NCBI RefSeq assembly: GCF_014899185.1 | Contig: NZ_CP045201.1 | Location: forward strand, 1,658,501 to 1,722,500 | Direction: 5' to 3' | DNA: 64,000 nucleotides | Source: Pseudooceanicola spongiae | GTDB taxonomy: Bacteria; Pseudomonadota; Alphaproteobacteria; Rhodobacterales; Rhodobacteraceae | In this document: positions 1-64,000 of the stretch, one piece after another | Position numbering within the stretch: the first letter of the stretch is position 1 | Layout of the letters: every line of letters begins with the position of its first letter | Translations under genes and position numbers: made by a program | Notes under the pieces: model-generated | What the model was told of the DNA's origin: nothing | Database searches by the model: none | What the model saw: the letters and a program-made list of their open reading frames with translations, nothing else

Positions 1-714
1 CTGGTGGTCGATGACGATAGCGAGATGCGGGAGATGCTGACGGCCTTCCTGCGCCGCTCGGGGTTCTTCGTGCTGCCTGCGGCGACGCGCGACGAGATCC
101 GCGCCCATCTGGCGGGCGGGCGGATCGATCTGATCCTGCTCGACGTGATGCTGGGCGATGACAGCGGGGTCGAGATCTGCGCCGAGCTGCGCGCTGAACA
201 CGACATGCCGATCATCCTCGTCTCGGCGCTGTCCGCCGATCATCAGCGGATGGCGGGCTATGAGGTCGGCGCGGATGACTATATTGCCAAGCCGTTCAAC
301 CCGCAGCTGCTGCTGGCGCGGGTCCGCGCGGTGCTGCACCGGGCGCGGCGCACGCCCTCGCTGGTCTATCGGCGCAGCACCGGACGCTATGCCTTCGCGG
401 GCTGGATCTATGACGGCAAGCGCGACGAGGTGACCAGCCCTCAGGGCTATCAGGTGGCCCTGTCGCGGCGCGAGACCGAGCTGCTGAAGGTGCTGCTGGC
501 CAACCCCCACATCCCCCTGACGCGCGAGGAGATCGCCGCCGCGCTCGACATGTGCGAGGACGGCGCGACCGAGGCCTCGGGGCGCGCCATCGACGTGCTG
601 GTGGGGCGGTTGCGCAGCAAGATCGAACGCAGCGCGAAAGAGCCCGACATCCTCAAGACCGTGCGCGGCACCGGCTATATCCTCGCCGTGGATGTCAGCG
701 TGGCGGCGGCATGA
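1..714 (+). CDS. OmpR/PhoB-family response regulator (5' end cut by window)
   Basis: This is a two-component response regulator that would bind DNA after phosphorylation. The reading frame is open from the first base (L-V-V-D-D-D), so the true start lies just outside the window. The receiver shows the acidic pocket D-D-D, the phospho-acceptor in LILLDVMLG (codon 48 of the visible part), and the conserved lysine in YIAKPF. The C-terminal half is a winged helix with a typical ending (DILKTVRGTGYIL). The histidine kinase gene begins 13 bases after its stop, so the two form one operon and almost certainly one signalling pair. The stimulus is not evident from the neighbours. Confidence 0.93.
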   Translation: MVVDDDSEMREMLTAFLRRSGFFVLPAATRDEIRAHLAGGRIDLILLDVMLGDDSGVEICAELRAEHDMPIILVSALSADHQRMAGYEVGADDYIAKPFNPQLLLARVRAVLHRARRTPSLVYRRSTGRYAFAGWIYDGKRDEVTSPQGYQVALSRRETELLKVLLANPHIPLTREEIAAALDMCEDGATEASGRAIDVLVGRLRSKIERSAKEPDILKTVRGTGYILAVDVSVAAA

Positions 715-727
715 GGACCCCGCAGCG

Positions 728-2179
728 ATGATCGCAGGCTCGGCCAGCCTGCGCAGGCTCGGCACGATCTGGATGCTGAGCGCCTTTGCCGCCGGGGGGC
801 TGTCGGCGGGGCTCTGGTTCAGCGCGCAATCCGCCTGGGACGCCTATCTCTCGCGCGCCTATGTCGCGGGGGTGACGCTCTATGATGCGCTGTCGCACCC
901 CAGCGCGACGCTTGAGGGGGTGACGATCCGCCCGGTGGCGCCCGCCGATCTGGAGCTTGCGGAGCGCGGCGCCTTCAACCGGATGCCGGATGTCCCGACC
1001 CCGGCCTATGTCACCCGCGCCTCGATCCGGGACGCCACGAACGACGATTTCGGCGGGCTGCAGCTGCGCCTTGCCATCGTGTCGGACGGGGTGCGCTATG
1101 AGGTGGCGCAGCTGAACCCCGGGGACGGGCGCAGCGCGCCGGAAAAGCTGGGCCATGTGACGCGGCTGCTGGCGAGCTATTGTTCCCAGCCGGTCCTGTT
1201 TGCCCAGATGGGCGATGCGCCCTGGCAGCGGATCGACGGGCGCGCCGTCTGGGGCTGTGACGCGGCCCCGCGCGACACCCGGCTGATCGGCCTGTTGATT
1301 GCGCTGCTGGCGCTGGCCGCGATCTATACCCGCGTGGCGGGCACCTCGGCGCAGTTCGTGCAGTTTGCCGAGACGCTGCGCAGCCGCCGCCGTCTTGGCG
1401 GGCCACAGGCCTATACCGCCGAGGGCCCGCAGGAGCTGGGGGCGATTGTCGAGGCGGTGAACGCCTATCTTGAGGCCGAGCGCGATCAGCTGTCGCGCCG
1501 CGCCACGGTGCTCTCCGGGGTCAGCCATGACCTTGGCACGCCTGCGACGCGGTTGCGGCTGCGCACGGCGCTGATCACCGACGACGCCCTGCGCGCGAAG
1601 TTCGACACCGACATCGACCGCATGACCGGCATGATCGAAAGCGTGCTGACCTATACGCGCTCCGAACTCAGCGTCGAGGCGCCGCGCCAGATCTCTCTGT
1701 CGGCGCTGGTGCACTCCATCGTGGCGGATTTTCAGGACATGGGCCTGCCGGTCGAGCTGAGCGAGGCCGGACCGCAGATGTTGCAGAGCAGTGGATCGGT
1801 CTTTGGCGCGCGCACCCGCGCCACCGCCCTGCCCGACAGTGGCCGCGTGCTGGTGACGGCGCGCCCCGTCGCCCTGCAGCGCGCGGTCACCAACCTGATC
1901 GACAATGCGCTGAAGTATGGGCGCCGCGCCCGCGTCGAGCTGGTTGCGACCTCAGAGAGCGCCGTTATCGCCATCGAGGACGAGGGCACAGAGCAGCGCG
2001 CCGAGGAGGTCGAGGCGCTGATGCAGCCGTTCCGGCGCGGCGCCAATGCCGGGGCGATCGAGGGCTTTGGCCTCGGGCTGACCATCGTCATGGCGGTGGC
2101 CGAACAGCATGGTGGGGCCCTGAGCTTTGCCAATGGCCGCCGGGGTCTGCGCGCCCAGCTGGAGATCCGGCGCAGCTGA
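728..2179 (+). CDS. Membrane sensor histidine kinase
   Basis: This is the sensor kinase partner of the upstream regulator. I chose the ATG at 728 because it gives a normal N-terminus. An earlier ATG at 692 would overlap the regulator and add 12 non-membrane residues. One membrane helix lies at about residues 10-30, followed by a periplasmic domain of about 160 residues and a second helix (LIGLLIALLALAAIY). A HAMP-like linker comes next, then the H-box with phospho-His267 in GVSHDLGTPATRL, an N-box (LIDNALKYG) and a G-box (FGLGLTIV). The order matches EnvZ/OmpB-class kinases. The ligand is unknown. A 60-base gap separates it from the reductase downstream. Confidence 0.93.
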   Translation: MIAGSASLRRLGTIWMLSAFAAGGLSAGLWFSAQSAWDAYLSRAYVAGVTLYDALSHPSATLEGVTIRPVAPADLELAERGAFNRMPDVPTPAYVTRASIRDATNDDFGGLQLRLAIVSDGVRYEVAQLNPGDGRSAPEKLGHVTRLLASYCSQPVLFAQMGDAPWQRIDGRAVWGCDAAPRDTRLIGLLIALLALAAIYTRVAGTSAQFVQFAETLRSRRRLGGPQAYTAEGPQELGAIVEAVNAYLEAERDQLSRRATVLSGVSHDLGTPATRLRLRTALITDDALRAKFDTDIDRMTGMIESVLTYTRSELSVEAPRQISLSALVHSIVADFQDMGLPVELSEAGPQMLQSSGSVFGARTRATALPDSGRVLVTARPVALQRAVTNLIDNALKYGRRARVELVATSESAVIAIEDEGTEQRAEEVEALMQPFRRGANAGAIEGFGLGLTIVMAVAEQHGGALSFANGRRGLRAQLEIRRS

Positions 2180-2239
2180 GGTTGCGGGGGCGGCAGGGCG
2201 CGTTAGGGTGGCGGGGGCAGACACCCGGAGGGAACCGAA

Positions 2240-3055
2240 ATGCAGCACGAGATGACACAAGCCCCACGGATTGCGCTGGTCGGGGCGAGCGGCTGGCTGG
2301 GGCGCTACATCGGCCCGGCGCTGTTGCGCGCGGGCGTGACCGAGCCGGGCCGCTTTGGCGCGGTGAACCGGAGCGGGCCGAGCGACGCCTACGCCGGGTT
2401 TGACGGAATCGAGTGGGTCGGCGCGCTGAAGGACCTGAGCCAGACGCCGGACGTGGTGATCCTGTCGCTGCGCCCGCATGAGTTTCGCACGGCAAGATTT
2501 CACTGCCCCGACGCGTTGGTGATCTCGGTGATGGCGGGGGTGACGGTCGAGGAACTGCGCGCTCATACCGGATCGCAGCGCCTGCTGCGTGCTCTGCCGA
2601 ATGCGCTGGCCGAGGTCGGGCAGTCCTATTCGCCCTGGCTCGCGACGCCGGGCGTGAGCGCGGACGAGCGCGCCCTCGGCCAGGAAATCCTGCGCGGGAT
2701 CGGCCGCGAAGCGGAGGTCCCGGACGAAGCGGCGCTGGACGTATTGACGACGCTGTCGGGCGCGGGCCCGGCCTTTGCGGCGCTGCTGGCGCAGGCGCTG
2801 ATCGAGGCAGCCAAGAACGCCGGTCTGAGCGAGGCGGTGGCGCAGGGGGCAGCCGAGAACCTGATCTGCGGTGCGGCGCATCTGATGGCAGGCAAGGTCG
2901 GCACCGCCCCGGCCATCGTGCAGAGTTTCCTCGACTATGACGGGGTGATTGCGGCGGCGCTGCGGGCGGCGCAGGACGCGGGTTTCGAGCAGGCGGTACA
3001 GGCGGCGGTGGACGCCGGGCTGACCCGGGTGCAGGCGATGATCTCCGAGGGCTAG
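2240..3055 (+). CDS. Pyrroline-5-carboxylate reductase-like NAD(P) oxidoreductase
   Basis: A 271-residue protein of the P5C reductase (ProC) family, which reduces pyrroline-5-carboxylate to proline in the cytoplasm. The N-terminal nucleotide fold carries ALVGASGWLG, a departure from the usual GxGxMG loop. The C-terminal dimer domain has the family signature (LSGAGPAFAALLAQALIEAA). The altered loop and modest length suggest it could act on a different imino substrate, so I do not assign proC. It has a purine-rich leader (ggagggaaccgaa) 5-6 bases before ATG. The neighbours do not explain its role. Confidence 0.8.
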   Translation: MQHEMTQAPRIALVGASGWLGRYIGPALLRAGVTEPGRFGAVNRSGPSDAYAGFDGIEWVGALKDLSQTPDVVILSLRPHEFRTARFHCPDALVISVMAGVTVEELRAHTGSQRLLRALPNALAEVGQSYSPWLATPGVSADERALGQEILRGIGREAEVPDEAALDVLTTLSGAGPAFAALLAQALIEAAKNAGLSEAVAQGAAENLICGAAHLMAGKVGTAPAIVQSFLDYDGVIAAALRAAQDAGFEQAVQAAVDAGLTRVQAMISEG

Positions 3056-3109
3056 GGGGTGCGGGGTCGGTGTGTGAAGAGGGGGGCGCTGCCACGGACA
3101 CGTTGAAAA

Positions 3110-3166
3110 GGGGGCTCTGCCCCCGTCGCTGGCGCGACTCCCCCGAAGTATTTTGCGCAAGATGAC
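3110..3166. repeat. Dispersed extragenic repeat, copy 1
   Basis: A GC-rich intergenic sequence running from gggggctctgcccccgtcg to the motif gcgcaagatgac. It recurs in inverted orientation at 44285-44347 with only a few changes. It sits between convergent gene ends. Its self-complementary G/C tracts could form a hairpin. This is seen directly. I believe similar sequences are common between genes in Rhodobacteraceae, but that is from memory. Confidence 0.8.
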
Positions 3167-3182
3167 GGGGGAGCCGGTGTGC

Positions 3183-4355
3183 TCAGGCCGGGGTGGGCAG
3201 TTCGGATTCGATCAGGGTGATCAGGGTCTCGGCGATGACCGGGATCAGGTCGTCGTTGAAGTCGTAGGCGGGGTGGTGGACCATCGCCTGGGCGTGACCC
3301 GTGCGCGCCATGCCGAAGTTCAGGTAGGCCCCCGGCACCGCGTTCAGCATATAGGCGAAGTCTTCGGCGGCGAGCAGCGGGTCGGCCTCGGCGAAGGTCA
3401 CCGGCGTGGCATCGGAGGCGAGGATGGTTGCGGCATGGGCCGCCGCTTCGGCGTCGTTGGTGAGGGGAGGGTAGCCGTAATCCCAGGCGATATCGGCCTC
3501 GATCCCGCGGGCGGCGGCGTGATGGGTCACGATGGACTTGATGCCGGTTTCCAGGAAGCCGCGGTCCTCGGGGGAGAGACAGCGGACCGTGCCGCTCATC
3601 CAGCCGCTCTCGGCGATGACGTTATGGGCCGAGCCGACGTGGATCTGGGTGACTGAGACGACGGCGCTGTGCAGCGGGTTGATGCCGCGCGAGATCAGGC
3701 TTTGCAGGGCGAGGGTGATTTCCGAGATCAGCAGGGCGCAGTCTTTCGACATATGGGGCATGGCCGCGTGGCCGCCCTTGCCGGTGAAGGTGATCCTGAA
3801 GCCATCGGCGGAGGCCATCATCGGCCCCGGCCGCGTGGCACCGATGCCGAAGGGCAGATCGGGGGCGTTGTGGAAGCCGTAGATGCGGTCGCAGGGGAAG
3901 CGGGTGAAGAGGCCTTCTTCGACCATTCTCAGCCCGCCGCCGAGGCCTTCTTCGGCGGGCTGGAAGATCAGGTGGACGGTGCCACTGAAGCTGCCGTGGG
4001 CGGCCAGCGCCTCGGCGGTGGCGAGCAGGGAGACGGTATGGCCATCGTGGCCGCAGCCGTGAAAGACGCCGGGGGTCTTCGAGGCATAGGGGGCGTTGGT
4101 CTGTTCGTCCATCGGCAGGGCGTCCATGTCGGCGCGGAGGCCGATGCTGGGCCCCTCGCCCCGTTTCAGCGTCGCGACGAGGCCGGTGGTGGCAATGCCG
4201 GTGGTGACCTCGTAGCCCGCCTTGCGCAGGCGGTCGGCGACCAGCGCCGAGGTGCGGTGCTCCTGAAAGCCGAGCTCCGGGTGGGCGTGGATGTCGCGGC
4301 GCAGGGCGCGGTGGTCGTCGAAGGCTTGGGCGAGGAAATCGGAGACGGCGGTCAT
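3183..4355 (-). CDS. M20-family amidohydrolase (hippurate hydrolase/aminoacylase type)
   Basis: A 390-residue zinc peptidase-fold enzyme that hydrolyses N-acyl amino acids or related amides. The ATG at 4355 gives MTAVSDFLAQ. An in-frame extension to 4514 is rich in Ala/Pro/Arg and not protein-like. The motifs are those of the HipO/AbgA group: HAHPELGFQE, LRADMDALPM, HGCGHDGHT (metal ligands), PAEEGLGGG (catalytic glutamates) and a lid domain around GKGGHAAMPH. There is no signal peptide, so it is probably cytoplasmic. It lies downstream of the solute-binding protein on the same strand after a 116-base gap. A shared operon is possible but not clear. The exact substrate cannot be told. Confidence 0.92.
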   Translation of the reverse strand: MTAVSDFLAQAFDDHRALRRDIHAHPELGFQEHRTSALVADRLRKAGYEVTTGIATTGLVATLKRGEGPSIGLRADMDALPMDEQTNAPYASKTPGVFHGCGHDGHTVSLLATAEALAAHGSFSGTVHLIFQPAEEGLGGGLRMVEEGLFTRFPCDRIYGFHNAPDLPFGIGATRPGPMMASADGFRITFTGKGGHAAMPHMSKDCALLISEITLALQSLISRGINPLHSAVVSVTQIHVGSAHNVIAESGWMSGTVRCLSPEDRGFLETGIKSIVTHHAAARGIEADIAWDYGYPPLTNDAEAAAHAATILASDATPVTFAEADPLLAAEDFAYMLNAVPGAYLNFGMARTGHAQAMVHHPAYDFNDDLIPVIAETLITLIESELPTPA

Positions 4356-4471
4356 CTGGGGCCTTTCGGGTGGGGCGCGGGGTCGCGGCAACTTCGCCCA
4401 AGCGGGCGGGCGGTGCAAGGGTGCGAGGTCCGCGCCCGAAGGGCAAGCGGCTGCAGCCGCGGCGCTGGTGG

Positions 4472-5554
4472 TCAGGGCCCGGTTCTGAGGCTGGTGCCGA
4501 AGGTGGCGCGCCATTGTGCCACGAAGCGCTGGCGGCGGTGCTGGTCCATCGCGATCAGCAGCTTGGGGTCGATCGCGATGGGGCGTTGCGCGCTTTCCGA
4601 CAGCGAGGAGACATCCCCGTCGAGCCGCTGCACCAGGCTGCTTTGCGCCAGGATCGCCTGACCGCCCGGTGACAGCAGGAATTCCAGCAGCGCCGCCGCC
4701 CCGTCTTTCTGTGCCGCGCCCTTCGGGATCATGAAGGCGCGCGACAGGAAAAACGTGTAATCCTCGGGCTGAATGACGCCGATATTGGGCCCATGCACCG
4801 CCGCCACGTAGGAGCCGAGCACGTTGTAGGCGATCAGATAGCGCCCCTCGGCCACGCCCTCGATGATCTCGTTGGAACAGCAGGTGGCCACGGCTTCGGT
4901 GCGCGCGAAGCCCTCCAGCAGGCCGCCGAAGGTCGTCGCCTCAAGGCTGTCCATGAAGGAGAACAGATAGCCCAGCCCCGAAGATTCGATATCATAGGTG
5001 GCGATCTTGCCGCGATAGGGCGAATTCGGGCGTCGCATCAGATCCAGCAGCCCAAAGCGGGTGCGGGGCGCCTCGGCCGCCGGCACCAGCGCGGTGTTGT
5101 AGATGATCACCGCCGGTTCATGGGTGATACCCCAGAGCTCATCGCGCCAGCGCCGCGCGGGCGCCAACGCCTCGGTCACGGGCGAGGCATAGGGGCTGGC
5201 GCAGGCGCGGTTCACCAGATCGACCATCTGGTGCACACCCGAGGAAAACACCACGTCCGCCGAAGCGCCCTGCCCCTGACAGCCCGCAAGGCTGACATCA
5301 TAGAGCGCGTTGGAGCCCCATTGTTCATAGGTCAGCGCCAGCGCCGGGTTCAGCGCCACGAAGGCCTCCAGCGCCGGGGCAAGGATGGCGAGGTCGGTGG
5401 TCGAGCGCACCAGCAGCTCGCGCACGCTACCAGGACCGGCGCCCAGCCCCGCGCCGACAAAGCGCGCCACGGCTTCCTGCGCGCGCAGCGGTGTCGCCAG
5501 AGACAGCGAAAGAGACAGCGCCAGAAAGGCCCTGCGCAGCGGTGCCCAGTTCAT
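4472..5554 (-). CDS. Periplasmic solute-binding protein coupled to the TctDE two-component system
   Basis: A 360-residue extracytoplasmic binding protein of the iron/phosphoglycerate (FbpA/PgtC-like) fold. It has a Sec signal peptide (hydrophobic LALSLSLSLATPLRAQ, cleavage near residue 26). The start overlaps the kinase stop by 4 bases, and no permease or ATPase gene lies nearby. It is therefore probably not a transport component but a periplasmic ligand sensor for the kinase, as known for PgtC with PgtAB. Recognisable stretches include WGITHEPAVIIYN and FFLSRAFMIPKGA. Its ligand is likely a carboxylate taken up by the adjacent Tct transporter (inference). Confidence 0.82.
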   Translation of the reverse strand: MNWAPLRRAFLALSLSLSLATPLRAQEAVARFVGAGLGAGPGSVRELLVRSTTDLAILAPALEAFVALNPALALTYEQWGSNALYDVSLAGCQGQGASADVVFSSGVHQMVDLVNRACASPYASPVTEALAPARRWRDELWGITHEPAVIIYNTALVPAAEAPRTRFGLLDLMRRPNSPYRGKIATYDIESSGLGYLFSFMDSLEATTFGGLLEGFARTEAVATCCSNEIIEGVAEGRYLIAYNVLGSYVAAVHGPNIGVIQPEDYTFFLSRAFMIPKGAAQKDGAAALLEFLLSPGGQAILAQSSLVQRLDGDVSSLSESAQRPIAIDPKLLIAMDQHRRQRFVAQWRATFGTSLRTGP

Positions 5555-6960
5555 GCGGTGTCTCCCGTGCTCATGCTCGTCCCCTGCTCCGGCAGGGCCA
5601 GCGTGACGCGGAACCCGGCCTCGCCCCGGCCCATGTTCAGCTGGCCGCCAAAGGCTTCGGCCACCGCGCGCACGATCGACAGCCCCAGCCCGGCGCTGTT
5701 GCCGCGCGAGGCCGCCGACCGCTCGAACCGCCCACCGATGCGCGCCAGCAGATCCGCCGGCGGGCCCTCGCCCGCATCCTCGACCCAGATCTCGGCCATG
5801 GCACCGGTGGCGCTGACCCCCAGCCGCACCGGCGACTTGCCGTGGCGCAGCGCATTGCCGAGCATGTTCTTCACCGCCTCGCAGAGCGAGACTTCGTCGC
5901 CCAAGACCTGCACCGGCGTCTCGCCGATCACCAGCTCGACCTCGGCACCGGGGGCCAGCACCTCGTGATCGCGCTGCTCGATCACCAGCAGGGCAATGTC
6001 GCGCAGATCGACAGTTTCGGGGGGCGCATTATCGGTGCGGTGGATCACCAGCGCCCGCGACAGCATCTGGTCGAGCAGATTGCCGAGCGAGCGCGTGCGC
6101 CGCAACAGCCGCTCCAGCCGCTGCGGCAGCTGATCAGTGTCGTCCTCCAGCGCCAGTTCGGCCTGCGCACGGATCGCCGCGACAGGCGTGCGCAGCTGAT
6201 GCGCCGTGTCCGAAATCAGGTGTTTCATCGAGCCGACCTGCCGGTCGAGCCGCGCCATGAAGCGGTTGAGCGCGCGCACCGTCACCGCCACCTCGGCCGG
6301 GCCATCCTCGGCCATCGGGGTCAGGTCGTAGGGGTCGCGCGCCAACAGTTGATCGGCCAGACGCTCCAGCGGGCGCATCGCCGAGCGGATCACCAGAAAC
6401 GCCCCGAGGATCAGCGCCAGCCCCCCAAGCCCCGTGACCAGCAGCGCGCCGCGCGTGATCTCCAGCGCCATGGCATTGCGCGCCCGCAGCGTCTGTCCGA
6501 CGGTGATCGAGACGCGGCCCGAATAATCCCGTTCGGAAAACCGCCGCAGGATGGTGACATAGCGCGCCGCCTCGCCCTGCATCGGTGCGTCGAAATACAG
6601 CGGCTCGCGCCCCGGCTGCGCGCCATGTGCGGGCGGGCGGGCCTCGCTGTAGCCGGTCAGCAGCACGCCCTCGGCGTCGCGCACGGCGTAGGAAATCCGG
6701 TCCTCGACCGCCAGCGCCAGCAGGCCAAAGGCCGACACCGGGATATCGGCCACGGGCGAGGCGTCGATGATATCAATGGATTCGGCAATGTCGCGGGCCG
6801 CGCCGACCAGCAGCCGGTCATAGGCCTGTTGCGCGGCGTTGCGGCCATAGGCGAAGGCGGCCAGCGTCACCACGCAGCCCCCCACCGCCAGCAGTGACAG
6901 CACACCGATCATCACCCGCGACAGCAGGGACCGTTCGGCGCGCGCCTCAGCCACCGACAT
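5551..6960 (-). CDS. tctE: Sensor histidine kinase TctE
   Basis: A 469-residue membrane kinase controlling the tricarboxylate transporter. Two membrane helices (about residues 15-35 and 170-195) flank a periplasmic domain of the TctE N-terminal type. A HAMP region (RPLERLADQL) follows, then the H-box with His254 (DTAHQLRTPVAAI), an N-box (MLGNALRHGKSP) and a G-box (GLGLSIVRAV). Its start overlaps the tctD stop by 14 bases, and its stop overlaps the binding-protein start by 4 bases, so these genes are translationally coupled in the order tctD-tctE-binding protein. The two-component set is divergent from tctCBA, the classical arrangement for carboxylate-induced transport. Confidence 0.92.
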   Translation of the reverse strand: MSVAEARAERSLLSRVMIGVLSLLAVGGCVVTLAAFAYGRNAAQQAYDRLLVGAARDIAESIDIIDASPVADIPVSAFGLLALAVEDRISYAVRDAEGVLLTGYSEARPPAHGAQPGREPLYFDAPMQGEAARYVTILRRFSERDYSGRVSITVGQTLRARNAMALEITRGALLVTGLGGLALILGAFLVIRSAMRPLERLADQLLARDPYDLTPMAEDGPAEVAVTVRALNRFMARLDRQVGSMKHLISDTAHQLRTPVAAIRAQAELALEDDTDQLPQRLERLLRRTRSLGNLLDQMLSRALVIHRTDNAPPETVDLRDIALLVIEQRDHEVLAPGAEVELVIGETPVQVLGDEVSLCEAVKNMLGNALRHGKSPVRLGVSATGAMAEIWVEDAGEGPPADLLARIGGRFERSAASRGNSAGLGLSIVRAVAEAFGGQLNMGRGEAGFRVTLALPEQGTSMSTGDTA

Positions 6961-7618
6961 AGATCCGGTAGCCGATGCCGCGCTGCGTCTCGATGCTGAC
7001 GCCCGATCCCGCCAGCTTCTTGCGCAGCCGCGCGATATAAAGCTCGATCGCGTTCAGCCCGACATCGGCGTCGTCAAAGGCGAACAGCCCGTCATAGAGG
7101 CGCTTCTTGCTCAGCACCTGTTTCTGATTGCGCAGCAGCAGCCCCAGCAGCGTCGCCTCGCGCCGGGTCAGATCCAGCGCCTCGCCCGACAGCGTGGCGC
7201 TGAGGGCGGCGGGCTGAAACGCCAGCGGGCCAAGGCTGATCACGTCGGATTTCTGGTCCGCATCGCGCCGGATCAGGGCACGCAACCGCGCCTCAAGCTC
7301 GCGCTGGTCGAAGGGTTTCACGAGGTAGTCATCGGCCCCGAGGTCCAGTGCCGAGACCCGGTCATCGACGGAAAACAGCGCCGTCAGCATCAGTACCGGG
7401 GTGCGGTCGTTCTTTTGGCGCAGGTCCTGCAGCAGCTCGGTGCCATTGCGGTCGGGCAGGTTGATGTCGAGCACGATGGCGTCGTATTTCTGCACCGACA
7501 GGAAATCCTCGGCCAGGGCAACGCTGTCGGCCAGGTCACAGGCCATGCCGGATTTGCCAAGCCGGATCGCCATCGCCTCGGCCATATCCGTTGCATCCTC
7601 AACAATCAGAACCCGCAT
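6947..7618 (-). CDS. tctD: Response regulator TctD (OmpR family)
   Basis: A 223-residue regulator expected to activate the divergent tctCBA operon. The start is at ATG 7618 (MRVLIVEDATD). A longer frame to 7693 would run into the promoter region. The receiver has the acidic residues E7-D8, phospho-acceptor Asp51 (YDAIVLDINLPD), and lysine in YLVKPFD. The C-terminal winged helix includes LTRREATLLGLL and ends in QRGIGYRIYV. The 178-base gap to tctC must hold the promoters and regulator sites for both directions. Confidence 0.92.
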   Translation of the reverse strand: MRVLIVEDATDMAEAMAIRLGKSGMACDLADSVALAEDFLSVQKYDAIVLDINLPDRNGTELLQDLRQKNDRTPVLMLTALFSVDDRVSALDLGADDYLVKPFDQRELEARLRALIRRDADQKSDVISLGPLAFQPAALSATLSGEALDLTRREATLLGLLLRNQKQVLSKKRLYDGLFAFDDADVGLNAIELYIARLRKKLAGSGVSIETQRGIGYRIYVGG

Positions 7619-7796
7619 AGACACCCTCCGTTTGTGCCCCTGACTGCCATTTTGCCCGGTGACAGGTTCATGACAGGTATTCGCACTATTCATAGCTCAT
7701 AGCCATTCGCGAGGAGCCTGCAAAGTGCGGTGCGTTGGCTGCGGACCCCGGGCGGCCCTACGGCCCGGATGAAATCAGACTTGGAGGAGTTATCAC

Positions 7797-8786
7797 ATGA
7801 TTTTCAAGGCAACCCGCCTCACCGTCGCGGCCGCTCTGTTCGGCGCGTTCCCCCTGGCCGTTCTGGCACAGGACTTCACCCCCGAGAACCCCGAGTGCAT
7901 CGCCCCCGCCAACCCCGGTGGCGGCTGGGATTTCACCTGCCGTCAGGTCGGTAAATCGCTGCAGGACGAAGGCTTGCTGAGCAAGACCGTGCAGGTCGTC
8001 AACCTCGCCGGCGGCGGCGGCGGCGTCGCCTTCGCCGAAGTCGTCAACAAGCGCAACGACGACAATGACCTGATCGTCGCCGCTTCGACCGCGACCGCCA
8101 CGCGCCTCGCACAAGGGGCCTATCCGGGCAACACCATGGACCAGGTCCGCTGGCTGGCCTCGGTCGGCGCGGATTACGGCGTCATCGCCGTGGCCAAGGA
8201 CAGCGACATCGCCGACCTGCCCGCCCTGCTTGAGATCATCAAGAACGACCCCACCAAGATTTCCGTCGCCGGTGGCTCGGCTGTGGGTGGCTGGGATCAC
8301 CTCAAGGTGCTGATCGCCGCCAACGCCTATGGCATCGAAGACGTGCGCAAGATCAAGTACATCGCCTTTGATGGCGGCGGCGAGGCTGTCACCCAGCTGC
8401 TGGCCGGCTCCGTGCAGGCCTTCACCGGCGATCTCTCCGAGGCCAAGGGTTTCGTCGACAGCGGCGACATCAAGGTGCTGGCGGTCCTGTCGCCTGAGCG
8501 TCTGGAGGGCGAATTCGCCGACTTCCCGACTGCCCGCGAACAGGGTGTCGAGGCGATCGGTGCCAACTGGCGCGGCTTCTATGCGCCCGGTGGCATGTCC
8601 GACGCGGCCTACGAAGCCTGGGTGTCCAAGATCGGCACGCTCTATGCTTCGGACAAGTGGAAAGAGATCATGAAGACCAACGGTCTGGCCCCTCTCGACC
8701 TGCAAGGCGCTGAATTCGAAGAATTCGTCGCCGCCTCCGTCCAGCAGATCCAGGACATCTCGCGCGAGATCGGCATCATCAAGTAA
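7797..8786 (+). CDS. tctC: Tripartite tricarboxylate transporter binding protein TctC
   Basis: A 329-residue periplasmic binding protein that captures a carboxylate for TctAB, a sodium- or proton-driven secondary transporter. A Sec signal peptide (AAALFGAFPLAVLA, cut before QD) starts the protein. The mature part shows the family's N-terminal pattern PANPGGGWDFTCRQ and a glycine-rich loop (LAGGGGGVAF). A strong site (ggaggagt) lies 8 bases before ATG. A hairpin after the gene probably limits read-through, which would give more binding protein than membrane parts. The ligand may be citrate, tricarballylate, an aromatic acid or another carboxylate. Confidence 0.94.
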   Translation: MIFKATRLTVAAALFGAFPLAVLAQDFTPENPECIAPANPGGGWDFTCRQVGKSLQDEGLLSKTVQVVNLAGGGGGVAFAEVVNKRNDDNDLIVAASTATATRLAQGAYPGNTMDQVRWLASVGADYGVIAVAKDSDIADLPALLEIIKNDPTKISVAGGSAVGGWDHLKVLIAANAYGIEDVRKIKYIAFDGGGEAVTQLLAGSVQAFTGDLSEAKGFVDSGDIKVLAVLSPERLEGEFADFPTAREQGVEAIGANWRGFYAPGGMSDAAYEAWVSKIGTLYASDKWKEIMKTNGLAPLDLQGAEFEEFVAASVQQIQDISREIGIIK

Positions 8787-8815
8787 TCGGCCCCCCTTTC
8801 GGCTGACCCCAACAA

Positions 8816-8838
8816 GGGCGCCCCTCGGGGCGTCCTTT
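8816..8838 (+). terminator. Attenuating hairpin between tctC and tctB
   Basis: An 8-bp GC stem (gggcgccc / ggcgtcc region, one G-T pair) with tetraloop ctcg, followed by only three Ts. It ends 41 bases before tctB. A weak terminator here would leave tctC as the most abundant transcript, as is common for binding-protein operons. Confidence 0.7.
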
Positions 8839-8879
8839 CCACACATCCCCCTTCCCAATTGTCGCACCAGGAGATCCTC

Positions 8880-9311
8880 ATGAGTGATCGTATCTTTGGC
8901 GCTGTCGGACTTCTCATCGCTATCGGCTTTGCCTTTGCCGCCATGGCCATCGAGGAAAGCTTTCTGTCCGACGCCGTGGGCCCCAAAGCCTTTCCGCTGA
9001 TCATTGCCGCCGTTCTCGGCCTCGCCTCCATCGCCATCATCCTGCGCCCCGATGCGTCGCCGGAGTGGCCCTCGCTTGGCCGCCTGACCGAGATCCTGGC
9101 CGCCGCCGTGGTCATGATCCTTTATGCCGAGATGCTGCCGGTGATCGGTTTCATCATCGCCACCATCTTTGCCGCCGCGTACCTGACATGGCGTCTGGGC
9201 TCGGGGCTTGTCGGATCGGTGCTGACCGGTCTGGGCACCTCGTTCGGCATCTACATCATCTTTCACCTCGTGCTGGGTCTGTCGCTCGCGCGCGGTCCTT
9301 TCGGCTTTTAA
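8880..9311 (+). CDS. tctB: Tripartite tricarboxylate transporter small membrane subunit TctB
   Basis: A 143-residue membrane protein with about four hydrophobic helices, the small subunit that sits with TctA in the inner membrane. The ATG at 8880 is preceded by aggagatcct. An earlier in-frame start at 8859 lies upstream of this site and is rejected. The sequence shows the typical acidic loop after helix 1 and the C-terminal helix IYIIFHLVLGLSLARGPFGF characteristic of TctB. It ends 12 bases before tctA. Sequence conservation in this family is low, so the call rests on size, topology and position. Confidence 0.92.
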   Translation: MSDRIFGAVGLLIAIGFAFAAMAIEESFLSDAVGPKAFPLIIAAVLGLASIAIILRPDASPEWPSLGRLTEILAAAVVMILYAEMLPVIGFIIATIFAAAYLTWRLGSGLVGSVLTGLGTSFGIYIIFHLVLGLSLARGPFGF

Positions 9312-9323
9312 GGGGGCGTTGTA

Positions 9324-10865
9324 ATGGACACTCTATCCTCACTTGCTGACGGGTTCGCCATTGCGCTGACCTGGCAGAACCTGCTGCTGGCGCTGCTGGG
9401 CTGTTTCCTCGGCACCATCATGGGCGCCCTGCCCGGCCTCGGCCCGTCGAACGGCGTGGCGATCCTGATCCCGCTGGCCTTCACGCTGGGTCTCGGCGCA
9501 ACGCCGTCGCTGATCCTGCTGACCTCGGTCTACTACGGCGCGATGTACGGCGGGCGGATCTCGTCGATCCTGCTGAACATTCCCGGCGATGAACCGGCGA
9601 TGATGACCTGCCTTGATGGCTATCCCATGGCGCAAAAGGGCATGGCCGGTCAGGCGCTGTCGCTCTCGGGCATCGCGTCCTTTGTCGGCTCGTTCTTTGC
9701 CACCTGGGGGCTGATCTTCCTCGCGCCGCAGCTGGTCAAGATCGCCCTGCTGTTCGGCCCGGCGGAATACTTCGCCCTCTTCGCGCTGGCCTTCATGACC
9801 CTCGGCGGCGTCTCCTCGACCAACCAGGCGAAATCGGCCTTTGCCGCCGCGCTCGGCCTCGGCCTTGCGATGATCGGCGTCGACACCCAGACCGGCGTGC
9901 CGCGCTTTACCTTCGGCGAAGTCCACCTCTATGACGGTCTCGACTTCCTCGTCGCCATCGTCGGCCTGTTCGCCCTGTCCGAGGTCTTCATCTTCCTTGA
10001 GAACCGCCACGGCGAAGCCGACGGCAAGAAGGCCAAGATCGAGGTCGGTCCCCTGACCCCGTCCATGTCGATGCTGAAGCAAACCACGCCGACGATGCTG
10101 CGCTCGACCGTGCTGGGCTTTCTGGCGGGCGTGCTGCCCGGTGCCGGGGCCTCGCTCGGCTCGTTCATCTCCTACTCGATGGAAAAGCGTCTGGTCGATC
10201 CCAAGGGCAAGACCTTCGGCAAGGGCGACCCGCGTGGCGTCGCCGCACCTGAGGCCGGCAACAACGCCGCCGCCGGTGGCGCGCTGGTGCCGATGCTGGC
10301 GCTCGGAGTGCCCGGGTCGGGCACCACGGCGGTGCTGCTGGCCGTGCTGCTGTCGCTCAACATCACGCCCGGTCCGCTGCTGTTCTCGCAGAACCCCGAT
10401 GTGGTCTGGGGCCTGATCGCGGCGCTGTTCATCGCCAACTTCATGCTGCTGGCGATGAACATCCCCATGGTCGGCCTGTTCACCCGCGTCCTCATGGTGC
10501 CGCCGCGCATCCTGATGCCGGTGGTGGCGATGATCAGCTTTGTCGGGATCTACGGCATCTCGGGGTCGTCCTTCGATCTGCTGGTGATGGTGGGCTTCGG
10601 TCTGCTGGGCTGGATCCTGCGCAAGTTCGACGTGCCGCTGGTGCCGATCATCCTTGGCACGCTCTTGGGCAACTCGATGGAGAACAACCTGCGCCGCGCG
10701 ATCACCATCGACAACGGCGACTGGTTCACGCTGGTCGACACACCGCTGGCGCTGACCCTCTGGGCGATCGCCATCATCGGCTTCATCCTGCCGCTGATCA
10801 TTGGCCGCAAGGTCAAGGCCCAGATGCACGAACGAGGCGATCACGAAGGCTCCACTTCGGACTGA
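9324..10865 (+). CDS. tctA: Tripartite tricarboxylate transporter large permease TctA
   Basis: A 513-residue polytopic permease (about 11-12 helices) that carries the substrate across the inner membrane. Two inverted glycine/proline motifs diagnostic of TctA are visible: GCFLGTIMGALPGLGPSNGV near the N-terminus and GFLAGVLPGAGASLGS at about residues 263-278. Also present are PGDEPAMMTCLDGYPM and GVPGSGTTAVLL. Length is normal for the family. It closes the tctCBA operon, and a strong terminator lies 45 bases downstream. Confidence 0.96.
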   Translation: MDTLSSLADGFAIALTWQNLLLALLGCFLGTIMGALPGLGPSNGVAILIPLAFTLGLGATPSLILLTSVYYGAMYGGRISSILLNIPGDEPAMMTCLDGYPMAQKGMAGQALSLSGIASFVGSFFATWGLIFLAPQLVKIALLFGPAEYFALFALAFMTLGGVSSTNQAKSAFAAALGLGLAMIGVDTQTGVPRFTFGEVHLYDGLDFLVAIVGLFALSEVFIFLENRHGEADGKKAKIEVGPLTPSMSMLKQTTPTMLRSTVLGFLAGVLPGAGASLGSFISYSMEKRLVDPKGKTFGKGDPRGVAAPEAGNNAAAGGALVPMLALGVPGSGTTAVLLAVLLSLNITPGPLLFSQNPDVVWGLIAALFIANFMLLAMNIPMVGLFTRVLMVPPRILMPVVAMISFVGIYGISGSSFDLLVMVGFGLLGWILRKFDVPLVPIILGTLLGNSMENNLRRAITIDNGDWFTLVDTPLALTLWAIAIIGFILPLIIGRKVKAQMHERGDHEGSTSD

Positions 10866-10871
10866 TTTTCG

Positions 10872-10915
10872 CACCGTTCAGTTACCGTTCAGATACCGAC
10901 GCAATACCGACACCC
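10872..10915 (+). repeat. Short periodic element after tctA (accgttcag / ataccgac units), copy 1
   Basis: Just after the tctA stop the sequence repeats near-identical units of 10-11 bases: accgttcag, accgttcag, ataccgacgca, ataccgac. The core gacgcaataccgac recurs exactly on the minus strand at the end of the mttB-like gene (60206-60240), again directly at a stop codon. Its function is not known to me. Confidence 0.65.
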
Positions 10916-10942
10916 GCGCAAACCAGCGCGGGTGTCTTTTTT
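10910..10942 (+). terminator. Rho-independent terminator of tctCBA
   Basis: A perfect 10-bp stem (acacccgcgc / gcgcgggtgt), a six-base loop (aaacca), then c and six Ts. It separates tctA from the FAD oxidoreductase gene, so the latter needs its own promoter or partial read-through. Confidence 0.93.
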
Positions 10943-11040
10943 GGCCCGCCCTGCCTGCGCCAAAAACGCCTTGCAAACCGCCCCTGCGCCGCCCAAGCCT
11001 GTGCCCAAACCTGCCCTATTCCAGACGAAAGAGGCCCCAG

Positions 11041-12408
11041 ATGACGCAACTCTCGATCACCGAACCCGCCCGCCAGACCCCCGTCGTGCACCAGACCGAT
11101 GTGCTGGTCATAGGCTCCGGCCCCGGGGGTCTGGCCGCCGCTCTGGCCGCCGCGCGCTGCGGTGTCGACGTGACTTTGCTGGAGCGTTTCGGCTGTTTCG
11201 GCGGCAATATCACCGTCGTCGGGGTTGAGGGATTTGCCTGGTATCGCCATGAGGCCACCATTGAGGGCGGCGGTATCGGATGGGAGTTTGAGGAGCGCGC
11301 CAAGGCCATGGGCGCCGCCACACCTGAGAGCCAGTCCCTCAGCTATGAGATTGATAGCGAAGGATTTAAACTGGTCGCCGACGCTCTGGTCGAGGAGGCT
11401 GGCATCCACCCGATGCTGCACCGCCAGTTCGCCGCCCCGATCATGGAAGGCGACACGATCCGCGGCGTCATCGTCGAATCCAAGGCGGGCCGAGAGGCCA
11501 TTCTGGCGAAACGCGTGATCGACGCCACCGGCGACGCCGACGTCGCCCTGCGCGCCGGAGCGCCCACGGTGAAGACCCCGGTTGAGCAGATGCAGGCGGC
11601 AAGTGTGATGTTCCACCTCGCCGGGGTCGACAAGGCGGCGTTCATGGCAGGCGTCAAGGCCGACCCGCAGACCTACAAGGATTGGTCCACCGGCGAATGG
11701 CAGGTCGAGACCGACACGAAAGAGGACGACATGTTCTCTCCCTTCCTCGCCAAGCCCTTTGCACAAGCCCTGCGCGACGGGATAATTCCCTCTCATCTCA
11801 ACACGATAGGCGGCACCTGGGGCGCGGTGCACGACTCGGGCGAGATGACCTATATGAACCTCGTCCACCTCGCGGGCTGCGACGGCACCGACCCCGACAG
11901 CATGACAAGATTCGAAATCGAGGGCCGCAAACAGGCGATGCACGCCATCAATGCCCTGCGCCACTACACGCCGGGATGCGAGGGCGTGCGCCTGCGCAAC
12001 TTCGGCATGTCCATCGGCATCCGCGACACCCGCAAGATCGATGCCGCCTACAACATGACCGAGGCCGACGTGCGGGGTCAGGCCCGTTTTGACGACAGCA
12101 TCGGGATTTATCCCGAGTTCATCGATGGTTACGGCGTGCTGATCCTGCCGACGACCGGGCGCTACATGCACATCCCCTACCGCTCCATGCTGCCGAAATC
12201 GGTGCGCCACCTCATCGTGGCAGGGCGCGCCACCGGCGGAGACCGTATCGCCCATGCCGCCACGCGCAACATGGCCTGCTGTGCGGTGGCCGGTCAGGGC
12301 GCGGGCGTCGCCGCCGCCTGGGCGGTGAAGCACGATTGCGACTTTCCCGAGGTCGATATCGCGGCGGTGCAGAAGATCATCCAGTCGCAAGGCGCAAGGA
12401 TCCACTAG
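11041..12408 (+). CDS. FAD-dependent oxidoreductase
   Basis: A 455-residue flavoprotein of the FAD-oxidored (PF12831-like) group. The N-terminus has an FAD-binding Rossmann fold (VLVIGSGPGGLAAALAAAR, then an acidic residue in LLERFG), followed by GCFGGNITVVGVEG. A second FAD-contact motif is RVIDATGDADVALRAG, and the C-terminal part has IVAGRATGGDRIAHAATRNM. No signal peptide is present. It follows tctCBA on the same strand after a strong terminator, which hints that it oxidises the imported acid, as TcuA does for tricarballylate in Salmonella. That link is inference. The ATG at 11041 fits better than in-frame extension to 10801, which would overlap tctA. Confidence 0.88.
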   Translation: MTQLSITEPARQTPVVHQTDVLVIGSGPGGLAAALAAARCGVDVTLLERFGCFGGNITVVGVEGFAWYRHEATIEGGGIGWEFEERAKAMGAATPESQSLSYEIDSEGFKLVADALVEEAGIHPMLHRQFAAPIMEGDTIRGVIVESKAGREAILAKRVIDATGDADVALRAGAPTVKTPVEQMQAASVMFHLAGVDKAAFMAGVKADPQTYKDWSTGEWQVETDTKEDDMFSPFLAKPFAQALRDGIIPSHLNTIGGTWGAVHDSGEMTYMNLVHLAGCDGTDPDSMTRFEIEGRKQAMHAINALRHYTPGCEGVRLRNFGMSIGIRDTRKIDAAYNMTEADVRGQARFDDSIGIYPEFIDGYGVLILPTTGRYMHIPYRSMLPKSVRHLIVAGRATGGDRIAHAATRNMACCAVAGQGAGVAAAWAVKHDCDFPEVDIAAVQKIIQSQGARIH

Positions 12409-12528
12409 CGTTTGGCTTGCGGAATCTAACGAAAACGTGTGCAACCTGTGAGGGAAAGTCGCGGCGAAAACACTAGTATCAGCAATAAGATATCGCCCAG
12501 AAACTACCCCTCACGAGGACATAGCCCG

Positions 12529-13743
12529 ATGCGCAATCCGACCATGCCCCGCCCTTCGCCCCTCGCCTCGCTTGGCGCCGCGGCCCTGATCCTTCTACCG
12601 CTCGGCGCCTACGCGCAGGAGTTCAACGCAGCGCCCCCACATGCCGCAGGGCAGTCCCCGGCGTTCCAAGGCCAGACCCGCGCCCCGGTGCTTGCCGACA
12701 ACATCAGCCTGAACCGACAGGTCGTCGCCTCGAAGCTCGAGAGCCCTTGGGGCATGGACCAGCTGCCCGATGGGCGCTGGCTGGTGACGGAACGCCCCGG
12801 ACGGCTGCGGATCGTGGCGGCGGATGGCACTGTGTCGGGCGCAATCAAGGGCCTTCCCGAGGTCGACTCGCGCGATCAGGGTGGCCTGCTGGACGTCGCC
12901 ATCCGCGATGATTTCGAGCAGACGCGCCGCCTCTGGTGGAGCTTTTCCGAACCGCGCGGCAATGGCAAGAATGCCACCGCCGTCGCCACCGGCCTGCTGT
13001 CTGCCGATGAGCAAAGCCTTGAAGAGGTTGAAATTATCTTCCAGCAGCAGCCTGCCTGGGATTCGACCAAGCATTTCGGCTCGCGTCTGGTCTTTGACGG
13101 CGAAGGCGCGCTTTTCGTCACCACCGGAGAGCGCTCCAATCCCGAGCCGCGTCAACTGGCGCAGGACGTCGGCACGCACCTCGGCAAGGTGCTGCGTATC
13201 GACCCTATGGGCGGCGCGGCGCAGGGCAACCCGAAGATCCCCGGTGGCCTGCCCGAGATATGGTCCTATGGCCACCGCAACCTGCAATCGGCTGCACTCG
13301 GCCCCGACGGCGCGCTCTGGACTGTCGAGCATGGGCCAAAGGGCGGGGATGAGCTGAACCGTCCGCAGGCCGGTCTGAACTATGGCTGGCCGGTGATCAC
13401 CTACGGCGAGGATTACTCCGGGCGCCCGATGGGTCAGGGCCTGACCGAGCAGGAAGGCATGGAGCAGCCGGTCTATTATTGGGACCCGGTGATCGCGCCC
13501 TCTGGGATGGTATTCTACGATGGGGCGATGTTCGCGGACTGGCAGGGCAGCGCCCTGATCGGCGGGCTGGCCGGTCAGGCGCTGGTGCGGCTTGAGCTGG
13601 AGGACGGGCGCGTCACAGGCGAGGCACGCTATCTGCAAGGGCAAGGCCGGGTGCGCGACGTGGATCAGGCCGCTGACGGCGCGGTGATGCTGCTGATGGA
13701 CGGCGAAAACGGTGCACTGGTGCGGCTGACACCGGCCTCCTGA
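12529..13743 (+). CDS. Periplasmic PQQ-type sugar dehydrogenase (soluble glucose/aldose dehydrogenase family)
   Basis: A 404-residue secreted six-bladed propeller protein related to E. coli YliI/Asd, which oxidises aldose sugars with PQQ in the periplasm. A signal peptide (LGAAALILLPLGAYAQ) is clear when starting at ATG 12529, 7 bases after acgaggac. Family motifs are ESPWGMDQLPDGRWLVTERP, SRLVFDGEGALFVTTGER, YGHRNLQSAALGPDGALWTV, EHGPKGGDELN and NYGWPVITYGEDY. Asp/Lys/Arg positions expected around PQQ are present by eye, but cofactor use cannot be proven from this. No PQQ synthesis genes lie in the window. Confidence 0.9.
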   Translation: MRNPTMPRPSPLASLGAAALILLPLGAYAQEFNAAPPHAAGQSPAFQGQTRAPVLADNISLNRQVVASKLESPWGMDQLPDGRWLVTERPGRLRIVAADGTVSGAIKGLPEVDSRDQGGLLDVAIRDDFEQTRRLWWSFSEPRGNGKNATAVATGLLSADEQSLEEVEIIFQQQPAWDSTKHFGSRLVFDGEGALFVTTGERSNPEPRQLAQDVGTHLGKVLRIDPMGGAAQGNPKIPGGLPEIWSYGHRNLQSAALGPDGALWTVEHGPKGGDELNRPQAGLNYGWPVITYGEDYSGRPMGQGLTEQEGMEQPVYYWDPVIAPSGMVFYDGAMFADWQGSALIGGLAGQALVRLELEDGRVTGEARYLQGQGRVRDVDQAADGAVMLLMDGENGALVRLTPAS

Positions 13744-13762
13744 TCGGACCAAGACCTGCACG

Positions 13763-13797
13763 AGCCCACCGGAGCCACGCCTTCGGTGGGCTTTGTT
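13763..13797 (+). terminator. Terminator after the sugar dehydrogenase
   Basis: A 9-bp stem (agcccaccg / cggtgggct) with a 12-base loop, followed by ttgtta. It lies 20 bases after the stop codon. The T tract is short, so efficiency is uncertain. Confidence 0.72.
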
Positions 13798-14354
13798 ATG
13801 CCCTGACATCAAGGGCTTGGCAGACAAGCTGTTGACCTCTGACCCTTAAGCCACAAGGTTAACGACCAAAGGAGGATGTTTGACTTGGTAGTATCCTTAC
13901 GAACACAGCGCAGCATGAACGATCAGATCGACGTGGGTGATCCTGCGCCGGGCAAGATATCTTGCAGAGCTGCGCGCCAGTTCAACAGCATCCCACCCGC
14001 ACCTTTTCTGACCTCAACGCACAGACCGATCGATCCTCCGCTGACCTCAGTCAGGCGCAACACGCAGCCAGATCTGGCCGCGATCGAGATCTGACGCGCG
14101 CCATTTTCATGCCCGTATCTGGTGCCCTGATTTGACAGGGCAGCTGTTCGGGCGCTTCCCCACCACCGCCTGACGAAAGGCCCGTGCCATCTGGGCATAG
14201 CGCCGACGCGGTGGCCATTTTCCTCAAGATATGAAACACATGCAGGCCATACTCGCCGGGGCGATCAGCTCCGACACCGGACTTTCATATGTTCGCGAGA
14301 GGGTGGGACGTCCGAAATCGATCCGCCAGAACCTGCCGATGAAAGGACTATAGA
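13798..14354. other. Intergenic region with no recognised gene
   Basis: About 560 bases separate the sugar dehydrogenase from the ATP-grasp gene. A 72-codon frame (13876-14094) starts at an ATG that directly abuts aaaggagg, which is too close for normal initiation. A TTG at 13885 would be better spaced. Its translation resembles no family I know and is poor in the usual third-position GC pattern, so I do not call it a gene. The promoter for the ATP-grasp operon should lie here, and aaaggac precedes its ATG by 6 bases. Confidence 0.5.
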
Positions 14355-15581
14355 ATGACCGAGAAGAACCCTGACAAAGGCTATGTCGCCATCCTGGGCT
14401 GGAGCCTCAACGCCATCAATGCCGTCGACCAGTTCGACCGTCGCTATGTGGTTGTCGCACCGCCCTGGGCGCAGGACTATTGCGTGCAGAACGACATTCC
14501 CTTCGTGCCGTGGGATTTCGACCGCCTGAATGAACGCTCCTACGAGCTGGCGCAGCAGCTCAAGGAAATGGGCGTCGACGTGGCGATCCCGATCTTTGAG
14601 GAAACCGTGGAATGGGCCGGGGCGATCAACGCCGTGCTTCTGGACCAGCCGCGTCTGCTGGGTCAGGCGATGCTGTTCCGCGACAAATCGCTGATGAAGC
14701 GGCGCGCGCAGCTCGGCGGGATCCGCGTCGGTGTCTTTGAAGAGGCGCACGACCGCGGCGACGTGATCCGCTTTCTCAAGCGGGTCAACCAGACGCTGCT
14801 GAAGCTGGACGGCGACGTCAACGACCCGATCCACTTCAAGGCCTTCGACAAGTCCGGCACCGCCGGGCACCGGGTGATCCGCACGCCGGAAGACGTCGAC
14901 AACATCCCCGATGATGAGTTCCCCGCCCTGCTGGAGAGCCATCTGGATGGTTGGGAATTCGCTGTCGAGGCCTGGATCAAGAACGGCAAGATCCAGTTCC
15001 TGAACATCTCGGAATATGTCACGCTCGGCTATTCGGTCTTCGTGCCCGCCACGCCCGAGTTGGAGCAGCACCGTGCCCGCATCACCGAGCAGATCGAGAA
15101 ACTGATCGAGACCTTCGAAATTGACTTCGGCTTCATCCACCCGGAATACTTCCTGACCAGCGACAATACCCTGTACTTTGGCGAGGTCGCCTATCGTCCG
15201 CCCGGGTTCAACGCGCTGGAACTGATTGAGCGTGCCTATGGCTTCAACGGCTATCAGGGCCTTGTGGTGGCGTTTGATCCCAAGACCACGCAGGAAGAGC
15301 TGGACGCCTTCTTCCCAACCCCGATCAAGGATGCCAAGGGCCATGCCGGCTGCTTCGGTGTCTATCCGCGCCGCCGTGTGGTCAGCCGTCTGGAGATCCC
15401 CGAGGAAACGGCGAACCATCCGTACTTCGAGTTTCATGAGCTGGCCGATCCGCGTGAACAAAAGGTCGCCAAACGCTCCGCATTTGGGACACACTGGGGC
15501 CTGGCGTATTTCTTTGGCGAGGATGCGCATCAGCTGCGCGACCTGCTGAAGCGACAGGAAGAACTGGACTACTACATCTGA
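14355..15581 (+). CDS. ATP-grasp ligase-like protein
   Basis: A 408-residue protein with a pre-ATP-grasp Rossmann-like start (GYVAILGWSLNAINAV) and an ATP-grasp core. Visible landmarks are FRDKSLMKRRAQLGG, HFKAFDKSGTAGHR, FAVEAWIKNGKIQFLN and the metal-binding end FGFIHPEYF...YFGEVAYRPPGFNA (Glu277, Arg281). The family joins a carboxylate to an amine through an acyl phosphate. The overall look recalls amino-acid ligases of the carnosine-synthase/PurK-like branch. Its stop overlaps the next start by one base (TGATG), so it is tightly coupled to the cysteine-protease-like gene. The product is unknown. Peptide or amide bond formation is the reasonable guess. Confidence 0.85.
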   Translation: MTEKNPDKGYVAILGWSLNAINAVDQFDRRYVVVAPPWAQDYCVQNDIPFVPWDFDRLNERSYELAQQLKEMGVDVAIPIFEETVEWAGAINAVLLDQPRLLGQAMLFRDKSLMKRRAQLGGIRVGVFEEAHDRGDVIRFLKRVNQTLLKLDGDVNDPIHFKAFDKSGTAGHRVIRTPEDVDNIPDDEFPALLESHLDGWEFAVEAWIKNGKIQFLNISEYVTLGYSVFVPATPELEQHRARITEQIEKLIETFEIDFGFIHPEYFLTSDNTLYFGEVAYRPPGFNALELIERAYGFNGYQGLVVAFDPKTTQEELDAFFPTPIKDAKGHAGCFGVYPRRRVVSRLEIPEETANHPYFEFHELADPREQKVAKRSAFGTHWGLAYFFGEDAHQLRDLLKRQEELDYYI

Positions 15582-17605
15582 TGACCTCCTCAGGCACGGC
15601 CCCAGAGGGCCGCGAGATCAGCAATGACAGCCGGGCGCGTATCGCCCGGTTGTCAGACACGCTCAACGTCGCGATTGAGCGGCTTGAGCGTGCGCGCCCC
15701 TTTGCCAAGCTGCGCTTTCAACGGGCCGTGCTGGACGTCACGGCCCGCCTTTTGCAGACGGATGACGGGCTGGATGTGATCCGCGAACAGGCAACGCGCA
15801 TGGATGCGGCGGGGATTTTTGCGGGCTCCGACTGGGACCGTCCCGAGGCGCTGCTGCCACAGTTGGTCGGCGGCACTCTGGTCTCCGAGGATCCGGTTTT
15901 TGTGGCGTTGGAGGCGGTCAGTCTGGCGCGTTTTCTGGCCGTCGCCAATGGTGAGGGACGGCATGAGAACCTGCACAAGGACATGGCGCGCCATTTCCTG
16001 ACGCAGGTCATGGCACTGAACCTAAAGGATATTTTCGGGCAGTCTGACGAGGCGAGCCGCGCGCTTGGCGACCGGCAAGCGGTCAAGCGGCGGCTGCTGA
16101 ACTACATCTCCGACCACATCGGTCTGACGGATGTGCTGGGCGTGCTGGTGACCGAGATCTGGCGGCTGCTGGAGCAACGCTCGGTCCAAGTGGCCGTGGC
16201 CAAGGACATGATCGCGCAGATCGCCATCGCGCTGAATGAAAAGGGTACCGAGCCCGGCAGCGAACGGCTGGGCGCGGAGCGGCTGGTCAGTGCGCTGTTC
16301 GGCCCGACCGTTGCCTCGCTCTATGATCCCGGCGTCGAGGCCTATCTCGACCAGATCAGCCATTTCGACGAGGCGGCCCTGTCGCGTGAGGCGATGGGGT
16401 TTGCCCGCGCCATGCACGACACCGGCCTCGTCAGCGATTACCACGCCGCCTTTCTGGTCTGGGCGCTGGATTATGGCGACCGGCCTCTGGTGCCCGAGGC
16501 CCTTGGCCTCGGCACGACGGGTCTGGATTGCTGGCGTCACTACCGGCGCCTGATCGAGGATCTGATCCGCACCGCCGTTACCCCAGCCACACCGCAGGCC
16601 GCCTATGGTCTGACGATGCTGCTGGAGCGCGGCGTGCTGCATCACGCGCCCATGGTCCCTGCCCTGAACCGCGCCCTACAGCAAAAGGTGCAGGGCGCTG
16701 CACGGGAACGGCTGATGCTGGGCTTTGGCGAGGCTGTCCCGCCCGAGACGCATTTGCTGGCGGGTATCTTGCAGGTCATCGGTCAGCCGCTCGGCGTTGG
16801 TCAGGGGGCGAACCCGACCTGTCAGTCGGCCCGCGCGATTTCCATGTGGGCACTGATCGAGCCGGATTTCCTGCTGCATCTGATCACCCAGGCCTCCGAG
16901 TTCGACGCCGTGCTGATGCAGTTCGAGGGGGTGCCAATCAACTCCTCTGATCTGCCTGCCGGTCTGGCCGGGCTGGGGCCGATTGATGCCGATCCGGTGT
17001 CGGTGCTGTTGGTGTCGCACCTCGACCGTATCTATGCCGAGATGGGCCGCCTCTGCATTGGGCGCGAGGGCGATCCGCACCGCTGGATCAATCCGCAGTT
17101 CCATGGCTGGTGGGTGTCGCGCGACTGCGCCGTGGCGGTGGATGTCGCGACGGGAAAGCTGTCGCACTATGACCGCTTTCTGCGCCGCTTCTTTGCGACC
17201 TATCACCCGCATCACAACGGGGATCGCCCGGTCAGCCACCCGCAGCCCGCCGGCATCGCCGTGACCGATCCGAACGAGCACTTCGTCGGCTGGCACGCCA
17301 TCGCGATCCTGCGCGTCAGCGAGGATCAGGCGGGGGTGATGCGCGTCTATTTCTACAACCCCAACAACGACAGCGGTCAGGACTGGGGCGGCGGCGTTGT
17401 CGTCTCGACCAGCGGCAATGGTGAACGCTACGGCGAGGGCTCGCTGGAGTTCGGGCAGTTCCTGTCGCGCGTTTACCTCTTTCACGACGATCCTTTGCGC
17501 AGCACTGGCGCGGCGGATGACGTGCCCGAAGAAGCGCTTGCTCCGATCCACGCGCAGGCGGTGTCCAGTTGGGCGGCAGATCGGCTGCCCGAGGTGGAGG
17601 GCTGA
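15581..17605 (+). CDS. Large protein with a predicted papain/C39-like cysteine protease or transglutaminase site
   Basis: I do not recognise this 674-residue protein as a named family. The first 370 residues look all-helical with no membrane segment or signal peptide. The C-terminal part has what looks like a papain-fold catalytic set: Cys414 in GANPTCQSARAISMWAL, His572 in EHFVGWHAIAILRV, and Asn593 in VYFYNPNNDSG. A strand bearing His, followed about 21 residues later by N/D-P, is the spacing seen in C39 peptidases and related amidases/transglutaminases. With an ATP-grasp ligase upstream it could cleave or transfer the amide that the ligase makes. The active-site assignment is inference from motif order and spacing only. 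Confidence 0.7.
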   Translation: MTSSGTAPEGREISNDSRARIARLSDTLNVAIERLERARPFAKLRFQRAVLDVTARLLQTDDGLDVIREQATRMDAAGIFAGSDWDRPEALLPQLVGGTLVSEDPVFVALEAVSLARFLAVANGEGRHENLHKDMARHFLTQVMALNLKDIFGQSDEASRALGDRQAVKRRLLNYISDHIGLTDVLGVLVTEIWRLLEQRSVQVAVAKDMIAQIAIALNEKGTEPGSERLGAERLVSALFGPTVASLYDPGVEAYLDQISHFDEAALSREAMGFARAMHDTGLVSDYHAAFLVWALDYGDRPLVPEALGLGTTGLDCWRHYRRLIEDLIRTAVTPATPQAAYGLTMLLERGVLHHAPMVPALNRALQQKVQGAARERLMLGFGEAVPPETHLLAGILQVIGQPLGVGQGANPTCQSARAISMWALIEPDFLLHLITQASEFDAVLMQFEGVPINSSDLPAGLAGLGPIDADPVSVLLVSHLDRIYAEMGRLCIGREGDPHRWINPQFHGWWVSRDCAVAVDVATGKLSHYDRFLRRFFATYHPHHNGDRPVSHPQPAGIAVTDPNEHFVGWHAIAILRVSEDQAGVMRVYFYNPNNDSGQDWGGGVVVSTSGNGERYGEGSLEFGQFLSRVYLFHDDPLRSTGAADDVPEEALAPIHAQAVSSWAADRLPEVEG

Positions 17606-17676
17606 GGCGCGGACGCCTTCACCTGCGCGCCAAGATCCTGTAGGCCGCTGTCGAAACGTGACGACAGGAGTCCACC

Positions 17677-18357
17677 ATGCTGCCTTGGATCGAACTGGCC
17701 ACTGCGGTTGCACCGCAGGGCGACCGGCTGCACCTGTTCCGGCGTGGCGATGAATACTCGATCCGGCTCGAAGGCGGCAACGAGCTGATGAACAGCCGCC
17801 TCGGCGGATCTGAGGAGGCGCTGGCCACCTTTGCTCTGGAACGGCTGAGCGCGCGGCCCGCCCCCCGGGTGCTGATTGGTGGCCTCGGCATGGGTTTCAC
17901 CCTGCGCGCCACGCAAGCCGTTGCGCCCAAGGACGCCAAGCTGGTCGTGTCCGAAATCGTCCCCGAGCTGATCGGCTGGGCGCACGGGCATATGGCAACA
18001 GTCTTTGCAGACTGCCTGTCGGACCCGCGTGTCGAGGTGCGCACGGGCGATGTCGGGGCCGAAATTCGCGCCTCCGAAGGGGCGTTTGATGCGATCCTGC
18101 TGGACGTCGACAACGGGCCCGACGGCCTGACACGCACTGACAACGATGCGCTCTATTCCAACACCGGCCTGAAAAACGCCCGCCGCGCGCTGAGCATCGG
18201 TGGCGTTCTCTCGGTCTGGTCGGCAGAGCCGGATGACAGCTTTGCAAGGCGGTTGCAGCGCTGCGGGTTCGACGTCTTGGAACATAGCGTGCGCGCAGGG
18301 CGCTCCAAACGCGGTCCCAAGCACACGATCTGGACGGCGGTGCGCGCCAGCAAATAG
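17677..18357 (+). CDS. Spermidine-synthase-fold protein, likely SAM-dependent transferase
   Basis: A 226-residue Rossmann-fold protein similar to the C-terminal domain of spermidine synthase. Motif I reads VLIGGLGMGFTLRATQ, then an acidic strand end (LVVSEIVPEL), DAILLDVDNGPDG, and LKNARRALSIGGVLSVWS. True aminopropyltransferases have GGGDGG in motif I. Here the aspartate is absent (GGLGMG), and the gate-loop aspartate pattern is altered. Methyl transfer or another SAM-linked reaction is therefore at least as likely as polyamine synthesis. It follows the cysteine-site protein after 71 bases with its own aggag site, and probably belongs to the same transcript. Confidence 0.78.
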   Translation: MLPWIELATAVAPQGDRLHLFRRGDEYSIRLEGGNELMNSRLGGSEEALATFALERLSARPAPRVLIGGLGMGFTLRATQAVAPKDAKLVVSEIVPELIGWAHGHMATVFADCLSDPRVEVRTGDVGAEIRASEGAFDAILLDVDNGPDGLTRTDNDALYSNTGLKNARRALSIGGVLSVWSAEPDDSFARRLQRCGFDVLEHSVRAGRSKRGPKHTIWTAVRASK

Positions 18358-18366
18358 GCGCCGGCG

Positions 18367-18606
18367 TTACCCCGGCAGAGTGTCATTCAGCCAGACCACG
18401 GTGTCCCGGGCCGCACTGAGAGCATCCTCTGCCGTGGCAAACTCTGTCGCGCCATGGTGGCCGATGCTGTACCAGCCGCGCCCGTCTTCGGGATCGCGGC
18501 GAAACTCGTCGAACCCGTAAGTGCCGTCAGGCCGTAGGAAAATATCAACGCAGATGGTCTCACCATCCAGATTGACCGACCGGATCACCTTGTTGATATG
18601 CGCCAT
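18367..18606 (-). CDS. Conserved-looking small hypothetical protein
   Basis: A 79-residue soluble protein (MAHINKVIRSVNLDGETIC...). The ATG at 18606 fits. A longer in-frame extension to 19044 lies antisense to kdpF and kdpB and is rejected. It contains a mixed strand/helix pattern with YGFDEFRRDPEDGRGWYSIG and ends in a short amphipathic helix (AEDALSAARDTVVWLND). I do not recognise its function. It is convergent with the SAM-fold gene (9-base gap) and divergent from kdpF, whose control region lies between them. Confidence 0.75.
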   Translation of the reverse strand: MAHINKVIRSVNLDGETICVDIFLRPDGTYGFDEFRRDPEDGRGWYSIGHHGATEFATAEDALSAARDTVVWLNDTLPG

Positions 18607-18664
18607 GGAGCCCTGCCTGTCCGAACGGATTGTGTCGCCGCACCCTAGCAGGGTCGCGCCAGAC

Positions 18665-18682
18665 TTTATGCATTCTTTACGC
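18665..18682 (+). promoter_or_regulatory. Probable KdpE-binding site upstream of kdpFBACDE
   Basis: The 18 bases tttatgcattctttacgc match the core of the E. coli KdpE site (tttatactttttttacac, as I remember it) at 14 of 18 positions. They lie 95 bases before the kdpF start, in the expected place for an activator. This is an unusual T-rich patch in GC-rich DNA. KdpE itself is encoded at the end of the operon. Confidence 0.72.
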
Positions 18683-18777
18683 TCTGCCCCGCGGTTCCAC
18701 CGCGCGCCTTTATGCGGTTCACTGGCAAACAGCCTGTGACCGGTCCCCTTGGGGATCTTTAGCACAAGGCATTTGCC

Positions 18778-18867
18778 ATGACCTTCGATCTTGTTCTCGG
18801 TGCCATCGTGGCCGCCGGGCTTGCCGTCTACCTGCTGGCCGTTCTGGCCCGCCCGGAACGGTTCTGA
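18778..18867 (+). CDS. kdpF: Potassium-transporting ATPase small subunit KdpF
   Basis: A 29-residue single-helix membrane peptide: [20 protein letters not shown] followed by AVLARPERF. The sequence begins as a hydrophobic helix and ends with the RPERF tail typical of KdpF. It stabilises the KdpABC complex in the inner membrane. It is too short for most gene finders. The stop lies 10 bases before kdpB, whose ribosome site (gaggaggcgg) overlaps the end of kdpF. Confidence 0.93.
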
Positions 18868-18877
18868 GGAGGCGGAG

Positions 18878-20902
18878 ATGAGCGAGACCTCCTCAAAATC
18901 CCTGTTCACCCCGGCGCTGCTGGTGCCTGCTTGCCGAGATGCTGTACGCAAGCTGGACCCGCGGCAATTGTACCGCAACCCGGTGATGTTCACGACCGCC
19001 GTTGTGGCGTTGCTGGCCACGGTTCTGGCGCTCCACTCGGCCATGACCGGCGCGGGCGATGTCGGCTTTCAGGCGCAGCTGGTGTTCTGGCTGTGGCTGA
19101 CGGTGCTGTTCGGCAACTTTGCCGAGGCGCTGGCCGAGGGGCGTGGCAAGGCCCAGGCTGCGGCCCTGCGCTCCACCAAGGCCGAGCTGATGGGCAAGAA
19201 GCTCAGCGGTGCCAGCCATGAGATCGTCGCCGCCAGTACCCTGCGCGCAGGCGATCTGGTGCTGGTCGAGATGGGCGACCTGATCCCGGCCGACGGCGAG
19301 GTGGTGCAGGGTGTCGCCTCGGTCAACGAGGCCGCGATCACGGGCGAAAGTGCTCCGGTCATTCGCGAGGCGGGTGGCGACAGATCCGCCGTGACCGCCG
19401 GCACGCGGGTGATTTCCGACCAGATCACCGTCAGGGTGACGGTGGAGCCGGGTCAGGGCTTTCTCGACCGGATGATCGCTTTGGTTGAGGGCGCGGCGCG
19501 CGCCAAGACCCCGAACGAGGTGGCGCTGACCATTCTGCTGACCGGGCTGACGCTGATCTTCCTGATAGCGGTTGGCACCCTGCCCGCCTTTACCGCCTAT
19601 GCCGGGCAGTCGATCCCGGTGCCGGTGCTGGTGGCGCTGTTCGTGGCGCTGATCCCGACGACGATCTCGGCTCTGCTGTCGGCCATCGGCATCGCGGGCA
19701 TGGACCGTCTGGTGCGTTTCAACGTGCTGGCCAAGTCGGGCCGCGCTGTTGAAGCGGCGGGCGATATCGACGTGCTGCTGCTTGACAAGACCGGCACCAT
19801 CACGCTGGGCGACCGTCAGGCGAGCGAATTCGTCGCCCTGCCCGGTGTGGCGCAGGGCGATCTGGTCGAGGCCGCAATGCTGGCGAGCCTTGCCGATGAG
19901 ACTCCCGAGGGCCGCTCCATCGTCGCCCTTGCCCGCGCGCAAGGCATGGAGGCGACCGCCCCGACTGACGCAGAGGTGGTGCAGTTCACCGCCCAGACCC
20001 GCGTGTCGGGGATCGACGCCGATGGCCGCTCGATCCGCAAGGGAGCGGTCGATGCGCTGCTGAAACTGCACGACTTTGACGCCCGCGCCACGCAGGCCCT
20101 GCGCAGCGTGACCGACCGGATTGCCCGTGAGGGCGGCACGCCACTGGCGGTCAGTGACGGCACACGCCTGCTGGGGGCGATCCACCTCAAGGACATCATC
20201 AAGGCCGGGATCAAGGAGCGCTTTGCCGAGCTGCGCCACATGGGCATCCGCACGGTGATGATCACCGGCGACAACCCCCTGACGGCCGCAGCAATCGCCG
20301 CTGAATCCGGGGTCGATGACTTCCTCGCCGAGGCCACGCCCGAAGACAAGCTGGAGCTGATCCGCAAGGAGCAATCCGGGGGACGCCTTGTCGCGATGTG
20401 CGGCGATGGCACCAACGACGCGCCTGCCCTTGCGCAATCGGATGTCGGCGTGGCGATGAACACCGGCACGCAGGCCGCGCGCGAGGCGGGCAATATGGTC
20501 GACCTCGACAACAACCCGACCAAGCTGATCGAGATCGTCGGTCTGGGCAAGCAGCTGCTGATGACGCGCGGCGCGCTGACCACCTTCAGCATCGCCAATG
20601 ACGTGGCCAAGTACTTTGCCATCCTGCCCGCGATCTTTGTCGCGCTCTATCCCGGTCTCGGCGCGTTGAACGTGATGGGCCTGAACAGCCCCCAAAGCGC
20701 GATCCTGTCGGCGGTGATCTTCAACGCGCTGATCATTCCGTTCCTGGTGCCGCTGGCCCTGCGCGGCGTGCCCTACAAACCCCGCAGCGCCGCACGGCAG
20801 CTGATCGGCAACCTCACCCTCTATGGCGTGGGCGGCCTGATCGTTCCCTTCGTCGGCATCAAGGTGATCGACCTTGCCGTCGGCGCCCTCGGTCTGGCCT
20901 GA
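18878..20902 (+). CDS. kdpB: Potassium-transporting P-type ATPase catalytic subunit KdpB
   Basis: A 674-residue P-type ATPase that hydrolyses ATP to drive potassium uptake through KdpA. The ATG at 18878 is chosen. It follows gaggaggcgg and gives the normal N-terminus. Features are the actuator loop [13 protein letters not shown], membrane motif [19 protein letters not shown], phosphorylated Asp303 in [12 protein letters not shown], nucleotide-binding [11 protein letters not shown], and hinge [26 protein letters not shown]. The TGES serine whose phosphorylation inhibits the E. coli enzyme is conserved. It is unusual that kdpB precedes kdpA. In the standard order kdpA directly follows kdpF. Confidence 0.98.
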
Positions 20903-20967
20903 CCCGCTGATCCCCATTGCCGCCGCTCAGGCGCGCGGCTGATCCTATCCCCCTGAGGAGGTCCGAA

Positions 20968-22638
20968 ATGGACGCACTCTTTCTCGTCACACTCGTCGTT
21001 GGCACAACGGCACTGCTGTCATGGCCACTGGGCCAGTACATGGCCTGGGCGATGGACCCGGCCGAGGGTCGCGGCCCCACGGCGCTTTTCACCCGTATTT
21101 CTGGCGCGCGCGGCACTCAGGGTTGGCGCGGTTATGTGACCTCGCTGCTGGTGTTCAACCTTTTGATGTTCGCCGTCTGCTTTGCCCTTCTGGCCTTGCA
21201 GCAGGTCCTGCCGCTGAACCCCGATGCGAAAGGCGCGCTGAGCGCCGATCTGGTGTTCAACACCACCGCCTCCTTCACCACCAACACCAACCTGCAGCAC
21301 TATTCGGGTGAAGTCTCGATGAGCTACCTGTCGCAACTGGCGGCGCTGATGTGGTTGCAGTTCGTCTCGGCGGCGACGGGGATCGCGGCGCTGACGGCAT
21401 TGGCCCGGGGGATCGCGGGGCGTGGCAACATGGGGCATTTCCTGATCGATGTGCAGCGGGCAACTGTCCTGGTGTTGCTGCCGCTGGCGCTGATCGTGGG
21501 TCTCTACATGGCGCTGATGGGCGTGCCGATGACCCTGCAGGGCGCGGCAAAGGCACTCACGCTGGAGGGCGCGAGCCAGACCATCGCGCGCGGCCCGGTC
21601 GCGGCGTTTCTGGCGATCAAGCAGCTGGGCACCAATGGCGGTGGGTTCTTCGGCCCGAACGCGACACATCCGCTGGAAAATCCCAGCTTCTGGACCAACC
21701 TTGTGTCGATGATCGCGATCATCCTGATCCCCATGGCCTGCGTCTGGATGTTCGGCCGCATCATCGGGCGGCCCCGCCACGCGGCAGTAATTTTTTCCGT
21801 CATGGTGCTGTTTCTGATCGCCAAGATCGCCGGGTCGGTCTGGTTTGAAAGTGTGCCGACCTTCGCCCTGCGCGATCTTCCGGTTGCGCAGACCATCGGC
21901 AACCTTGAGGGCAAGGAGTTGCGTCTGGGCGCCACAACAGGCCCGCTCTGGGCGGTGCTGACCTCGTCGACTTCGAACGGATCTGTGGGCGCGATGCATG
22001 ACAGCCTCAACCCGCTGACCGGGCTGATGCCGATGATCAGGATGTGGTTGAACGCGACCTTCGGCGGTGTTGGCGTCGGCATGATCAACATGTTCGTCTA
22101 TATCATCGTCGCGGTATTTGTCGCGGGGATGATGGTCGGGCGCACGCCGGAATATCTCGGCCACCGGGTCGAGGCGCGCGAGGTCAAGCTGGCCGTGATG
22201 GTGCTCTTCTTCCACTCGCTGCTGATCCTTGGCGGCACGGCGCTGTTCGCGGCCACCAGCTGGGGTCAAGGCAGTACGCTGAACCCCGGCGCGCATGGGT
22301 TTTCCGAGATCCTGTACGAGTTCTCCTCGGCCAGCGCCAACAATGGCTCGGGCTTCGAGGGGCTGGGCGACAATACCGTGGCCTGGAACATCGCCACCGG
22401 CCTCGTGATGCTGCTGGGCCGCTATGTGCCGATCATCCTGCCGCTGGCCATCGTCGGTTCGTTCATGGCCAAGCGCCGCGCGGCGCAAAGCGCCGGGACG
22501 CTGGGGGTCGAGGACGCGACATTTGGCACCATGCTGGTGATCACCGTCGTGATCTTCGGTGCGCTGACCTTCCTGCCTGCCGCCGCCCTCGGCCCGCTTG
22601 CCGATCACTTTTCCCAGGTGCGCCGAGCGCCATTCTGA
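20968..22638 (+). CDS. kdpA: Potassium-transporting ATPase channel-like subunit KdpA
   Basis: A 556-residue membrane protein of the K+ channel superfamily (about ten helices) that selects and conducts potassium. The start at ATG 20968 follows ctgaggaggtccg. A frame beginning at 20917 adds 17 non-membrane residues and is rejected. Four selectivity-filter-like segments are visible: NTTASFTTNTNLQHYSG, GTNGGGFFGPNATHP, TSSTSNGSVGAMHDS and FSSASANNGSGFEG. Length and all four filters are complete, so the subunit should work. It lies 65 bases after kdpB and 12 bases before kdpC. Confidence 0.98.
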   Translation: MDALFLVTLVVGTTALLSWPLGQYMAWAMDPAEGRGPTALFTRISGARGTQGWRGYVTSLLVFNLLMFAVCFALLALQQVLPLNPDAKGALSADLVFNTTASFTTNTNLQHYSGEVSMSYLSQLAALMWLQFVSAATGIAALTALARGIAGRGNMGHFLIDVQRATVLVLLPLALIVGLYMALMGVPMTLQGAAKALTLEGASQTIARGPVAAFLAIKQLGTNGGGFFGPNATHPLENPSFWTNLVSMIAIILIPMACVWMFGRIIGRPRHAAVIFSVMVLFLIAKIAGSVWFESVPTFALRDLPVAQTIGNLEGKELRLGATTGPLWAVLTSSTSNGSVGAMHDSLNPLTGLMPMIRMWLNATFGGVGVGMINMFVYIIVAVFVAGMMVGRTPEYLGHRVEAREVKLAVMVLFFHSLLILGGTALFAATSWGQGSTLNPGAHGFSEILYEFSSASANNGSGFEGLGDNTVAWNIATGLVMLLGRYVPIILPLAIVGSFMAKRRAAQSAGTLGVEDATFGTMLVITVVIFGALTFLPAAALGPLADHFSQVRRAPF

Positions 22639-22650
22639 AGGATAACGAAC

Positions 22651-23199
22651 ATGAACATTCTTGTTTCCTCTCTGCGTGTGGTGGTAGCCTCGATGGGTCT
22701 GTGTGTCGTCGGATATACCGGGGTGATCCTGGGGGTAGCGCAGGCTGTGACGCCTGCGACCGCTGATGGCTCGCTGGTGGCCGATGCCTCGGGTCAGGTG
22801 GTCGGCAGCCGTCTGGTGGCGCAGGGTTTCAGTGATCCGCGCTATGTCTGGCCCCGCCCCTCGGCGGTGAACTATGACGCAGCGGCGGCGGGTGGGTCCA
22901 ACCTGTCGCCGGCAAACCCCGAAATCGCCACGCGAGCCAAGGCGATCATCGCAGCCTATGGCGTCGACGCTCCGATCCCCGCAGATCTGGTCACCGCTTC
23001 CGGCGCGGGCCTCGATCCGCATATCTCGCTGGCGGGGGCGCTGTTTCAGGTGCCCCGCGTTGCCAAGGCCCGTGGGATGGATGAGGACTCTGTGCGAGGC
23101 CTGATCACCCGTCTCGCCTTTGCCCCCGGCGGCCCGTTGACCCAGGACCGGATCGTCAACGTGCTGGAACTGAACCTGGCGCTGGATGCGGGGGCCTGA
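22651..23199 (+). CDS. kdpC: Potassium-transporting ATPase subunit KdpC
   Basis: A 182-residue subunit with one N-terminal membrane helix (SMGLCVVGYTGVILGVAQAV) and a periplasmic domain. Family marks are DASGQVVGSRLVAQGFSDPRYVWPRPSAV, YDAAAAGGSNLSPANP and LVTASGAGLDPHISL. It clamps KdpA and KdpB together and raises ATP affinity. The stop codon is directly followed by the kdpD start. Confidence 0.97.
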   Translation: MNILVSSLRVVVASMGLCVVGYTGVILGVAQAVTPATADGSLVADASGQVVGSRLVAQGFSDPRYVWPRPSAVNYDAAAAGGSNLSPANPEIATRAKAIIAAYGVDAPIPADLVTASGAGLDPHISLAGALFQVPRVAKARGMDEDSVRGLITRLAFAPGGPLTQDRIVNVLELNLALDAGA

Positions 23200-25860
23200 A
23201 TGAGCGACGCCGATCCCCGCCCCTCTCCTGATGCCTTGCTACGCGAGGCTGCCCGCGAATCCCGCGGTGCCCTGAAGATCTTTCTCGGGGCCGCGCCGGG
23301 GGTCGGGAAGACCTACGAGATGCTCTCGAAAGGGGCGGAGAAGCTGGCCGCGGGGGTGGATGTCGTCATTGGCGTCGTCGAAACCCATGGCCGCGCGGAA
23401 ACCGAAGCGCTGCTGGCACCGTTGGAGCTGATCCCGCGCCGCAGTGTCCCCTATCGCGGCCAGCACCTGACAGAGATGGACCTCGACGCGATCCTAGGGC
23501 GTGCCCCCGCGCTGGTGCTGGTGGATGAGCTCGCCCATACCAACAGTGCCGGATCGCGCCACCCCAAACGCTGGCAGGACATCGACGAGTTGCGCGACGC
23601 CGGGATCGATGTCTGGACCACGGTCAACATCCAGCATCTGGAAAGCCTCAACGATGTCGTCGGCGGGTTCACTCAGGTAAGGGTGCGCGAAACCGTGCCG
23701 GATCGGGTGTTCGAGGACGCCGATATCGAGGTCATCGACCTGTCCCCCGACGACCTGATCACCCGCCTGAAAGAGGGCAAGATCTATCTGCCGCAAGAAG
23801 CAGGGAGGGCACTGGAGAACTTCTTCACCAAGACCAAGCTCTCGGCCCTGCGCGAACTTGCGCTGCGGCGGGCGGCGCAGGCGGTCGATCAGCAGATGCT
23901 GGACCAGCTGCGCGCCAGTGGTGTCACGGGCACCTGGGCGGCAGGCGAGCGTGTGCTGGTCGCCGTCAGCGAGGAGCCGGGGTCTGCGGCCATCGTGCGC
24001 GCCGCAAAACGGCTGGCCGACGCCCTGCGCGCGCCCTGGACGGCGGTGCATGTCGAAACCCCGCGGGAGGGCGGCTTCAGTGAAGGACAGCGCCGCCGCG
24101 TCGGGCGCAACCTGGCGTTGGCGGCGGAACTGGGGGCGACGCTGGTCAGTGTGCCCGGCAGCACCGTCTCCGAGGTGCTGATCGAGCAGGTCGCAGAGAT
24201 GCGCGCCACACAACTGGTGATCGGCAAGAGCAATCGCAGCCGCTGGTTTCAGCTCTGGCATGGGTCTGTGGTGAACGACCTGCTGAAATCCGGGCGCGAC
24301 GTCGCGATCCACGTCATCCCGATGCCTGCGCGCGGGCGCGCCGTGCGCCCGGTCAAATCGCTTCCGGACGACCTGGCCTTTGGGCTTCTCGGGGCGGCCT
24401 CACTGGTTGGGATCACGGCCTTTCTCGGCAAGATCACCGAGGCATGGTTCGGCTATCAGGGGATCGACCTGCTGTTTCTGGTGCCGGTCATGGTCTCGGC
24501 ATTGCTGTTCGGGCGCTGGCCCAGCATCGTCTCGGCGCTGATGGCGGGGACGCTCTACAACTTTCTGTTCCTGCCCCCGGTGCTGACCTTCAACATCTAC
24601 GATCCGCGCAACGTCGTGACCGTGTTCATCCTGATCGCCGTCGGTCTGGTGACCAGCCAGCTGGCGGTACGTCTGCGTGTCGCCGCCCGGATGAGTGCCA
24701 AGAGCGCGCGCGAAAACGCGGCCCTTGCCCGGTTTGCCGCCCGCCTCGGCGCCCTCTCGGATGCAGAGGCCACGGGCCGCACGGTCTGCGAGGAGGTCGC
24801 AGGCTTGCTGTCGGTCGAGGCGATGATGCTGGCGCGTGGCCCGGATGGCGTGATCATCACCGCCAGCGAACCCGCCGCACTGACGCTGAACTTTACCGAC
24901 AGGGCCGCCGCAAAATGGGCGCTCGACAAGGGCGAGGCAACGGGCGTCGGCACCAATACCCTGACCGCCAGCGCCTGGCAGTTCCGCCCGCTGCGCACGG
25001 GCCTTGGCGTGCTGGGGGTGCTGGCGTTGCGCCGCCCCGATGGTTCGAAGCCGATCCCTGCCGACCAGGCCAGCCTCGCCGCCAGTCTGGTCGATCAGGC
25101 GGCGCTGGCCCATGAGCGGCTGAAGCTGGAAAACGACATGAGCGATCTGCGCGCCACCCGCGAACGCGACAGCCTGCGCGCGGCCTTGCTTGCCTCGCTC
25201 AGCCACGATCTTCGCACCCCGCTGACGGGCGTGATCGCGGCCGCCGAGGCGCTGGAGCCGGGCAATGATCCAGACGGCGCGCTGGTGCGCGCAATCCGGA
25301 CCGAGGCGCGCCGGCTCAACAGTTTTCTCGGCGATTTGCTGGATGTCACGCGGATCGAGGAGGGCGCGGTGCGCGTCAACCTGCAACCCATTGATCTGAC
25401 CGACGTGGTGCGCGGCACGCTGCACGATCTGCGCGGCCTGTTGCAGGACCGTAAGGTGATTGTCGATGTCGATGCCAACCTGCCCCTGCTGCGCGCCGAC
25501 CCGGTTCTGTTGCAGCATGCGCTGCTGAACCTTGTCGACAATGCCAACAAGTACTCAGCCCCCGACCAGCCGATCGAGATCTTCGCCAAGCGCCGACTTG
25601 GCTGGATGGCGCTGAGTGTGCGCGACCATGGCGCGGGCCTGCCAGAGGGCGCCGAGAAGATCGTCTTTGAGCGGTTTTTTCGCGGCATGGGGTCGGATCG
25701 CACGGGGGGCGCCGGCCTCGGCCTTGCCATCGTCAAGGGTTTCGCCGATGCCATGGGGCTTGAGGTCCGCGCGTCGAATGCAGGCGGCGGTGGTGCACGG
25801 TTCACCATCGCCTTCCCGCCCGGCGCCATTGTCGCGGATGTGGAAGGGGACGCCATATGA
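23200..25860 (+). CDS. kdpD: Potassium sensor histidine kinase KdpD
   Basis: An 886-residue sensor of low potassium or osmotic stress. The N-terminal KdpD domain has a Walker A-like GAAPGVGKTYEML and Walker B-like LVLVDELAHTN. A universal-stress-like domain follows, then four close membrane helices (about residues 390-495) with LLFLVPVMVSALLFGR and FNFLFLPP-like segments. A GAF-type region comes next, then the H-box with His669 (SLSHDLRTPLTGVIA), N-box (LLNLVDNANKYS) and G-box (GLGLAIVKGF). Full length matches E. coli KdpD. It is cotranscribed with kdpFBAC, and its stop overlaps the kdpE start by 4 bases. Confidence 0.97.
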   Translation: MSDADPRPSPDALLREAARESRGALKIFLGAAPGVGKTYEMLSKGAEKLAAGVDVVIGVVETHGRAETEALLAPLELIPRRSVPYRGQHLTEMDLDAILGRAPALVLVDELAHTNSAGSRHPKRWQDIDELRDAGIDVWTTVNIQHLESLNDVVGGFTQVRVRETVPDRVFEDADIEVIDLSPDDLITRLKEGKIYLPQEAGRALENFFTKTKLSALRELALRRAAQAVDQQMLDQLRASGVTGTWAAGERVLVAVSEEPGSAAIVRAAKRLADALRAPWTAVHVETPREGGFSEGQRRRVGRNLALAAELGATLVSVPGSTVSEVLIEQVAEMRATQLVIGKSNRSRWFQLWHGSVVNDLLKSGRDVAIHVIPMPARGRAVRPVKSLPDDLAFGLLGAASLVGITAFLGKITEAWFGYQGIDLLFLVPVMVSALLFGRWPSIVSALMAGTLYNFLFLPPVLTFNIYDPRNVVTVFILIAVGLVTSQLAVRLRVAARMSAKSARENAALARFAARLGALSDAEATGRTVCEEVAGLLSVEAMMLARGPDGVIITASEPAALTLNFTDRAAAKWALDKGEATGVGTNTLTASAWQFRPLRTGLGVLGVLALRRPDGSKPIPADQASLAASLVDQAALAHERLKLENDMSDLRATRERDSLRAALLASLSHDLRTPLTGVIAAAEALEPGNDPDGALVRAIRTEARRLNSFLGDLLDVTRIEEGAVRVNLQPIDLTDVVRGTLHDLRGLLQDRKVIVDVDANLPLLRADPVLLQHALLNLVDNANKYSAPDQPIEIFAKRRLGWMALSVRDHGAGLPEGAEKIVFERFFRGMGSDRTGGAGLGLAIVKGFADAMGLEVRASNAGGGGARFTIAFPPGAIVADVEGDAI

Positions 25861-26543
25861 CACGCACCAAGCCCAGAATTCTGGTGGTCGAGGATGAGCT
25901 TGCCATCCGCCGTCTGGTGCAGGCCGCGCTGACCCGGGGCGGCTATGATTCAGACATCGCCGAGACCGGCGCGGCTGGCCTGCGAAAGGCCGCGGGCTGT
26001 GATCTGGCGCTGCTGGATCTGGGGCTTCCGGATCGCGACGGGCTGGAGCTGATCGGCCCTTTGCGCGATGCAGGCCTCTCGGTGATCATCCTGACCGCGC
26101 GCGAACAGACGGAGGAAAAGGTCGCTGCGCTGGACCTTGGCGCCGATGACTATGTCACCAAACCCTTTGATACAGATGAGCTTTTGGCGCGCGTGCGTTC
26201 CTGTCTGAGGCGGCGCGCTGCGCAAAGCGGCGTGTCGGGCAAGATTGCCACGGGCGCATTGCGAATTGATCTCGACGCGCATAGCGTCACCCGGGATGGC
26301 GTGCCGGTGAAACTGACACCGAAGGAGTTCGCTCTGCTGGAACTGCTGGCGGGCAATGCGGGCAAGGTACTGACCCATGCGCATCTGCTGGGCACCGTCT
26401 GGGGCCCGGCGCATGTCGAGAGCGTCGAGTATCTGCGCGTGGCCATTCGCAGCCTGCGGGCAAAATTGGAAAAGGACCCCGGAGACCCGCGCTTGCTGAT
26501 CAACGAACCCGGGGTCGGCTACAGGCTGGTCGATCAGGAGTGA
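25857..26543 (+). CDS. kdpE: Response regulator KdpE
   Basis: A 228-residue OmpR-family activator of the kdp operon. The receiver has E-D at the start (ILVVEDELAIRRLV), phospho-acceptor Asp54 in LALLDLGLPDRDGLELI and lysine in YVTKPFD. The winged helix includes KLTPKEFALLELL and the KdpE-typical TVWGPAHVESVEYLRV, ending INEPGVGYRLVDQE. Its likely target is the T-rich site at 18665-18682 upstream of kdpF. Confidence 0.97.
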   Translation: MTRTKPRILVVEDELAIRRLVQAALTRGGYDSDIAETGAAGLRKAAGCDLALLDLGLPDRDGLELIGPLRDAGLSVIILTAREQTEEKVAALDLGADDYVTKPFDTDELLARVRSCLRRRAAQSGVSGKIATGALRIDLDAHSVTRDGVPVKLTPKEFALLELLAGNAGKVLTHAHLLGTVWGPAHVESVEYLRVAIRSLRAKLEKDPGDPRLLINEPGVGYRLVDQE

Positions 26544-27087
26544 GGAGTGCATAGGTCTGGCGACAATTTGCGCTAAAGTCTGGACAGATTTTTTTAGCCG
26601 AACGAAGTGCTTCGCCGCTCGGAAACCGAGCCGTGAAAAGGTCTGAGCTTTCTCGCACGTCCGATGTGGACAGAGCGAGATTATCTTCATCAATCGTAAT
26701 GGCTTGCTCTGTCGTGGTAGGCTTGTGAAACACGATGGGTACATGGCGCTCTGGAAGCGGTAGCACGGCAAGGGCATATTCGCGCAGATGATGGACCTAT
26801 TGGCTGGGGACATCCATTGAAGCCATATCGGGCGGGATGGCAACCGTCGCCAGGGACATCACGCTGCACCGGCGGAGGGCAGTTTCAGGCTGCGATCCTC
26901 ACAAACAGAACAGCCGCCGACTAAAGGAGCCTCGCCTGAGCGGCATCAACGCCTTTGAAGCCCCTCCAGTTCAGGTTGAATACGCCTGCCAGAAAGTTGT
27001 GGCACGTCTAAAGTGGCGCTCGCGTTATCTCGCGCCGCTTACGGTCTAGGGGGCTTTCCCAAACATCACTGGCGCGGAAAGGAGGGG
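26544..27087. other. Gene-poor interval between kdpE and the ABC transporter
   Basis: About 540 bases with lower GC and no protein I recognise. It contains a seven-T run at about 26590 next to a hairpin-capable sequence (agccgaacgaagtgcttcgcc), possibly a poor terminator region. Only short frames occur, for example 26837-27049 on the plus strand and 26500-26766 on the minus strand. Their translations are rich in Arg, Cys and Pro, as noise often is. The base composition differs from both neighbours, so it may be a worn insertion, but no terminal repeats or transposase motif are visible to me. Confidence 0.5.
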
Positions 27088-28071
27088 TCATGTGTCGGTG
27101 GTTTCTCCCGTACTTGTCGCTTCAGCGGCGAAACAGGCGACGCGCCTCTCATGAACCTGGGCGCGCCGTTCAGGGCGTTCGCGTTTGCAGCGATCAAACG
27201 CCAGCGGGCAGCGTGGGTGAAAGCTGCATCCAGAGGGCGGCGAGACCGGAGAAGGAACCTCTCCTCCCATCGGGGCACGGTCGCGTTTGGGCGCGTCAAG
27301 GTCGGGGATCGTGTCCAGCAGCAGCCGCGTGTAGGGGTGCAGCGGGCTGGCGAACAGGTCTGCCGTAGGCTGGATTTCGACGATCCTGCCAAGGTACATC
27401 ACCGCGATGACATCGGCCATGTGGCGCACGACGCTGAGGTCATGGGAGATGAAGAGATACGTCAGCCCCATGTCTTTCTGCAGCTTTTTCATCAGGTTGA
27501 GCACCTGCGCCTGTACCGAGACATCCAGCGCCGAGGTCGGCTCGTCACAAACCAGGAACTCCGGCTCGCCCGCCAGCGCCCGCGCGATCGAGATCCGCTG
27601 ACGCTGACCGCCGCTGAATTCATGGGGGAATTTCAGCCCGTCCGCCGCGGCAAGGCCGACGGTGCGCAACAGCTCATCGACACGGGCCGCGACCCTTTCC
27701 GCCGGGGTTTCAGGGCGTAGGGTGCGCAGCGGTTCGGCGATGATGCGCCCGACCCGCCAGCGCGGGTTCAGGCTGGCAAACGGGTCCTGAAAGATCATCT
27801 GCATGCGGTCCGGGTCGCCGTTGAAGCGGATCTTGCCACCCGAGGGCGGGTGCAGCCCGGTCACCAGCTTGGCAATAGTGGATTTGCCGCAGCCGGATTC
27901 GCCGACCAGCGCCAGGGTCTGGCCGCGCTGGATCACGAAGTCGACGCCATCGACGGCGCGCAGGGTGCGGCGCGGCTTGCCTTCGATCATGCGGTTCAGC
28001 CAGGGCGCGGAGACGTCGAAACGGCGCTCCAGCGCGTCGACTTCGAGGATGGCGTTGGGGCGGATATTCAT
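27088..28071 (-). CDS. Peptide-type ABC importer ATPase (DppF/OppF class)
   Basis: A 327-residue ATPase that, with its partner ATPase, powers uptake through the DppBC-type permease. Motifs are Walker A GESGCGKST, signature HEFSGGQRQRISIARAL, Walker B FLVCDEPTSALD, the H-loop LFISHDLSVV and the C-terminal oligopeptide-transporter extension with a cysteine cluster (GCSFHPRCPLAFDRCKRERP) that is common in this class. The start at 28071 overlaps the end of the other ATPase by 4 bases. In-frame extension to 28182 is rejected because it overlaps that gene further. It is the last gene of the operon. Confidence 0.94.
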   Translation of the reverse strand: MNIRPNAILEVDALERRFDVSAPWLNRMIEGKPRRTLRAVDGVDFVIQRGQTLALVGESGCGKSTIAKLVTGLHPPSGGKIRFNGDPDRMQMIFQDPFASLNPRWRVGRIIAEPLRTLRPETPAERVAARVDELLRTVGLAAADGLKFPHEFSGGQRQRISIARALAGEPEFLVCDEPTSALDVSVQAQVLNLMKKLQKDMGLTYLFISHDLSVVRHMADVIAVMYLGRIVEIQPTADLFASPLHPYTRLLLDTIPDLDAPKRDRAPMGGEVPSPVSPPSGCSFHPRCPLAFDRCKRERPERRAQVHERRVACFAAEATSTGETTDT

Positions 28072-29036
28072 GCGGTTGCTCCTTCCAGGGCCAGCCAGCA
28101 GGCGGCGCCGGCGCTGTCGATGCGCGGTTGATCGCGGCGGCATTTCGGCCCCGCGTGGGTGCAGCGCGGGTTGAAGGCGCACCCCTGCGGGATGGCATTC
28201 AGGCGCGGCATCGACCCGGGGATCATCTGCAATTCGGCGACATCCTTGCGCAAGCTGGGGATCGAGCCCATCAGCCCGACGGTATAGGGGTGCTGCGGGC
28301 GGCGCACGACGTCCTCGACCGCGCCCAGTTCCGCCAGACGCCCGGCGTACATCACGGCAACCCGGTCGGCGGTTTCGGCGATGACGCCCATGTCGTGGGT
28401 GACCAGCATGACCGCCGTGCCACGGTCGCGGCAGAGCCGTTTCAGCAGCGCGGTGATCTGCGCCTGAATGGAGACGTCGAGCGCGGTTGTGGGTTCATCC
28501 GCGACGATCAGCTCGGGTTCCGCACAGAGCGCGAGGGCGATGACGATACGCTGGCGCATCCCGCCGCTGAACTGGTGCGGGTAGTTGTCGATGCGTTCGT
28601 CGACGGCGGGGATGCCGACCTCGCGCATCAGATCCTTTGCGCGGGTGCGGGCCTGCGATTTCGTGAGGTCGGTGTGCAGCCGGATGGTTTCGACCAGCTG
28701 GTCGCCGACGCGGAACAGCGGGTTGAGCGACGTCAGTGGGTCCTGGAAGATCGCGCCGATGCGCCGGCCACGGATGGACTGCATGGCGCGGTCGTCCAGC
28801 GCGTCGATACGGTCGCCCGATAGATGGATGGAGCCGGAGGCGATGCGTCCCGGCGGCTCCAGCAGCCCCAGGATCGCCATGCCGGTCATCGACTTGCCCG
28901 CGCCGGATTCCCCAACGATGCCAAGGATTTCGCCGCGTTTGATCGTCAGAGAGATATCGTCGACGGCGGTCAGCGTGCCGTGGCGGGTGGGGAATTCGAC
29001 GCGCAGATTGCGCACGTCCAGAACGGTGTCGGTCAT
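28068..29036 (-). CDS. Peptide-type ABC importer ATPase (DppD/OppD class)
   Basis: A 322-residue ATPase with Walker [11 protein letters not shown], signature [17 protein letters not shown], Walker [14 protein letters not shown]-loop [10 protein letters not shown] and a C-terminal cysteine-containing extension ([20 protein letters not shown]). It pairs with the next gene as the two nucleotide-binding subunits of an oligopeptide-family importer. Its start overlaps the amidohydrolase stop by 4 bases, so import and hydrolysis genes are translated together. Confidence 0.94.
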
Positions 29037-30463
29037 GCGGGGCTCCGGGGGTAGCTGGGGCGGAAAATGTCGGTGACGGGGGGGTGATTGGCGGTGCGTT
29101 CGGGGTATTTCGCGATCAGCCCGTCGAACTGGGATTGCGCGCGGGTGGCGTCGGCGGCTTCGTCAACGCCGGGGATCTGGCCGTCGGTCATGACGCGGCG
29201 CCCGTCGATCCAGACGTCGCGCACGTCGCGGCTGCTGGCCGAGGTCATCAGGGTCTGCACGGGGTCCGGGGTTTGCAGGGTTTGGGACAGGTCGATGACG
29301 GTGATGTCGGCGCGGGCGCCGGACATCAGGCGGCCAAGATCGGGGCGGTTCAGCGCCTGCGCGCCGCCGAGCGTTGCGGCATCGAACAGCGCCTCGGATC
29401 GGATCGTGTCGCCTGCGGCGCGGGCCATCATCAGGCCGATCTGCATGTTCAGGATCATGTCGGCGGGATGGGTATCGGTGCCGAGGCCGATGTTGATGCC
29501 GCGCGCGCGGACCTTGGCAAAGCTGTTCAGCGCGCTGCCGTGGCGGGCGGAAACCAGCGGGCAATGGACCAGCGTGGCCCCTGCCCCTGCGATCAGGTCG
29601 AAGTCCCGCGCGGCTGCGTGGGTGCCGTGGGGCAGCAGCCAGTTCTGATGAAGCGCGCCGATCTTGGCGAGCCACTCGATGGGGGTACAGCCGTGCTGCT
29701 CCTGCACCAGCCGCAGCTCGGTCGGGGATTGGCAGCAGTGCTGGCGGACCGGTGCCCCCATCTCCGAAGCCATCGCAGCGGTGCGTTGCAGCAGGGGTTC
29801 GGTGCAGGTCTCGATCCGGTCGGGGGCGAACATGGCGCGGATGCGGCCCTGCGCGGTGCCGTCGATGCGGGCGGCGAAGGCGGCGGCGTCTTCCAGCCCG
29901 GCGAGGCCACGGGGTTCGTCGTAGATCGCGCGGATATTCCCCGACGTATCCGTGACTTGCCCGCCGGTTCGGTAGGCGGGGCCGAGGTAGACGCGCAGGC
30001 CAAGCGCCTCGGCGGCGGCTGCGGCGGCGTCGAATTCGGCGACCGTTTCACCCCATTCGCGGTAGAACAAGGACGCAATCGGCAGCGCCGTTGTGATGCC
30101 ATTGCGGATCAGCTGCGCGAAGGCGTAGCGCTTTTGAAAGGCCAGTTCTTCGGGCGCATACATCTCATACGGGCCGCGGGCGACGTAGGTTTCGGGCCAG
30201 ACGCGGCCTTTTTGCCAGGCGGGGGCGTTGTCGAACCCAAGGATCGTGGTGTCGAGGTCCGAGAGCGCGTCGAGGTCGATGAAACCGGGGGAAATCACTG
30301 CCTGACCGTAGTCGATGCGCTGCGCGACCTCGCCGTCAAAGCCACGGCCGACATGCAGGATCGCGCCCCCTTCGATCACCACCACGCCGTTTTCGTGCAC
30401 GACGTGGTTACCATTGGCGTGGCCGATCACCCAGCGGGCGGACAGAAGGGTGCGCGGGGCCAT
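29033..30463 (-). CDS. TRZ/ATZ-type amidohydrolase (chlorohydrolase-like) without the usual HxH
   Basis: A 476-residue member of the amidohydrolase superfamily related to guanine deaminase/atrazine chlorohydrolase. The start at ATG 30463 is one base into the upstream stop (TGATG). The extension to 30655 overlaps that gene. The beta-barrel entry motif, normally PGFxxxHxH, reads PGFIDLDALSDLD, so both first-strand histidines are missing. Later motifs remain: GAPVRQHCCQSPTEL, NWLLPHGTHAA and the catalytic-strand LGTDTHPADMILNM. Either this branch uses different metal ligands or activity is altered. The substrate is probably the compound taken up by the surrounding importer. Confidence 0.82.
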   Translation of the reverse strand: MAPRTLLSARWVIGHANGNHVVHENGVVVIEGGAILHVGRGFDGEVAQRIDYGQAVISPGFIDLDALSDLDTTILGFDNAPAWQKGRVWPETYVARGPYEMYAPEELAFQKRYAFAQLIRNGITTALPIASLFYREWGETVAEFDAAAAAAEALGLRVYLGPAYRTGGQVTDTSGNIRAIYDEPRGLAGLEDAAAFAARIDGTAQGRIRAMFAPDRIETCTEPLLQRTAAMASEMGAPVRQHCCQSPTELRLVQEQHGCTPIEWLAKIGALHQNWLLPHGTHAAARDFDLIAGAGATLVHCPLVSARHGSALNSFAKVRARGINIGLGTDTHPADMILNMQIGLMMARAAGDTIRSEALFDAATLGGAQALNRPDLGRLMSGARADITVIDLSQTLQTPDPVQTLMTSASSRDVRDVWIDGRRVMTDGQIPGVDEAADATRAQSQFDGLIAKYPERTANHPPVTDIFRPSYPRSPA

Positions 30464-31644
30464 CAGGGTGCCTCGATCACGCAGGTGCCGTCGCGGGCGG
30501 TGACCTGGCCGCCCTTCAGCACCAGTTTGCGCGGCGCGTGGGTGGCGACGGCTTCGGCCAGGGTCTCGCCCTCGACCAGAACGCAGTCGGCGTGGCAGCC
30601 GATGTCGAGGCCGTAGCCTTCGGTTTCCATGATCGCCGCGCCGCCATAGGTGCAAATGTCGAGCGCCAGTTCCACCTCATCATCGCGGCGCAGGTTGTTG
30701 CGCAACCCGATGAACATGGCGCGTTCCAGCATGTCGGAATTGCCATAGGGCCCCCATGTGTCGCGGATGCCGTCGCAGCCCGCGCCGGTCAGGATGCCGT
30801 AAGCCGCCAGTTCCTTGACCGCGGGCACGGGGGCAGAGGCAGGCGCGGTGGTCAGGATATGGATGCGGTTTTCCGCCAGTTTTTCATGCAGGCCAGCGAC
30901 ATAGGCGCGATCCACGGCGCCAAGACAGAAGGCGTGGCTGATCGAGACCTTGCCCTGCATGCCCAAAGCGATGGTGCGATCCAAGATCTCCTCCATCGAG
31001 AACCAGCCGAGCGCGTCGCGTTCGTGCAGGTGGATGTCCAGCGGCTTGCCGTGCTTTTCCGCCAGCCCAAAGATCGCGTCGAGGTGGCCTTTGGGGTCAT
31101 GCTCCATCCCGCAGGGATCGATGCCGCCGACCAGTTCGGCGCCCATCGACAGCGCTTCGTCCATCAGCGCGACAGTGCCGGGGCGGGTCATCATGCCGGA
31201 CTGCGGAAAGGCGACGATTTCGATGTCGATCATACCGGCGAGTTTTTCGCGTGTGGCCATGACGCCCTCGATCCCCGCCAGCCCGTGGTGGGTGTCGACG
31301 TCGACGTGGCTGCGGATCTGGGTGCAGCCCTTGGAGATGGCGAGGATCGCGTGGCGTTCGCTTTGCACCTGCGGATCAAGGCCCAGAGCGATCTTCACCT
31401 CACGCTCGTTGTTGATCTTGTCGATCAGACGTGGGCCGACCTCGTTGCGATACCACGGCAGGCCCAGCAGGGATTTGTCGAGGTGGGTATGCGCCTCGAC
31501 CAGACCGGGGATCAGGATGCGGCCGCCGCAGTCGATGACCTCGGCCCCCGGCGCGGCGGTGGCCGTAAAACGGCCATCGGTGATGTGCAGGTCGGTGGCG
31601 GTGGCGCCCATGGGACGGACGTTTTTCAGGGTTTTGGAGGTCAT
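30463..31644 (-). CDS. Cytosine-deaminase-like amidohydrolase
   Basis: A 393-residue metal-dependent deaminase/hydrolase similar to CodA. Metal and catalytic motifs are intact: LVEAHTHLDKSLLG, IRSHVDVDT, LDIHLHERDALG, VSISHAFCLG and the terminal aspartate region GAGCDGIRDTWGPYGNSDML, which parallels the CodA pattern. The start at 31644 lies just after the permease stop. CodA-family enzymes act on cytosine, isocytosine, creatinine or other ureido/amidine rings, so the substrate here cannot be fixed. Together with the second amidohydrolase it suggests stepwise ring hydrolysis. Confidence 0.9.
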   Translation of the reverse strand: MTSKTLKNVRPMGATATDLHITDGRFTATAAPGAEVIDCGGRILIPGLVEAHTHLDKSLLGLPWYRNEVGPRLIDKINNEREVKIALGLDPQVQSERHAILAISKGCTQIRSHVDVDTHHGLAGIEGVMATREKLAGMIDIEIVAFPQSGMMTRPGTVALMDEALSMGAELVGGIDPCGMEHDPKGHLDAIFGLAEKHGKPLDIHLHERDALGWFSMEEILDRTIALGMQGKVSISHAFCLGAVDRAYVAGLHEKLAENRIHILTTAPASAPVPAVKELAAYGILTGAGCDGIRDTWGPYGNSDMLERAMFIGLRNNLRRDDEVELALDICTYGGAAIMETEGYGLDIGCHADCVLVEGETLAEAVATHAPRKLVLKGGQVTARDGTCVIEAP

Positions 31645-31649
31645 TTCAT

Positions 31650-32599
31650 TCACCGTAGTTTCGGGTTCAGCGCATCGCGCAGCCAGTCGCCGATCATGTT
31701 GACCGACAGGACGATCAGGCACAGCTGGATCGAGGGGAAGACGACGATCCACCAGAGCCCGGAGAAGAGGTATTGATTGCCGATCCGGATCAGCGTGCCA
31801 AGGCTGGGCTGATCGGGCGGCATGCCGACGCCGAGGAAGGACAGCGTTGCCTCCGACAGGATCGCGAGGCCGAAGTTCAGCGTGGCCGCGACCATGATCG
31901 GCGTCAGGCAGTTCGGCAGGATGTGGTGCAGCATGATGCGCCAGGCCTTCACCCGGATCAGGCGCGCGGCCTGCACATATTCCTTCTTCGCCTCGACCAT
32001 CGCGGAGGCGCGCACGGTGCGGGCGTATTGCACCCAGGACGGCACCGCGATGGCGAAGATCAGGATCGGCGCGGCGAGGACATCCTTCAGCCCGCTCGGC
32101 AGCGACGCGGTCGCCATGGCGGTGATCAGGATCGCGATCAGGATGAAGGGCATCGAGAGCAGCACGTCGCCGATCCGCATGATCACGTTATCGACCCAGC
32201 CGCCGACATAGCCCGCGATAAGCCCCAGCGTCAGCCCGACGCTGAGCGCCAGCAGCACCGAAGCAAAGCCGATGATCAGCGAAATCCGCGAGCCATAGAG
32301 GATCGCCGAGAGAATATCGCGCCCCTGCGTATCGGTGCCGAGCAGATAGGGCCACTGGCCATCGGCATTCCAGATCGGCGGGATTTCGGAGTTCCACAGC
32401 TCCAGCGCCGCCAGATCATAGGGGTTCTGCGGCGTGATCAGCGGGGCGAACAGCGCGCTTAGCGCGATCAGCGCCAGCAGCACCGCGGCGAAGATGGCCG
32501 AAGGATGCGCCCGGAAGGAATACCACAGGTCACTGTCGCGCAGGCGTTTCAGGCGGCTGGGTTTGACGGGGATCAGGGGGTGGTCAGGACGGTTTCCAT
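31650..32599 (-). CDS. Peptide-type ABC permease (DppC/OppC class) with an apparent frameshift
   Basis: This is the second inner-membrane channel subunit. An uninterrupted frame begins only at GTG 32483 (277 residues, with the EAA loop KKEYVQAARLIRVKAWRIMLHHILP and C-terminal LSVNMIGDWLRDALNPKLR), but that start loses the family's N-terminal cytoplasmic segment. A proper start with cggagag lies at ATG 32599 and encodes METVLTTP, then a stop. The adjacent frame continues LIPVKPSRLKRLRDSDLWYS into the permease. One extra C in the five-C tract (five Gs at 32576-32580 on the plus strand) would restore a complete gene. This could be a real mutation or a homopolymer sequencing error. Confidence 0.85.
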
Positions 32600-32612
32600 A
32601 GGGCTCTCCGGG

Positions 32613-33605
32613 TCAGCCATTGGCGCCACCGGCGCGGGCAGCGTCATCGCGCAGGCGCGGATCGACCCAGGCGTAGGTGATGTCGACGAGGGTGTTCAGG
32701 GCGACGAAGATGAAGGACACCAGCATCAGGTAGGCGGCCATCACGGGGATATCGACGAAGGTCACCGCCTGGATGAACAGCAGCCCCATTCCGGGCCACT
32801 GAAAGACCGTCTCGGTCACCAGCGCGAAGGCGATCAGGTTGCCGATCTGCATCCCCGTCAGGGTGATCACCGGCATCAGGCAGTTGCGCAGGGCGTGGCG
32901 CCACTGAACGCGGTCGGTGGGAATGCCGCGCGCCCGGGCGAACTTGATGTAGTCGGCACGCAGCGTTTCCAGCATTTCCGCCCGCACCAGCCGCATCACC
33001 AGCGTGATCTGGAAGGTCGAGAGCGAGATGGCCGGCAGCACCAGCGCGCGCCGCCCCGAGGGCGTCAGCAGCCCCGTCGACCACCAGCCGATCTGCACCG
33101 TATCGCCGCGCCCGAAGGCGGGCAGCCAACCGAGCGAGACCGAAAAGGCGAGGATCAGCATGATCCCGACGACGAAGCTGGGCAGAGAGACTCCAACGAT
33201 GGAACCGAGTTGTAGCAGGTTCGCCAGTTTCGATTCGCGGTGCACTGCCGTGATCACCCCCAGCGGGATGCCGATGATCAGCGACAGGATGGTGGCCACC
33301 AGAACCAGCTCGAACGTGGCGGGAAAACGCTCTTTTATCAGCACCATCACGTCCTGTTGATTGCGGTAGGACATGCCGAAATCGCCCTGCACCGCATTGC
33401 CGACAAAGCGGGTGTACTGGGTGACAAAGCTGTCGTTCAGCCCGAGGCGTTCGCGCAGTTCGGCGCGGTCGGACTGGGTGGCCTGCTCATTCACCATCAT
33501 CTCGACCGGGTCGCCGAAGAAGCGGAAGATCAGGAAGGCGAGCAGGGCAACGGCAAGCATCACGAAGGCCGCATTGGCTGCGCGCTTGATGAGGAAGGCG
33601 ATCAT
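32613..33605 (-). CDS. Peptide-type ABC permease (DppB/OppB class)
   Basis: A 330-residue inner-membrane channel subunit with six predicted helices. The start is typical (MIAFLIKRAANAAFVMLAVALL), followed by the periplasmic segment with GDPVEMMVN and LGLNDSFVTQYTRFV, and the EAA loop TLRADYIKFARARGIPTDRV. The ending LVDITYAWVDPRLRD is diagnostic. It follows the binding protein by 54 bases and precedes the dppC-type gene by 13 bases. Confidence 0.96.
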   Translation of the reverse strand: MIAFLIKRAANAAFVMLAVALLAFLIFRFFGDPVEMMVNEQATQSDRAELRERLGLNDSFVTQYTRFVGNAVQGDFGMSYRNQQDVMVLIKERFPATFELVLVATILSLIIGIPLGVITAVHRESKLANLLQLGSIVGVSLPSFVVGIMLILAFSVSLGWLPAFGRGDTVQIGWWSTGLLTPSGRRALVLPAISLSTFQITLVMRLVRAEMLETLRADYIKFARARGIPTDRVQWRHALRNCLMPVITLTGMQIGNLIAFALVTETVFQWPGMGLLFIQAVTFVDIPVMAAYLMLVSFIFVALNTLVDITYAWVDPRLRDDAARAGGANG

Positions 33606-33659
33606 GGCAGGCTCCGTTCTGGAGGGTGGGCCGGGCCCGTTGCGGGACCCGGCAGCAGG

Positions 33660-35231
33660 TCAGTCGGCCATCTGGGCAAACCACAGGCGCGGTTTGTTGT
33701 CGGGGAACAGCGGCAGATCGGTGACGTTATTGGTCACGGCCCAGGCCATCGGCTGCTGGTGCAGCGGGATCATGATGACCTGATCCTTGACGACCTGCAG
33801 CGCCTTGGTTTCCAGTGCCAGGCGGGTGTCGACATCCATCTCGCTGCCCGCCGCATCGATCATCTGGTCAAGCTCGGGGAAGGACCAGCCGCCCCAGTTG
33901 AACACGCCGGAGTTGCCTTCCTTGGTGTGGAAGATCTGCAGCAGCGGCGAATAGGCGTCCAGCATCGGCAGGGTGGCCCAACCCAGCGTATAAAGGTCGG
34001 TCTTGCCATTGGTGCGCTTGGGCGTCTGCACCGCGCGCGGGCCGACGTCGAGCTTCGGTTTCAAGCCGATACGGCTCCACATCGAGGCAATCGCCTGACA
34101 GAACTGTTCTTCGTTCACCAGCCCGTCGGAGAGGCAATTGAACTCGAACTCCAGCCCCTCTGGGACACCGGCGTCGGTCAGCAGCTGTTTTGCGGCGTCG
34201 GGGTCAAAGCCGGGCAGAGCGTCGAGTTCGGGCGCATAGCCGGGGATTTCCGGCGCGACGGTGGCACCCGCGGTGCGGGATTTGCCGCGCATCACCTTCT
34301 GCTGGATCAGGTCCAGATTGATGGCCTTGTACAGCGCCTCGCGCACCTTCAGATCGGTGAAGGGGTTCGGCTGCCCGGTGGTCAGCGTGTCGCGGAAGGG
34401 AAAGCCGATCATGACGGTGCGCAGATCGACACCTTCCAGCACCTGAACGTTCGGCGCGGCGGCAAGGCGCGGCAGATCCTGCACGGGCGCGTCGTTGGTA
34501 AAGTTGATCTCATCCGACAGCAGCGCGGCAACGCGAGTGGCGGCCGAGGTCACCGGGGTCAGCTCGATCCGATCGATATTGTGCTGAGGGGTGTCCCACC
34601 AGGTCGGATTGACGACAAAAACGGTCTTGGCGTCGGGCTGGCGGCTTTCCACGATAAAGGGGCCCGTGCCGTTGGCGTTGTAGGTGGCATAACCCTCGGT
34701 GCCCGCGCCAATATCGGTCGGCTTCAGAGCGTCATGTGCGACCATCCATTCCTTGTCGAAAATGTGGATATTTGTCAGGTCGTTCAACAGCAGAGGATAG
34801 GTGCCGTTCAGAGTGATGTCGACGGTGTGGTCATCGACCACCGCTGAACTGACATAGGCCGGCAAGTTGCCTTTCAGCGGCGAGGCATCATCGCTGACGC
34901 GGGTCAGCGAGGCGACGACATCATCTGCGGTAAAAGGCGCGCCATCGTGAAAGGTCACGCCTTCGCGCAGGTGAAAGCGCCAGGTGATCCCGTCCGCAAG
35001 GATTTCCCAGCTCGTCGCCAGCGCGGGCTCGATCTTGAGGTCGCGGTCGTAGCGCACCAGCCCCTCGTAGACGTGGTTCAGCACGTTGATCGTGAAGCTG
35101 TCACCATAGGAATAGGGGTCAAGCGAGCCGATATCGCGGTTGGCGCCCCATTTCAGCACGTTTTCGGCCTGCGCGCCGCCGGCGAGGCCCACCAGTGCGG
35201 CCGTCGCAAGCAGAAGGTGTCGAAGTTGCAT
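33660..35231 (-). CDS. Peptide/nickel-type ABC solute-binding protein (SBP_bac_5)
   Basis: A 523-residue periplasmic binding protein that sets the substrate specificity of the importer. The signal peptide is MQLRHLLLATAALVGLAGGAQA, cut before ENVLKWG. Family marks are RDIGSLDPYSYGD, NHVYEGLVRYDRDL, WRFHLREGVTFHDGAPFTADDV and the ending region IPLHQQPMAWAV. Family members bind peptides, but many in this bacterial group bind small amines or heterocycles. The presence of two deaminase-like enzymes in the operon supports the latter. First gene of the operon, divergent from gntR. Confidence 0.95.
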   Translation of the reverse strand: MQLRHLLLATAALVGLAGGAQAENVLKWGANRDIGSLDPYSYGDSFTINVLNHVYEGLVRYDRDLKIEPALATSWEILADGITWRFHLREGVTFHDGAPFTADDVVASLTRVSDDASPLKGNLPAYVSSAVVDDHTVDITLNGTYPLLLNDLTNIHIFDKEWMVAHDALKPTDIGAGTEGYATYNANGTGPFIVESRQPDAKTVFVVNPTWWDTPQHNIDRIELTPVTSAATRVAALLSDEINFTNDAPVQDLPRLAAAPNVQVLEGVDLRTVMIGFPFRDTLTTGQPNPFTDLKVREALYKAINLDLIQQKVMRGKSRTAGATVAPEIPGYAPELDALPGFDPDAAKQLLTDAGVPEGLEFEFNCLSDGLVNEEQFCQAIASMWSRIGLKPKLDVGPRAVQTPKRTNGKTDLYTLGWATLPMLDAYSPLLQIFHTKEGNSGVFNWGGWSFPELDQMIDAAGSEMDVDTRLALETKALQVVKDQVIMIPLHQQPMAWAVTNNVTDLPLFPDNKPRLWFAQMAD

Positions 35232-35276
35232 GTAGTTGGTCCCTGTCTGTGAAGATTGTATTTCAGAATCGTCAAG

Positions 35277-35339
35277 ATTGGATACGATATCTAGGTGATG
35301 CCTAAGTGGATACCTTCAGGCAAGTAAATTGTATCCAAT
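35277..35339. promoter_or_regulatory. Candidate GntR operators between the divergent operons
   Basis: The 165-base gap between the binding-protein gene and the GntR gene holds an inverted pair: attggatac (35277-35285) and gtatccaat (35331-35339). Their centres are 54 bases apart, about five helical turns. A third half-like site (gtggatacc) lies between them. The region is AT-rich compared with its surroundings. GntR/FCD regulators often bind such short symmetric sites and commonly control divergent genes. Binding itself is inference. Confidence 0.55.
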
Positions 35340-35396
35340 TGACGAAAAAATTTGTATGCGATAGGAGAGATGCAGAATTGATGGGCATTGAGTGAC

Positions 35397-36086
35397 ATGA
35401 GTGAGAGCAAGAACACCCTGACCAACGCGGTGCATGATTTGCTGCGCAAAGCCATTATCGAGCAGGCTTTAAAGCCCGGAATGCGCCTGCCCGAAGACAC
35501 AGTGGGCGAGCAGTTCGGGGTGAGTCGGACCATCGTGCGCCATGCACTTGTGCGCCTTGAGAACGAGGGGCTTGTGATCACCCGCCGTAACCGTGGCGCC
35601 TTCGTCGCAGAACCTTCACGCGAGGAAGCGCAGCAAATTTTCGAGGTGCGCCGCTGCCTTGAGCATGAAGTGATCCGCATTTTGTGTGACCGGATGCCTG
35701 AAAGTGGATACGATCAGCTAAACGCGCACGTTCGTCTGGAACAGGGCGCCAAGGGCAAGGATGGTCCCGTCTCGATCCGGCTGGCGGGTGAATTCCATGT
35801 CCTGCTCGCGGCCTTGACCGGAAACGAAGTTCTGGCCCGCTATGTCAGCGAAGTCGTATTGCGTTGCTCTCTGATCATGTCGATGTATGCCCGCAGCCAT
35901 TCCAGTGACTGCGCGGTCGACGAGCATTCCCAGATCATCGAGGCAATCCGGGAAGGCGACAAGGATCGCGCGATGCATATCATGGGACATCATCTTGGCG
36001 CAGTCGCAGGGCGGGCCGAACTCTCACCGAAACCTGACAGTATCAGTGCGATCCTGTCTCATTATGGCAAGGAGCTGGCGCAGTGA
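35397..36086 (+). CDS. GntR-family regulator with FCD domain
   Basis: A 229-residue transcription factor. The N-terminal winged helix is clear (LRKAIIEQALKPGMRLPEDTVGEQFGVSRTIVRHALVRLENEGLV) and the C-terminal part is an all-helical FCD ligand domain with histidines in EFHVLLAAL and DEHSQIIEAI that could hold a metal or organic acid. ATG 35397 is preferred. A TTG at 35388 is a possible alternative. Its stop overlaps the flavin reductase start by 4 bases. It most likely senses the imported compound and represses the divergent importer operon. Confidence 0.92.
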   Translation: MSESKNTLTNAVHDLLRKAIIEQALKPGMRLPEDTVGEQFGVSRTIVRHALVRLENEGLVITRRNRGAFVAEPSREEAQQIFEVRRCLEHEVIRILCDRMPESGYDQLNAHVRLEQGAKGKDGPVSIRLAGEFHVLLAALTGNEVLARYVSEVVLRCSLIMSMYARSHSSDCAVDEHSQIIEAIREGDKDRAMHIMGHHLGAVAGRAELSPKPDSISAILSHYGKELAQ

Positions 36087-36748
36087 AAACCTCTGGGAGC
36101 CACCACCAACTCAACTTCGCAGACCTGTCCCCCCGCGAGGCTTACAAGGTCATGATCGGCACCATCGTGCCTCGCCCTATAGCCTGGGTGACGACGATTT
36201 CGCCCGACGGTGTGGTCAATGCCGCGCCCTATTCCTTCTTCAACTGCCTGTCCGCCGATCCGCCCATTCTGGCGCTCGGTGTGGAAAACAGGCCTGATCG
36301 CACCTTCAAGGACACCGCCTACAACATACGAATGACGGAGTGTTTTACCGTCAACATCGTCGACCGCGCCAATGTCGAGGCGATGGCCGTCACCGCGGCG
36401 GGTTTCGCGCCCGAGGTGGACGAGTTGGAGATGGCTGGCCTCACCGCGATTCCCGGCGTCAAGGTCGCCTGCCCGCGTATCGCCGAGGCGCCAGTATCCT
36501 TTGAGTGCGAACGCTACCTCGGTATCGAGATCAGTTCAGCACGCGAGATCATATTGGGGCGGATTGTCATGGGGCATGTCCGTGAAGATGTCCTAGACCC
36601 TGCGACCTACTATTCTGACCACGCGCGACTTGATGCAATTGGACGCATGGGTGGGAACGGATATGCGGGGACACTGGACTATTTCGACCTGCCAACCCCA
36701 TCGTCCGATGACGTTTTGAAACGTGGGAGGACATTTGACGTAACCTGA
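36083..36748 (+). CDS. Flavin reductase-like FMN-binding protein
   Basis: A 221-residue protein of the flavin reductase (DIM6/NTAB, split beta-barrel) family. It shows VMIGTIVPRPIAWVTTISPDGVVNAAPYSFFN, the FMN-contact segment typical of this family, and FTVNIVDRANVEAM. Such proteins supply reduced flavin to two-component monooxygenases or act as oxidoreductases themselves. No monooxygenase gene is in the window, so a direct reductive role in the linked pathway, or a partner elsewhere, must be considered. It is coupled to gntR. Confidence 0.9.
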   Translation: MKTSGSHHQLNFADLSPREAYKVMIGTIVPRPIAWVTTISPDGVVNAAPYSFFNCLSADPPILALGVENRPDRTFKDTAYNIRMTECFTVNIVDRANVEAMAVTAAGFAPEVDELEMAGLTAIPGVKVACPRIAEAPVSFECERYLGIEISSAREIILGRIVMGHVREDVLDPATYYSDHARLDAIGRMGGNGYAGTLDYFDLPTPSSDDVLKRGRTFDVT

Positions 36749-38022
36749 GAGGAATATTTCTCGCGGATGTGGTTGCCCCGAAACGAGCTATGGCGCCATC
36801 GGCACGTTGCAGCCTATCCGTGAAAAGCTGGACACACCGCAATGGGCGCTACTTTCGATCCCGCAGCCGTCGTTTTCCTGCCCTCCATAGAGGTGAGACG
36901 GAGCAGATCGTAGCGGTGATGCGCGGTCGATTGATGTTCAGTTTCTGAAGACGCGCTTCTTTGGCAGCCCTCCGTCCGTAGTGTGTTGGATAGCATGGCA
37001 ACCGCCAAACGAATGCCTGACCATGAGCGATAAGCGCATCCGTCAACTCATGTGCCTGAAGCTGATCTACCAGCCCCAACACCTGCTGCCTGACAACGCA
37101 TGCTTGGATGTGTGAGAGGTCACAAGCCGGCGAAAGGCACAAGGCCTCCACTTAACTGCCGGCTAAACTACACATGGACAGGCCAAATCAGAGTCCCCTC
37201 ACGGGATCAGGCCGTGCATGCGCGAACATATAGAAACAGACCGCCTCGATATGTTCGCGAGAAACACAGTAAAGCAGATGACTTGGGTGATGGTCTGGAG
37301 CACAACACGCGGCCCGGGACGTTGTAGGATGCTTGGAAAGACTTTTTACGTCACGACCAATGCTTGGGCCGACCGCCCTATGTAGCTTGAGGCTGCACTG
37401 TACGGGACCAAATGGACCGACGAAACATTCGGGGCTTCTCTTAGAGAGAAAGCGAAACCTCTAGGCCGAGTCGCTTTCAATGCAGTCCCTTATCCTTCGC
37501 CTTCCTATAAATGCTGAGGTACGCGCATGGGCCTAAAGGCGGTGACGCGTAACAGATACCGAAAAGGTGCCAGAACCCACAAATCAGAAAGGGTCGAATT
37601 TCGAGGCTCTACAAGAATACCCTGCATGATAGGTCTGACCCGCTTTAAGCACCTGGCGCGTGCAAGTCCGGCGGTTAGTCATATTGGAAGCCGACCGTTA
37701 AATATCGCAAGCCAAGCTATACAATCACTTACGTGCCACCTTCCGACAAGGAAGGTGGCGATCTTGACCAAGACCGGGCACGGAAAACACCACCCGCGCT
37801 TTCGCTGGTGCTGTTCAGCGCCGCGCCGATGCCAGAGTGGCCGTCGCGCTCCAGCTGCGCCACGGCGCGCGTCAGGTCTCCCCGGTTCGCGGCGAGCGCC
37901 AGCGCCATGAAGCCGACTTCAAACCTCTGGTGCGCGGGGTTCTGCGCTAGCGAAGGAGCGGTGTGCTTGCGCCCTGCTCGCCCGTGCCCTGACCATGAAG
38001 GATTCCGGGGCTCTGACGATCC
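36749..38022. other. Gene-poor accessory interval
   Basis: About 1.27 kb of lower and uneven GC with no convincing gene. Only short frames occur, such as 36849-37151 on the minus strand and 37733-38026 on the plus strand, and their translations resemble nothing I know. At about 37990-38060 a plus-strand frame reads MKDSGALTIRELSLLVGIGETAER then stops, which looks like a broken helix-turn-helix start. With the prophage remnant next to it, this is probably decayed mobile DNA. Confidence 0.55.
37735..37759. repeat. Perfect inverted repeat
   Basis: A perfect 10-bp stem (gccaccttcc / ggaaggtggc) around loop gacaa in the accessory interval. There is no T tract on either side, so a simple terminator is unlikely. 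It could be a protein-binding site or the relic of a phage or transposon end. Confidence 0.6.
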
Positions 38023-38442
38023 GTGAGCTCTCCTTGCTGGTTGGCATTGGTGAAACAGCTGAGCGCTGATGGTATAAAGACGGAGGGCAAGCCAGCGCAG
38101 GTGAGTGCAGATGTTGCTGAGACCTGGTTGAGCCGGCGACGTGGCTTTGTCCCACCCCTTACAGTGGAACAAGCGGCCGCCGAAGCGAATGACGCTGCTG
38201 GTACGGCATTGAACGAAACATCTCTCAGTGAAAAGATTGCAAACCTCTGTTCTAGGCGCGCCATGGAACTAGCCTCGCTTGCGCATCAGGCGCAAATCGA
38301 CCCTCACTGGCTGGATGCCTTGATAGCAGACAAACGAGTAGAATGTGATATCGAGGCTCTTTGCCGGATAGCAAGAACGCTGGACATCGACGCCCCGAAC
38401 TTCGCAGGCCGAGCCATCGAAGCCATCCTCCGACGGCAATGA
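38023..38442 (+). CDS. Hypothetical protein with possible XRE-type helix-turn-helix
   Basis: A 139-residue frame at the edge of the prophage remnant. The C-terminal 70 residues (SEKIANLCSRRAMELASLAHQ then IDPHWLDALIADKRVECDIEALCRIARTLDI) follow the helix pattern of lambda-repressor-like DNA-binding domains: two helices, a conserved small residue in the turn, and a final helix with L.IARTLDI. The first 60 residues are not recognisable, and the frame start may be wrong because the upstream DNA looks broken. It might be a leftover phage regulator. Coding status is uncertain. Confidence 0.45.
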   Translation: MSSPCWLALVKQLSADGIKTEGKPAQVSADVAETWLSRRRGFVPPLTVEQAAAEANDAAGTALNETSLSEKIANLCSRRAMELASLAHQAQIDPHWLDALIADKRVECDIEALCRIARTLDIDAPNFAGRAIEAILRRQ

Positions 38443-38539
38443 TCATTACGACTGCACGCCGTTCAGCCTAACACTGTACAGCCTATATTCGAATGAACTC
38501 TCGCTTCTTAGTCAGCTCCTTAAGGAGCGCGATCAAATT

Positions 38540-39400
38540 TCAAGACGGATTAATAGTCCGCCCGCGCGAGCGCGGCCTGCGCCCCGCCGTCTTGAGCGGC
38601 GCAGGCGTGTACGCCCCAAGGATGCGCGTATAAAATGCCATGCGGCTTTCCTCGCGATCGGCCAGCGCGCGCTTGACCGCCTCGGCGCCGTCGAACAGCG
38701 CCCCGCCGTCGCGCACATCCTCGGTGACGCTGGCGCGGCTGCGCAGATCCTCTGGCGTCGTGCCGCGCCCGGCAGCAGCAGCGACATGGAACCGCGCTTC
38801 CGCCTCGCCAAGGCTGCGCAGGATCTCGGTGCGGCCCTCTTCCGTCGAGGGGTCGGGCCACTTGGCGCGGGCGTGTGGCGAGGTGAACTCAAAGAGCTGC
38901 AGGCCAGAGCCCTGCCCCGGCTGCACATAAGCACCCGTCATCACTCCGGCGCCGATGCTACCGAGCGAGGCGCCGGGCGCGACCGTGATCTCGCGGGCCT
39001 GACTGGCCAGCCAATAGCCGGCACTCGCCGCCAGCGGATGTACAAGCGCATGCACCGGCTTGATCTGGCCAAGCTCGGCAATCGCGGCCGCCGCACCAGC
39101 GCAGCCAAGGACCATCCCGCCCGGCGTGTCGAACTCCAGGACAATGGCGGCGACGGCCTCGTCCGAGGCCAGCTCGGCGCAGGTTTCGGTCAGGCCCTGA
39201 TAGGTCGCCCAGCCCATCCAGCGCTCCAGCGTCATAGAGTTGGCCGTCAGCACGCCGCGCACCGGCACAACGGCGACGCCGCGCTCAATGGTAAAGCGCT
39301 CGAGGGCCTGCGGTCCCGCCATCTGGACGGGATCACCAGCCATCGGTTGCGGCATCGGCTGCGCCAGCAAGGGCTGCGCCGAGGCCTCATGCAGCGCCAT
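38540..39400 (-). CDS. Phage S49-family head maturation protease
   Basis: A 286-residue SppA-like serine peptidase as found beside phage portal genes, where it processes the scaffold or capsid. It shows AVVPVRGVLTANSMTLERWM, the oxyanion strand VLEFDTPGGMVLG, the catalytic serine region HPLAASAGYWLASQA and APGASLGSIGAGVMTG. The last 15 residues (TAGRRPRSRGRTINPS) are basic and unlike the family, so the 3' end may run past a deletion point. The start is next to the truncated portal gene, and no capsid gene follows, so a function today is doubtful. Confidence 0.8.
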   Translation of the reverse strand: MALHEASAQPLLAQPMPQPMAGDPVQMAGPQALERFTIERGVAVVPVRGVLTANSMTLERWMGWATYQGLTETCAELASDEAVAAIVLEFDTPGGMVLGCAGAAAAIAELGQIKPVHALVHPLAASAGYWLASQAREITVAPGASLGSIGAGVMTGAYVQPGQGSGLQLFEFTSPHARAKWPDPSTEEGRTEILRSLGEAEARFHVAAAAGRGTTPEDLRSRASVTEDVRDGGALFDGAEAVKRALADREESRMAFYTRILGAYTPAPLKTAGRRPRSRGRTINPS

Positions 39401-39981
39401 GATGCCGCCGCCGAGAGATCGAGGTTCTTGATGTCGTCATCCGGGCCGATCAGGGTCACGCCGCCGAGGCTGTTTTCATTCCTCAGCGCCTCGCGCAGCC
39501 GGACCTTGGAGCGCTGATAGGTCTCTTCATCCGCGTCAAAGGCGCTGACCTTGGCCACGGCTATCATGAAGGTGCCCGAGGCCGCGCGCGCCGCCGCTTC
39601 CTGCCCCGCCAAAGCGATGCCGAAGCTCTCTGCCGCGACTGAGATCGGGCTGCGGCCCGTCCAGCCATCCTCGGCCATGTAGCGCATGTGGACCATGGCG
39701 CGGCCCGGCACCCGGCGCTGAATGCGGTCGCCATCCTCGAAGTCATAGAACCGTGCCCGCCCGTTGCGCAGCACCGTGCAGAGATCGGGGTGGATGCCGT
39801 CGATCATCGTCAGCTCGCCCGCGCCATCGCGCGGCGCATAGGCGTAGCCGGTGCCGCGCAGGGCGAAGGCATAGGCCAGATTGAACCGGGTCAGCATCGC
39901 GGTGACGCCCGGCGCGGCCTCGACGTTCAACAGGTAATTCGCCGCGTGATCGCGCAGCGTAGAATCCCACGACGTTGGCAC
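39401..39981 (-). pseudogene. Truncated HK97-type phage portal protein
   Basis: The minus-strand frame encodes a piece of a phage portal: RDHAANYLLNVEAAPGVTAM, RGTGYAYAPRDG, GIHPDLCTVLRNG, GRAMVHMRYMAEDGWTGRSP and SLGGVTLIGPDDDIKNLDLS. About 80 N-terminal residues are missing where the sequence meets the integrase fragment near 39970. The usual C-terminal half (after IKNLDLS) is missing because the S49 protease gene begins there in another frame. The longer frame to 39247 is only read-through antiphase to the protease. So both ends were lost by deletion. Confidence 0.8.
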
Positions 39982-40892
39982 TTGGGCATGGCTAATGAAC
40001 CGCTACGGGACTGATCGGCACTCTCCCATCCACAGCGTGAAAGCCAACACCCGAGAAGGCTATCTGATCTAACTGTCGATGCTGGACAAAGGATTTGGCG
40101 CCACGCATGTTGCCTGGACGAATTACGCTTTTCTCTGCGACCTACGCGACGGGATGATTGATCATGGACGCTCCCTCGCCCATGTGAAGAAGATCTTTAC
40201 GCACATGCGCATCGTCGCGAACTATGGGCGTCTGATCGAGGACGATGCAAGCATCAAGGTGGCCGGCATCCTCGCCGGTATTCGGATCCAGTCACCGCCT
40301 AAGAAGACTACCGCACCAACCAGAGAACAGATCCGCGCAATTGTCTACCAGGCGCTGTTCGCCTTTGCCACAGGCCTGCGGTTCCAATGGGTCTTTTGCC
40401 TGCGCGCCGTTGACGTGCGAGGTCAATGGCTCGAGTGCAAGCCAGATGATGGCGGCATTGTGCGAGAAGCACCTGCCTATCCGCTTCGAGCGGTGGCAGG
40501 ATGGATTGCCGTGGGACATATTCGAAGATGACCTGATGGGTTTCAGGGAGACGATCTCGAAGACCAGCAGCTCGATGCCCGAGTCGATGCGGTTCGATAT
40601 GACCTAAGCCACAGAACTTCGCGCGTGTTTGAAAATCCTCGCCAATGGCGGGCGTCTCGGACCGGTCATCGTCGGAGAGAGAATGGATATACCCTACACG
40701 CGCGACGGCTGGACCCAAGCCTTCATCCGGTGCCGTCGGGCTGCAGGGGTGCCGGAGTACGTCAAGATGATGGACACGCGTGCGGGAGGCTTGAGCGAGG
40801 CGGGATCTCTTGGCCTCGATCCGATGATTTTGCGCGATGCAGCTGGACATCAAAACGTATCCACAACCGACAGGTACGTCAGGAATCGATAG
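39974..40892 (+). pseudogene. Broken tyrosine-type phage integrase
   Basis: Pieces of one integrase can be joined: VGTWAWLMNRYGTDRHSP, then an in-frame TAA at 40070-40072; LDKGFGATHVAWTNYAFLCD through DASIKVAGILAGIRI and ATGLRFQWVFCLRAVDVRGQW; a frameshift at about 40440-40490; RFERWQDGLPWDIF; a second stop at 40605-40607; and the catalytic end DTRAGGLSEAGSLGLDPMILRDAAGHQNVSTTDRYVR, which keeps the Arg, His and Tyr of the recombinase site. Two stops and a shift make it non-functional. It points toward the 3' end of tRNA-His 115 bases away. Confidence 0.85.
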
Positions 40893-41006
40893 AAAAATAT
40901 CGCCAGCGTGGTTCAGCTGCGGAACGCGCGCTGAAAGCTTCGTCACAACTCTGTATCAACAAGCGATTTTGTCTCAACTGATTTATATGCTAAGTATTTG
41001 ATTTTA

Positions 41007-41083
41007 TGGTACCGCCTCCCCGGCTTGAACGGGGGACCTCTGGATCCACAATCCAGCGCTCTAACCAACTGAGCTAAGGCGGC
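41007..41083 (-). tRNA. tRNA-His (anticodon GTG)
   Basis: A 77-base cloverleaf read on the minus strand. The acceptor stem is GCCGCCT paired with AGGCGGT, the D arm has AGCTCAGTTGGTTAGAGC, the anticodon stem CTGGA/TCCAG frames loop TTGTGGA with GTG, and the T arm is CCCCGTTCAAGCCGGGG with one base offset. CCA is encoded. The base before position 1 is T rather than G, and position 73 is A. Absence of G-1 and C73 is the known alphaproteobacterial form of tRNA-His. Confidence 0.97.
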
Positions 41084-41343
41084 ACTTGGTGGCTCAATTA
41101 CCGATGCCGGGCGGTGATTGCAAGAGGCAGAAAGAGGGAAATGTCATGGTACTGCAAAGAGTTTTTCATGCCTTGGTGTGCAGCCCGCCCCTATGGCTTT
41201 ATTTCCTTGGGCGAATGCGAGCTGATACCGCGCCCTGAAATCTGTGATAAACTGTCGTGCGGGCGAGGTCCGGTCCCCGCGCTTTCCCTTGCAAACGGGT
41301 GTGCTACCTTGTAGCGAACGCTGGTTATTTCTGGAGAACCGCC

Positions 41344-41544
41344 ATGGGCATCGACACTGAACGCGACATCGAAGCGAATCTGCAAATCGGCCCTACCGAT
41401 TCGGGCATGGTCCGCCTTTTCATTGAGGCCGGCAGCACCGAGATCCCGATGGATTTCGAACCTGAAGAGGCGATGGAAATTGCGGAAGAGCTACGCGCCG
41501 CTGCGCAGGCCGCCGCAGCAGTCAGCAAGAAAAAGCGCCGTTGA
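41344..41544 (+). CDS. Small conserved protein (DUF6324-like)
   Basis: A 66-residue acidic-then-basic protein: MGIDTERDIEANLQIGPTDS, MVRLFIEAGSTEIPMDFEPEE, a helix of AEELRAAAQAAAA, and a basic tail SKKKRR. I recall this pattern as a DUF6324 family common in Rhodobacteraceae, without known function. ATG 41344 gives the family-like start. A frame from 41257 adds unrelated residues. It is convergent with mmcB (49-base gap). Confidence 0.8.
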   Translation: MGIDTERDIEANLQIGPTDSGMVRLFIEAGSTEIPMDFEPEEAMEIAEELRAAAQAAAAVSKKKRR

Positions 41545-41593
41545 GTCTGAGATGTGCGCCTTCGCGGCACCTTGAGCTGCGACTCGGCACAGA

Positions 41594-42067
41594 TCATAAA
41601 CGCGGATCGCGAAAACTCTGAAGCCGGCGCGCCGCGTCCCGCGCAAACTTGCGCGTCATCGCGGCCCGCCGCGCTCCGGCCAGTTTCTGCTCCTGCGGCA
41701 TCCGCAGGATTTCGCCCCCATAGGCGTCTGCAATGATCAGACCAGTCTCCTGTGGCAATAGCTCCAGCGGAAAATCGGCATCTACGGCCCAGAAGAACCC
41801 GTCACACCAGTCAAGATAGCCCTGCCATTTCGAATCCGACATGAAATCGGCCCGGCTTGATTTGCACTCCACCACCCAGAGCGCGCCTTTCGGCCCGACG
41901 GCCATGACATCGACACGCTTGCCACGCTCGGGCACAAACTCCTCAAGACAGGCGAAATCGTGGGTGGCAAGCAGGCGGCACACTCCACGTGCCAAAAGCT
42001 GGCCTGGTTGTGGCGCGGAGGGGTCGGGAACAAGAGTCGTGACTGGCATGGCATAATTCTTGAACAT
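41594..42067 (-). CDS. mmcB: MmcB family DNA repair protein
   Basis: A 157-residue nuclease-fold protein (restriction-endonuclease-like). In Caulobacter MmcB is needed for resistance to mitomycin C with the ImuB/DnaE2 mutasome. Signature residues are LARGVCRLLATHDFACLEEF, the active-site pattern RVDVMAVGPKGALWVVECKSS (D...E-x-K), then DFMSDSKWQGYLDWCDGFFWAVDADFP and GGEILRMP. Start 42067 or the internal ATG at 42049 are both possible because neither has a clear ribosome site. Confidence 0.9.
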   Translation of the reverse strand: MFKNYAMPVTTLVPDPSAPQPGQLLARGVCRLLATHDFACLEEFVPERGKRVDVMAVGPKGALWVVECKSSRADFMSDSKWQGYLDWCDGFFWAVDADFPLELLPQETGLIIADAYGGEILRMPQEQKLAGARRAAMTRKFARDAARRLQSFRDPRL

Positions 42068-42158
42068 TTAGGGAACAAGTGCAAGCCCCTGTGGTGTTGC
42101 ACCGGATCACGCCTATCTGTTCAGGACTGCCCCCGGCACGCCCCTTCAGGAGAAGCCC

Positions 42159-43448
42159 TTGACCGACGATGACACGCCCCGCGGAGACGCCGCGCTGCCG
42201 AGCCTGAAAGAGGCGACGCCCCCGACCAACACAGATCGCGGCGCCCGCATGGCGCGTGAGCTGGAGGGGCACCTTGCCTACCTTGAGACCTTCACAGGGG
42301 CCGCTCTGGGCGTGCTGTCTGTGGCCTCGGGGATATACACCTATCTCGGTGTCAGCTCGCTGCTGGATGGCGAAGGCGCGATGCTGGCGTTTGCCGCGAT
42401 TGCCTATGCGGTGGCCGTGTCCACCGGCATCTTCGTCTTCTGGTCCTACATGATGCGCCTTTTTCCGGCGATGCGCACGGCGCGCTCTCGCGCAGGGTTG
42501 CTCGGGGCCATGGGCCTCGGCTCACTCGCTATCATCGCAATGTCGTCCTGGCTGAACGCGGCGGCCCTGGCTGGCGGCGCAGCGGTGGAACAGCATCTCG
42601 CTGAAACCGTGCAGGACTATCAGGTGTCGCTGGAGCGCGCACACGAGGTTGCCCTCTCGGCTCAGGCCCTTGAGCGCGACGTCTCGCGCACCCAGCAGAG
42701 CTTCGCGGATCTGTCGGAACAGGAGGCCTCGGGCGGGCTGTCGGGCTTTGCCGGGCGTGGAGCCGTGTTCCGCGTTTTGCGCCAGAAATCCGAAGAACTC
42801 GCAGCATTGCAATCCCAGATCGCGGCACAGGGCCCGATGGTGGATGCGGCCTTCGCCGAGGGCAACGTGCTGCTCAGCCGGATGCGCGCTCTGACGGTGG
42901 AGCCAGGGCCGGTCGAGGCCCGCTCGGTCGACTTCTCGGAACAGGCTGTCGAACTGGCGGGCATCATCGCCCAGCTGCGTCAACTTTCGGTCGCGCCTCT
43001 GGTCGCACGGGCCGCACAGGATCTGGCAGCCTCGGTCGTGCTGCCGGAACTTGACGGCGCAGACGAGGCCACACGCGGCGCACAGGGCGCGACCATCACC
43101 TCGGTGCTGGGGGTATTGCAACAACGTGCCACGACGCTGGAACAGGCCGCCACGGAGGTGCTGTCGATGACCCCAGCCCCCGAGGTCACCTATACACCGA
43201 TATCCGCAGCCGATGCCGTGATCCGCTACGCAGGCAACTTCATTCCTAGCTGGGCCGGGGCCATCGCGATCGACCTGCTGCCTGCAGTTTTGGTGTTGAT
43301 TCTTGCGGTCACGCAGGCCGCCATAAGATCTGGCCGTGAAAGCGCCCCGATCGAAGACCGCATGACCATCGCCGAACTGCGCGCCGCGCTTGTAGCCGCC
43401 CGCGATGTTGATGCCGCCCTTGGCGAAGGGCGTGGGAAAGCGCCATGA
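42159..43448 (+). CDS. Membrane protein with long extracytoplasmic coiled-coil region
   Basis: A 429-residue protein I do not recognise. The start is TTG 42159, 5 bases after aggagaag. Hydrophobic helices lie at about residues 45-64, 74-98 and 113-137, followed by about 230 residues of heptad-like, Gln/Glu/Ala-rich sequence (for example LSAQALERDVSRTQQSFADLS and LRQKSEELAALQSQIAAQ), then a final helix near 375-398 (AIAIDLLPAVLVLILAV) and a short cytoplasmic tail. Its stop overlaps the start of the ClpP-like periplasmic protein by 4 bases, so the two likely act together at the inner membrane, perhaps as a scaffold and a protease. Confidence 0.82.
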   Translation: MTDDDTPRGDAALPSLKEATPPTNTDRGARMARELEGHLAYLETFTGAALGVLSVASGIYTYLGVSSLLDGEGAMLAFAAIAYAVAVSTGIFVFWSYMMRLFPAMRTARSRAGLLGAMGLGSLAIIAMSSWLNAAALAGGAAVEQHLAETVQDYQVSLERAHEVALSAQALERDVSRTQQSFADLSEQEASGGLSGFAGRGAVFRVLRQKSEELAALQSQIAAQGPMVDAAFAEGNVLLSRMRALTVEPGPVEARSVDFSEQAVELAGIIAQLRQLSVAPLVARAAQDLAASVVLPELDGADEATRGAQGATITSVLGVLQQRATTLEQAATEVLSMTPAPEVTYTPISAADAVIRYAGNFIPSWAGAIAIDLLPAVLVLILAVTQAAIRSGRESAPIEDRMTIAELRAALVAARDVDAALGEGRGKAP

Positions 43449-44269
43449 GCGACGCGACGCCAGCACCTGAGCTCGCACCGAAGCGCAAAGCGCCGGTCTC
43501 CCGCATCATGGCCGGCGTGCTGATCTTCCAGCTCGGCCTCTGTGCGCTGCTGTTCATCGGCGACCTCGGTGAAGGGCTGACCCTGCCGGGCCGCACCCCC
43601 AAGGCCCCGGCCTTCCAGATGCCGACCTCCCCAGGGGACCAAACACGCCGCTTCGATCCGCGCGACCTGCCCGCGACCCAACCCGCCGGGCCGGATACCG
43701 CGCCCTCGGGCCCGATGCCGGACCGGCTGATGCTGCGCCGCGACGGCAAAGACTGGCGCCTCACGGGAACCATCGCGGCTGGTGACGCCGACCGCATTAT
43801 CCGCCAGATCGAAGCGGAGTCCCTGCCCCCCGGGGATACAGCAATCCCTGCGCAGCCCATCCCCACCCGGATCCTGCTGAACTCCCCCGGTGGTTCGGTC
43901 GGCGACGCCCTGCGCCTCGGCCGCCATTTGCGAGAGCTCGGCCTGAACACAGGCCTGCGCAGTAGCGACATCTGCCTCTCCGCCTGCCCCTACTTGCTGG
44001 CCGCAGGCACACAGAGGCTGGCCGAACCAGGGGCAAGAATCGGCGTTCATCAACATTATTTCGGAGAGAATACCCTGCTCCCCGCCTTCACCGCGGTCTC
44101 GGACGTCCAGCGCGGCCAAGGGCAGGTGATGCAATTTCTGGACGACATGGGAGTCGACACGATGCTGATGACACATGCGCTCGTCACCCCGCCAAACCAG
44201 ATCTATCTGCTCGAGCCCTCAGAACTGACCCAATATGCCCTTCTGACGGCCCCTATGGCCGCTTTCTGA
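43445..44269 (+). CDS. Membrane-anchored ClpP/S49-fold periplasmic protein (COG3904-like)
   Basis: A 274-residue protein with one N-terminal membrane anchor (IMAGVLIFQLGLCALLFIGD), a Pro-rich linker, and a ClpP/crotonase-fold domain. The strand-loop ILLNSPGGSVGDALRLGRHLR forms the oxyanion region, Ser179 in ICLSACPYLLAAG is the likely nucleophile, and His202/His204 in GVHQHYF are candidates for the base. A cysteine pair flanks the serine (CLSAC), which could be a disulfide in the periplasm. It is coupled to the coiled-coil membrane protein. Substrate and role are unknown. Confidence 0.84.
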   Translation: MSDATPAPELAPKRKAPVSRIMAGVLIFQLGLCALLFIGDLGEGLTLPGRTPKAPAFQMPTSPGDQTRRFDPRDLPATQPAGPDTAPSGPMPDRLMLRRDGKDWRLTGTIAAGDADRIIRQIEAESLPPGDTAIPAQPIPTRILLNSPGGSVGDALRLGRHLRELGLNTGLRSSDICLSACPYLLAAGTQRLAEPGARIGVHQHYFGENTLLPAFTAVSDVQRGQGQVMQFLDDMGVDTMLMTHALVTPPNQIYLLEPSELTQYALLTAPMAAF

Positions 44270-44284
44270 GGCGCTTTTCTCCCT

Positions 44285-44347
44285 GTCATCTTGCCCAAAA
44301 TACTTCGGGGGAAGTCGCGCACCGCGCGACGGGGGCAGCGCCCCCTG
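44285..44347. repeat. Dispersed extragenic repeat, copy 2
   Basis: Starts gtcatcttgcccaaaatac, then a gggggaagtcgcgc block and a gggggcagcgccccct end. It matches 3110-3166 in reverse orientation almost base for base. Here too it sits just after the end of a gene. The paired tracts tcgcgc/gcgcga and ggggg/ccccc can form stems. Confidence 0.8.
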
Positions 44348-44699
44348 CCACGCCCACCAGACGCTCTGCATCATCAAGACAGTGTGCAGCGGCCGAAATC
44401 GTACAAATTGCCAAGGCTCCCCCTTGCCGCACCCCCTGCGAAGGCCTAACTGATGCAGTGGCGGGTGCTGCCCTTCTCGTGAACGGTTACATTCCGGTGG
44501 CCTTAAGCAAATCCGAGGGAGCTGGCTCTGTCCGGGCCCTGGTCCGGTTATCTGGCGCCCACCTGATCATCAGGTCCTCGGGAATGCACTAACCAAACGG
44601 TTGCGTTGCGGGCCCGCCACTTTTCCACCGAAGATCTTCGCGCCCTGAGGCGCAGACATGCCCGCATACCCATGGCATGCGTTCCAAGCCATCATATGC
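44348..44699. other. Intergenic region, possibly structured
   Basis: No protein gene is visible. Within it, ccgagg (about 44513) can pair with cctcgg (about 44576) and closes over a perfect small hairpin (acctga tca tcaggt), so a structured RNA is conceivable. It does not match any RNA family I can name. The rest holds nothing recognisable. Confidence 0.4.
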
Positions 44700-44727
44700 A
44701 AAAAGGCCCCGCTTTTCAGCAGAGCCC
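44700..44727 (-). terminator. Terminator after nusB
   Basis: Read on the minus strand: an 8-bp stem (ggctctgc / gcggggcc with two G-T pairs), loop tgaaaa, then five Ts. It lies 22 bases beyond the nusB stop and would end the riboflavin-nusB transcript. Confidence 0.72.
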
Positions 44728-44749
44728 TGAACATTGCCGATAGCCCCGA

Positions 44750-45247
44750 TCAGAAGGCGTCTGGCTTGGCCTCGCGCGCCATGTGGTCAAGCACACCATT
44801 GACGAACTTTGGCTCTTTCGTCTCGGGAAAGAAGGCCTTGGCGACGTCTACATATTCGACGATGACGACCTTCGGCGGCGCCTCGCCCTCAATCATCTCG
44901 GCACCTGCAGCGCGGAACAGGCCACGCAGGGTCGGGTCGATGCGAGCGATCGGCCATTTGGCAACAAGCGCGCGATCAGTCATCTGGTCAATCTTGGCCT
45001 GCCAGTTCACCGCGTCTCGCATCGTCTTGCGAAACAGCTCGAAATCGCCGTCTGCCATCTCGTCGCCTTCATAGACCGCGCCAAAGCGATATTCCTGAAA
45101 TTCAGCAATCACCTTGTCAACGGTTTGCCCCGACGCCTCCATCTGGAACAGCGCCTGCACCGCGTAAAGACGCGATGCAGAACGCATCTTGCGCTTCTGG
45201 TTGCCGGAGGGTGCAGCAGGCTGCGGGATCTGGGTGTCGTCGGTCAT
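44750..45247 (-). CDS. nusB: Transcription antitermination factor NusB
   Basis: A 165-residue all-helical RNA-binding protein that joins NusE (ribosomal S10) on boxA RNA to keep rRNA transcription going. Family marks are RSASRLYAVQALFQMEASGQ, VAKWPIARIDPTLRGLFRAAGAEM, KVVIVEYVDVAKAFF and KFVNGVLDHMARE. The start at 45247 is chosen over an extension to 45430 that overlaps ribH. It is the last gene of the riboflavin block, as is usual in alphaproteobacteria. Confidence 0.96.
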   Translation of the reverse strand: MTDDTQIPQPAAPSGNQKRKMRSASRLYAVQALFQMEASGQTVDKVIAEFQEYRFGAVYEGDEMADGDFELFRKTMRDAVNWQAKIDQMTDRALVAKWPIARIDPTLRGLFRAAGAEMIEGEAPPKVVIVEYVDVAKAFFPETKEPKFVNGVLDHMAREAKPDAF

Positions 45248-45272
45248 CGGTGGGCCTATCGGGTCAGGTGCC

Positions 45273-45815
45273 TCAGACGGAGGTTTCTCCACCGGCGAGA
45301 CGAAATTCCTCGGTTGCGGGCCGGAACCCGACGCCGCTTTTCGGAGCGCCCCATTTGCGCGAAAGCGCGAGGAGATGCAAGGCCGCAGCAGCCGCGCCGC
45401 CGCCCTTGTTCTGATCTTTGGTGTTTGCACGCACCTCAGCCTGCTGCCGCGTCTCGACCGTCAGGATGCCATTGCCGATGCAAAGCCCCTGCAATCCGAG
45501 CAACGTCAACCCGCGCGAGCTGTCGTTGCACACGGTGTCATAATGCGTCGTCTCGCCCCGGATCACACAGCCGAGCGCGACATAGGCATCATAGTTCGAC
45601 ATCCGTTCGGCCATGGCCACGGCGGTCGGAACCTCCAGCGCGCCGGGCACCTCGATCAGCTCATGCGTAGCGCCCCAGGCGGCAATCTCTGCCTCGGCCC
45701 CGGCAATCAGCTGATCTGCGATGTCACGGTAGTAGGGCGCGACGACAATCAGAACCTTGGTCGGCTTGTCCACCGTGCCGCGGGGCATGGAGTAGTGTTG
45801 TTCAGCAGCGGCCAT
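45273..45815 (-). CDS. ribH: 6,7-dimethyl-8-ribityllumazine synthase
   Basis: A 180-residue enzyme condensing 3,4-dihydroxybutanone phosphate with 5-amino-6-ribitylaminouracil to form lumazine, the penultimate step of riboflavin synthesis. Typical stretches are VLIVVAPYYRDIADQL, VPGALEVPTAVAMA, YVALGCVIRGETTHYDTVC and the product-binding GILTVETRQQAEVRA (family has T-x-x-x-x-QA). Three bases separate it from ribB. Confidence 0.96.
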   Translation of the reverse strand: MAAAEQHYSMPRGTVDKPTKVLIVVAPYYRDIADQLIAGAEAEIAAWGATHELIEVPGALEVPTAVAMAERMSNYDAYVALGCVIRGETTHYDTVCNDSSRGLTLLGLQGLCIGNGILTVETRQQAEVRANTKDQNKGGGAAAAALHLLALSRKWGAPKSGVGFRPATEEFRLAGGETSV

Positions 45816-45818
45816 GGT

Positions 45819-46952
45819 TCAGCCTCCGATCCGTTGGGTGCCGGTGATTTCAAGGCCATAGGCCTCAAGTCCGACGACATTGGGTTGTGGCGAATTGGTC
45901 AGCAGTACCAGCTTGGACAGCCCGAGCGAGGTGAGGATCTGCGCCCCGAGGCCATATTGGCGCAGCGTGTGCGGCGACACGCCGCCCCCTGCCGTGGCCA
46001 GCTTCATGTGCAGATCGCGCAGCAGCACGACCACACCGCGCCCAGCCTCGCCCACCATCTGCATGGCATCGCGGAATTCATCGGCTCGGCCGGCAGGACC
46101 GGAGCCGATGACATCCTGCAGCGGGTCGAGGGCGTGCATGCGCACCATCACCGGTTCATCACCGGAGATATCGCCCTTGATCAACACGATATGCTCAGCG
46201 CCCTGGGTTTCATCGACGTAGATCTTCAGCGTCCATGTGCCACCGAATTCCGACTCGATCTGTTGTTCGCTCTCGACGCGGACAAGGTTGTCGTAGCGGC
46301 GGCGATAGGCGATCAGATCCGAAATCGTGCCGATCTTGAGGCCGTGGCGCTGTGCAAAGGCGATCAGCTCGGGCAGGCGGGACATGGTGCCGTCTTCGTT
46401 CATGATCTCGCAGATCACGCCCGAAGGGTTCAGGCCCGCCAGGCGCGACACGTCCACTGCAGCTTCTGTATGGCCTGCACGCACCAGAACGCCACCTTCA
46501 CGGGCGCGCAGAGGAAAGACATGACCGGGGGTTGCGATATCCTTGGCGCCTTTGCCGGAGTCGATGGCGACGGCCACCGTGCGGGCACGATCATGGGCCG
46601 AAATCCCGGTCGAAACGCCTTCACGGGCCTCGATCGAAACGGTAAAGTTCGTCTCGTGGCGAGAGGAGTTCTGCGAGGCCATCAGTGGCAGCCCCAGCTG
46701 ATCGACGCGTTCACCGGTCAGGGACAGACAGATCAGCCCGCGCCCGTGGGTCGCCATGAAGTTGATTGCCTCGGGCGTGGCCATCTGAGCGGGAATGACC
46801 AGATCGCCTTCGTTCTCACGGCTCTCGTGATCGACAAGGATGAACATCCGACCATTGCGGGCATCCTCGATGATTTCCTCGACCGAGCTGATCGCATCGG
46901 ACCAGCTTTCTTCGACGGGACCGGCATTTTCGTAGCTGGCGCTTTCGGACAT
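45819..46952 (-). CDS. ribB: 3,4-dihydroxy-2-butanone-4-phosphate synthase with degenerate GTP cyclohydrolase II domain
   Basis: A 377-residue RibBA-shaped protein. The N-terminal domain (about 1-225) is a complete RibB: FILVDHESRENEGDLVIPA, FMATHGRGLICLSLT, HETNFTVSIEA and GHTEAAVDVSRLAGLNPSGVICEIMNEDG. The C-terminal domain has the fold of GTP cyclohydrolase II, but the zinc motif that normally reads SECLTGDxFGSxRCDC is replaced by RMHALDPLQDVIGSGPAGRA with no cysteines, so it should not open GTP. A separate RibA would be needed elsewhere. Such RibBX-like proteins are known in proteobacteria. ATG 46952 is chosen. Confidence 0.94.
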   Translation of the reverse strand: MSESASYENAGPVEESWSDAISSVEEIIEDARNGRMFILVDHESRENEGDLVIPAQMATPEAINFMATHGRGLICLSLTGERVDQLGLPLMASQNSSRHETNFTVSIEAREGVSTGISAHDRARTVAVAIDSGKGAKDIATPGHVFPLRAREGGVLVRAGHTEAAVDVSRLAGLNPSGVICEIMNEDGTMSRLPELIAFAQRHGLKIGTISDLIAYRRRYDNLVRVESEQQIESEFGGTWTLKIYVDETQGAEHIVLIKGDISGDEPVMVRMHALDPLQDVIGSGPAGRADEFRDAMQMVGEAGRGVVVLLRDLHMKLATAGGGVSPHTLRQYGLGAQILTSLGLSKLVLLTNSPQPNVVGLEAYGLEITGTQRIGG

Positions 46953-47075
46953 CTGTGGCTTCCTTCTTGACGCCGTCCGCAGATAGCGCAGGTGGGTAGA
47001 GAACGCTAGTCTGGCACAACGTGCGGATATGGACAATTGGTGTGCGATGGTGCGTTGCGCGCGACCCGCCCCGGT

Positions 47076-47654
47076 TCAGTCGAAGTAAGTTTCGCCGCGC
47101 AGCACGCCGCCAAGACGACCAGCCATCAGCCATTCATCCTCGCGCGGCAGGGCCGTGATCGCGACCAGAGACGAGGCAGGCGCATTGCCCTGCGCCCGGG
47201 CCAGCGCCATGCGCGTGTCTGCATTGCCAGCGTAGGGCGCAGGCGCGGCAAAGACGGCGTCGAGCATGGGCACCGCCGCAAGCAGCGCCTCTGGCGTGAG
47301 CGGCGGCACGGCAAGCCCGATGCGACGGACCTCACGCAGGCTGTTCAGACGCTGCTGCACCGCCTCGGACGCCGCACCACGCGATGCGAACACACCAAGG
47401 GCGTTGGAGGAAAACAAAAATCCGCCAATGTCGCGCCCAGCACTGAGCCGGATTGATGCATAGGTCTTGTAGGACAGCCCCAGTTCGCGCGCCCGCTTGA
47501 CGCGACGGCGGATGATCTCGGGCGCGAGCTCTGCATCAGCGCGCTCCTCAAGGACCCGTTTCCAGGCATGGATGCGCGCCGTGCGTCCTGCCTCGACACT
47601 TGGCCCTTGGTTGTGCCCGGCTTTGCGCAGCCAGTCGTTGCTCTCGAACGGCAA
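47076..47654 (-). CDS. Hypothetical protein in the riboflavin block
   Basis: A 192-residue soluble protein with a TTG start 2 bases after the ribE stop, so it is in the same transcript. The first half is basic and helical (ARIHAWKRVLEERADAELAP, IIRRRVKRARELGLSYKTYA). The second half has AVPMLDAVFAAPAPYAG and ALPREDEWLMAGRLGGVLR. I do not recognise the family. Its steady position in a riboflavin operon might point to flavin metabolism or only to a shared promoter. A 123-base gap follows before ribB. Confidence 0.75.
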   Translation of the reverse strand: MPFESNDWLRKAGHNQGPSVEAGRTARIHAWKRVLEERADAELAPEIIRRRVKRARELGLSYKTYASIRLSAGRDIGGFLFSSNALGVFASRGAASEAVQQRLNSLREVRRIGLAVPPLTPEALLAAVPMLDAVFAAPAPYAGNADTRMALARAQGNAPASSLVAITALPREDEWLMAGRLGGVLRGETYFD

Positions 47655-47656
47655 GG

Positions 47657-48247
47657 TCAGGACGAGGCCTCTTGCAGGCGGGCCACATAGCGCGCCATCG
47701 TGTCGACTTCGAGGTTGATCAGATCGCCCACTGCCGCATCGCCCCAGATCGTCACGGCTTTGGTGTGCGGGATCATGTTGATGCCGAAGATATTGCCCTG
47801 CACCTCGTTCACCGTCAGCGAAGTGCCGTTCAGCGCAACAGACCCCTTGGGGGCGATGAACTTGGCCAGCTCCTGCGGCGCGCGGAACAGGGCGCGGGTG
47901 CTATCGCCTTCATCGGTCAGCGAAATCAGCTCGGCCACGCCATCGACATGGCCGGAGACGATATGGCCACCAAGTTCGTCCCCGATCTTCAAGGGCCGTT
48001 CCAGGTTGACACGGGCCCCGTCGGTCCAGGCGTCGAGGTTGGATTTCGACAGGGTCTCGGCGCTGATATCGACGTCGAACCAGTCGTCCCCCATTTCAAC
48101 AACCGTGAGGCATACACCATTACAGGCGATCGACGCGCCCAGATCCACGCCGTCCATGTCGTAGGAACACCCGATCCGGGCCTTGAGATCGCCGCGTTTT
48201 TCCAGTGCGCGGATTGTGCCAATGTCGGTGACGATTCCAGTGAACAT
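47657..48247 (-). CDS. ribE: Riboflavin synthase alpha chain
   Basis: A 196-residue enzyme that converts two lumazine molecules into riboflavin. It has the expected two barrel repeats: MFTGIVTDIGTI, IACNGVCLTVVEMGDDWFDV and LERPLKIGDELGGHIVSGHVDG in the first and second halves, plus ALNGTSLTVNEVQGNIFGIN. The start is MFTGIV at 48247. The extension to 48304 is rejected. In many relatives ribE directly follows ribD, but here three capsule genes lie between. Confidence 0.96.
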   Translation of the reverse strand: MFTGIVTDIGTIRALEKRGDLKARIGCSYDMDGVDLGASIACNGVCLTVVEMGDDWFDVDISAETLSKSNLDAWTDGARVNLERPLKIGDELGGHIVSGHVDGVAELISLTDEGDSTRALFRAPQELAKFIAPKGSVALNGTSLTVNEVQGNIFGINMIPHTKAVTIWGDAAVGDLINLEVDTMARYVARLQEASS

Positions 48248-48400
48248 GATGTGCCTCGCTTGAAATATCCCCAACGGCCTAGCGCCAAGACCGGGGCCCC
48301 GCAAGCGGGCTTTACCTTATATCAGGATAGGATAGGTCATATTTCAGTCAGACGCATGACCTTGCGCGCAAGTATGGCGCGCAATCACGAGGACAGATGG

Positions 48401-49693
48401 ATGAGCGATACCCGAACGGAGCAACGGGTTTTCCTGTTCCTGCAGGGGCCGCACGGCCCTTTCTTTCACCAGCTGGCGCGCATGCTGCGGCTGGCGGGGG
48501 CCGAGGTCTGGCGCGTGGGTTTCAATGCTGGCGACAGCGCGTTCTGGCCACATCGCGACAGCTACCTGCCCTATCGTGACCGTGTCGAGGAGTGGGCCAA
48601 GGCCTGTGACGCCATCCTCGTCGACAAAAAGATCACCGATATCGTGCTTTATGGGGACACCCGCCAGATCCACGCTGAGGCCGTCACCTGTGCCCGCGCC
48701 CGGGGCCTCGGCGTGCATGTGTTCGAGGAAGGCTATATGCGGCCCTATTGGGTCACCTATGAGCGCGGAGGGTCGAACGGCAATTCCCGCCTGATGGAGA
48801 TGTCCGTAGACGCGATGCGCCAGATGCTGGAACTGTCGGATATGGACGCTCCCCTGCCCCCGGCACGCTGGGGAGATCTGCGCGAGCATGTCTTTTATGG
48901 TGCGCTGTATCATTGGTTCGTGATGTTCCGGAACCGGCCCTACCGCCACTTCAGCCCGCATCGCGACCTGCCCGTAACGGCCGAATTCAAACTGTATATG
49001 CGCCGCCTGCTGAAGATGCCGCTCAGCGCGCTGGAGCGGCGGATCGCCTCGCTGCGGATCCGGCGCGGCGGATTTCCCTATCATCTTGCGTTGTTGCAGC
49101 TGGAACATGACAGTTCATTCCGCGCGCATTCGCCCTTTGCCAGCATGTCCGAATTCATCGAGGTGGTAATGCGCGGGTTTGCAGCTGGTGCGCCACGCCA
49201 TCATCATCTGGTGATCAAGGCGCACCCGCTGGAGGATGGCAGGGTCGCTGTGCGTCATGACATTCGGCGTATGGCCCGCGCCCTTGGGTTGCAGGGTCGC
49301 GTGCACTATCTGCGCGGCGGCAAGCTCGCGCAGCTGCTGGCGGACACCCGCAGCGCGGTGACGGTGAATTCGACAAGTGGCCAGCAGGTCCTCTATCGCG
49401 GCATCCCCCTCAAGACTTTCGGGGCAGCGGTTTACGCCAAGCCGGAGTTTGTCTCGACCCAGACGCTGGAGGATTTCTTTGCCGGGGCGCAGCGCCCGGA
49501 TCGCCGAGCATATCAGGACTTCCGACGCTTTCTGCTTGAAACCAGCCAGATCGCCGGAGGGTTTTATGCCGGGCGCGCACGCCGCCAGTTGTTGCGCCAG
49601 GTGGTCGACATGATGCTATCCGCAGACGACCCCTATGATGCGCTGAAATCCGGCACCGCGGCACCGAGGCAACAGTTGCGAATCGTCCACTAA
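48401..49693 (+). CDS. kpsS: Capsule polysaccharide export/modification protein KpsS
   Basis: A 430-residue cytoplasmic glycosyltransferase-fold protein. In E. coli-type group 2 capsules KpsS adds the first Kdo to the lipid acceptor. Recognised parts are FLQGPHGPFFHQLARMLRLAGAEVWRVGFNAGD, GDTRQIHAEAVTCARARGLGVHVFEEGYMRPYWVT, a KAHPLEDGR motif and the acceptor-region TVNSTSGQQVLYRGIPLKTFG. The start at ATG 48401 follows gaggacagatgg. Frames reaching back to 47600 are antisense to ribE. First gene of a three-gene capsule set. Confidence 0.92.
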   Translation: MSDTRTEQRVFLFLQGPHGPFFHQLARMLRLAGAEVWRVGFNAGDSAFWPHRDSYLPYRDRVEEWAKACDAILVDKKITDIVLYGDTRQIHAEAVTCARARGLGVHVFEEGYMRPYWVTYERGGSNGNSRLMEMSVDAMRQMLELSDMDAPLPPARWGDLREHVFYGALYHWFVMFRNRPYRHFSPHRDLPVTAEFKLYMRRLLKMPLSALERRIASLRIRRGGFPYHLALLQLEHDSSFRAHSPFASMSEFIEVVMRGFAAGAPRHHHLVIKAHPLEDGRVAVRHDIRRMARALGLQGRVHYLRGGKLAQLLADTRSAVTVNSTSGQQVLYRGIPLKTFGAAVYAKPEFVSTQTLEDFFAGAQRPDRRAYQDFRRFLLETSQIAGGFYAGRARRQLLRQVVDMMLSADDPYDALKSGTAAPRQQLRIVH

Positions 49694-49786
49694 CGCAAGG
49701 CTCAGCGAAGGCTGGCTTTTAAACCTCTGCTTGTGTAGCGTTTTCCAAAAATGCGCCTAAATGGTCTGGGCGGGGGAGACAGGGCA

Positions 49787-50920
49787 GTGAAAAACAACAC
49801 GTTCCGCTGGGTGAAGGTTGCGGCGTTATCAGGGGCGATCACGGCCGCCTCTGCCTGTGCGATCCTGCCACGTGTCGGCCCCAGCAAACGTGAGATCTAT
49901 GCCGGTTCGGTTGAACGCAACGGCAACGCGCATGTGGTCGCTATGAGTGAACGGGTCATTCGCGCCACCTCTGTCGTCCCCGCACTTGGCTTTTCCGCCG
50001 GGTTTCGCGATGCGGCTCTGCTCGGGTCCGACACCATCCGCGCCGGCGACACTCTCAGCCTGACGATCTGGGAGAACGTCGACGACGGGCTGCTGTCGAA
50101 ACAGGGCCTCAACTATACGCAACTCGACGCGGTGCAGGTGGATGGCGACGGCTATATCTTTGTGCCCTATGCAGGCCGCGTGCTGGCTGCCGGCAACACA
50201 CCAGAAGCGATCCGCCGGATCATCACCGACAAGCTGGCCGATCAGACCCCCGATCCTCAGGTCGAGGTGCGGCGCGAAGCGAGCAATGGCGCCAGCGTGA
50301 CGCTGATGGGCTCGATTTCGGGTCAGGGGGTTTATTCGATCACCCGCCCGACTCGCACTCTGTCGGCGATGATCGCGGCCGCTGGCGGGATCGGCATCAA
50401 GCCAGAGGTCGCACAGGTCACGGTGATCCGTGGCAATATGCGCTCAAAAATCTGGTTTCAGGACATCTTCAGCAATCCCCGCTACGACATCGCCCTGCGC
50501 AATGGCGACCGCATCCTGATCGAGGAAGACAGCCGCGCCTTTACCGTCATGGGTGCGACCGGCAGCCAGTCGGTGATCAAGTTCGACACCCCGTCCCTGT
50601 CGGGGATCGAGGCGATTGCCCAGGCCGGGGGATTGCGCTCCAATGCCGCCGACCCCACCGGCGTCTTTGTTTTTCGCAATGAATCCGCTGGAATAGCCTC
50701 TCAGGTTCTCGGCACGCCCGGTCTCACCGGGACACAGCGCATGGTCTATGTGATGGATCTGACGCAACCGAATGGCATGTTCCTCGCACGCGACTTCCAG
50801 ATCCGTGACGAAGACCTGCTCTATGTCACAGAAGCGCCGTTTACCCAGTGGGACAAGACGATTGCGGCCCTCACAGGATCGCTTAGCACGGTGAACAGAC
50901 TGTCCGACCTCGGTCAGTAG
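49787..50920 (+). CDS. Wza/KpsD-type polysaccharide export lipoprotein
   Basis: A 377-residue outer-membrane polysaccharide export protein. A GTG start at 49787 gives a clean lipoprotein signal (KNNTFRWVKVAALSGAITAASAC with lipobox ASAC), which the ATG at 49751 would spoil by a 12-residue leader. The Poly_export domain shows DTIRAGDTLSLTIWENVDDG, YIFVPYAGRVLAAGNTPEAI, VTLMGSISGQGVYSI and LSAMIAAAGG, then SLBB repeats (FTVMGATGS and SLSGIEAIAQAGGL). It should form the outer-membrane channel for the capsule. Its stop is 3 bases before kpsC. Confidence 0.93.
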   Translation: MKNNTFRWVKVAALSGAITAASACAILPRVGPSKREIYAGSVERNGNAHVVAMSERVIRATSVVPALGFSAGFRDAALLGSDTIRAGDTLSLTIWENVDDGLLSKQGLNYTQLDAVQVDGDGYIFVPYAGRVLAAGNTPEAIRRIITDKLADQTPDPQVEVRREASNGASVTLMGSISGQGVYSITRPTRTLSAMIAAAGGIGIKPEVAQVTVIRGNMRSKIWFQDIFSNPRYDIALRNGDRILIEEDSRAFTVMGATGSQSVIKFDTPSLSGIEAIAQAGGLRSNAADPTGVFVFRNESAGIASQVLGTPGLTGTQRMVYVMDLTQPNGMFLARDFQIRDEDLLYVTEAPFTQWDKTIAALTGSLSTVNRLSDLGQ

Positions 50921-50923
50921 AAC

Positions 50924-52957
50924 ATGGCGCGGGGGGGGGTCGAGCCGACCGGTCCGCGCCTGAATGACGGCGACGAAACGGCGTCAGTATCGCATCTGTT
51001 TTACGTCTTTAATTTCCGCTTTTGGGTTCAACCCCGCATCCGGCGCATCCTGTGGCTGGCAGGTTACCGGATGCGGCTGGGGCCAGCACGCCCCGGCGAT
51101 CTGGTGGCGGTCTGGGGGCACGCGGCGAGCGCCCGCCGGGGTGAGGCGCGGGCAGCACGGCGCGGTGCCGCGCTGCTCCGGGTCGAAGATGCCTTTTTGC
51201 GATCCCTGCGCCCGGGACGCGCAGGCGACCCTCCGATCGGGCTGAGCATCGACCATCGGGGGTGTCATTTCGACGCCACGCGCCCGTCGGATCTAGAACA
51301 TCTGCTGCATACGCACCCGCTGGAGGACCCTGCCCTGCTGGCGCGCGCACAAGGCGTGATTGCACGGATGCGAGAGGCGCATCTGACGAAATATGCCGCT
51401 GTCGACCCCGACCTCGCCCCGCCCCCGCACGGATACGTTCTGGTGATCGATCAGGTGCGTGGTGATGCTTCCGTTGCCTTGGGAGGTGCCGATGACGCGA
51501 CCTTCCACGCCATGCTGAAAGCCGCACGCGCCGAAAACCCCGGCGCACGGGTGGTGATCAAGACCCACCCTGAAAGCCGCGCCGGATTTCGGCAGGGCTA
51601 TTTCGGTGCCTCTGATGCGCAGGAGAGCGTGCGATTTCTCGACACTGCGATCAGCCCCTGGCCGCTGCTGGAGGGCGCGCGTGCGGTCTATACCGTCAGC
51701 TCTCAGCTGGGATTCGAAGCGATCTTGGCGGGGCATCACCCGTGCGTCTTTGGCGTGCCGTTTTACGCGGGCTGGGGACTGAGCGACGACCGTCATCCAA
51801 AAGCCGCGAACCGGCGCGGGCGCCAGCTGAGTGCGCTGCAACTGTCAGCGGCGGCACTGCTGCTCTATCCCAAATGGTACGACCCCTGCCGCGACCGGCT
51901 GTGCGAGACCGAAGACTGCATCGAAGCGCTTGCAGCGCAGGCGCGCAGCTGGCGTGAGGACCATGCGGGCTGGCGCGGGTACAATATCCGGCTGTGGAAA
52001 CGCGGAGCGTTTCAGCGGTTTTTCGGGGCGCACACCCCAATGCGTTTTGGAACGGGACAGGATGATCGTCGGCAGATGAGCTGGGCCGCTTTGACACCGC
52101 AGGACAGGCAGGTCGTTCGGGTCGAGGATGGTTTTCTACGCTCGCGCGGGCTTGGCGCGGCGCTGGTGCCGCCGTTGTCGCTGGTCTTGGATGACCTCGG
52201 GATTTATTACGATCCGTCGCGGCCAAGCCGCCTGGAGGCCCTCATTGAGCAGCGCGCCAGCCTGCGCCCCGATCAACGCCAGCGCGCCGAGGCCCTGATC
52301 CTGCGGCTGCGCGCGACGGGGCTGAGCAAGTACAACACGGGAGCCGCCCCGGATCTGACAGCGCTGAGGGAAGGCACGCGCCTGCTGGTCCCGGGTCAGG
52401 TCGAGGACGATGCTTCGATCCGACTGGGCGCGGGATCGGTGCGCACAAACCTTGCGCTGCTGCAGTCGGCGCGCGCGGCACACCGCGACGCAGTGATCCT
52501 GTACAAGCCGCACCCCGACGTGGAGGCCGGTCTGCGCCCCGGAGCCATTGAGGCCGAGGGGCTGGCGGATGTCGTGCTGCATGGCGTTGATCCCGGCGCG
52601 CTGCTGGAGCAGGTCGATGCGGTCTGGACCATGACCTCACTGATCGGGTTCGAGGCATTGCTGCGCGGCCTGCCTGTTACAGTGCTGGGGCAGCCGTTCT
52701 ACGCGGGATGGGGCCTGACGCAGGATCTGGGGCCTGAGATTACGCGCCGGGTGGCGCGGCCTGATCTGGCAGGCTTGGTGCATGCAACGCTGATCGACTA
52801 TCCGCGCTACCGTGATCCGGTCAGCGGCCTGCCCTGCCCGGTCGAGGTGGTCGCGGACCGGCTGGCCATGGGGGAGGCGCTGCCGCGCGCCCCGCTTTTG
52901 CGCCTGCTGTCAAAGGCGCAAGGACTGGCCGCCTCCTATGCCTGGATCTGGCGTTAG
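50924..52957 (+). CDS. kpsC: Capsule beta-Kdo transferase KpsC (two-module)
   Basis: A 677-residue protein made of two homologous transferase modules, about residues 40-330 and 345-660. Paired signatures are VEDAFLRSLRPG and VEDGFLRSRGLG, YVLVIDQVRGDASVALG and LLVPGQVEDDASIRLG, KTHPESRAG and YKPHPDVEAG, and SSQLGFEAILAGH...PFYAGWGLSDD and TSLIGFEALLRGL...PFYAGWGLTQD. KpsC builds the poly-Kdo linker on which group 2 capsules are attached. The stop overlaps that of convergent ribD (tta/tag share bases 52954-52957), so there is no space for a terminator. Confidence 0.95.
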   Translation: MARGGVEPTGPRLNDGDETASVSHLFYVFNFRFWVQPRIRRILWLAGYRMRLGPARPGDLVAVWGHAASARRGEARAARRGAALLRVEDAFLRSLRPGRAGDPPIGLSIDHRGCHFDATRPSDLEHLLHTHPLEDPALLARAQGVIARMREAHLTKYAAVDPDLAPPPHGYVLVIDQVRGDASVALGGADDATFHAMLKAARAENPGARVVIKTHPESRAGFRQGYFGASDAQESVRFLDTAISPWPLLEGARAVYTVSSQLGFEAILAGHHPCVFGVPFYAGWGLSDDRHPKAANRRGRQLSALQLSAAALLLYPKWYDPCRDRLCETEDCIEALAAQARSWREDHAGWRGYNIRLWKRGAFQRFFGAHTPMRFGTGQDDRRQMSWAALTPQDRQVVRVEDGFLRSRGLGAALVPPLSLVLDDLGIYYDPSRPSRLEALIEQRASLRPDQRQRAEALILRLRATGLSKYNTGAAPDLTALREGTRLLVPGQVEDDASIRLGAGSVRTNLALLQSARAAHRDAVILYKPHPDVEAGLRPGAIEAEGLADVVLHGVDPGALLEQVDAVWTMTSLIGFEALLRGLPVTVLGQPFYAGWGLTQDLGPEITRRVARPDLAGLVHATLIDYPRYRDPVSGLPCPVEVVADRLAMGEALPRAPLLRLLSKAQGLAASYAWIWR

Positions 52958-54057
52958 CAGTTCGGGCGGCGCCAGCAGGTCATGACATCAGGGCCAAGGC
53001 GGCGCATGTCAGACAGAATAAGACGAGGCGCTTCTGCCAGCGTCTCGATCCCCATGGCACCGAGGGCCGGGCGACCTTCGGCCCCGAACAGCAGACCGCC
53101 GTTCATCACCACCAGTTCATCCACCATATCGGCAGCCAGCAGGGTCGCCGCCAAGGCGCTCCCCCCCTCGCAGAACACCCGAGTCAATCCGGCTGTACCA
53201 AGGGCGCGCAAAACCGACACGATATCGAGCTGGCGGCCCTGCAGATCGCACGACAGCAGCTTGGCGCCAAGGCCCTGCCAGGTGGTGATCAGCTGAGGAT
53301 CAGCGTCGCGGCCATGACAGATCCAGACGGGAATATCTTTTGCGGTGCGCGCAAGGCTGCCGAGCAGAGGCAGATCGAGGCGACGCGAAACCACGACACG
53401 CACCGGCTGACGCGAGACGCCAAGGTCGCGCACCGTCAGCGACGGGTCGTCGATACGCGCAGTCCCGGCGCCGACCATCACCGCATCGTGGCGATAGCGC
53501 ATCGCATGGACGGCGCGTCGTGCCTCAGGTCCGGTGATCCACTGGCTTTCACCGCTGGCCGTGGCGATCCGGCCATCCAATGTAAGTGCCAGTTTCAGCG
53601 TCACAAAGGGACGGCCCTGTTCGCGGGCCAGAAAGAACCCTTCATGATCGCGCACAGCTTCAGCTGCGAGCAGGCCAGTCGTGACCTCGATGCCGGCCGC
53701 ACGCAGCATGGCAAACCCCTTGCCGTCGACCCGCGGGTCGAGGTCGGCAATCGGAGCCACGACGCGCGCAATCCCGGCGGCGATCAGCGCATTGGCGCAG
53801 GGCGGGGTCTTGCCAGTATGGGCGCAGGGCTCAAGGCTGACATAGGCCGTGGCGCCGCGCGCCGCTGCCCCGGCCTGCGCAAGGGCCTGCGGTTCAGCGT
53901 GTGGGCGACCGCCCGGCTGTGTCCAGCCACGCCCGACAATCCGCGGGCCTTGCACAATGACACAGCCGACGGCGGGGTTCGGCCAGGTGCTGCCCTGCCC
54001 GCGCCGCCCAAGGGACAGCGCCAGCGCAAGGTAGCGAAGGTCAGCGTCCCGGCTCAC
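52954..54057 (-). CDS. ribD: Riboflavin-specific deaminase/reductase RibD
   Basis: A 367-residue bifunctional enzyme that deaminates and then reduces the pyrimidine intermediate of riboflavin synthesis. The deaminase part has the zinc motifs RPHAEPQAL and [18 protein letters not shown]. The reductase part shows [52 protein letters not shown] and [13 protein letters not shown]. The ATG overlaps the nrdR stop by 4 bases. It is cut off from ribE by the capsule genes on the other strand. Confidence 0.96.
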
Positions 54058-54521
54058 TCGTCTTTTGGCAGGATCGGGCGCAGCTCACTGACGAATTTAT
54101 CGAAATCATCAGCAGCCTGGAAGTTTTTGTAAACGCTGGCAAAACGCACATATGCCACGGTGTCGATCCGGGCCAGCGCCTCCATCACGATCTCGCCGAT
54201 CACCTTAGAGGGGATGTCGGTCTCGCCCATGCTCTCGAGCCGGCGCACGATGCCCGAGATCATCTGGTCGATGCGTTCCTGTTCCACCGGGCGTTTCTGC
54301 ATCGAAATGCGGATAGAACGTTCCAGCTTGATGCGATCAAAATCTTCGCGGCGACCGTTCGTCTTGATCACCACCAGGTCGCGCAGTTGCACACGCTCAT
54401 ACGTCGTGAAGCGACCGCCGCAGGCCGGGCAGAACCGACGCCGACGGATCGAAACGTGATCCTCGGCAGGCCGAGAGTCCTTCACCTGAGTGTCGATATT
54501 GCCGCAAAATGGACAGCGCAT
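54054..54521 (-). CDS. nrdR: Transcriptional repressor NrdR
   Basis: A 155-residue zinc-ribbon and ATP-cone repressor of ribonucleotide reductase genes. The start [18 protein letters not shown] at 54521 and the second pair [15 protein letters not shown] form the zinc site, then the ATP-cone [20 protein letters not shown] and [12 protein letters not shown]. In relatives glyA is often just upstream. Here a bacteriophytochrome locus lies there instead. An in-frame extension to 54560 precedes the family start and is rejected. Confidence 0.97.
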
Positions 54522-54993
54522 TCGCTGACCCCCCCTATCCGTTCGACCCCGAGACAGCACAGAAGGCTATGGGGTCACCCCGTTTTATCCACAGCGACTA
54601 TAGGCGGTCCACAGCAGATTGGGTAGCGCGGAATTGCCTGTGCCATATATGCTGCGAAATTGCCACGCCAGCGTATCAAACAAAGGCGTTTTCATGAGCC
54701 CGCAGGTGACGGGATCGACATCCGCCACCATCCCCAGTCCGGTCAGGCAACGCTCTGGCGCCCGGGATTGGCAGGCGACATCGGCAAAACCCCGCGCACC
54801 CGCAACCTACTCACTTCCGTCCTTAGGCAGCGAGATAGTCGCGCTGCGCTAAAGCGCCTGTTAACAGGTACGACCTAAAACCCCCGGCAAAAAATGCAAT
54901 GGCCCCAAGGCGGCTGGAACTCTTGCTCAGCACGAGCGTTATTCATATCTTGGCATGTAAAGGCAAAGTCAGGCCGGAGAACAAGTGAGTTGA
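54522..54993. other. Intergenic region between nrdR and bphO
   Basis: About 470 bases between divergent genes. Short overlapping frames (54509-54697, 54619-54852, 54660-54878) share no recognisable sequence. The region holds a perfect DnaA-type box near the nrdR side. Promoters for nrdR and for the heme oxygenase-phytochrome pair should be here, but I cannot point to clear -35/-10 elements. Confidence 0.5.
54585..54593 (+). promoter_or_regulatory. DnaA-box-like site upstream of nrdR
   Basis: The nine bases ttatccaca match the E. coli DnaA consensus exactly and lie 64 bases upstream of the nrdR start. A second partial match (gtccacagc) follows 15 bases later. A single 9-base match can occur by chance, so this is only suggestive of replication-linked control. 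Confidence 0.4.
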
Positions 54994-55707
54994 ATGTTAT
55001 TTGAATTAGTTTCGCCGCCCGCGGCACCCTCAGTGCCCGTACTTACGACCAGCAATATCCCTTCGGGAGCCGGAGGGCACCGGCGGCAACAAGAAACTGA
55101 TGAGACTAAATCCAACTGCCTTGACCTTCTGCGCCGCCAGACCCGCACCGCTCATGACGCGACCGAAGCGCAGTTCGCCGCCTTTCTGAGCGCGCCCGCC
55201 TCGCATCTCGACAGCTTTTTGCTGACCCACCTGCTGGCGTTCGAGGCGCTGAGCAAGGCGCGCATCGGACCTGAGTTGCCCGAGGAAAACGGCTGTCTCC
55301 CGGATATGATTTCGCGTCTTCGAGCCGATTGTGACATACGCGGCCTCGCCGTGGCAAAAGCACCGATCCTGTTGCCGTTGCCGAGCGCGGCTGTGGCCTA
55401 CCTGGTGATCGGCTCGCGTCTCGGAACAGAGGTGATCCGTCGCAAGTTGATAGGGGTGATCCCCGAAGCAGACCTGCCGCACTATTTTGCGCCACAGGGT
55501 GCGAACCATGATACCGCGCGGGCTTGGAAGGCTCTGCGTGCGCGGCTTGGTGCGATCCCCGCCGACAGTGTGGAGGCCACTGAGATCTGCGCTGGCGCAC
55601 TGCGTGGCTTTGACGCCTTTGCCGAGGCTGACGTCATCATGCGCACCACCTGCGGCACCGGCCGCACGCTCCCCCCTAGCCACATACCAGCGACGCAGGA
55701 GTCCTGA
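54994..55707 (+). CDS. bphO: Heme oxygenase BphO (biliverdin-forming)
   Basis: A 237-residue helical heme oxygenase that opens heme to biliverdin, the chromophore of the phytochrome encoded next. The domain starts at about residue 43 with LDLLRRQTRTAHDATEAQFAAFL, where the His after TRTA is the likely heme ligand, and continues through AYLVIGSRLGTEVIRRKL with the glycine-rich distal helix. The first 42 residues are long and Pro/Ser-rich for this family, so the real start may be further in. The stop is 3 bases before bphP, supporting coupled expression. Confidence 0.86.
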   Translation: MLFELVSPPAAPSVPVLTTSNIPSGAGGHRRQQETDETKSNCLDLLRRQTRTAHDATEAQFAAFLSAPASHLDSFLLTHLLAFEALSKARIGPELPEENGCLPDMISRLRADCDIRGLAVAKAPILLPLPSAAVAYLVIGSRLGTEVIRRKLIGVIPEADLPHYFAPQGANHDTARAWKALRARLGAIPADSVEATEICAGALRGFDAFAEADVIMRTTCGTGRTLPPSHIPATQES

Positions 55708-55710
55708 CCT

Positions 55711-58296
55711 TTGACCATCTCTCAAACACCTGACGTTGCTACTGAATATGCTACACCTGACCTGACGAATTGCGACCGCGAACCGATCCACATACTGGGA
55801 CGCGTCCAGTCTTATGGTGCCTTGCTGGCCCTGTCTTCTGGCTGGCTCGTGCAACATGCCTCGGAAAATCTGAGCGATATTCTGGGGATCACAGTCGAGG
55901 GCGCCCTTGGCAGACGGTTGGCTGATCTGCTGCCGCAGGACAGTTTTGCCCGCATTCGCGAGGCTCTGCGCGCCGTCGGACCGTCCAATCCGGTGCTGCG
56001 CCTGTTCGGGATTCCGATCCTTGGCGAAAAAGCCGGGGATTTCGACCTGTCGATCCACCAGTCAGGGCGTCATCTGATCATCGAATTTGAGCCGAAGGGC
56101 GAACAGCGCAACGGCGATCCCCTGTCACAGGTCTACCCCTATATTCACCGCATCCGGCGGACCAACGACCTGCGCGCCTTCACCCGTGAAGCCGCCCGAT
56201 CACTGCGCGCGCTCTGCGGCTTCGACAGCGTGATGGTCTATGAATTCGCAGAAGATGCCTCCGGCCATGTCATCGCCGAGGATACCGCCGACGGAGAGCG
56301 GCGTTATCTGGATCAGCACTTCCCGGCGAGCGATATACCCGTGCAGGCGCGTGTGCTGTACAAACGCTCGCTTTTGCGGCTGATCGCCGATGTCAGTGAC
56401 CCGGGCGCGCGCATCCTTGCCGCGGACAGCGCCGGAAATCAGCCGCTCGACCTGTCGCTTGCGGCAACGCGCGCTGTCTCGCCCATCCATATCGAATACC
56501 TGCAGAATATGGGCATTCAGGCCTCGATGTCGGTATCGATCATGAAGGATGGCGAACTTTGGGGCCTGTTCGCCTGCCATCATGATGAGCCACGCTATAT
56601 CGACTATGAATTGCGCACCTGTGTCGAACTGTTCGCGCATCTGTTTTCCTATGAGCTGGGGCATCTGGGCGAGGCGCAAAAGCGCGAGGCGGTAGAACGC
56701 TCGTCGCAGTTGCAGACCCGGCTGATGGCCAGCATGGCGGAAGGACGTGATCTGCCGGGCAGCTTGATGGCGGTATCTGAGGATATTCGCAGCGTCATCC
56801 CGCATGATGGGCTGATCATGATCACCGATGGTCAGGTCTCGGCCACGGGGGTGACACCGACCGAGGAAGAATTCCTGTGCATCTCGCGCTTGCTGAATGC
56901 AACGGGCGGGTCCCAGATCTTCGCCACCAACAAACTATCGCAGCTCTTGCCAGAAGCGGCCGATTTTGCCCGTCGTTGTTCGGGCATTCTGGCCATCCCG
57001 ATTTCTCGGATGCCACGCGACTACATCGTGCTGTGCCGCAAGGAGCTGACGGAAACGGTGAAATGGGCCGGCAATCCCAACAAGCCAGTAACGGTCGGAC
57101 CGAATGGCGTGCGCCTGACCCCGCGCAAGAGTTTCGAGATCTGGCGCGAGACCGTCACAGGGGCCTCCGCGCCCTGGACCCTCGCCTCGACCCATGCGGC
57201 GGAACTGTTGCGGGTGGTGCTGCTCGAGATCTTCCTCAAGATCACCGATCAGACGGCTGCTGAGCGCAAGCGTGCTCAGGAACAGCAGGAATTGCTGATT
57301 TCCGAGCTGAACCACCGGGTCCGGAATATCCTGAACCTGATGCGCGGCCTTGTTGCCCAGTCCCGGGGCACCGCGGACACGCTGGAGAGTTTCGCCTCAA
57401 GTCTGGATGGTCGCATTCAGGCCTTCGCGCGCGCGCACGATCAGCTGACCAAGGAAGACTGGACGCCATCCTCCTTCATGGAGATGCTTCGGCTGGAGTT
57501 TGCTGCCTTTGCGGACGACCGCTCAAACCGGGTGGATTTACAGGGCGACGATGTGTTGATCGCCCCCGGCGCCTATTCCAATCTGGCGCTGGTGTTTCAT
57601 GAACTGGTGACCAATTCGGTCAAATACGGTGCCCTCAGCGATTCCGGCGGCGTGACGGTCAAGCTGACGCGCAACGATGACGGATCGCTCGACATCCATT
57701 GGCGCGAATTTGGCGGTCCTGCGGTGGTGGCACCCAAGCGTCGGGGTTTTGGCTCAACCATCATCGAACGCTCGATCCCCTATGAACTGAATGGCGAGGC
57801 TGAGGTGACCTACAACGTCACGGGCCTTGTCGCTGAGTTCTGCCTGCCCTCGCGCTATGTTCTGGATGCACCCGAGGCGAAAATGGTGGCGCCCACCGGT
57901 GCAGCACAGCCGGTGCGCGGCGAAGGGCCGTTCCTGACCGGAAAGGCGCTGGTCCTGGAAGATGCGATGATCATCGCCATGGACGCAGCGGATATGCTGG
58001 AGGACATGGGGGCGTCGACAGTACGCATCACAGCCAGCGTCAACGCGGCCCTCGCGGAAATCGAGCAGCATGAGTTCCAGGTCGCGGTACTGGATGTGAA
58101 CCTTGGCGCCGAACAATCGGTGCGCGTGGCGCTGAAACTGGCAGAGATTGGCGTGCCTTACGTTCTGTCGACCGGCTATGGCGAAAGCGAGGATATCCGG
58201 GCGCTGTATCCGCCTTGTGAGATCCTGCGCAAACCTTTTTCCAACGAGTCGATGCAGGCGGCAGTCTGGAACGTGCTGCATCAGACCGACGACTGA
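55711..58296 (+). CDS. bphP: Bacteriophytochrome with HWE histidine kinase and C-terminal receiver
   Basis: An 861-residue red/far-red photoreceptor. Domain order: PAS with chromophore Cys21 (DLTNCDREPIHILGRVQSYG), GAF with PASDIPVQARVLY (Asp208), PHY with the tongue motif PRKSFEIWRETVTG, HWE-type kinase (H-box ELNHRVRNILNLMRGL with His535, N-box HELVTNSVKYGAL, HWREFGGP), and a receiver with Asp795 (VAVLDVNLG) and Lys in ILRKPF. Start TTG 55711 lies 9 bases after agcaggag-like purines. An in-cis receiver suggests phosphate is passed on or drained within the protein. No separate regulator gene is adjacent. Confidence 0.95.
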   Translation: MTISQTPDVATEYATPDLTNCDREPIHILGRVQSYGALLALSSGWLVQHASENLSDILGITVEGALGRRLADLLPQDSFARIREALRAVGPSNPVLRLFGIPILGEKAGDFDLSIHQSGRHLIIEFEPKGEQRNGDPLSQVYPYIHRIRRTNDLRAFTREAARSLRALCGFDSVMVYEFAEDASGHVIAEDTADGERRYLDQHFPASDIPVQARVLYKRSLLRLIADVSDPGARILAADSAGNQPLDLSLAATRAVSPIHIEYLQNMGIQASMSVSIMKDGELWGLFACHHDEPRYIDYELRTCVELFAHLFSYELGHLGEAQKREAVERSSQLQTRLMASMAEGRDLPGSLMAVSEDIRSVIPHDGLIMITDGQVSATGVTPTEEEFLCISRLLNATGGSQIFATNKLSQLLPEAADFARRCSGILAIPISRMPRDYIVLCRKELTETVKWAGNPNKPVTVGPNGVRLTPRKSFEIWRETVTGASAPWTLASTHAAELLRVVLLEIFLKITDQTAAERKRAQEQQELLISELNHRVRNILNLMRGLVAQSRGTADTLESFASSLDGRIQAFARAHDQLTKEDWTPSSFMEMLRLEFAAFADDRSNRVDLQGDDVLIAPGAYSNLALVFHELVTNSVKYGALSDSGGVTVKLTRNDDGSLDIHWREFGGPAVVAPKRRGFGSTIIERSIPYELNGEAEVTYNVTGLVAEFCLPSRYVLDAPEAKMVAPTGAAQPVRGEGPFLTGKALVLEDAMIIAMDAADMLEDMGASTVRITASVNAALAEIEQHEFQVAVLDVNLGAEQSVRVALKLAEIGVPYVLSTGYGESEDIRALYPPCEILRKPFSNESMQAAVWNVLHQTDD

Positions 58297-58348
58297 CGTG
58301 TTGTGAATCGCCACCGGGCTGCAAGGTGTCCGGTGGCAGGTCGCGCTC

Positions 58349-59455
58349 TCAATGTCTTTGCTCAGCAACTCGATCGACCGAAAAAAAGCTGTGTCGGCCC
58401 CGCCCTGCCTTTTTGGACGCATAGAGGGCCGCGTCGGCATCGGCGATCATCTGCTCGGCTTTCGGCTGCGGGTAGCGATTGGACATCGTGGTGCCCATCG
58501 AGCACGAAATGCGACACTCAGCCCCCTCAAAAGAAACTGGAATCTCAAGCCGCCTGATGAGGTTCGCCGAAATCTCTCGGATCCGCTGAGGTTTAACAAG
58601 CCGCGGGAACAAAAGGACAAATTCGTCTCCTCCGACACGGGCGACGATGTCTTCCTCGCGGGTTTCGTCGACCAGACCACGCGCGACATTCTGCAGGACA
58701 TAGTCCCCCGCGCGATGACCATGGGTGTCATTGACGGCCTTGAAGTAATCAAGGTCGAGATGCATCAGCGAGAACGGCGTCTTGCTGCGGATCAGGCGCG
58801 CCAGAACGTGATCGAAGGCGCGGCGGTTCTTCAGCCCCGTCAGCGTATCGGTATAGGCCTGCTCCTCGGCGGCGATCTTGGCGCCCTGCAGACGCAGGTT
58901 GAGCTTGCGTGAGGACTCCATCACGGCAGTCTTGGCTTCAATCAGATAGAGCATCTCGATGGTCAGGTCGGTGGGCGCAAAGTCACCGCTGTGAAGGCTG
59001 TAGATCTGCAGCGCATCAATGATCGAGATCCCGAAGGAAAAGTTGACGATGGCACCGCGCTGGCCGTTGTCATCGGCGTCGAGCGGGACCAGCACGGCTT
59101 TCAGCGCCGTGCGGGGATGTTTACGCAGGCGCAGGTGCAGCTTGGTGCCAGATGCGCGCAGCAGCGCCTCCATGCCATCGACAGCGCGCGGGCGACTCAT
59201 CTCGAACAGTTCGAGAAAGCGCGCACCGGCGAGCGGGGTGTCCGGGCGCAGCTTTTGCATGGTGGGGCCGACATGGCGGATATGGCCGGTCGGATCGATC
59301 ACCACGCTCATCGGACACAGGATATCCAGCGCCTCTTGCGTCATTCCGGACAGGGGCGTCGGCCCGCGCCGCGCAGCAGATTCGTGAGCCCTGCTGCGGC
59401 TGACCTCTGCCTCAGACAGGATGTTGTGGCACCACTCCTTACCCTCAACCTTCAT
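58349..59455 (-). CDS. Diguanylate cyclase with HNOBA sensor domain
   Basis: A 368-residue c-di-GMP synthase. The N-terminal half is an H-NOX-associated (HNOBA) PAS-like domain (LDILCPMSVVIDPTGHIRHVGPTMQKL, GARFLELFEMSRPRAVDG) followed by a signalling helix (AKTAVMESSRKLNLRLQGAK). The GGDEF domain begins at TDTLTGLKNRRAF, with the active site GGDEF at residues 275-279 and an intact inhibitory I-site (REED) five residues before it, so feedback by c-di-GMP is expected. Its start overlaps the H-NOX stop by 4 bases. The pair should form one sensor-effector complex. Confidence 0.93.
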   Translation of the reverse strand: MKVEGKEWCHNILSEAEVSRSRAHESAARRGPTPLSGMTQEALDILCPMSVVIDPTGHIRHVGPTMQKLRPDTPLAGARFLELFEMSRPRAVDGMEALLRASGTKLHLRLRKHPRTALKAVLVPLDADDNGQRGAIVNFSFGISIIDALQIYSLHSGDFAPTDLTIEMLYLIEAKTAVMESSRKLNLRLQGAKIAAEEQAYTDTLTGLKNRRAFDHVLARLIRSKTPFSLMHLDLDYFKAVNDTHGHRAGDYVLQNVARGLVDETREEDIVARVGGDEFVLLFPRLVKPQRIREISANLIRRLEIPVSFEGAECRISCSMGTTMSNRYPQPKAEQMIADADAALYASKKAGRGRHSFFSVDRVAEQRH

Positions 59456-60039
59456 CCGGCGCGTGCCCCCAGCTCGAAACTGCGGCCTTCGGAAAAAGCG
59501 GTTTCGACAAGGTATATCTCAATCTTCTCAATTCCTTGAACGACCCCCATATGCTCGAGCGTAACCAATGCACCATAGTCGTCAGCCATGGCCCGCAGCA
59601 CCCCGACAAGGACATGACCAAACCCGGGCATCCGCGAATGGCAGGTCACAGAGAAGCGCCCACCGGAGTGCTGACGCAGCTCAAGCACCGGCAGATTGAG
59701 GTCCGAGACCGCCAGCCGGGTGCGATCGGGAAGGTCGTCCAGCGAATGCAGAAAGTCCTCGTAGCACAGCCCGGCGAAGCGCAGCAGACGGCGCAACGCT
59801 TCGTTGTTGGGATGCGAGACGAGATAGGTCCCGATATCCTCAAGCACCATGGAAACAGGCTTTTTCAGACGTTCCGAGGCGGCCTCAAGCACCCGCCAGG
59901 TCAGGGCATCGTCATAGACCAGCATCGCCTCGAAGCCATCGAAGGGCAGATCTACGGCGAGGGAGACATCGCTCCAGACGGCTTCGCCATAGGTGTCGCG
60001 CAGGAAACATTGGATGGAGGTGTTGATCAAACCGTGCAT
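59452..60039 (-). CDS. H-NOX domain protein lacking the proximal heme histidine
   Basis: A 195-residue stand-alone H-NOX protein. The start (MHGLINTSIQCFLRDTYGEAVW) and the region around EDFLHSLDDLPDRT align without gaps to soluble guanylyl cyclase beta1 (LLQNLDALHDHL), where the last His binds heme. Here it is Pro104 (codon CCC). The heme-propionate motif Y-x-S-x-R is also changed, to C133-H-S135-R-M137. So heme binding of the usual type is unlikely. A His at 98 might substitute. The first gene of the H-NOX/HNOBA-GGDEF operon, it is expected to control the cyclase by contact. Confidence 0.9.
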   Translation of the reverse strand: MHGLINTSIQCFLRDTYGEAVWSDVSLAVDLPFDGFEAMLVYDDALTWRVLEAASERLKKPVSMVLEDIGTYLVSHPNNEALRRLLRFAGLCYEDFLHSLDDLPDRTRLAVSDLNLPVLELRQHSGGRFSVTCHSRMPGFGHVLVGVLRAMADDYGALVTLEHMGVVQGIEKIEIYLVETAFSEGRSFELGARAG

Positions 60040-60205
60040 AGAGCCCTACCCCCCTTTCTTGAGCATCAGAATGGGCTGAGGGAGCTTAATATTGCGACAA
60101 TAGATGCAATTTTCAGGATTTCCCGGGGCCGGCCCGGCCTGCAAGATCCTGTGATCGGATACCCTCAGGGCACCGGAACCGGGGCCGAGAAACCGCCAAA
60201 TCGGG

Positions 60206-60240
60206 GTGTCGGTATCGCGTCGGTATTGCGTCAGTAATCG
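60206..60240 (-). repeat. Short periodic element at the end of the mttB-like gene, copy 2
   Basis: On the minus strand the gene ends accgattactga and continues cgcaataccgacgcgataccgacacccc. The 14 bases gacgcaataccgac are identical to the element after tctA, and the spacing of about 10-11 bases between units is the same. The first unit overlaps the stop codon. Confidence 0.65.
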
Positions 60241-61817
60241 GTAGGTGCGCCTCCGGCCTCTTTCCGGGCGATGACGAAGGCCTCCAGCGCGGCGCGATTG
60301 GCATCTGGCATCGGTGGCGCGTGGTAGTCGTCGAGGATGCGCAGGTAGAGGGTATGGGCGCGCTCGGCGGTCCAGACCGCGCCGCTCTGCTCCCAGCCCT
60401 CGTAGTTGCGCCAGTCCGACAGGAAGGGCTGGTAGAAAGCGGTGGTGTAGCGATCCTGCGTGTGTTGCGTGCCGAAGAAGTGGCCGTTCTGGCGCACCTC
60501 GCGCATTGCCTCGAGCGCGAGGTCGCCGGGGGTGGTAGCGGTCAGGGCGGGCTCGAAGTAGCGCTGGATCTGCTGGATCACCTCACAGTCCATGATGAAC
60601 TTTTCGGGGCTGGCGATCAGCCCGCCCTCAAGCCAGCCCGCCGCGTGGTAGACGACGTTGGCGCCGGACTGCACGGCGGACCAGAGGGCATTCGACGTCT
60701 CCCACATCGCCTGACCGTCGGGGACGTTGGCGGCGCAGGAGCCGGACGCGCGCATCGGCAGGCCATAGTGGCGGCACATCTGGCCGGTCATTTGCGTCGC
60801 GCGCATGTATTCCGGGGTGCCGAAGGCGGGCGCGCCGGACTTCATGTCGACGTTGGAGGTGAAGGTGCCGAAGGCGCAGGGCACGCCGGGGTTGATGTAT
60901 TGTGCCAGCGCTATCGCCGACAGCCCCTCGGCCAGCGATTGCACCACCGCCCCGGCCATGGTCACGGGGGCCATGGCCCCGGCCAGCGTGAAGGGCGACA
61001 CGATCAGCCCCTGCCCGCGCCGCGCCATGCGCATCCAACCGTCCAGCATCGGGTAGTCGTGCTTGAGCGGCGAGGTCGAATTGATATTGGTGAAGAGGTG
61101 CGGTGTCGCGGTGAACTCCGCTTCGCTGAGTCCGCCGGCGAGGCGCACCATTTCCATCACGTCCTCGACCCGCTCGGCCCCGAGGGAATAGGCATGCAGC
61201 ACCTTGTCGGTCAGGGTCAGGCTGTCGAACATCACGTCGAGGTGGCGGATCGAGGCGTGGATATCGACAGGCTCAACCGGGTAGCCGCCGGAGAAATGGA
61301 TGCAGTTGAAGTACTGGGTCAGGCGCAGCAGGTTGGCGCAGTGATCACGCGTGCCGGGCACCTTGCAGCCCAGCGACATGTCCCAGTAGTTCGGCGGTGA
61401 GGAGACATTGCCAAAGAGGATATGATTGCCGCCGATGGGCAGGGTATGGGCCGGGTTGCGGGCGGTGATCGTCCATTCCGGCGGCGCATGGGCCAGCATC
61501 TCGGTCACGAAGTCACGGTCCATGCGGACGAGGTCGCCCTCAACAAGACAACCGGCCTGCGTCAGGATCGCAATGGCTTCGGGGTTGAGGAAGGCGACGC
61601 CGATCTCCTCCAGCACCGTCATGGCGGCCTCGTGGATGGCGTGAATGCCTGCGTCGTCCAGCGGCTCGGTGGGGCGGTCGGTGTTCAGCGGGATGCGCCA
61701 TGGGCTTTGCAGGATCGCCGCCGCGCCGCGCCGTGCGGCCGAGCCTGCCCGCCCGCCGCCGCGTTTGCGCAGGGGGGCCGGGGTCAGGTCTGCATTGCCG
61801 TTCGAAATCTGCTCCAT
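60231..61817 (-). CDS. MttB-type corrinoid methyltransferase (non-pyrrolysine branch)
   Basis: A 528-residue barrel protein of the trimethylamine methyltransferase family. ATG 61817 starts the family-like N-terminus. A frame to 62003 is Pro-rich read-through. Typical stretches are TEPLDDAGIHAIHEAAMTVLEEIGVAFLNPEA, PPEWTITARNPAHTLPIGG, GGYPVEPVDIHASIRHLDVMF and ANVVYHAAGWLEGG. No in-frame amber codon exists, so it does not use pyrrolysine. Characterised members without it (MtgB-like) demethylate glycine betaine or related quaternary amines. A cognate corrinoid protein is not in the window. Confidence 0.92.
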   Translation of the reverse strand: MEQISNGNADLTPAPLRKRGGGRAGSAARRGAAAILQSPWRIPLNTDRPTEPLDDAGIHAIHEAAMTVLEEIGVAFLNPEAIAILTQAGCLVEGDLVRMDRDFVTEMLAHAPPEWTITARNPAHTLPIGGNHILFGNVSSPPNYWDMSLGCKVPGTRDHCANLLRLTQYFNCIHFSGGYPVEPVDIHASIRHLDVMFDSLTLTDKVLHAYSLGAERVEDVMEMVRLAGGLSEAEFTATPHLFTNINSTSPLKHDYPMLDGWMRMARRGQGLIVSPFTLAGAMAPVTMAGAVVQSLAEGLSAIALAQYINPGVPCAFGTFTSNVDMKSGAPAFGTPEYMRATQMTGQMCRHYGLPMRASGSCAANVPDGQAMWETSNALWSAVQSGANVVYHAAGWLEGGLIASPEKFIMDCEVIQQIQRYFEPALTATTPGDLALEAMREVRQNGHFFGTQHTQDRYTTAFYQPFLSDWRNYEGWEQSGAVWTAERAHTLYLRILDDYHAPPMPDANRAALEAFVIARKEAGGAPTDY

Positions 61818-61923
61818 CGCTCGCCTCCGCGTTGCAGGATCAGGAAATCCCGCAGCGGCGCGCGATGCCATGCCAGATGCGACGCGGTGCGTCGCAATCA
61901 GGCCATGCGCTGGGAGAGGAGGG

Positions 61924-62616
61924 CTATGCCCGGTCCAGCCAGGCGGGCAGATGCCCGATATCAGGCAGAATGACATCGGCAAGGTCGGCCAGATCGGCGG
62001 CAAGCGCCGGGCCGGTCAGCACGCCGACGGTGGTCATGCCCGCGGCGCGCCCGGCCTCAAGATCATGGGTGCTGTCGCCGACCATGACGATGGCGGAGGG
62101 CGGCAGCCCCTGCCCCGCGGCAAAGGCCAGCAAAGGCGCCGCAGCGGGCTTGGCGCCGTGGCCACTGTCGAACCCGGCGACGAAATCGAAGTGATCGAAG
62201 ACACCGGCGGCGCGCAGCTGCGCCTCGGCACTAAAGGCGCTGTCATTGGTCATCACGCCAAGGCGCAGACCCCGCGCGGCCAGCCCCTCCAGCAGAGGCG
62301 CAAGGGGGGTTGTCGGCACCAGTTCGGCGCGGGCGGCCTGCTGGATCAGGAAGGCGGCGATCTCCTCGACCGGGCGCTCGGGCAGAGCCGAGTGCAACAG
62401 GGCGGCGGCCTGATCATTGGTGCCCGCGATCACCGGGCTGTCGGGGTGAAAGCGCTGGGAGGCCAGATCGAAGTGGACCGCTTCGGCCAGCGCCTGTGCG
62501 CGACCCGCGTCACCGCCCGAAAGGTCACCGATCACCGCCGCCGCCCAAGTGTTCCAGGTGGCGCCGAAATCGAACAGCGTGCCGTCCTTGTCGAAAAGTA
62601 TCCCCTGAAATGCCAT
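61924..62616 (-). CDS. HAD-superfamily hydrolase (phosphoglycolate phosphatase-like)
   Basis: A 230-residue phosphatase. Motif I LFDKDGTLFDF holds the nucleophile Asp and acid/base Asp. Motif II is RLGVMTNDS, motif III HGAKPAAAP with the lysine, and motif IV AIVMVGDSTHDLEAG. A helical cap lies between residues 20 and 90, as in Gph-like enzymes that remove phosphate from 2-phosphoglycolate or other small phosphates. The exact substrate cannot be read from the sequence. It lies 106 bases upstream of the mttB-like gene on the same strand and may share its promoter. Confidence 0.92.
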   Translation of the reverse strand: MAFQGILFDKDGTLFDFGATWNTWAAAVIGDLSGGDAGRAQALAEAVHFDLASQRFHPDSPVIAGTNDQAAALLHSALPERPVEEIAAFLIQQAARAELVPTTPLAPLLEGLAARGLRLGVMTNDSAFSAEAQLRAAGVFDHFDFVAGFDSGHGAKPAAAPLLAFAAGQGLPPSAIVMVGDSTHDLEAGRAAGMTTVGVLTGPALAADLADLADVILPDIGHLPAWLDRA

Positions 62617-62753
62617 GTGCCTCTGCCCCGCTGTAAATATCTGCGCTGAGGGCGTTTCTGCGCGATCGCGCGCCGCATCACAAGTGGGCAGGCCGAAAGC
62701 TCAACCTGCCGCTGTGCTTGACTTTTCCGGGGCGCTCAGGCTCAACACCCTGT

Positions 62754-63212
62754 ATGAGCGATGAGATTACCGGATACCGGCTTCACAAGTCACTGGGCTA
62801 CTGGCTGTCGCTGGCGGCCCGCCTGCAGGAGCGTCGGCTGGACGATCAGCTGCGCCAGATCGGGCTGAGCCGGATCACATGGTGCATCCTGCTGGGCGTC
62901 GGCAATGAGGGGCTGAGCCAGCCGTCCGAGCTGGCGGAGTTCGTCGGGATTGACCGCACCGCCACCTCGCGCGCGCTGCGTCAGATGGAGGAAGCCGGGC
63001 TGATCGCACGCGCCTCGGGCACCGGCGACCGGCGCACGCGCCAGATCACGCTGACAGCGGCGGGGCGCAGCGCTGTGTCAAAGGGCACGCCGTTTGCCCA
63101 GCACAACATGGACGTGATGCGCGAGCGTCTGGAGACCGGCGAGACGGAGGAGCTGATGCGGCTGCTCGAAAAGCTGACCGAAGGCGAAGAGACCAAGCTG
63201 CGACACTTCTAG
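62754..63212 (+). CDS. MarR-family transcriptional regulator
   Basis: A 152-residue winged-helix dimer protein. The helix-turn-helix reads SQPSELAEFVGIDRTATSRALRQMEEAGLIARA, and the wing DRRTRQITLTAAGR is typical of MarR. ATG 62754 is preferred over a TTG at 62718. Divergent from the HAD phosphatase (137-base gap), which it may control. It shares its stop region with the convergent DUF3572-type gene (ctag overlap). Confidence 0.92.
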   Translation: MSDEITGYRLHKSLGYWLSLAARLQERRLDDQLRQIGLSRITWCILLGVGNEGLSQPSELAEFVGIDRTATSRALRQMEEAGLIARASGTGDRRTRQITLTAAGRSAVSKGTPFAQHNMDVMRERLETGETEELMRLLEKLTEGEETKLRHF

Positions 63213-63493
63213 GTCCAGTGCACCTGCTCGCCGCCCGGCAGGGCCATGCGGGCCTGCATCGGCACCTCGTAAGCCACACCCCGGCTGTCGCAGAAGGCGA
63301 TGACCGAGGCGTCGTCCATCATCACGAAATCCAGCACGGCGCCGAGAAAATCCGGCGAACCTGCCGCCGCGCGCAGATCATCGGTGCTGAGGCCCGAGGC
63401 GCCCATGAAAGAGCCCAGCAGATCTTCGTTGCCCGCGAGCCAGGTCAGGCAGTCGAGCGCGATCTTTTCGGCGGCATCCCGCGACATGGCCAT
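63209..63493 (-). CDS. DUF3572-type small protein
   Basis: A 94-residue helical protein (AEKIALDCLTWLAGNEDLLGSFM, LSTDDLRAAAGSPDFLGAVLDFVMMDDASVIAFCD) that matches my memory of the DUF3572 family of alphaproteobacteria. Function is unknown. In relatives it is often next to the PleD-type regulator gene, as it is here (divergent, 126 bases apart). The overlap of its stop with the MarR stop is 4 bases. Confidence 0.85.
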   Translation of the reverse strand: MAMSRDAAEKIALDCLTWLAGNEDLLGSFMGASGLSTDDLRAAAGSPDFLGAVLDFVMMDDASVIAFCDSRGVAYEVPMQARMALPGGEQVHWT

Positions 63494-63619
63494 AATACTG
63501 AAAATCCTCTGCAGATCCGAAATGCTTTCTTAACCAATTCCACCAATTCTAGGGGCATGCAACCCGAGCCCGACGCGCGGGGGCAAGATCGCCAAACAGT
63601 CATCCTCGTGAGGGGCCAC

Positions 63620-64000
63620 ATGCCCGGACGCATCCTGATCCTTGACGACAACATGACCCGGCGGATCACGCTGGCGGCGCGCCTGTCGGGGGCGTTCTAC
63701 GACATTCTGGTCGCCAGTTCCGAGGGTGAGGCCCATGCCATCATCGACAAGGCCAGACCCGGCGTGATCCTTGTGGCGGATGAGCTGGTGTGCCAGCCCG
63801 CCGCCGCTTTCATCCGCGCCCTGCGCGCCGATCCCGAGCACCGCAGCACGACGATCTTCGTGCTGACGGCCCCCGGCGGGCAGAACGGACGCGCGGATCT
63901 GCTGATGGCGGGCGCGGACGAGGTGCTGCCGCGCAGTGAACCCGATGAGGTGTTTCGCGCCCGCCTGCGCTCGCACGAGAGATCGCGCGAGATGGTCAGG
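63620..64000 (+). CDS. PleD-like receiver protein (3' end cut by window)
   Basis: The ATG at 63620 opens a frame that runs off the window (127 codons visible). It begins PGRILILDDNMTRRITLAARLSG, like PleD-type regulators, but the phospho-acceptor strand reads GVILVADELV, putting alanine where the aspartate is expected with Asp one position later. The usual lysine site reads VLPRSEP. The receiver may thus be unable to accept phosphate in the normal way. Later domains (a second receiver or GGDEF) are beyond the edge. Confidence 0.78.
   Translation, partial: MPGRILILDDNMTRRITLAARLSGAFYDILVASSEGEAHAIIDKARPGVILVADELVCQPAAAFIRALRADPEHRSTTIFVLTAPGGQNGRADLLMAGADEVLPRSEPDEVFRARLRSHERSREMVR

What the first reader, a model, noticed from the sequence alone, without database searches (positions are those of the whole stretch)
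14355..18357. Three-gene set: ATP-grasp ligase, papain/C39-like protein, spermidine-synthase-fold protein
Seen: the first two genes overlap by one base, and the third follows after 71 bases with its own ribosome site. Known: ATP-grasp enzymes make amide bonds, and papain-fold enzymes cut or transfer them. In E. coli, glutathionylspermidine synthetase/amidase joins these two activities around a polyamine. Inferred: this set could make and unmake an amide-linked small molecule or tag a protein, with a SAM-linked step. I know of no described system with this combination.
Basis: partly seen in the sequence, partly recalled or inferred. Interest (0 to 1): 0.75.

Follow-up and report, generated by a model that had tools for sequence, protein, structure and literature searches.

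The report
Mobile amide-ligase and papain-like pair
Two adjacent genes in a marine-type bacterium encode a strongly conserved pair of enzymes of unknown job, one that looks able to build amide bonds and one that looks able to cut or transfer them, with a newly noticed folded RNA leader in front; the third gene first thought to belong with them does not.

Summary
P1 (14355-15581) is an ATP-grasp ligase: its model's best PDB matches are the L-amino-acid ligases RizA and BL00235 and its ATP-grasp residues are invariant in 47 of 47 distinct near-full-length sequences. P2 (15581-17605) matches no Pfam or NCBIfam family at E<=1; it has a helical N-terminal part and a papain-like residue set (Gln408, Cys414, His572, Asn593) invariant in 48 of 48. 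An intact P1 lies beside P2 in 34 of 37 contexts, in three of them divergently. The pair is sparse (19 of 394 family genomes) and reaches Halomonas. The spermidine-synthase-like P3 is beside it only in the window. Unnoticed before: a structured RNA leader (14238-14339) directly upstream of P1 in 10 loci, with covariation and no Rfam match. Best reading: a mobile two-enzyme module that makes and processes an amide-linked, dipeptide-like compound; the substrate is unknown.

The parts
14238..14339 (+). structured RNA leader (outer helix GCAGG/CCTGC, a three-way junction, a 3' hairpin), ending 15 bases before the P1 start
   Evidence: Not in the training set of model R1, yet found at 32.4 bits, E 1.4e-6 in 662 kb; best match of the whole genome, E 9.6e-6, the next at 0.49; its own minimum-energy fold has the same branching, though its energy is not unusual (z -0.89). 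No Rfam match at the leader with E<=5.
14355..15581 (+). P1, 408 aa, ATP-grasp ligase, L-amino-acid-ligase-like
   Evidence: Foldseek RizA 4wd3 E 7.7e-11, BL00235 3vot E 1.1e-9, with low TM-scores (0.34) from a low-confidence model; K162, E194, E201, E205, E264, E277, R281 in 47/47 distinct sequences
14838..14840 (+). codon of Lys162, ATP-binding lysine by alignment
   Evidence: aligned to 4dim; invariant
15144..15197 (+). codons Glu264 to Arg281, with Glu264, Glu277 and Arg281 of the Mg/ATP site
   Evidence: aligned to 3vot; invariant; roles recalled
15581..17605 (+). P2, 674 aa, helical N-terminal part (about 12-401) and papain-like C-terminal part (about 405-640)
   Evidence: model mean pLDDT 70.7; fold matches; no Pfam, NCBIfam or PADLOC family at E<=1, no PHROG at E<=0.1
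16802..16822 (+). codons Gln408 to Cys414, putative oxyanion Gln and catalytic Cys
   Evidence: invariant 48/48; a helix starts at 412 in the model, but 403-414 have pLDDT under 50
17294..17296 (+). codon of His572, putative catalytic His, in strand 568-581
17357..17359 (+). codon of Asn593, putative third catalytic residue, just after strand 587-592

Best explanation
P1 and P2 are a self-contained, horizontally moving two-enzyme module. Shown: P1 is an ATP-grasp-type protein with its catalytic residues kept; P2 carries an invariant papain-type residue set; the two genes stay side by side while the genes around them change. Inferred: P1 activates a carboxylate as an acyl phosphate and joins it to an amine, making a dipeptide-like compound, as RizA and BL00235 do; P2 attacks that amide through Cys414 and passes the acyl group to water (hydrolysis) or to a second amine (transfer). 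Together they set the level of, or convert, one intracellular amide-linked metabolite. In one clade of Rhodobacteraceae the operon begins with a folded RNA leader that probably controls its expression.
For: P1 fold and residues. P2 residues and weak fold matches. Intact P1 beside P2 in 34 of 37 contexts, three of them divergent (L063, L065, L068), which argues for functional linkage beyond an inherited operon. The 9 P1-positive of 248 family genomes are all P2-positive. No other gene recurs at a fixed place beside the pair across the groups in the clusters listed. Pairwise identities of P1 and P2 correlate, r 0.81 over 44 loci, 0 of 2000 permutations as high, as common descent alone would also give. 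P1 is the more constrained (median identity 78% against 54%).
Confidence: 0.45

Rival explanations
1. A protein-modification pair: P1 adds an amino acid or small group to a protein and P2 removes it, as RimK and RimB do with glutamate on ribosomal protein RpsF; the helical part of P2 binds the target.
For: RimK and RimB are a ligase/protease pair whose separate genes are scattered without regard to host phylogeny (PMC11957791, passages read). The large helical part of P2 would suit protein binding.
Against: P1 has no RimK match in Pfam at E<=1, and the 50 rows shown are amino-acid ligases, PurK/PurD-type enzymes and biotin carboxylases. No conserved target gene lies nearby.
Confidence: 0.2
2. 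A conflict or stress module: a patchy mobile cassette acting on an invader or a stressed ribosome, with the DUF3892-like protein as an optional RNA sensor.
For: Patchy distribution, exchange between classes, damaged copies (L017, L072). DUF3892 is said to have a fold also seen in double-stranded-RNA-binding domains and to be fused to predicted conflict effectors (PMC12419801, passages read).
Against: No PADLOC match at E<=1, no P2 relative in 50,697 phage records, none confirmed in viral contigs. DUF3892-like gene in only 5 of 35 pair genomes tested. High conservation of P1 is not typical of arms races (inference).
Confidence: 0.15
3. A peptide-modifying or tagging system in which the small DUF3892-like protein is the substrate of P1 and is processed by P2.
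For: The DUF3892-like gene lies just upstream of P1 in 9 of 15 titled Rhodobacteraceae loci, with alike C-termini by eye, and in 60 relatives it was found only in two pair-bearing genomes.
Against: The window's own genome has no copy, nor have 30 of 35 pair genomes tested (E limits 1e-5 and 1e-3). No graspetide-type family among the matches of P1 at E<=1.
Confidence: 0.08
4. A true three-gene amide/polyamine set that includes the spermidine-synthase-like P3.
For: Same strand, 71-base gap in the window.
Against: P3 is beside the pair only in the window and is distributed independently of it.
Confidence: 0.02

Closest known systems
L-amino-acid ligases RizA, BL00235, BacD (ATP-grasp dipeptide ligases)
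   Same: best fold matches of P1 and aligned ATP-grasp residues
   Different: 13-16% identity in the Foldseek alignments; P1 is kept beside a papain-like protein; its substrate is unknown
Glutathionylspermidine synthetase/amidase (recalled)
   Same: joins an ATP-grasp-type ligase and a papain-fold cysteine amidase
   Different: one fused protein in E. coli; neither of its Pfam domains appears among the matches of P1 or P2 at E<=1
RimK with RimB (PMC11957791, passages)
   Same: ATP-grasp ligase plus protease as a horizontally spread pair
   Different: [quoted passage not shown] P2 has a cysteine-type residue set and a large helical part
Papain-like cysteine proteinase superfamily (PMC10318531, passages)
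   Same: Gln, Cys, His, Asn in that order; first fold matches are staphopain and Pd_dinase-type proteases
   Different: P2 matches no Pfam family at E<=1 and adds about 400 residues of helices
Orphan riboswitch candidates such as yjdF (PMC4793209, abstract start in a listing)
   Same: structured leader tied to one kind of gene of unknown function
   Different: only 10 loci with E<0.003 here; no ligand and no switching shown

Membership tests
ATP-grasp superfamily | ATP-grasp fold | tested here: met
   [not shown]
ATP-grasp superfamily | ATP lysine, Mg-binding Glu pair and following Arg (roles recalled) | tested here: met
   K162, E264, E277, R281 in 47/47, aligned to 4dim and 3vot
Pfam ATP-grasp_4 (PF13535) | curated score cut-off | tested here: not met
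   23.5 bits against 27; so filed under the superfamily, not this family
L-amino-acid ligase (functional class) | ATP-dependent dipeptide formation | not testable with these tools
   needs an enzyme assay
Papain-like cysteine proteinases | Gln/Cys/His/Asn in that order, Cys at the start of a helix, His in a strand | tested here: met
   48/48; helix 412-426, strands 568-581 and 587-592
Papain-like cysteine proteinases | papain-like fold | tested here: inconclusive
   [not shown]
Peptidase C39 | profile match to the family | tested here: not met
   no Pfam family at E<=1 for P2
Glutathionylspermidine synthetase/amidase | profile matches to its synthetase and CHAP domains | tested here: not met
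   no such Pfam match for P1 or P2 at E<=1
RimK/RimB | RimK profile match of the ligase | tested here: not met
   P1's only Pfam match at E<=1 is PF13535
Spermidine synthase (P3) | NCBIfam equivalog cut-off | tested here: not met
   32 bits against 472 for NF002956; 17.1 against 249.55 for speE
Riboswitch (leader) | conserved structured 5' leader with covariation | tested here: met
   the alignment was fitted to the model, and that its 5' end is the transcript start is assumed
Riboswitch (leader) | direct ligand binding and control of expression | not testable with these tools
   needs in-line probing and reporter assays
Known Rfam family (leader) | covariance-model match | tested here: not met
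   no match at the leader with E<=5 in window 13700-18700, nor with E<=2 in L010, L016, L019, L021
DUF3892 (small gene upstream of P1 in other loci) | Pfam cut-off | tested here: met
   L009 copy 23.1 bits against 22.3; the L008 copy, 15.5 bits, falls under it; the other copies were not scanned

The most novel reading that the evidence does not exclude
A new small-molecule pathway reduced to two enzymes: an amide ligase and a papain-type acyl transferase or hydrolase that make and turn over a metabolite not yet described, whose level is read in one clade by a new riboswitch class in the operon's leader.
Probability: 0.18. Interest if true: 0.82.

Novelty: new variant of a known kind. Interest (0 to 1): 0.55.

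Why it matters
It defines a narrow, testable system: two enzymes that travel together between classes of bacteria without any other fixed neighbour, one of them papain-like but outside every Pfam family, and an operon-specific RNA leader. If the leader binds the product or substrate, a simple RNA binding assay could hand over the missing metabolite, as was done for other orphan riboswitches.

Tried and rejected
P3 as part of the system: rejected. Phage or viral origin: no match to P2 in phages; of 51 stretches in viral contigs that held a pattern none was confirmed. Known defence system: no PADLOC match at E<=1. A further conserved gene: in the clusters listed, besides frames that overlap the pair itself, ABC-transporter ATPases recur (11 loci) but at scattered places and on both strands, Halomonas-like loci share their own surroundings, and the only recurrent small gene at a fixed place is the optional DUF3892-like one. 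Insertion at tRNA genes: 3 of 31 loci scanned have a tRNA in the stretch, one of them directly beside the pair (L019), so rejected. Pairing of the leader's third hairpin loop with the Shine-Dalgarno region: looked promising by eye in the window, but no better than shuffled loops in the 10 leaders tested (fraction of shuffles at least as good 0.09 to 0.96): rejected. The leader in pair loci of other classes: no match with E<=2 in the eight such loci searched, no comparable block in an alignment of nine. The leader in L008, L011, L020: best scores on the P1 strand 6.5, 4.3 and 10.5 bits without filters, so not counted; L017 has 16.7 bits (E 0.4) just before its P1 fragment, not counted. Leader matches in genomes without the pair (G047, G012, G046, G016; E 2.5e-4 to 0.0084): aligned; only the best, G047, was looked at in context and lies antisense just after a transporter-like reading frame; I judge all four chance, which is not proven. 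Promoter scan: nothing at the leader. The 2009 amidoligase survey by Iyer and colleagues, which may describe related pairs, was not held, so I cannot exclude that this pair is mentioned there. Searches for a description of the pair, the leader or DUF3892; no description of the pair or of this leader in the listings and the passages read. Rows left out: structure alignments A3 and A4 leave out L017 in both, L020 in A3 and L014 in A4; one search leaves out matches under 380 (P1) or 560 (P2) aligned residues, thus the broken copies, and exact duplicates; one search uses only loci with both proteins. The P2 frames of L020 and L022 leave the conserved frame near the C-terminus.
Full report
WHAT IS THERE. 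The three reading frames are as described: P1 14355-15581 (408 aa), P2 15581-17605 (674 aa) overlapping P1 by one base, and P3 17677-18357 (226 aa) after 71 bases. The window lies in a 4.37 Mb single-contig genome. The titled loci most like it are Rhodobacteraceae, the closest being Pseudooceanicola sediminis, with P1 96% and P2 88% identical.

THE PAIR IS REAL, THE TRIO IS NOT. In the first 21 loci (L001-L021, some of them the same contig met twice) P1 lies next to P2 in all, in L017 as a fragment; P3 is present only in the window's own locus. In 37 contexts (window, L007-L022, L057-L076) an intact P1 lies beside P2 in 34 (clustering). The exceptions: L017, where P1 residue 124 is followed at once by the P2 frame from residue 155; L072, where P1 is in pieces; L067, where no P1 lies within 8 kb. 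In L063, L065 and L068 the two genes are still neighbours but divergently transcribed. The genes around the pair differ from locus to locus in Rhodobacteraceae, apart from L007, which shares several upstream genes with the window; the Halomonas-like loci share their own surroundings. P3 occurs in 9 of 40 relatives, own genome included, without regard to the pair.

DISTRIBUTION. P2 was found in 6 of 60 relatives, 19 of 394 genomes of the family, 4 of 385 of the class and 11 of 398 of the phylum; each count includes the own genome, and the samples overlap in part. Three genomes of one family outside the class (f205) carry two P2 copies each. One named gammaproteobacterium, Halomonas sp. PA16-9, has the pair. 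P1 searched in 248 family genomes gave 9 positives, all of them among the P2-positive genomes; that the 248 are a subset of the 394 I infer from the handles. No match of P2 in phage records; none confirmed in viral contigs. In the 37 contexts P2 is 46-88% identical to the window's; no more distant relative was reached, and genomes of other phyla were not sampled by the genome search.

EVOLUTION OF THE PAIR. Pairwise identities of P1 and P2 correlate (r 0.81, 44 loci, 0 of 2000 permutations as high), which common descent would also give. P1 is far more conserved (median 78% against 54%). Against strict co-inheritance: in L003 and L006, from the window's own genus, P2 is of the local type (up to 78% identity to other Rhodobacteraceae) while P1 is about 89-91% identical to that of L063 and L065, from f205 genomes outside the class, whose P2 is only 44-46% identical. 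So P1 appears to have been exchanged between classes, and the partners look interchangeable. I take this to favour a shared substrate over a tightly matched complex.

THE LEADER. Aligning the DNA upstream of P1 showed a conserved block that does not continue further upstream. Single-sequence folds of L014, L016, L019, L021 and the window give the same branching, while L010, L012 and L013 fold partly or wholly otherwise; energy z-scores are mixed (-2.7 to +0.6). RNAalifold on a plain MAFFT alignment of 13 gives 15 pairs, 8 with a double change. A covariance model from four sequences finds, beyond them, L015, L010, L021, the window (32.4 bits), L009 and L012 at E<0.003 in 662 kb, all directly upstream of P1. 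In the model-fitted alignment of these 10, 93.5% of cells pair and 8 of 25 pairs have a double change against 2.7 in shuffles (0 of 500 reach it); further pair types are less striking (23 against 20.2, 16 of 500). Fitting and relatedness inflate this, but sliding the helices by 1-3 columns drops pairing to 32-53%. A rebuilt model adds L007 weakly (24 bits). In 60 relatives the four strong matches are all in pair genomes, 4 of the 6; the two without it, G001 and G021, are those with the exchanged P1. Four weak matches (E 2.5e-4 to 0.0084) lie in genomes without the pair. In the own genome it is the only good match. Rfam has no match. So the leader is tied to this operon and limited to one clade. 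That it is a riboswitch is a hypothesis.

A THIRD, OPTIONAL GENE. An 86-residue protein, in L009 above the DUF3892 cut-off, is encoded just upstream of P1 in 9 of 15 titled Rhodobacteraceae loci. In 60 relatives it was found in 2, both pair-bearing. Of 36 pair genomes found, 35 were tested (six and thirty, the own genome in both), and 5 have it; in one (G401) it lies on another contig than the pair. The window's genome lacks it. DUF3892 is described as having a fold also seen in dsRNA-binding domains (PMC12419801, passages); a link to the leader is a mere possibility.

MECHANISM. Most likely P1 makes an amide between small molecules and P2 hydrolyses it or transfers its acyl part. RimK/RimB (passages) and, from memory, glutathionylspermidine synthetase/amidase and the cyanophycin enzymes show that ligase-plus-peptidase pairs exist. 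Nothing here identifies the substrate; hydrolysis against transfer, and small molecule against protein, are open.

NOVELTY. I saw no description of the pair or the leader in the searches; the library omits most subscription papers, and the 2009 amidoligase survey is not held. I rate it a new variant of a known kind (ligase/peptidase pairs) with a papain-like protein outside Pfam and a new structured leader.

Noticed in passing
14238-14339: Conserved folded RNA leader upstream of P1, outside the finding's coordinates, with no Rfam match.
   Followed up: yes
L009 6271-6543 and 8 other titled loci: Small DUF3892-like gene just upstream of P1; in 60 relatives found only in pair-bearing genomes, and missing from the window's genome.
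   Followed up: yes
L003, L006 (G021, G001): P1 appears exchanged for a type about 90% identical to that of genomes of another class, while P2 stayed local.
   Followed up: partly
L017 7666-9581; L072; L067: Naturally damaged or incomplete versions: a deletion between P1 and P2, a P1 in pieces, and a P2 without P1 nearby.
   Followed up: partly
G401 C18:3293-3535 (L114): DUF3892-like gene in a pair-bearing genome but on another contig than the pair.
   Followed up: no
18791-26543: Potassium-uptake operon that by reading looks like kdpB-kdpA-kdpC-kdpD-kdpE, with B before A, unlike the usual order (names recalled, not searched).
   Followed up: no
L070, about 3.9 kb after the P2 start: Reading frame with a GVELEF stretch that recalls amidoligase proteins (recalled, not searched), noticed near the pair in this one locus.
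   Followed up: no
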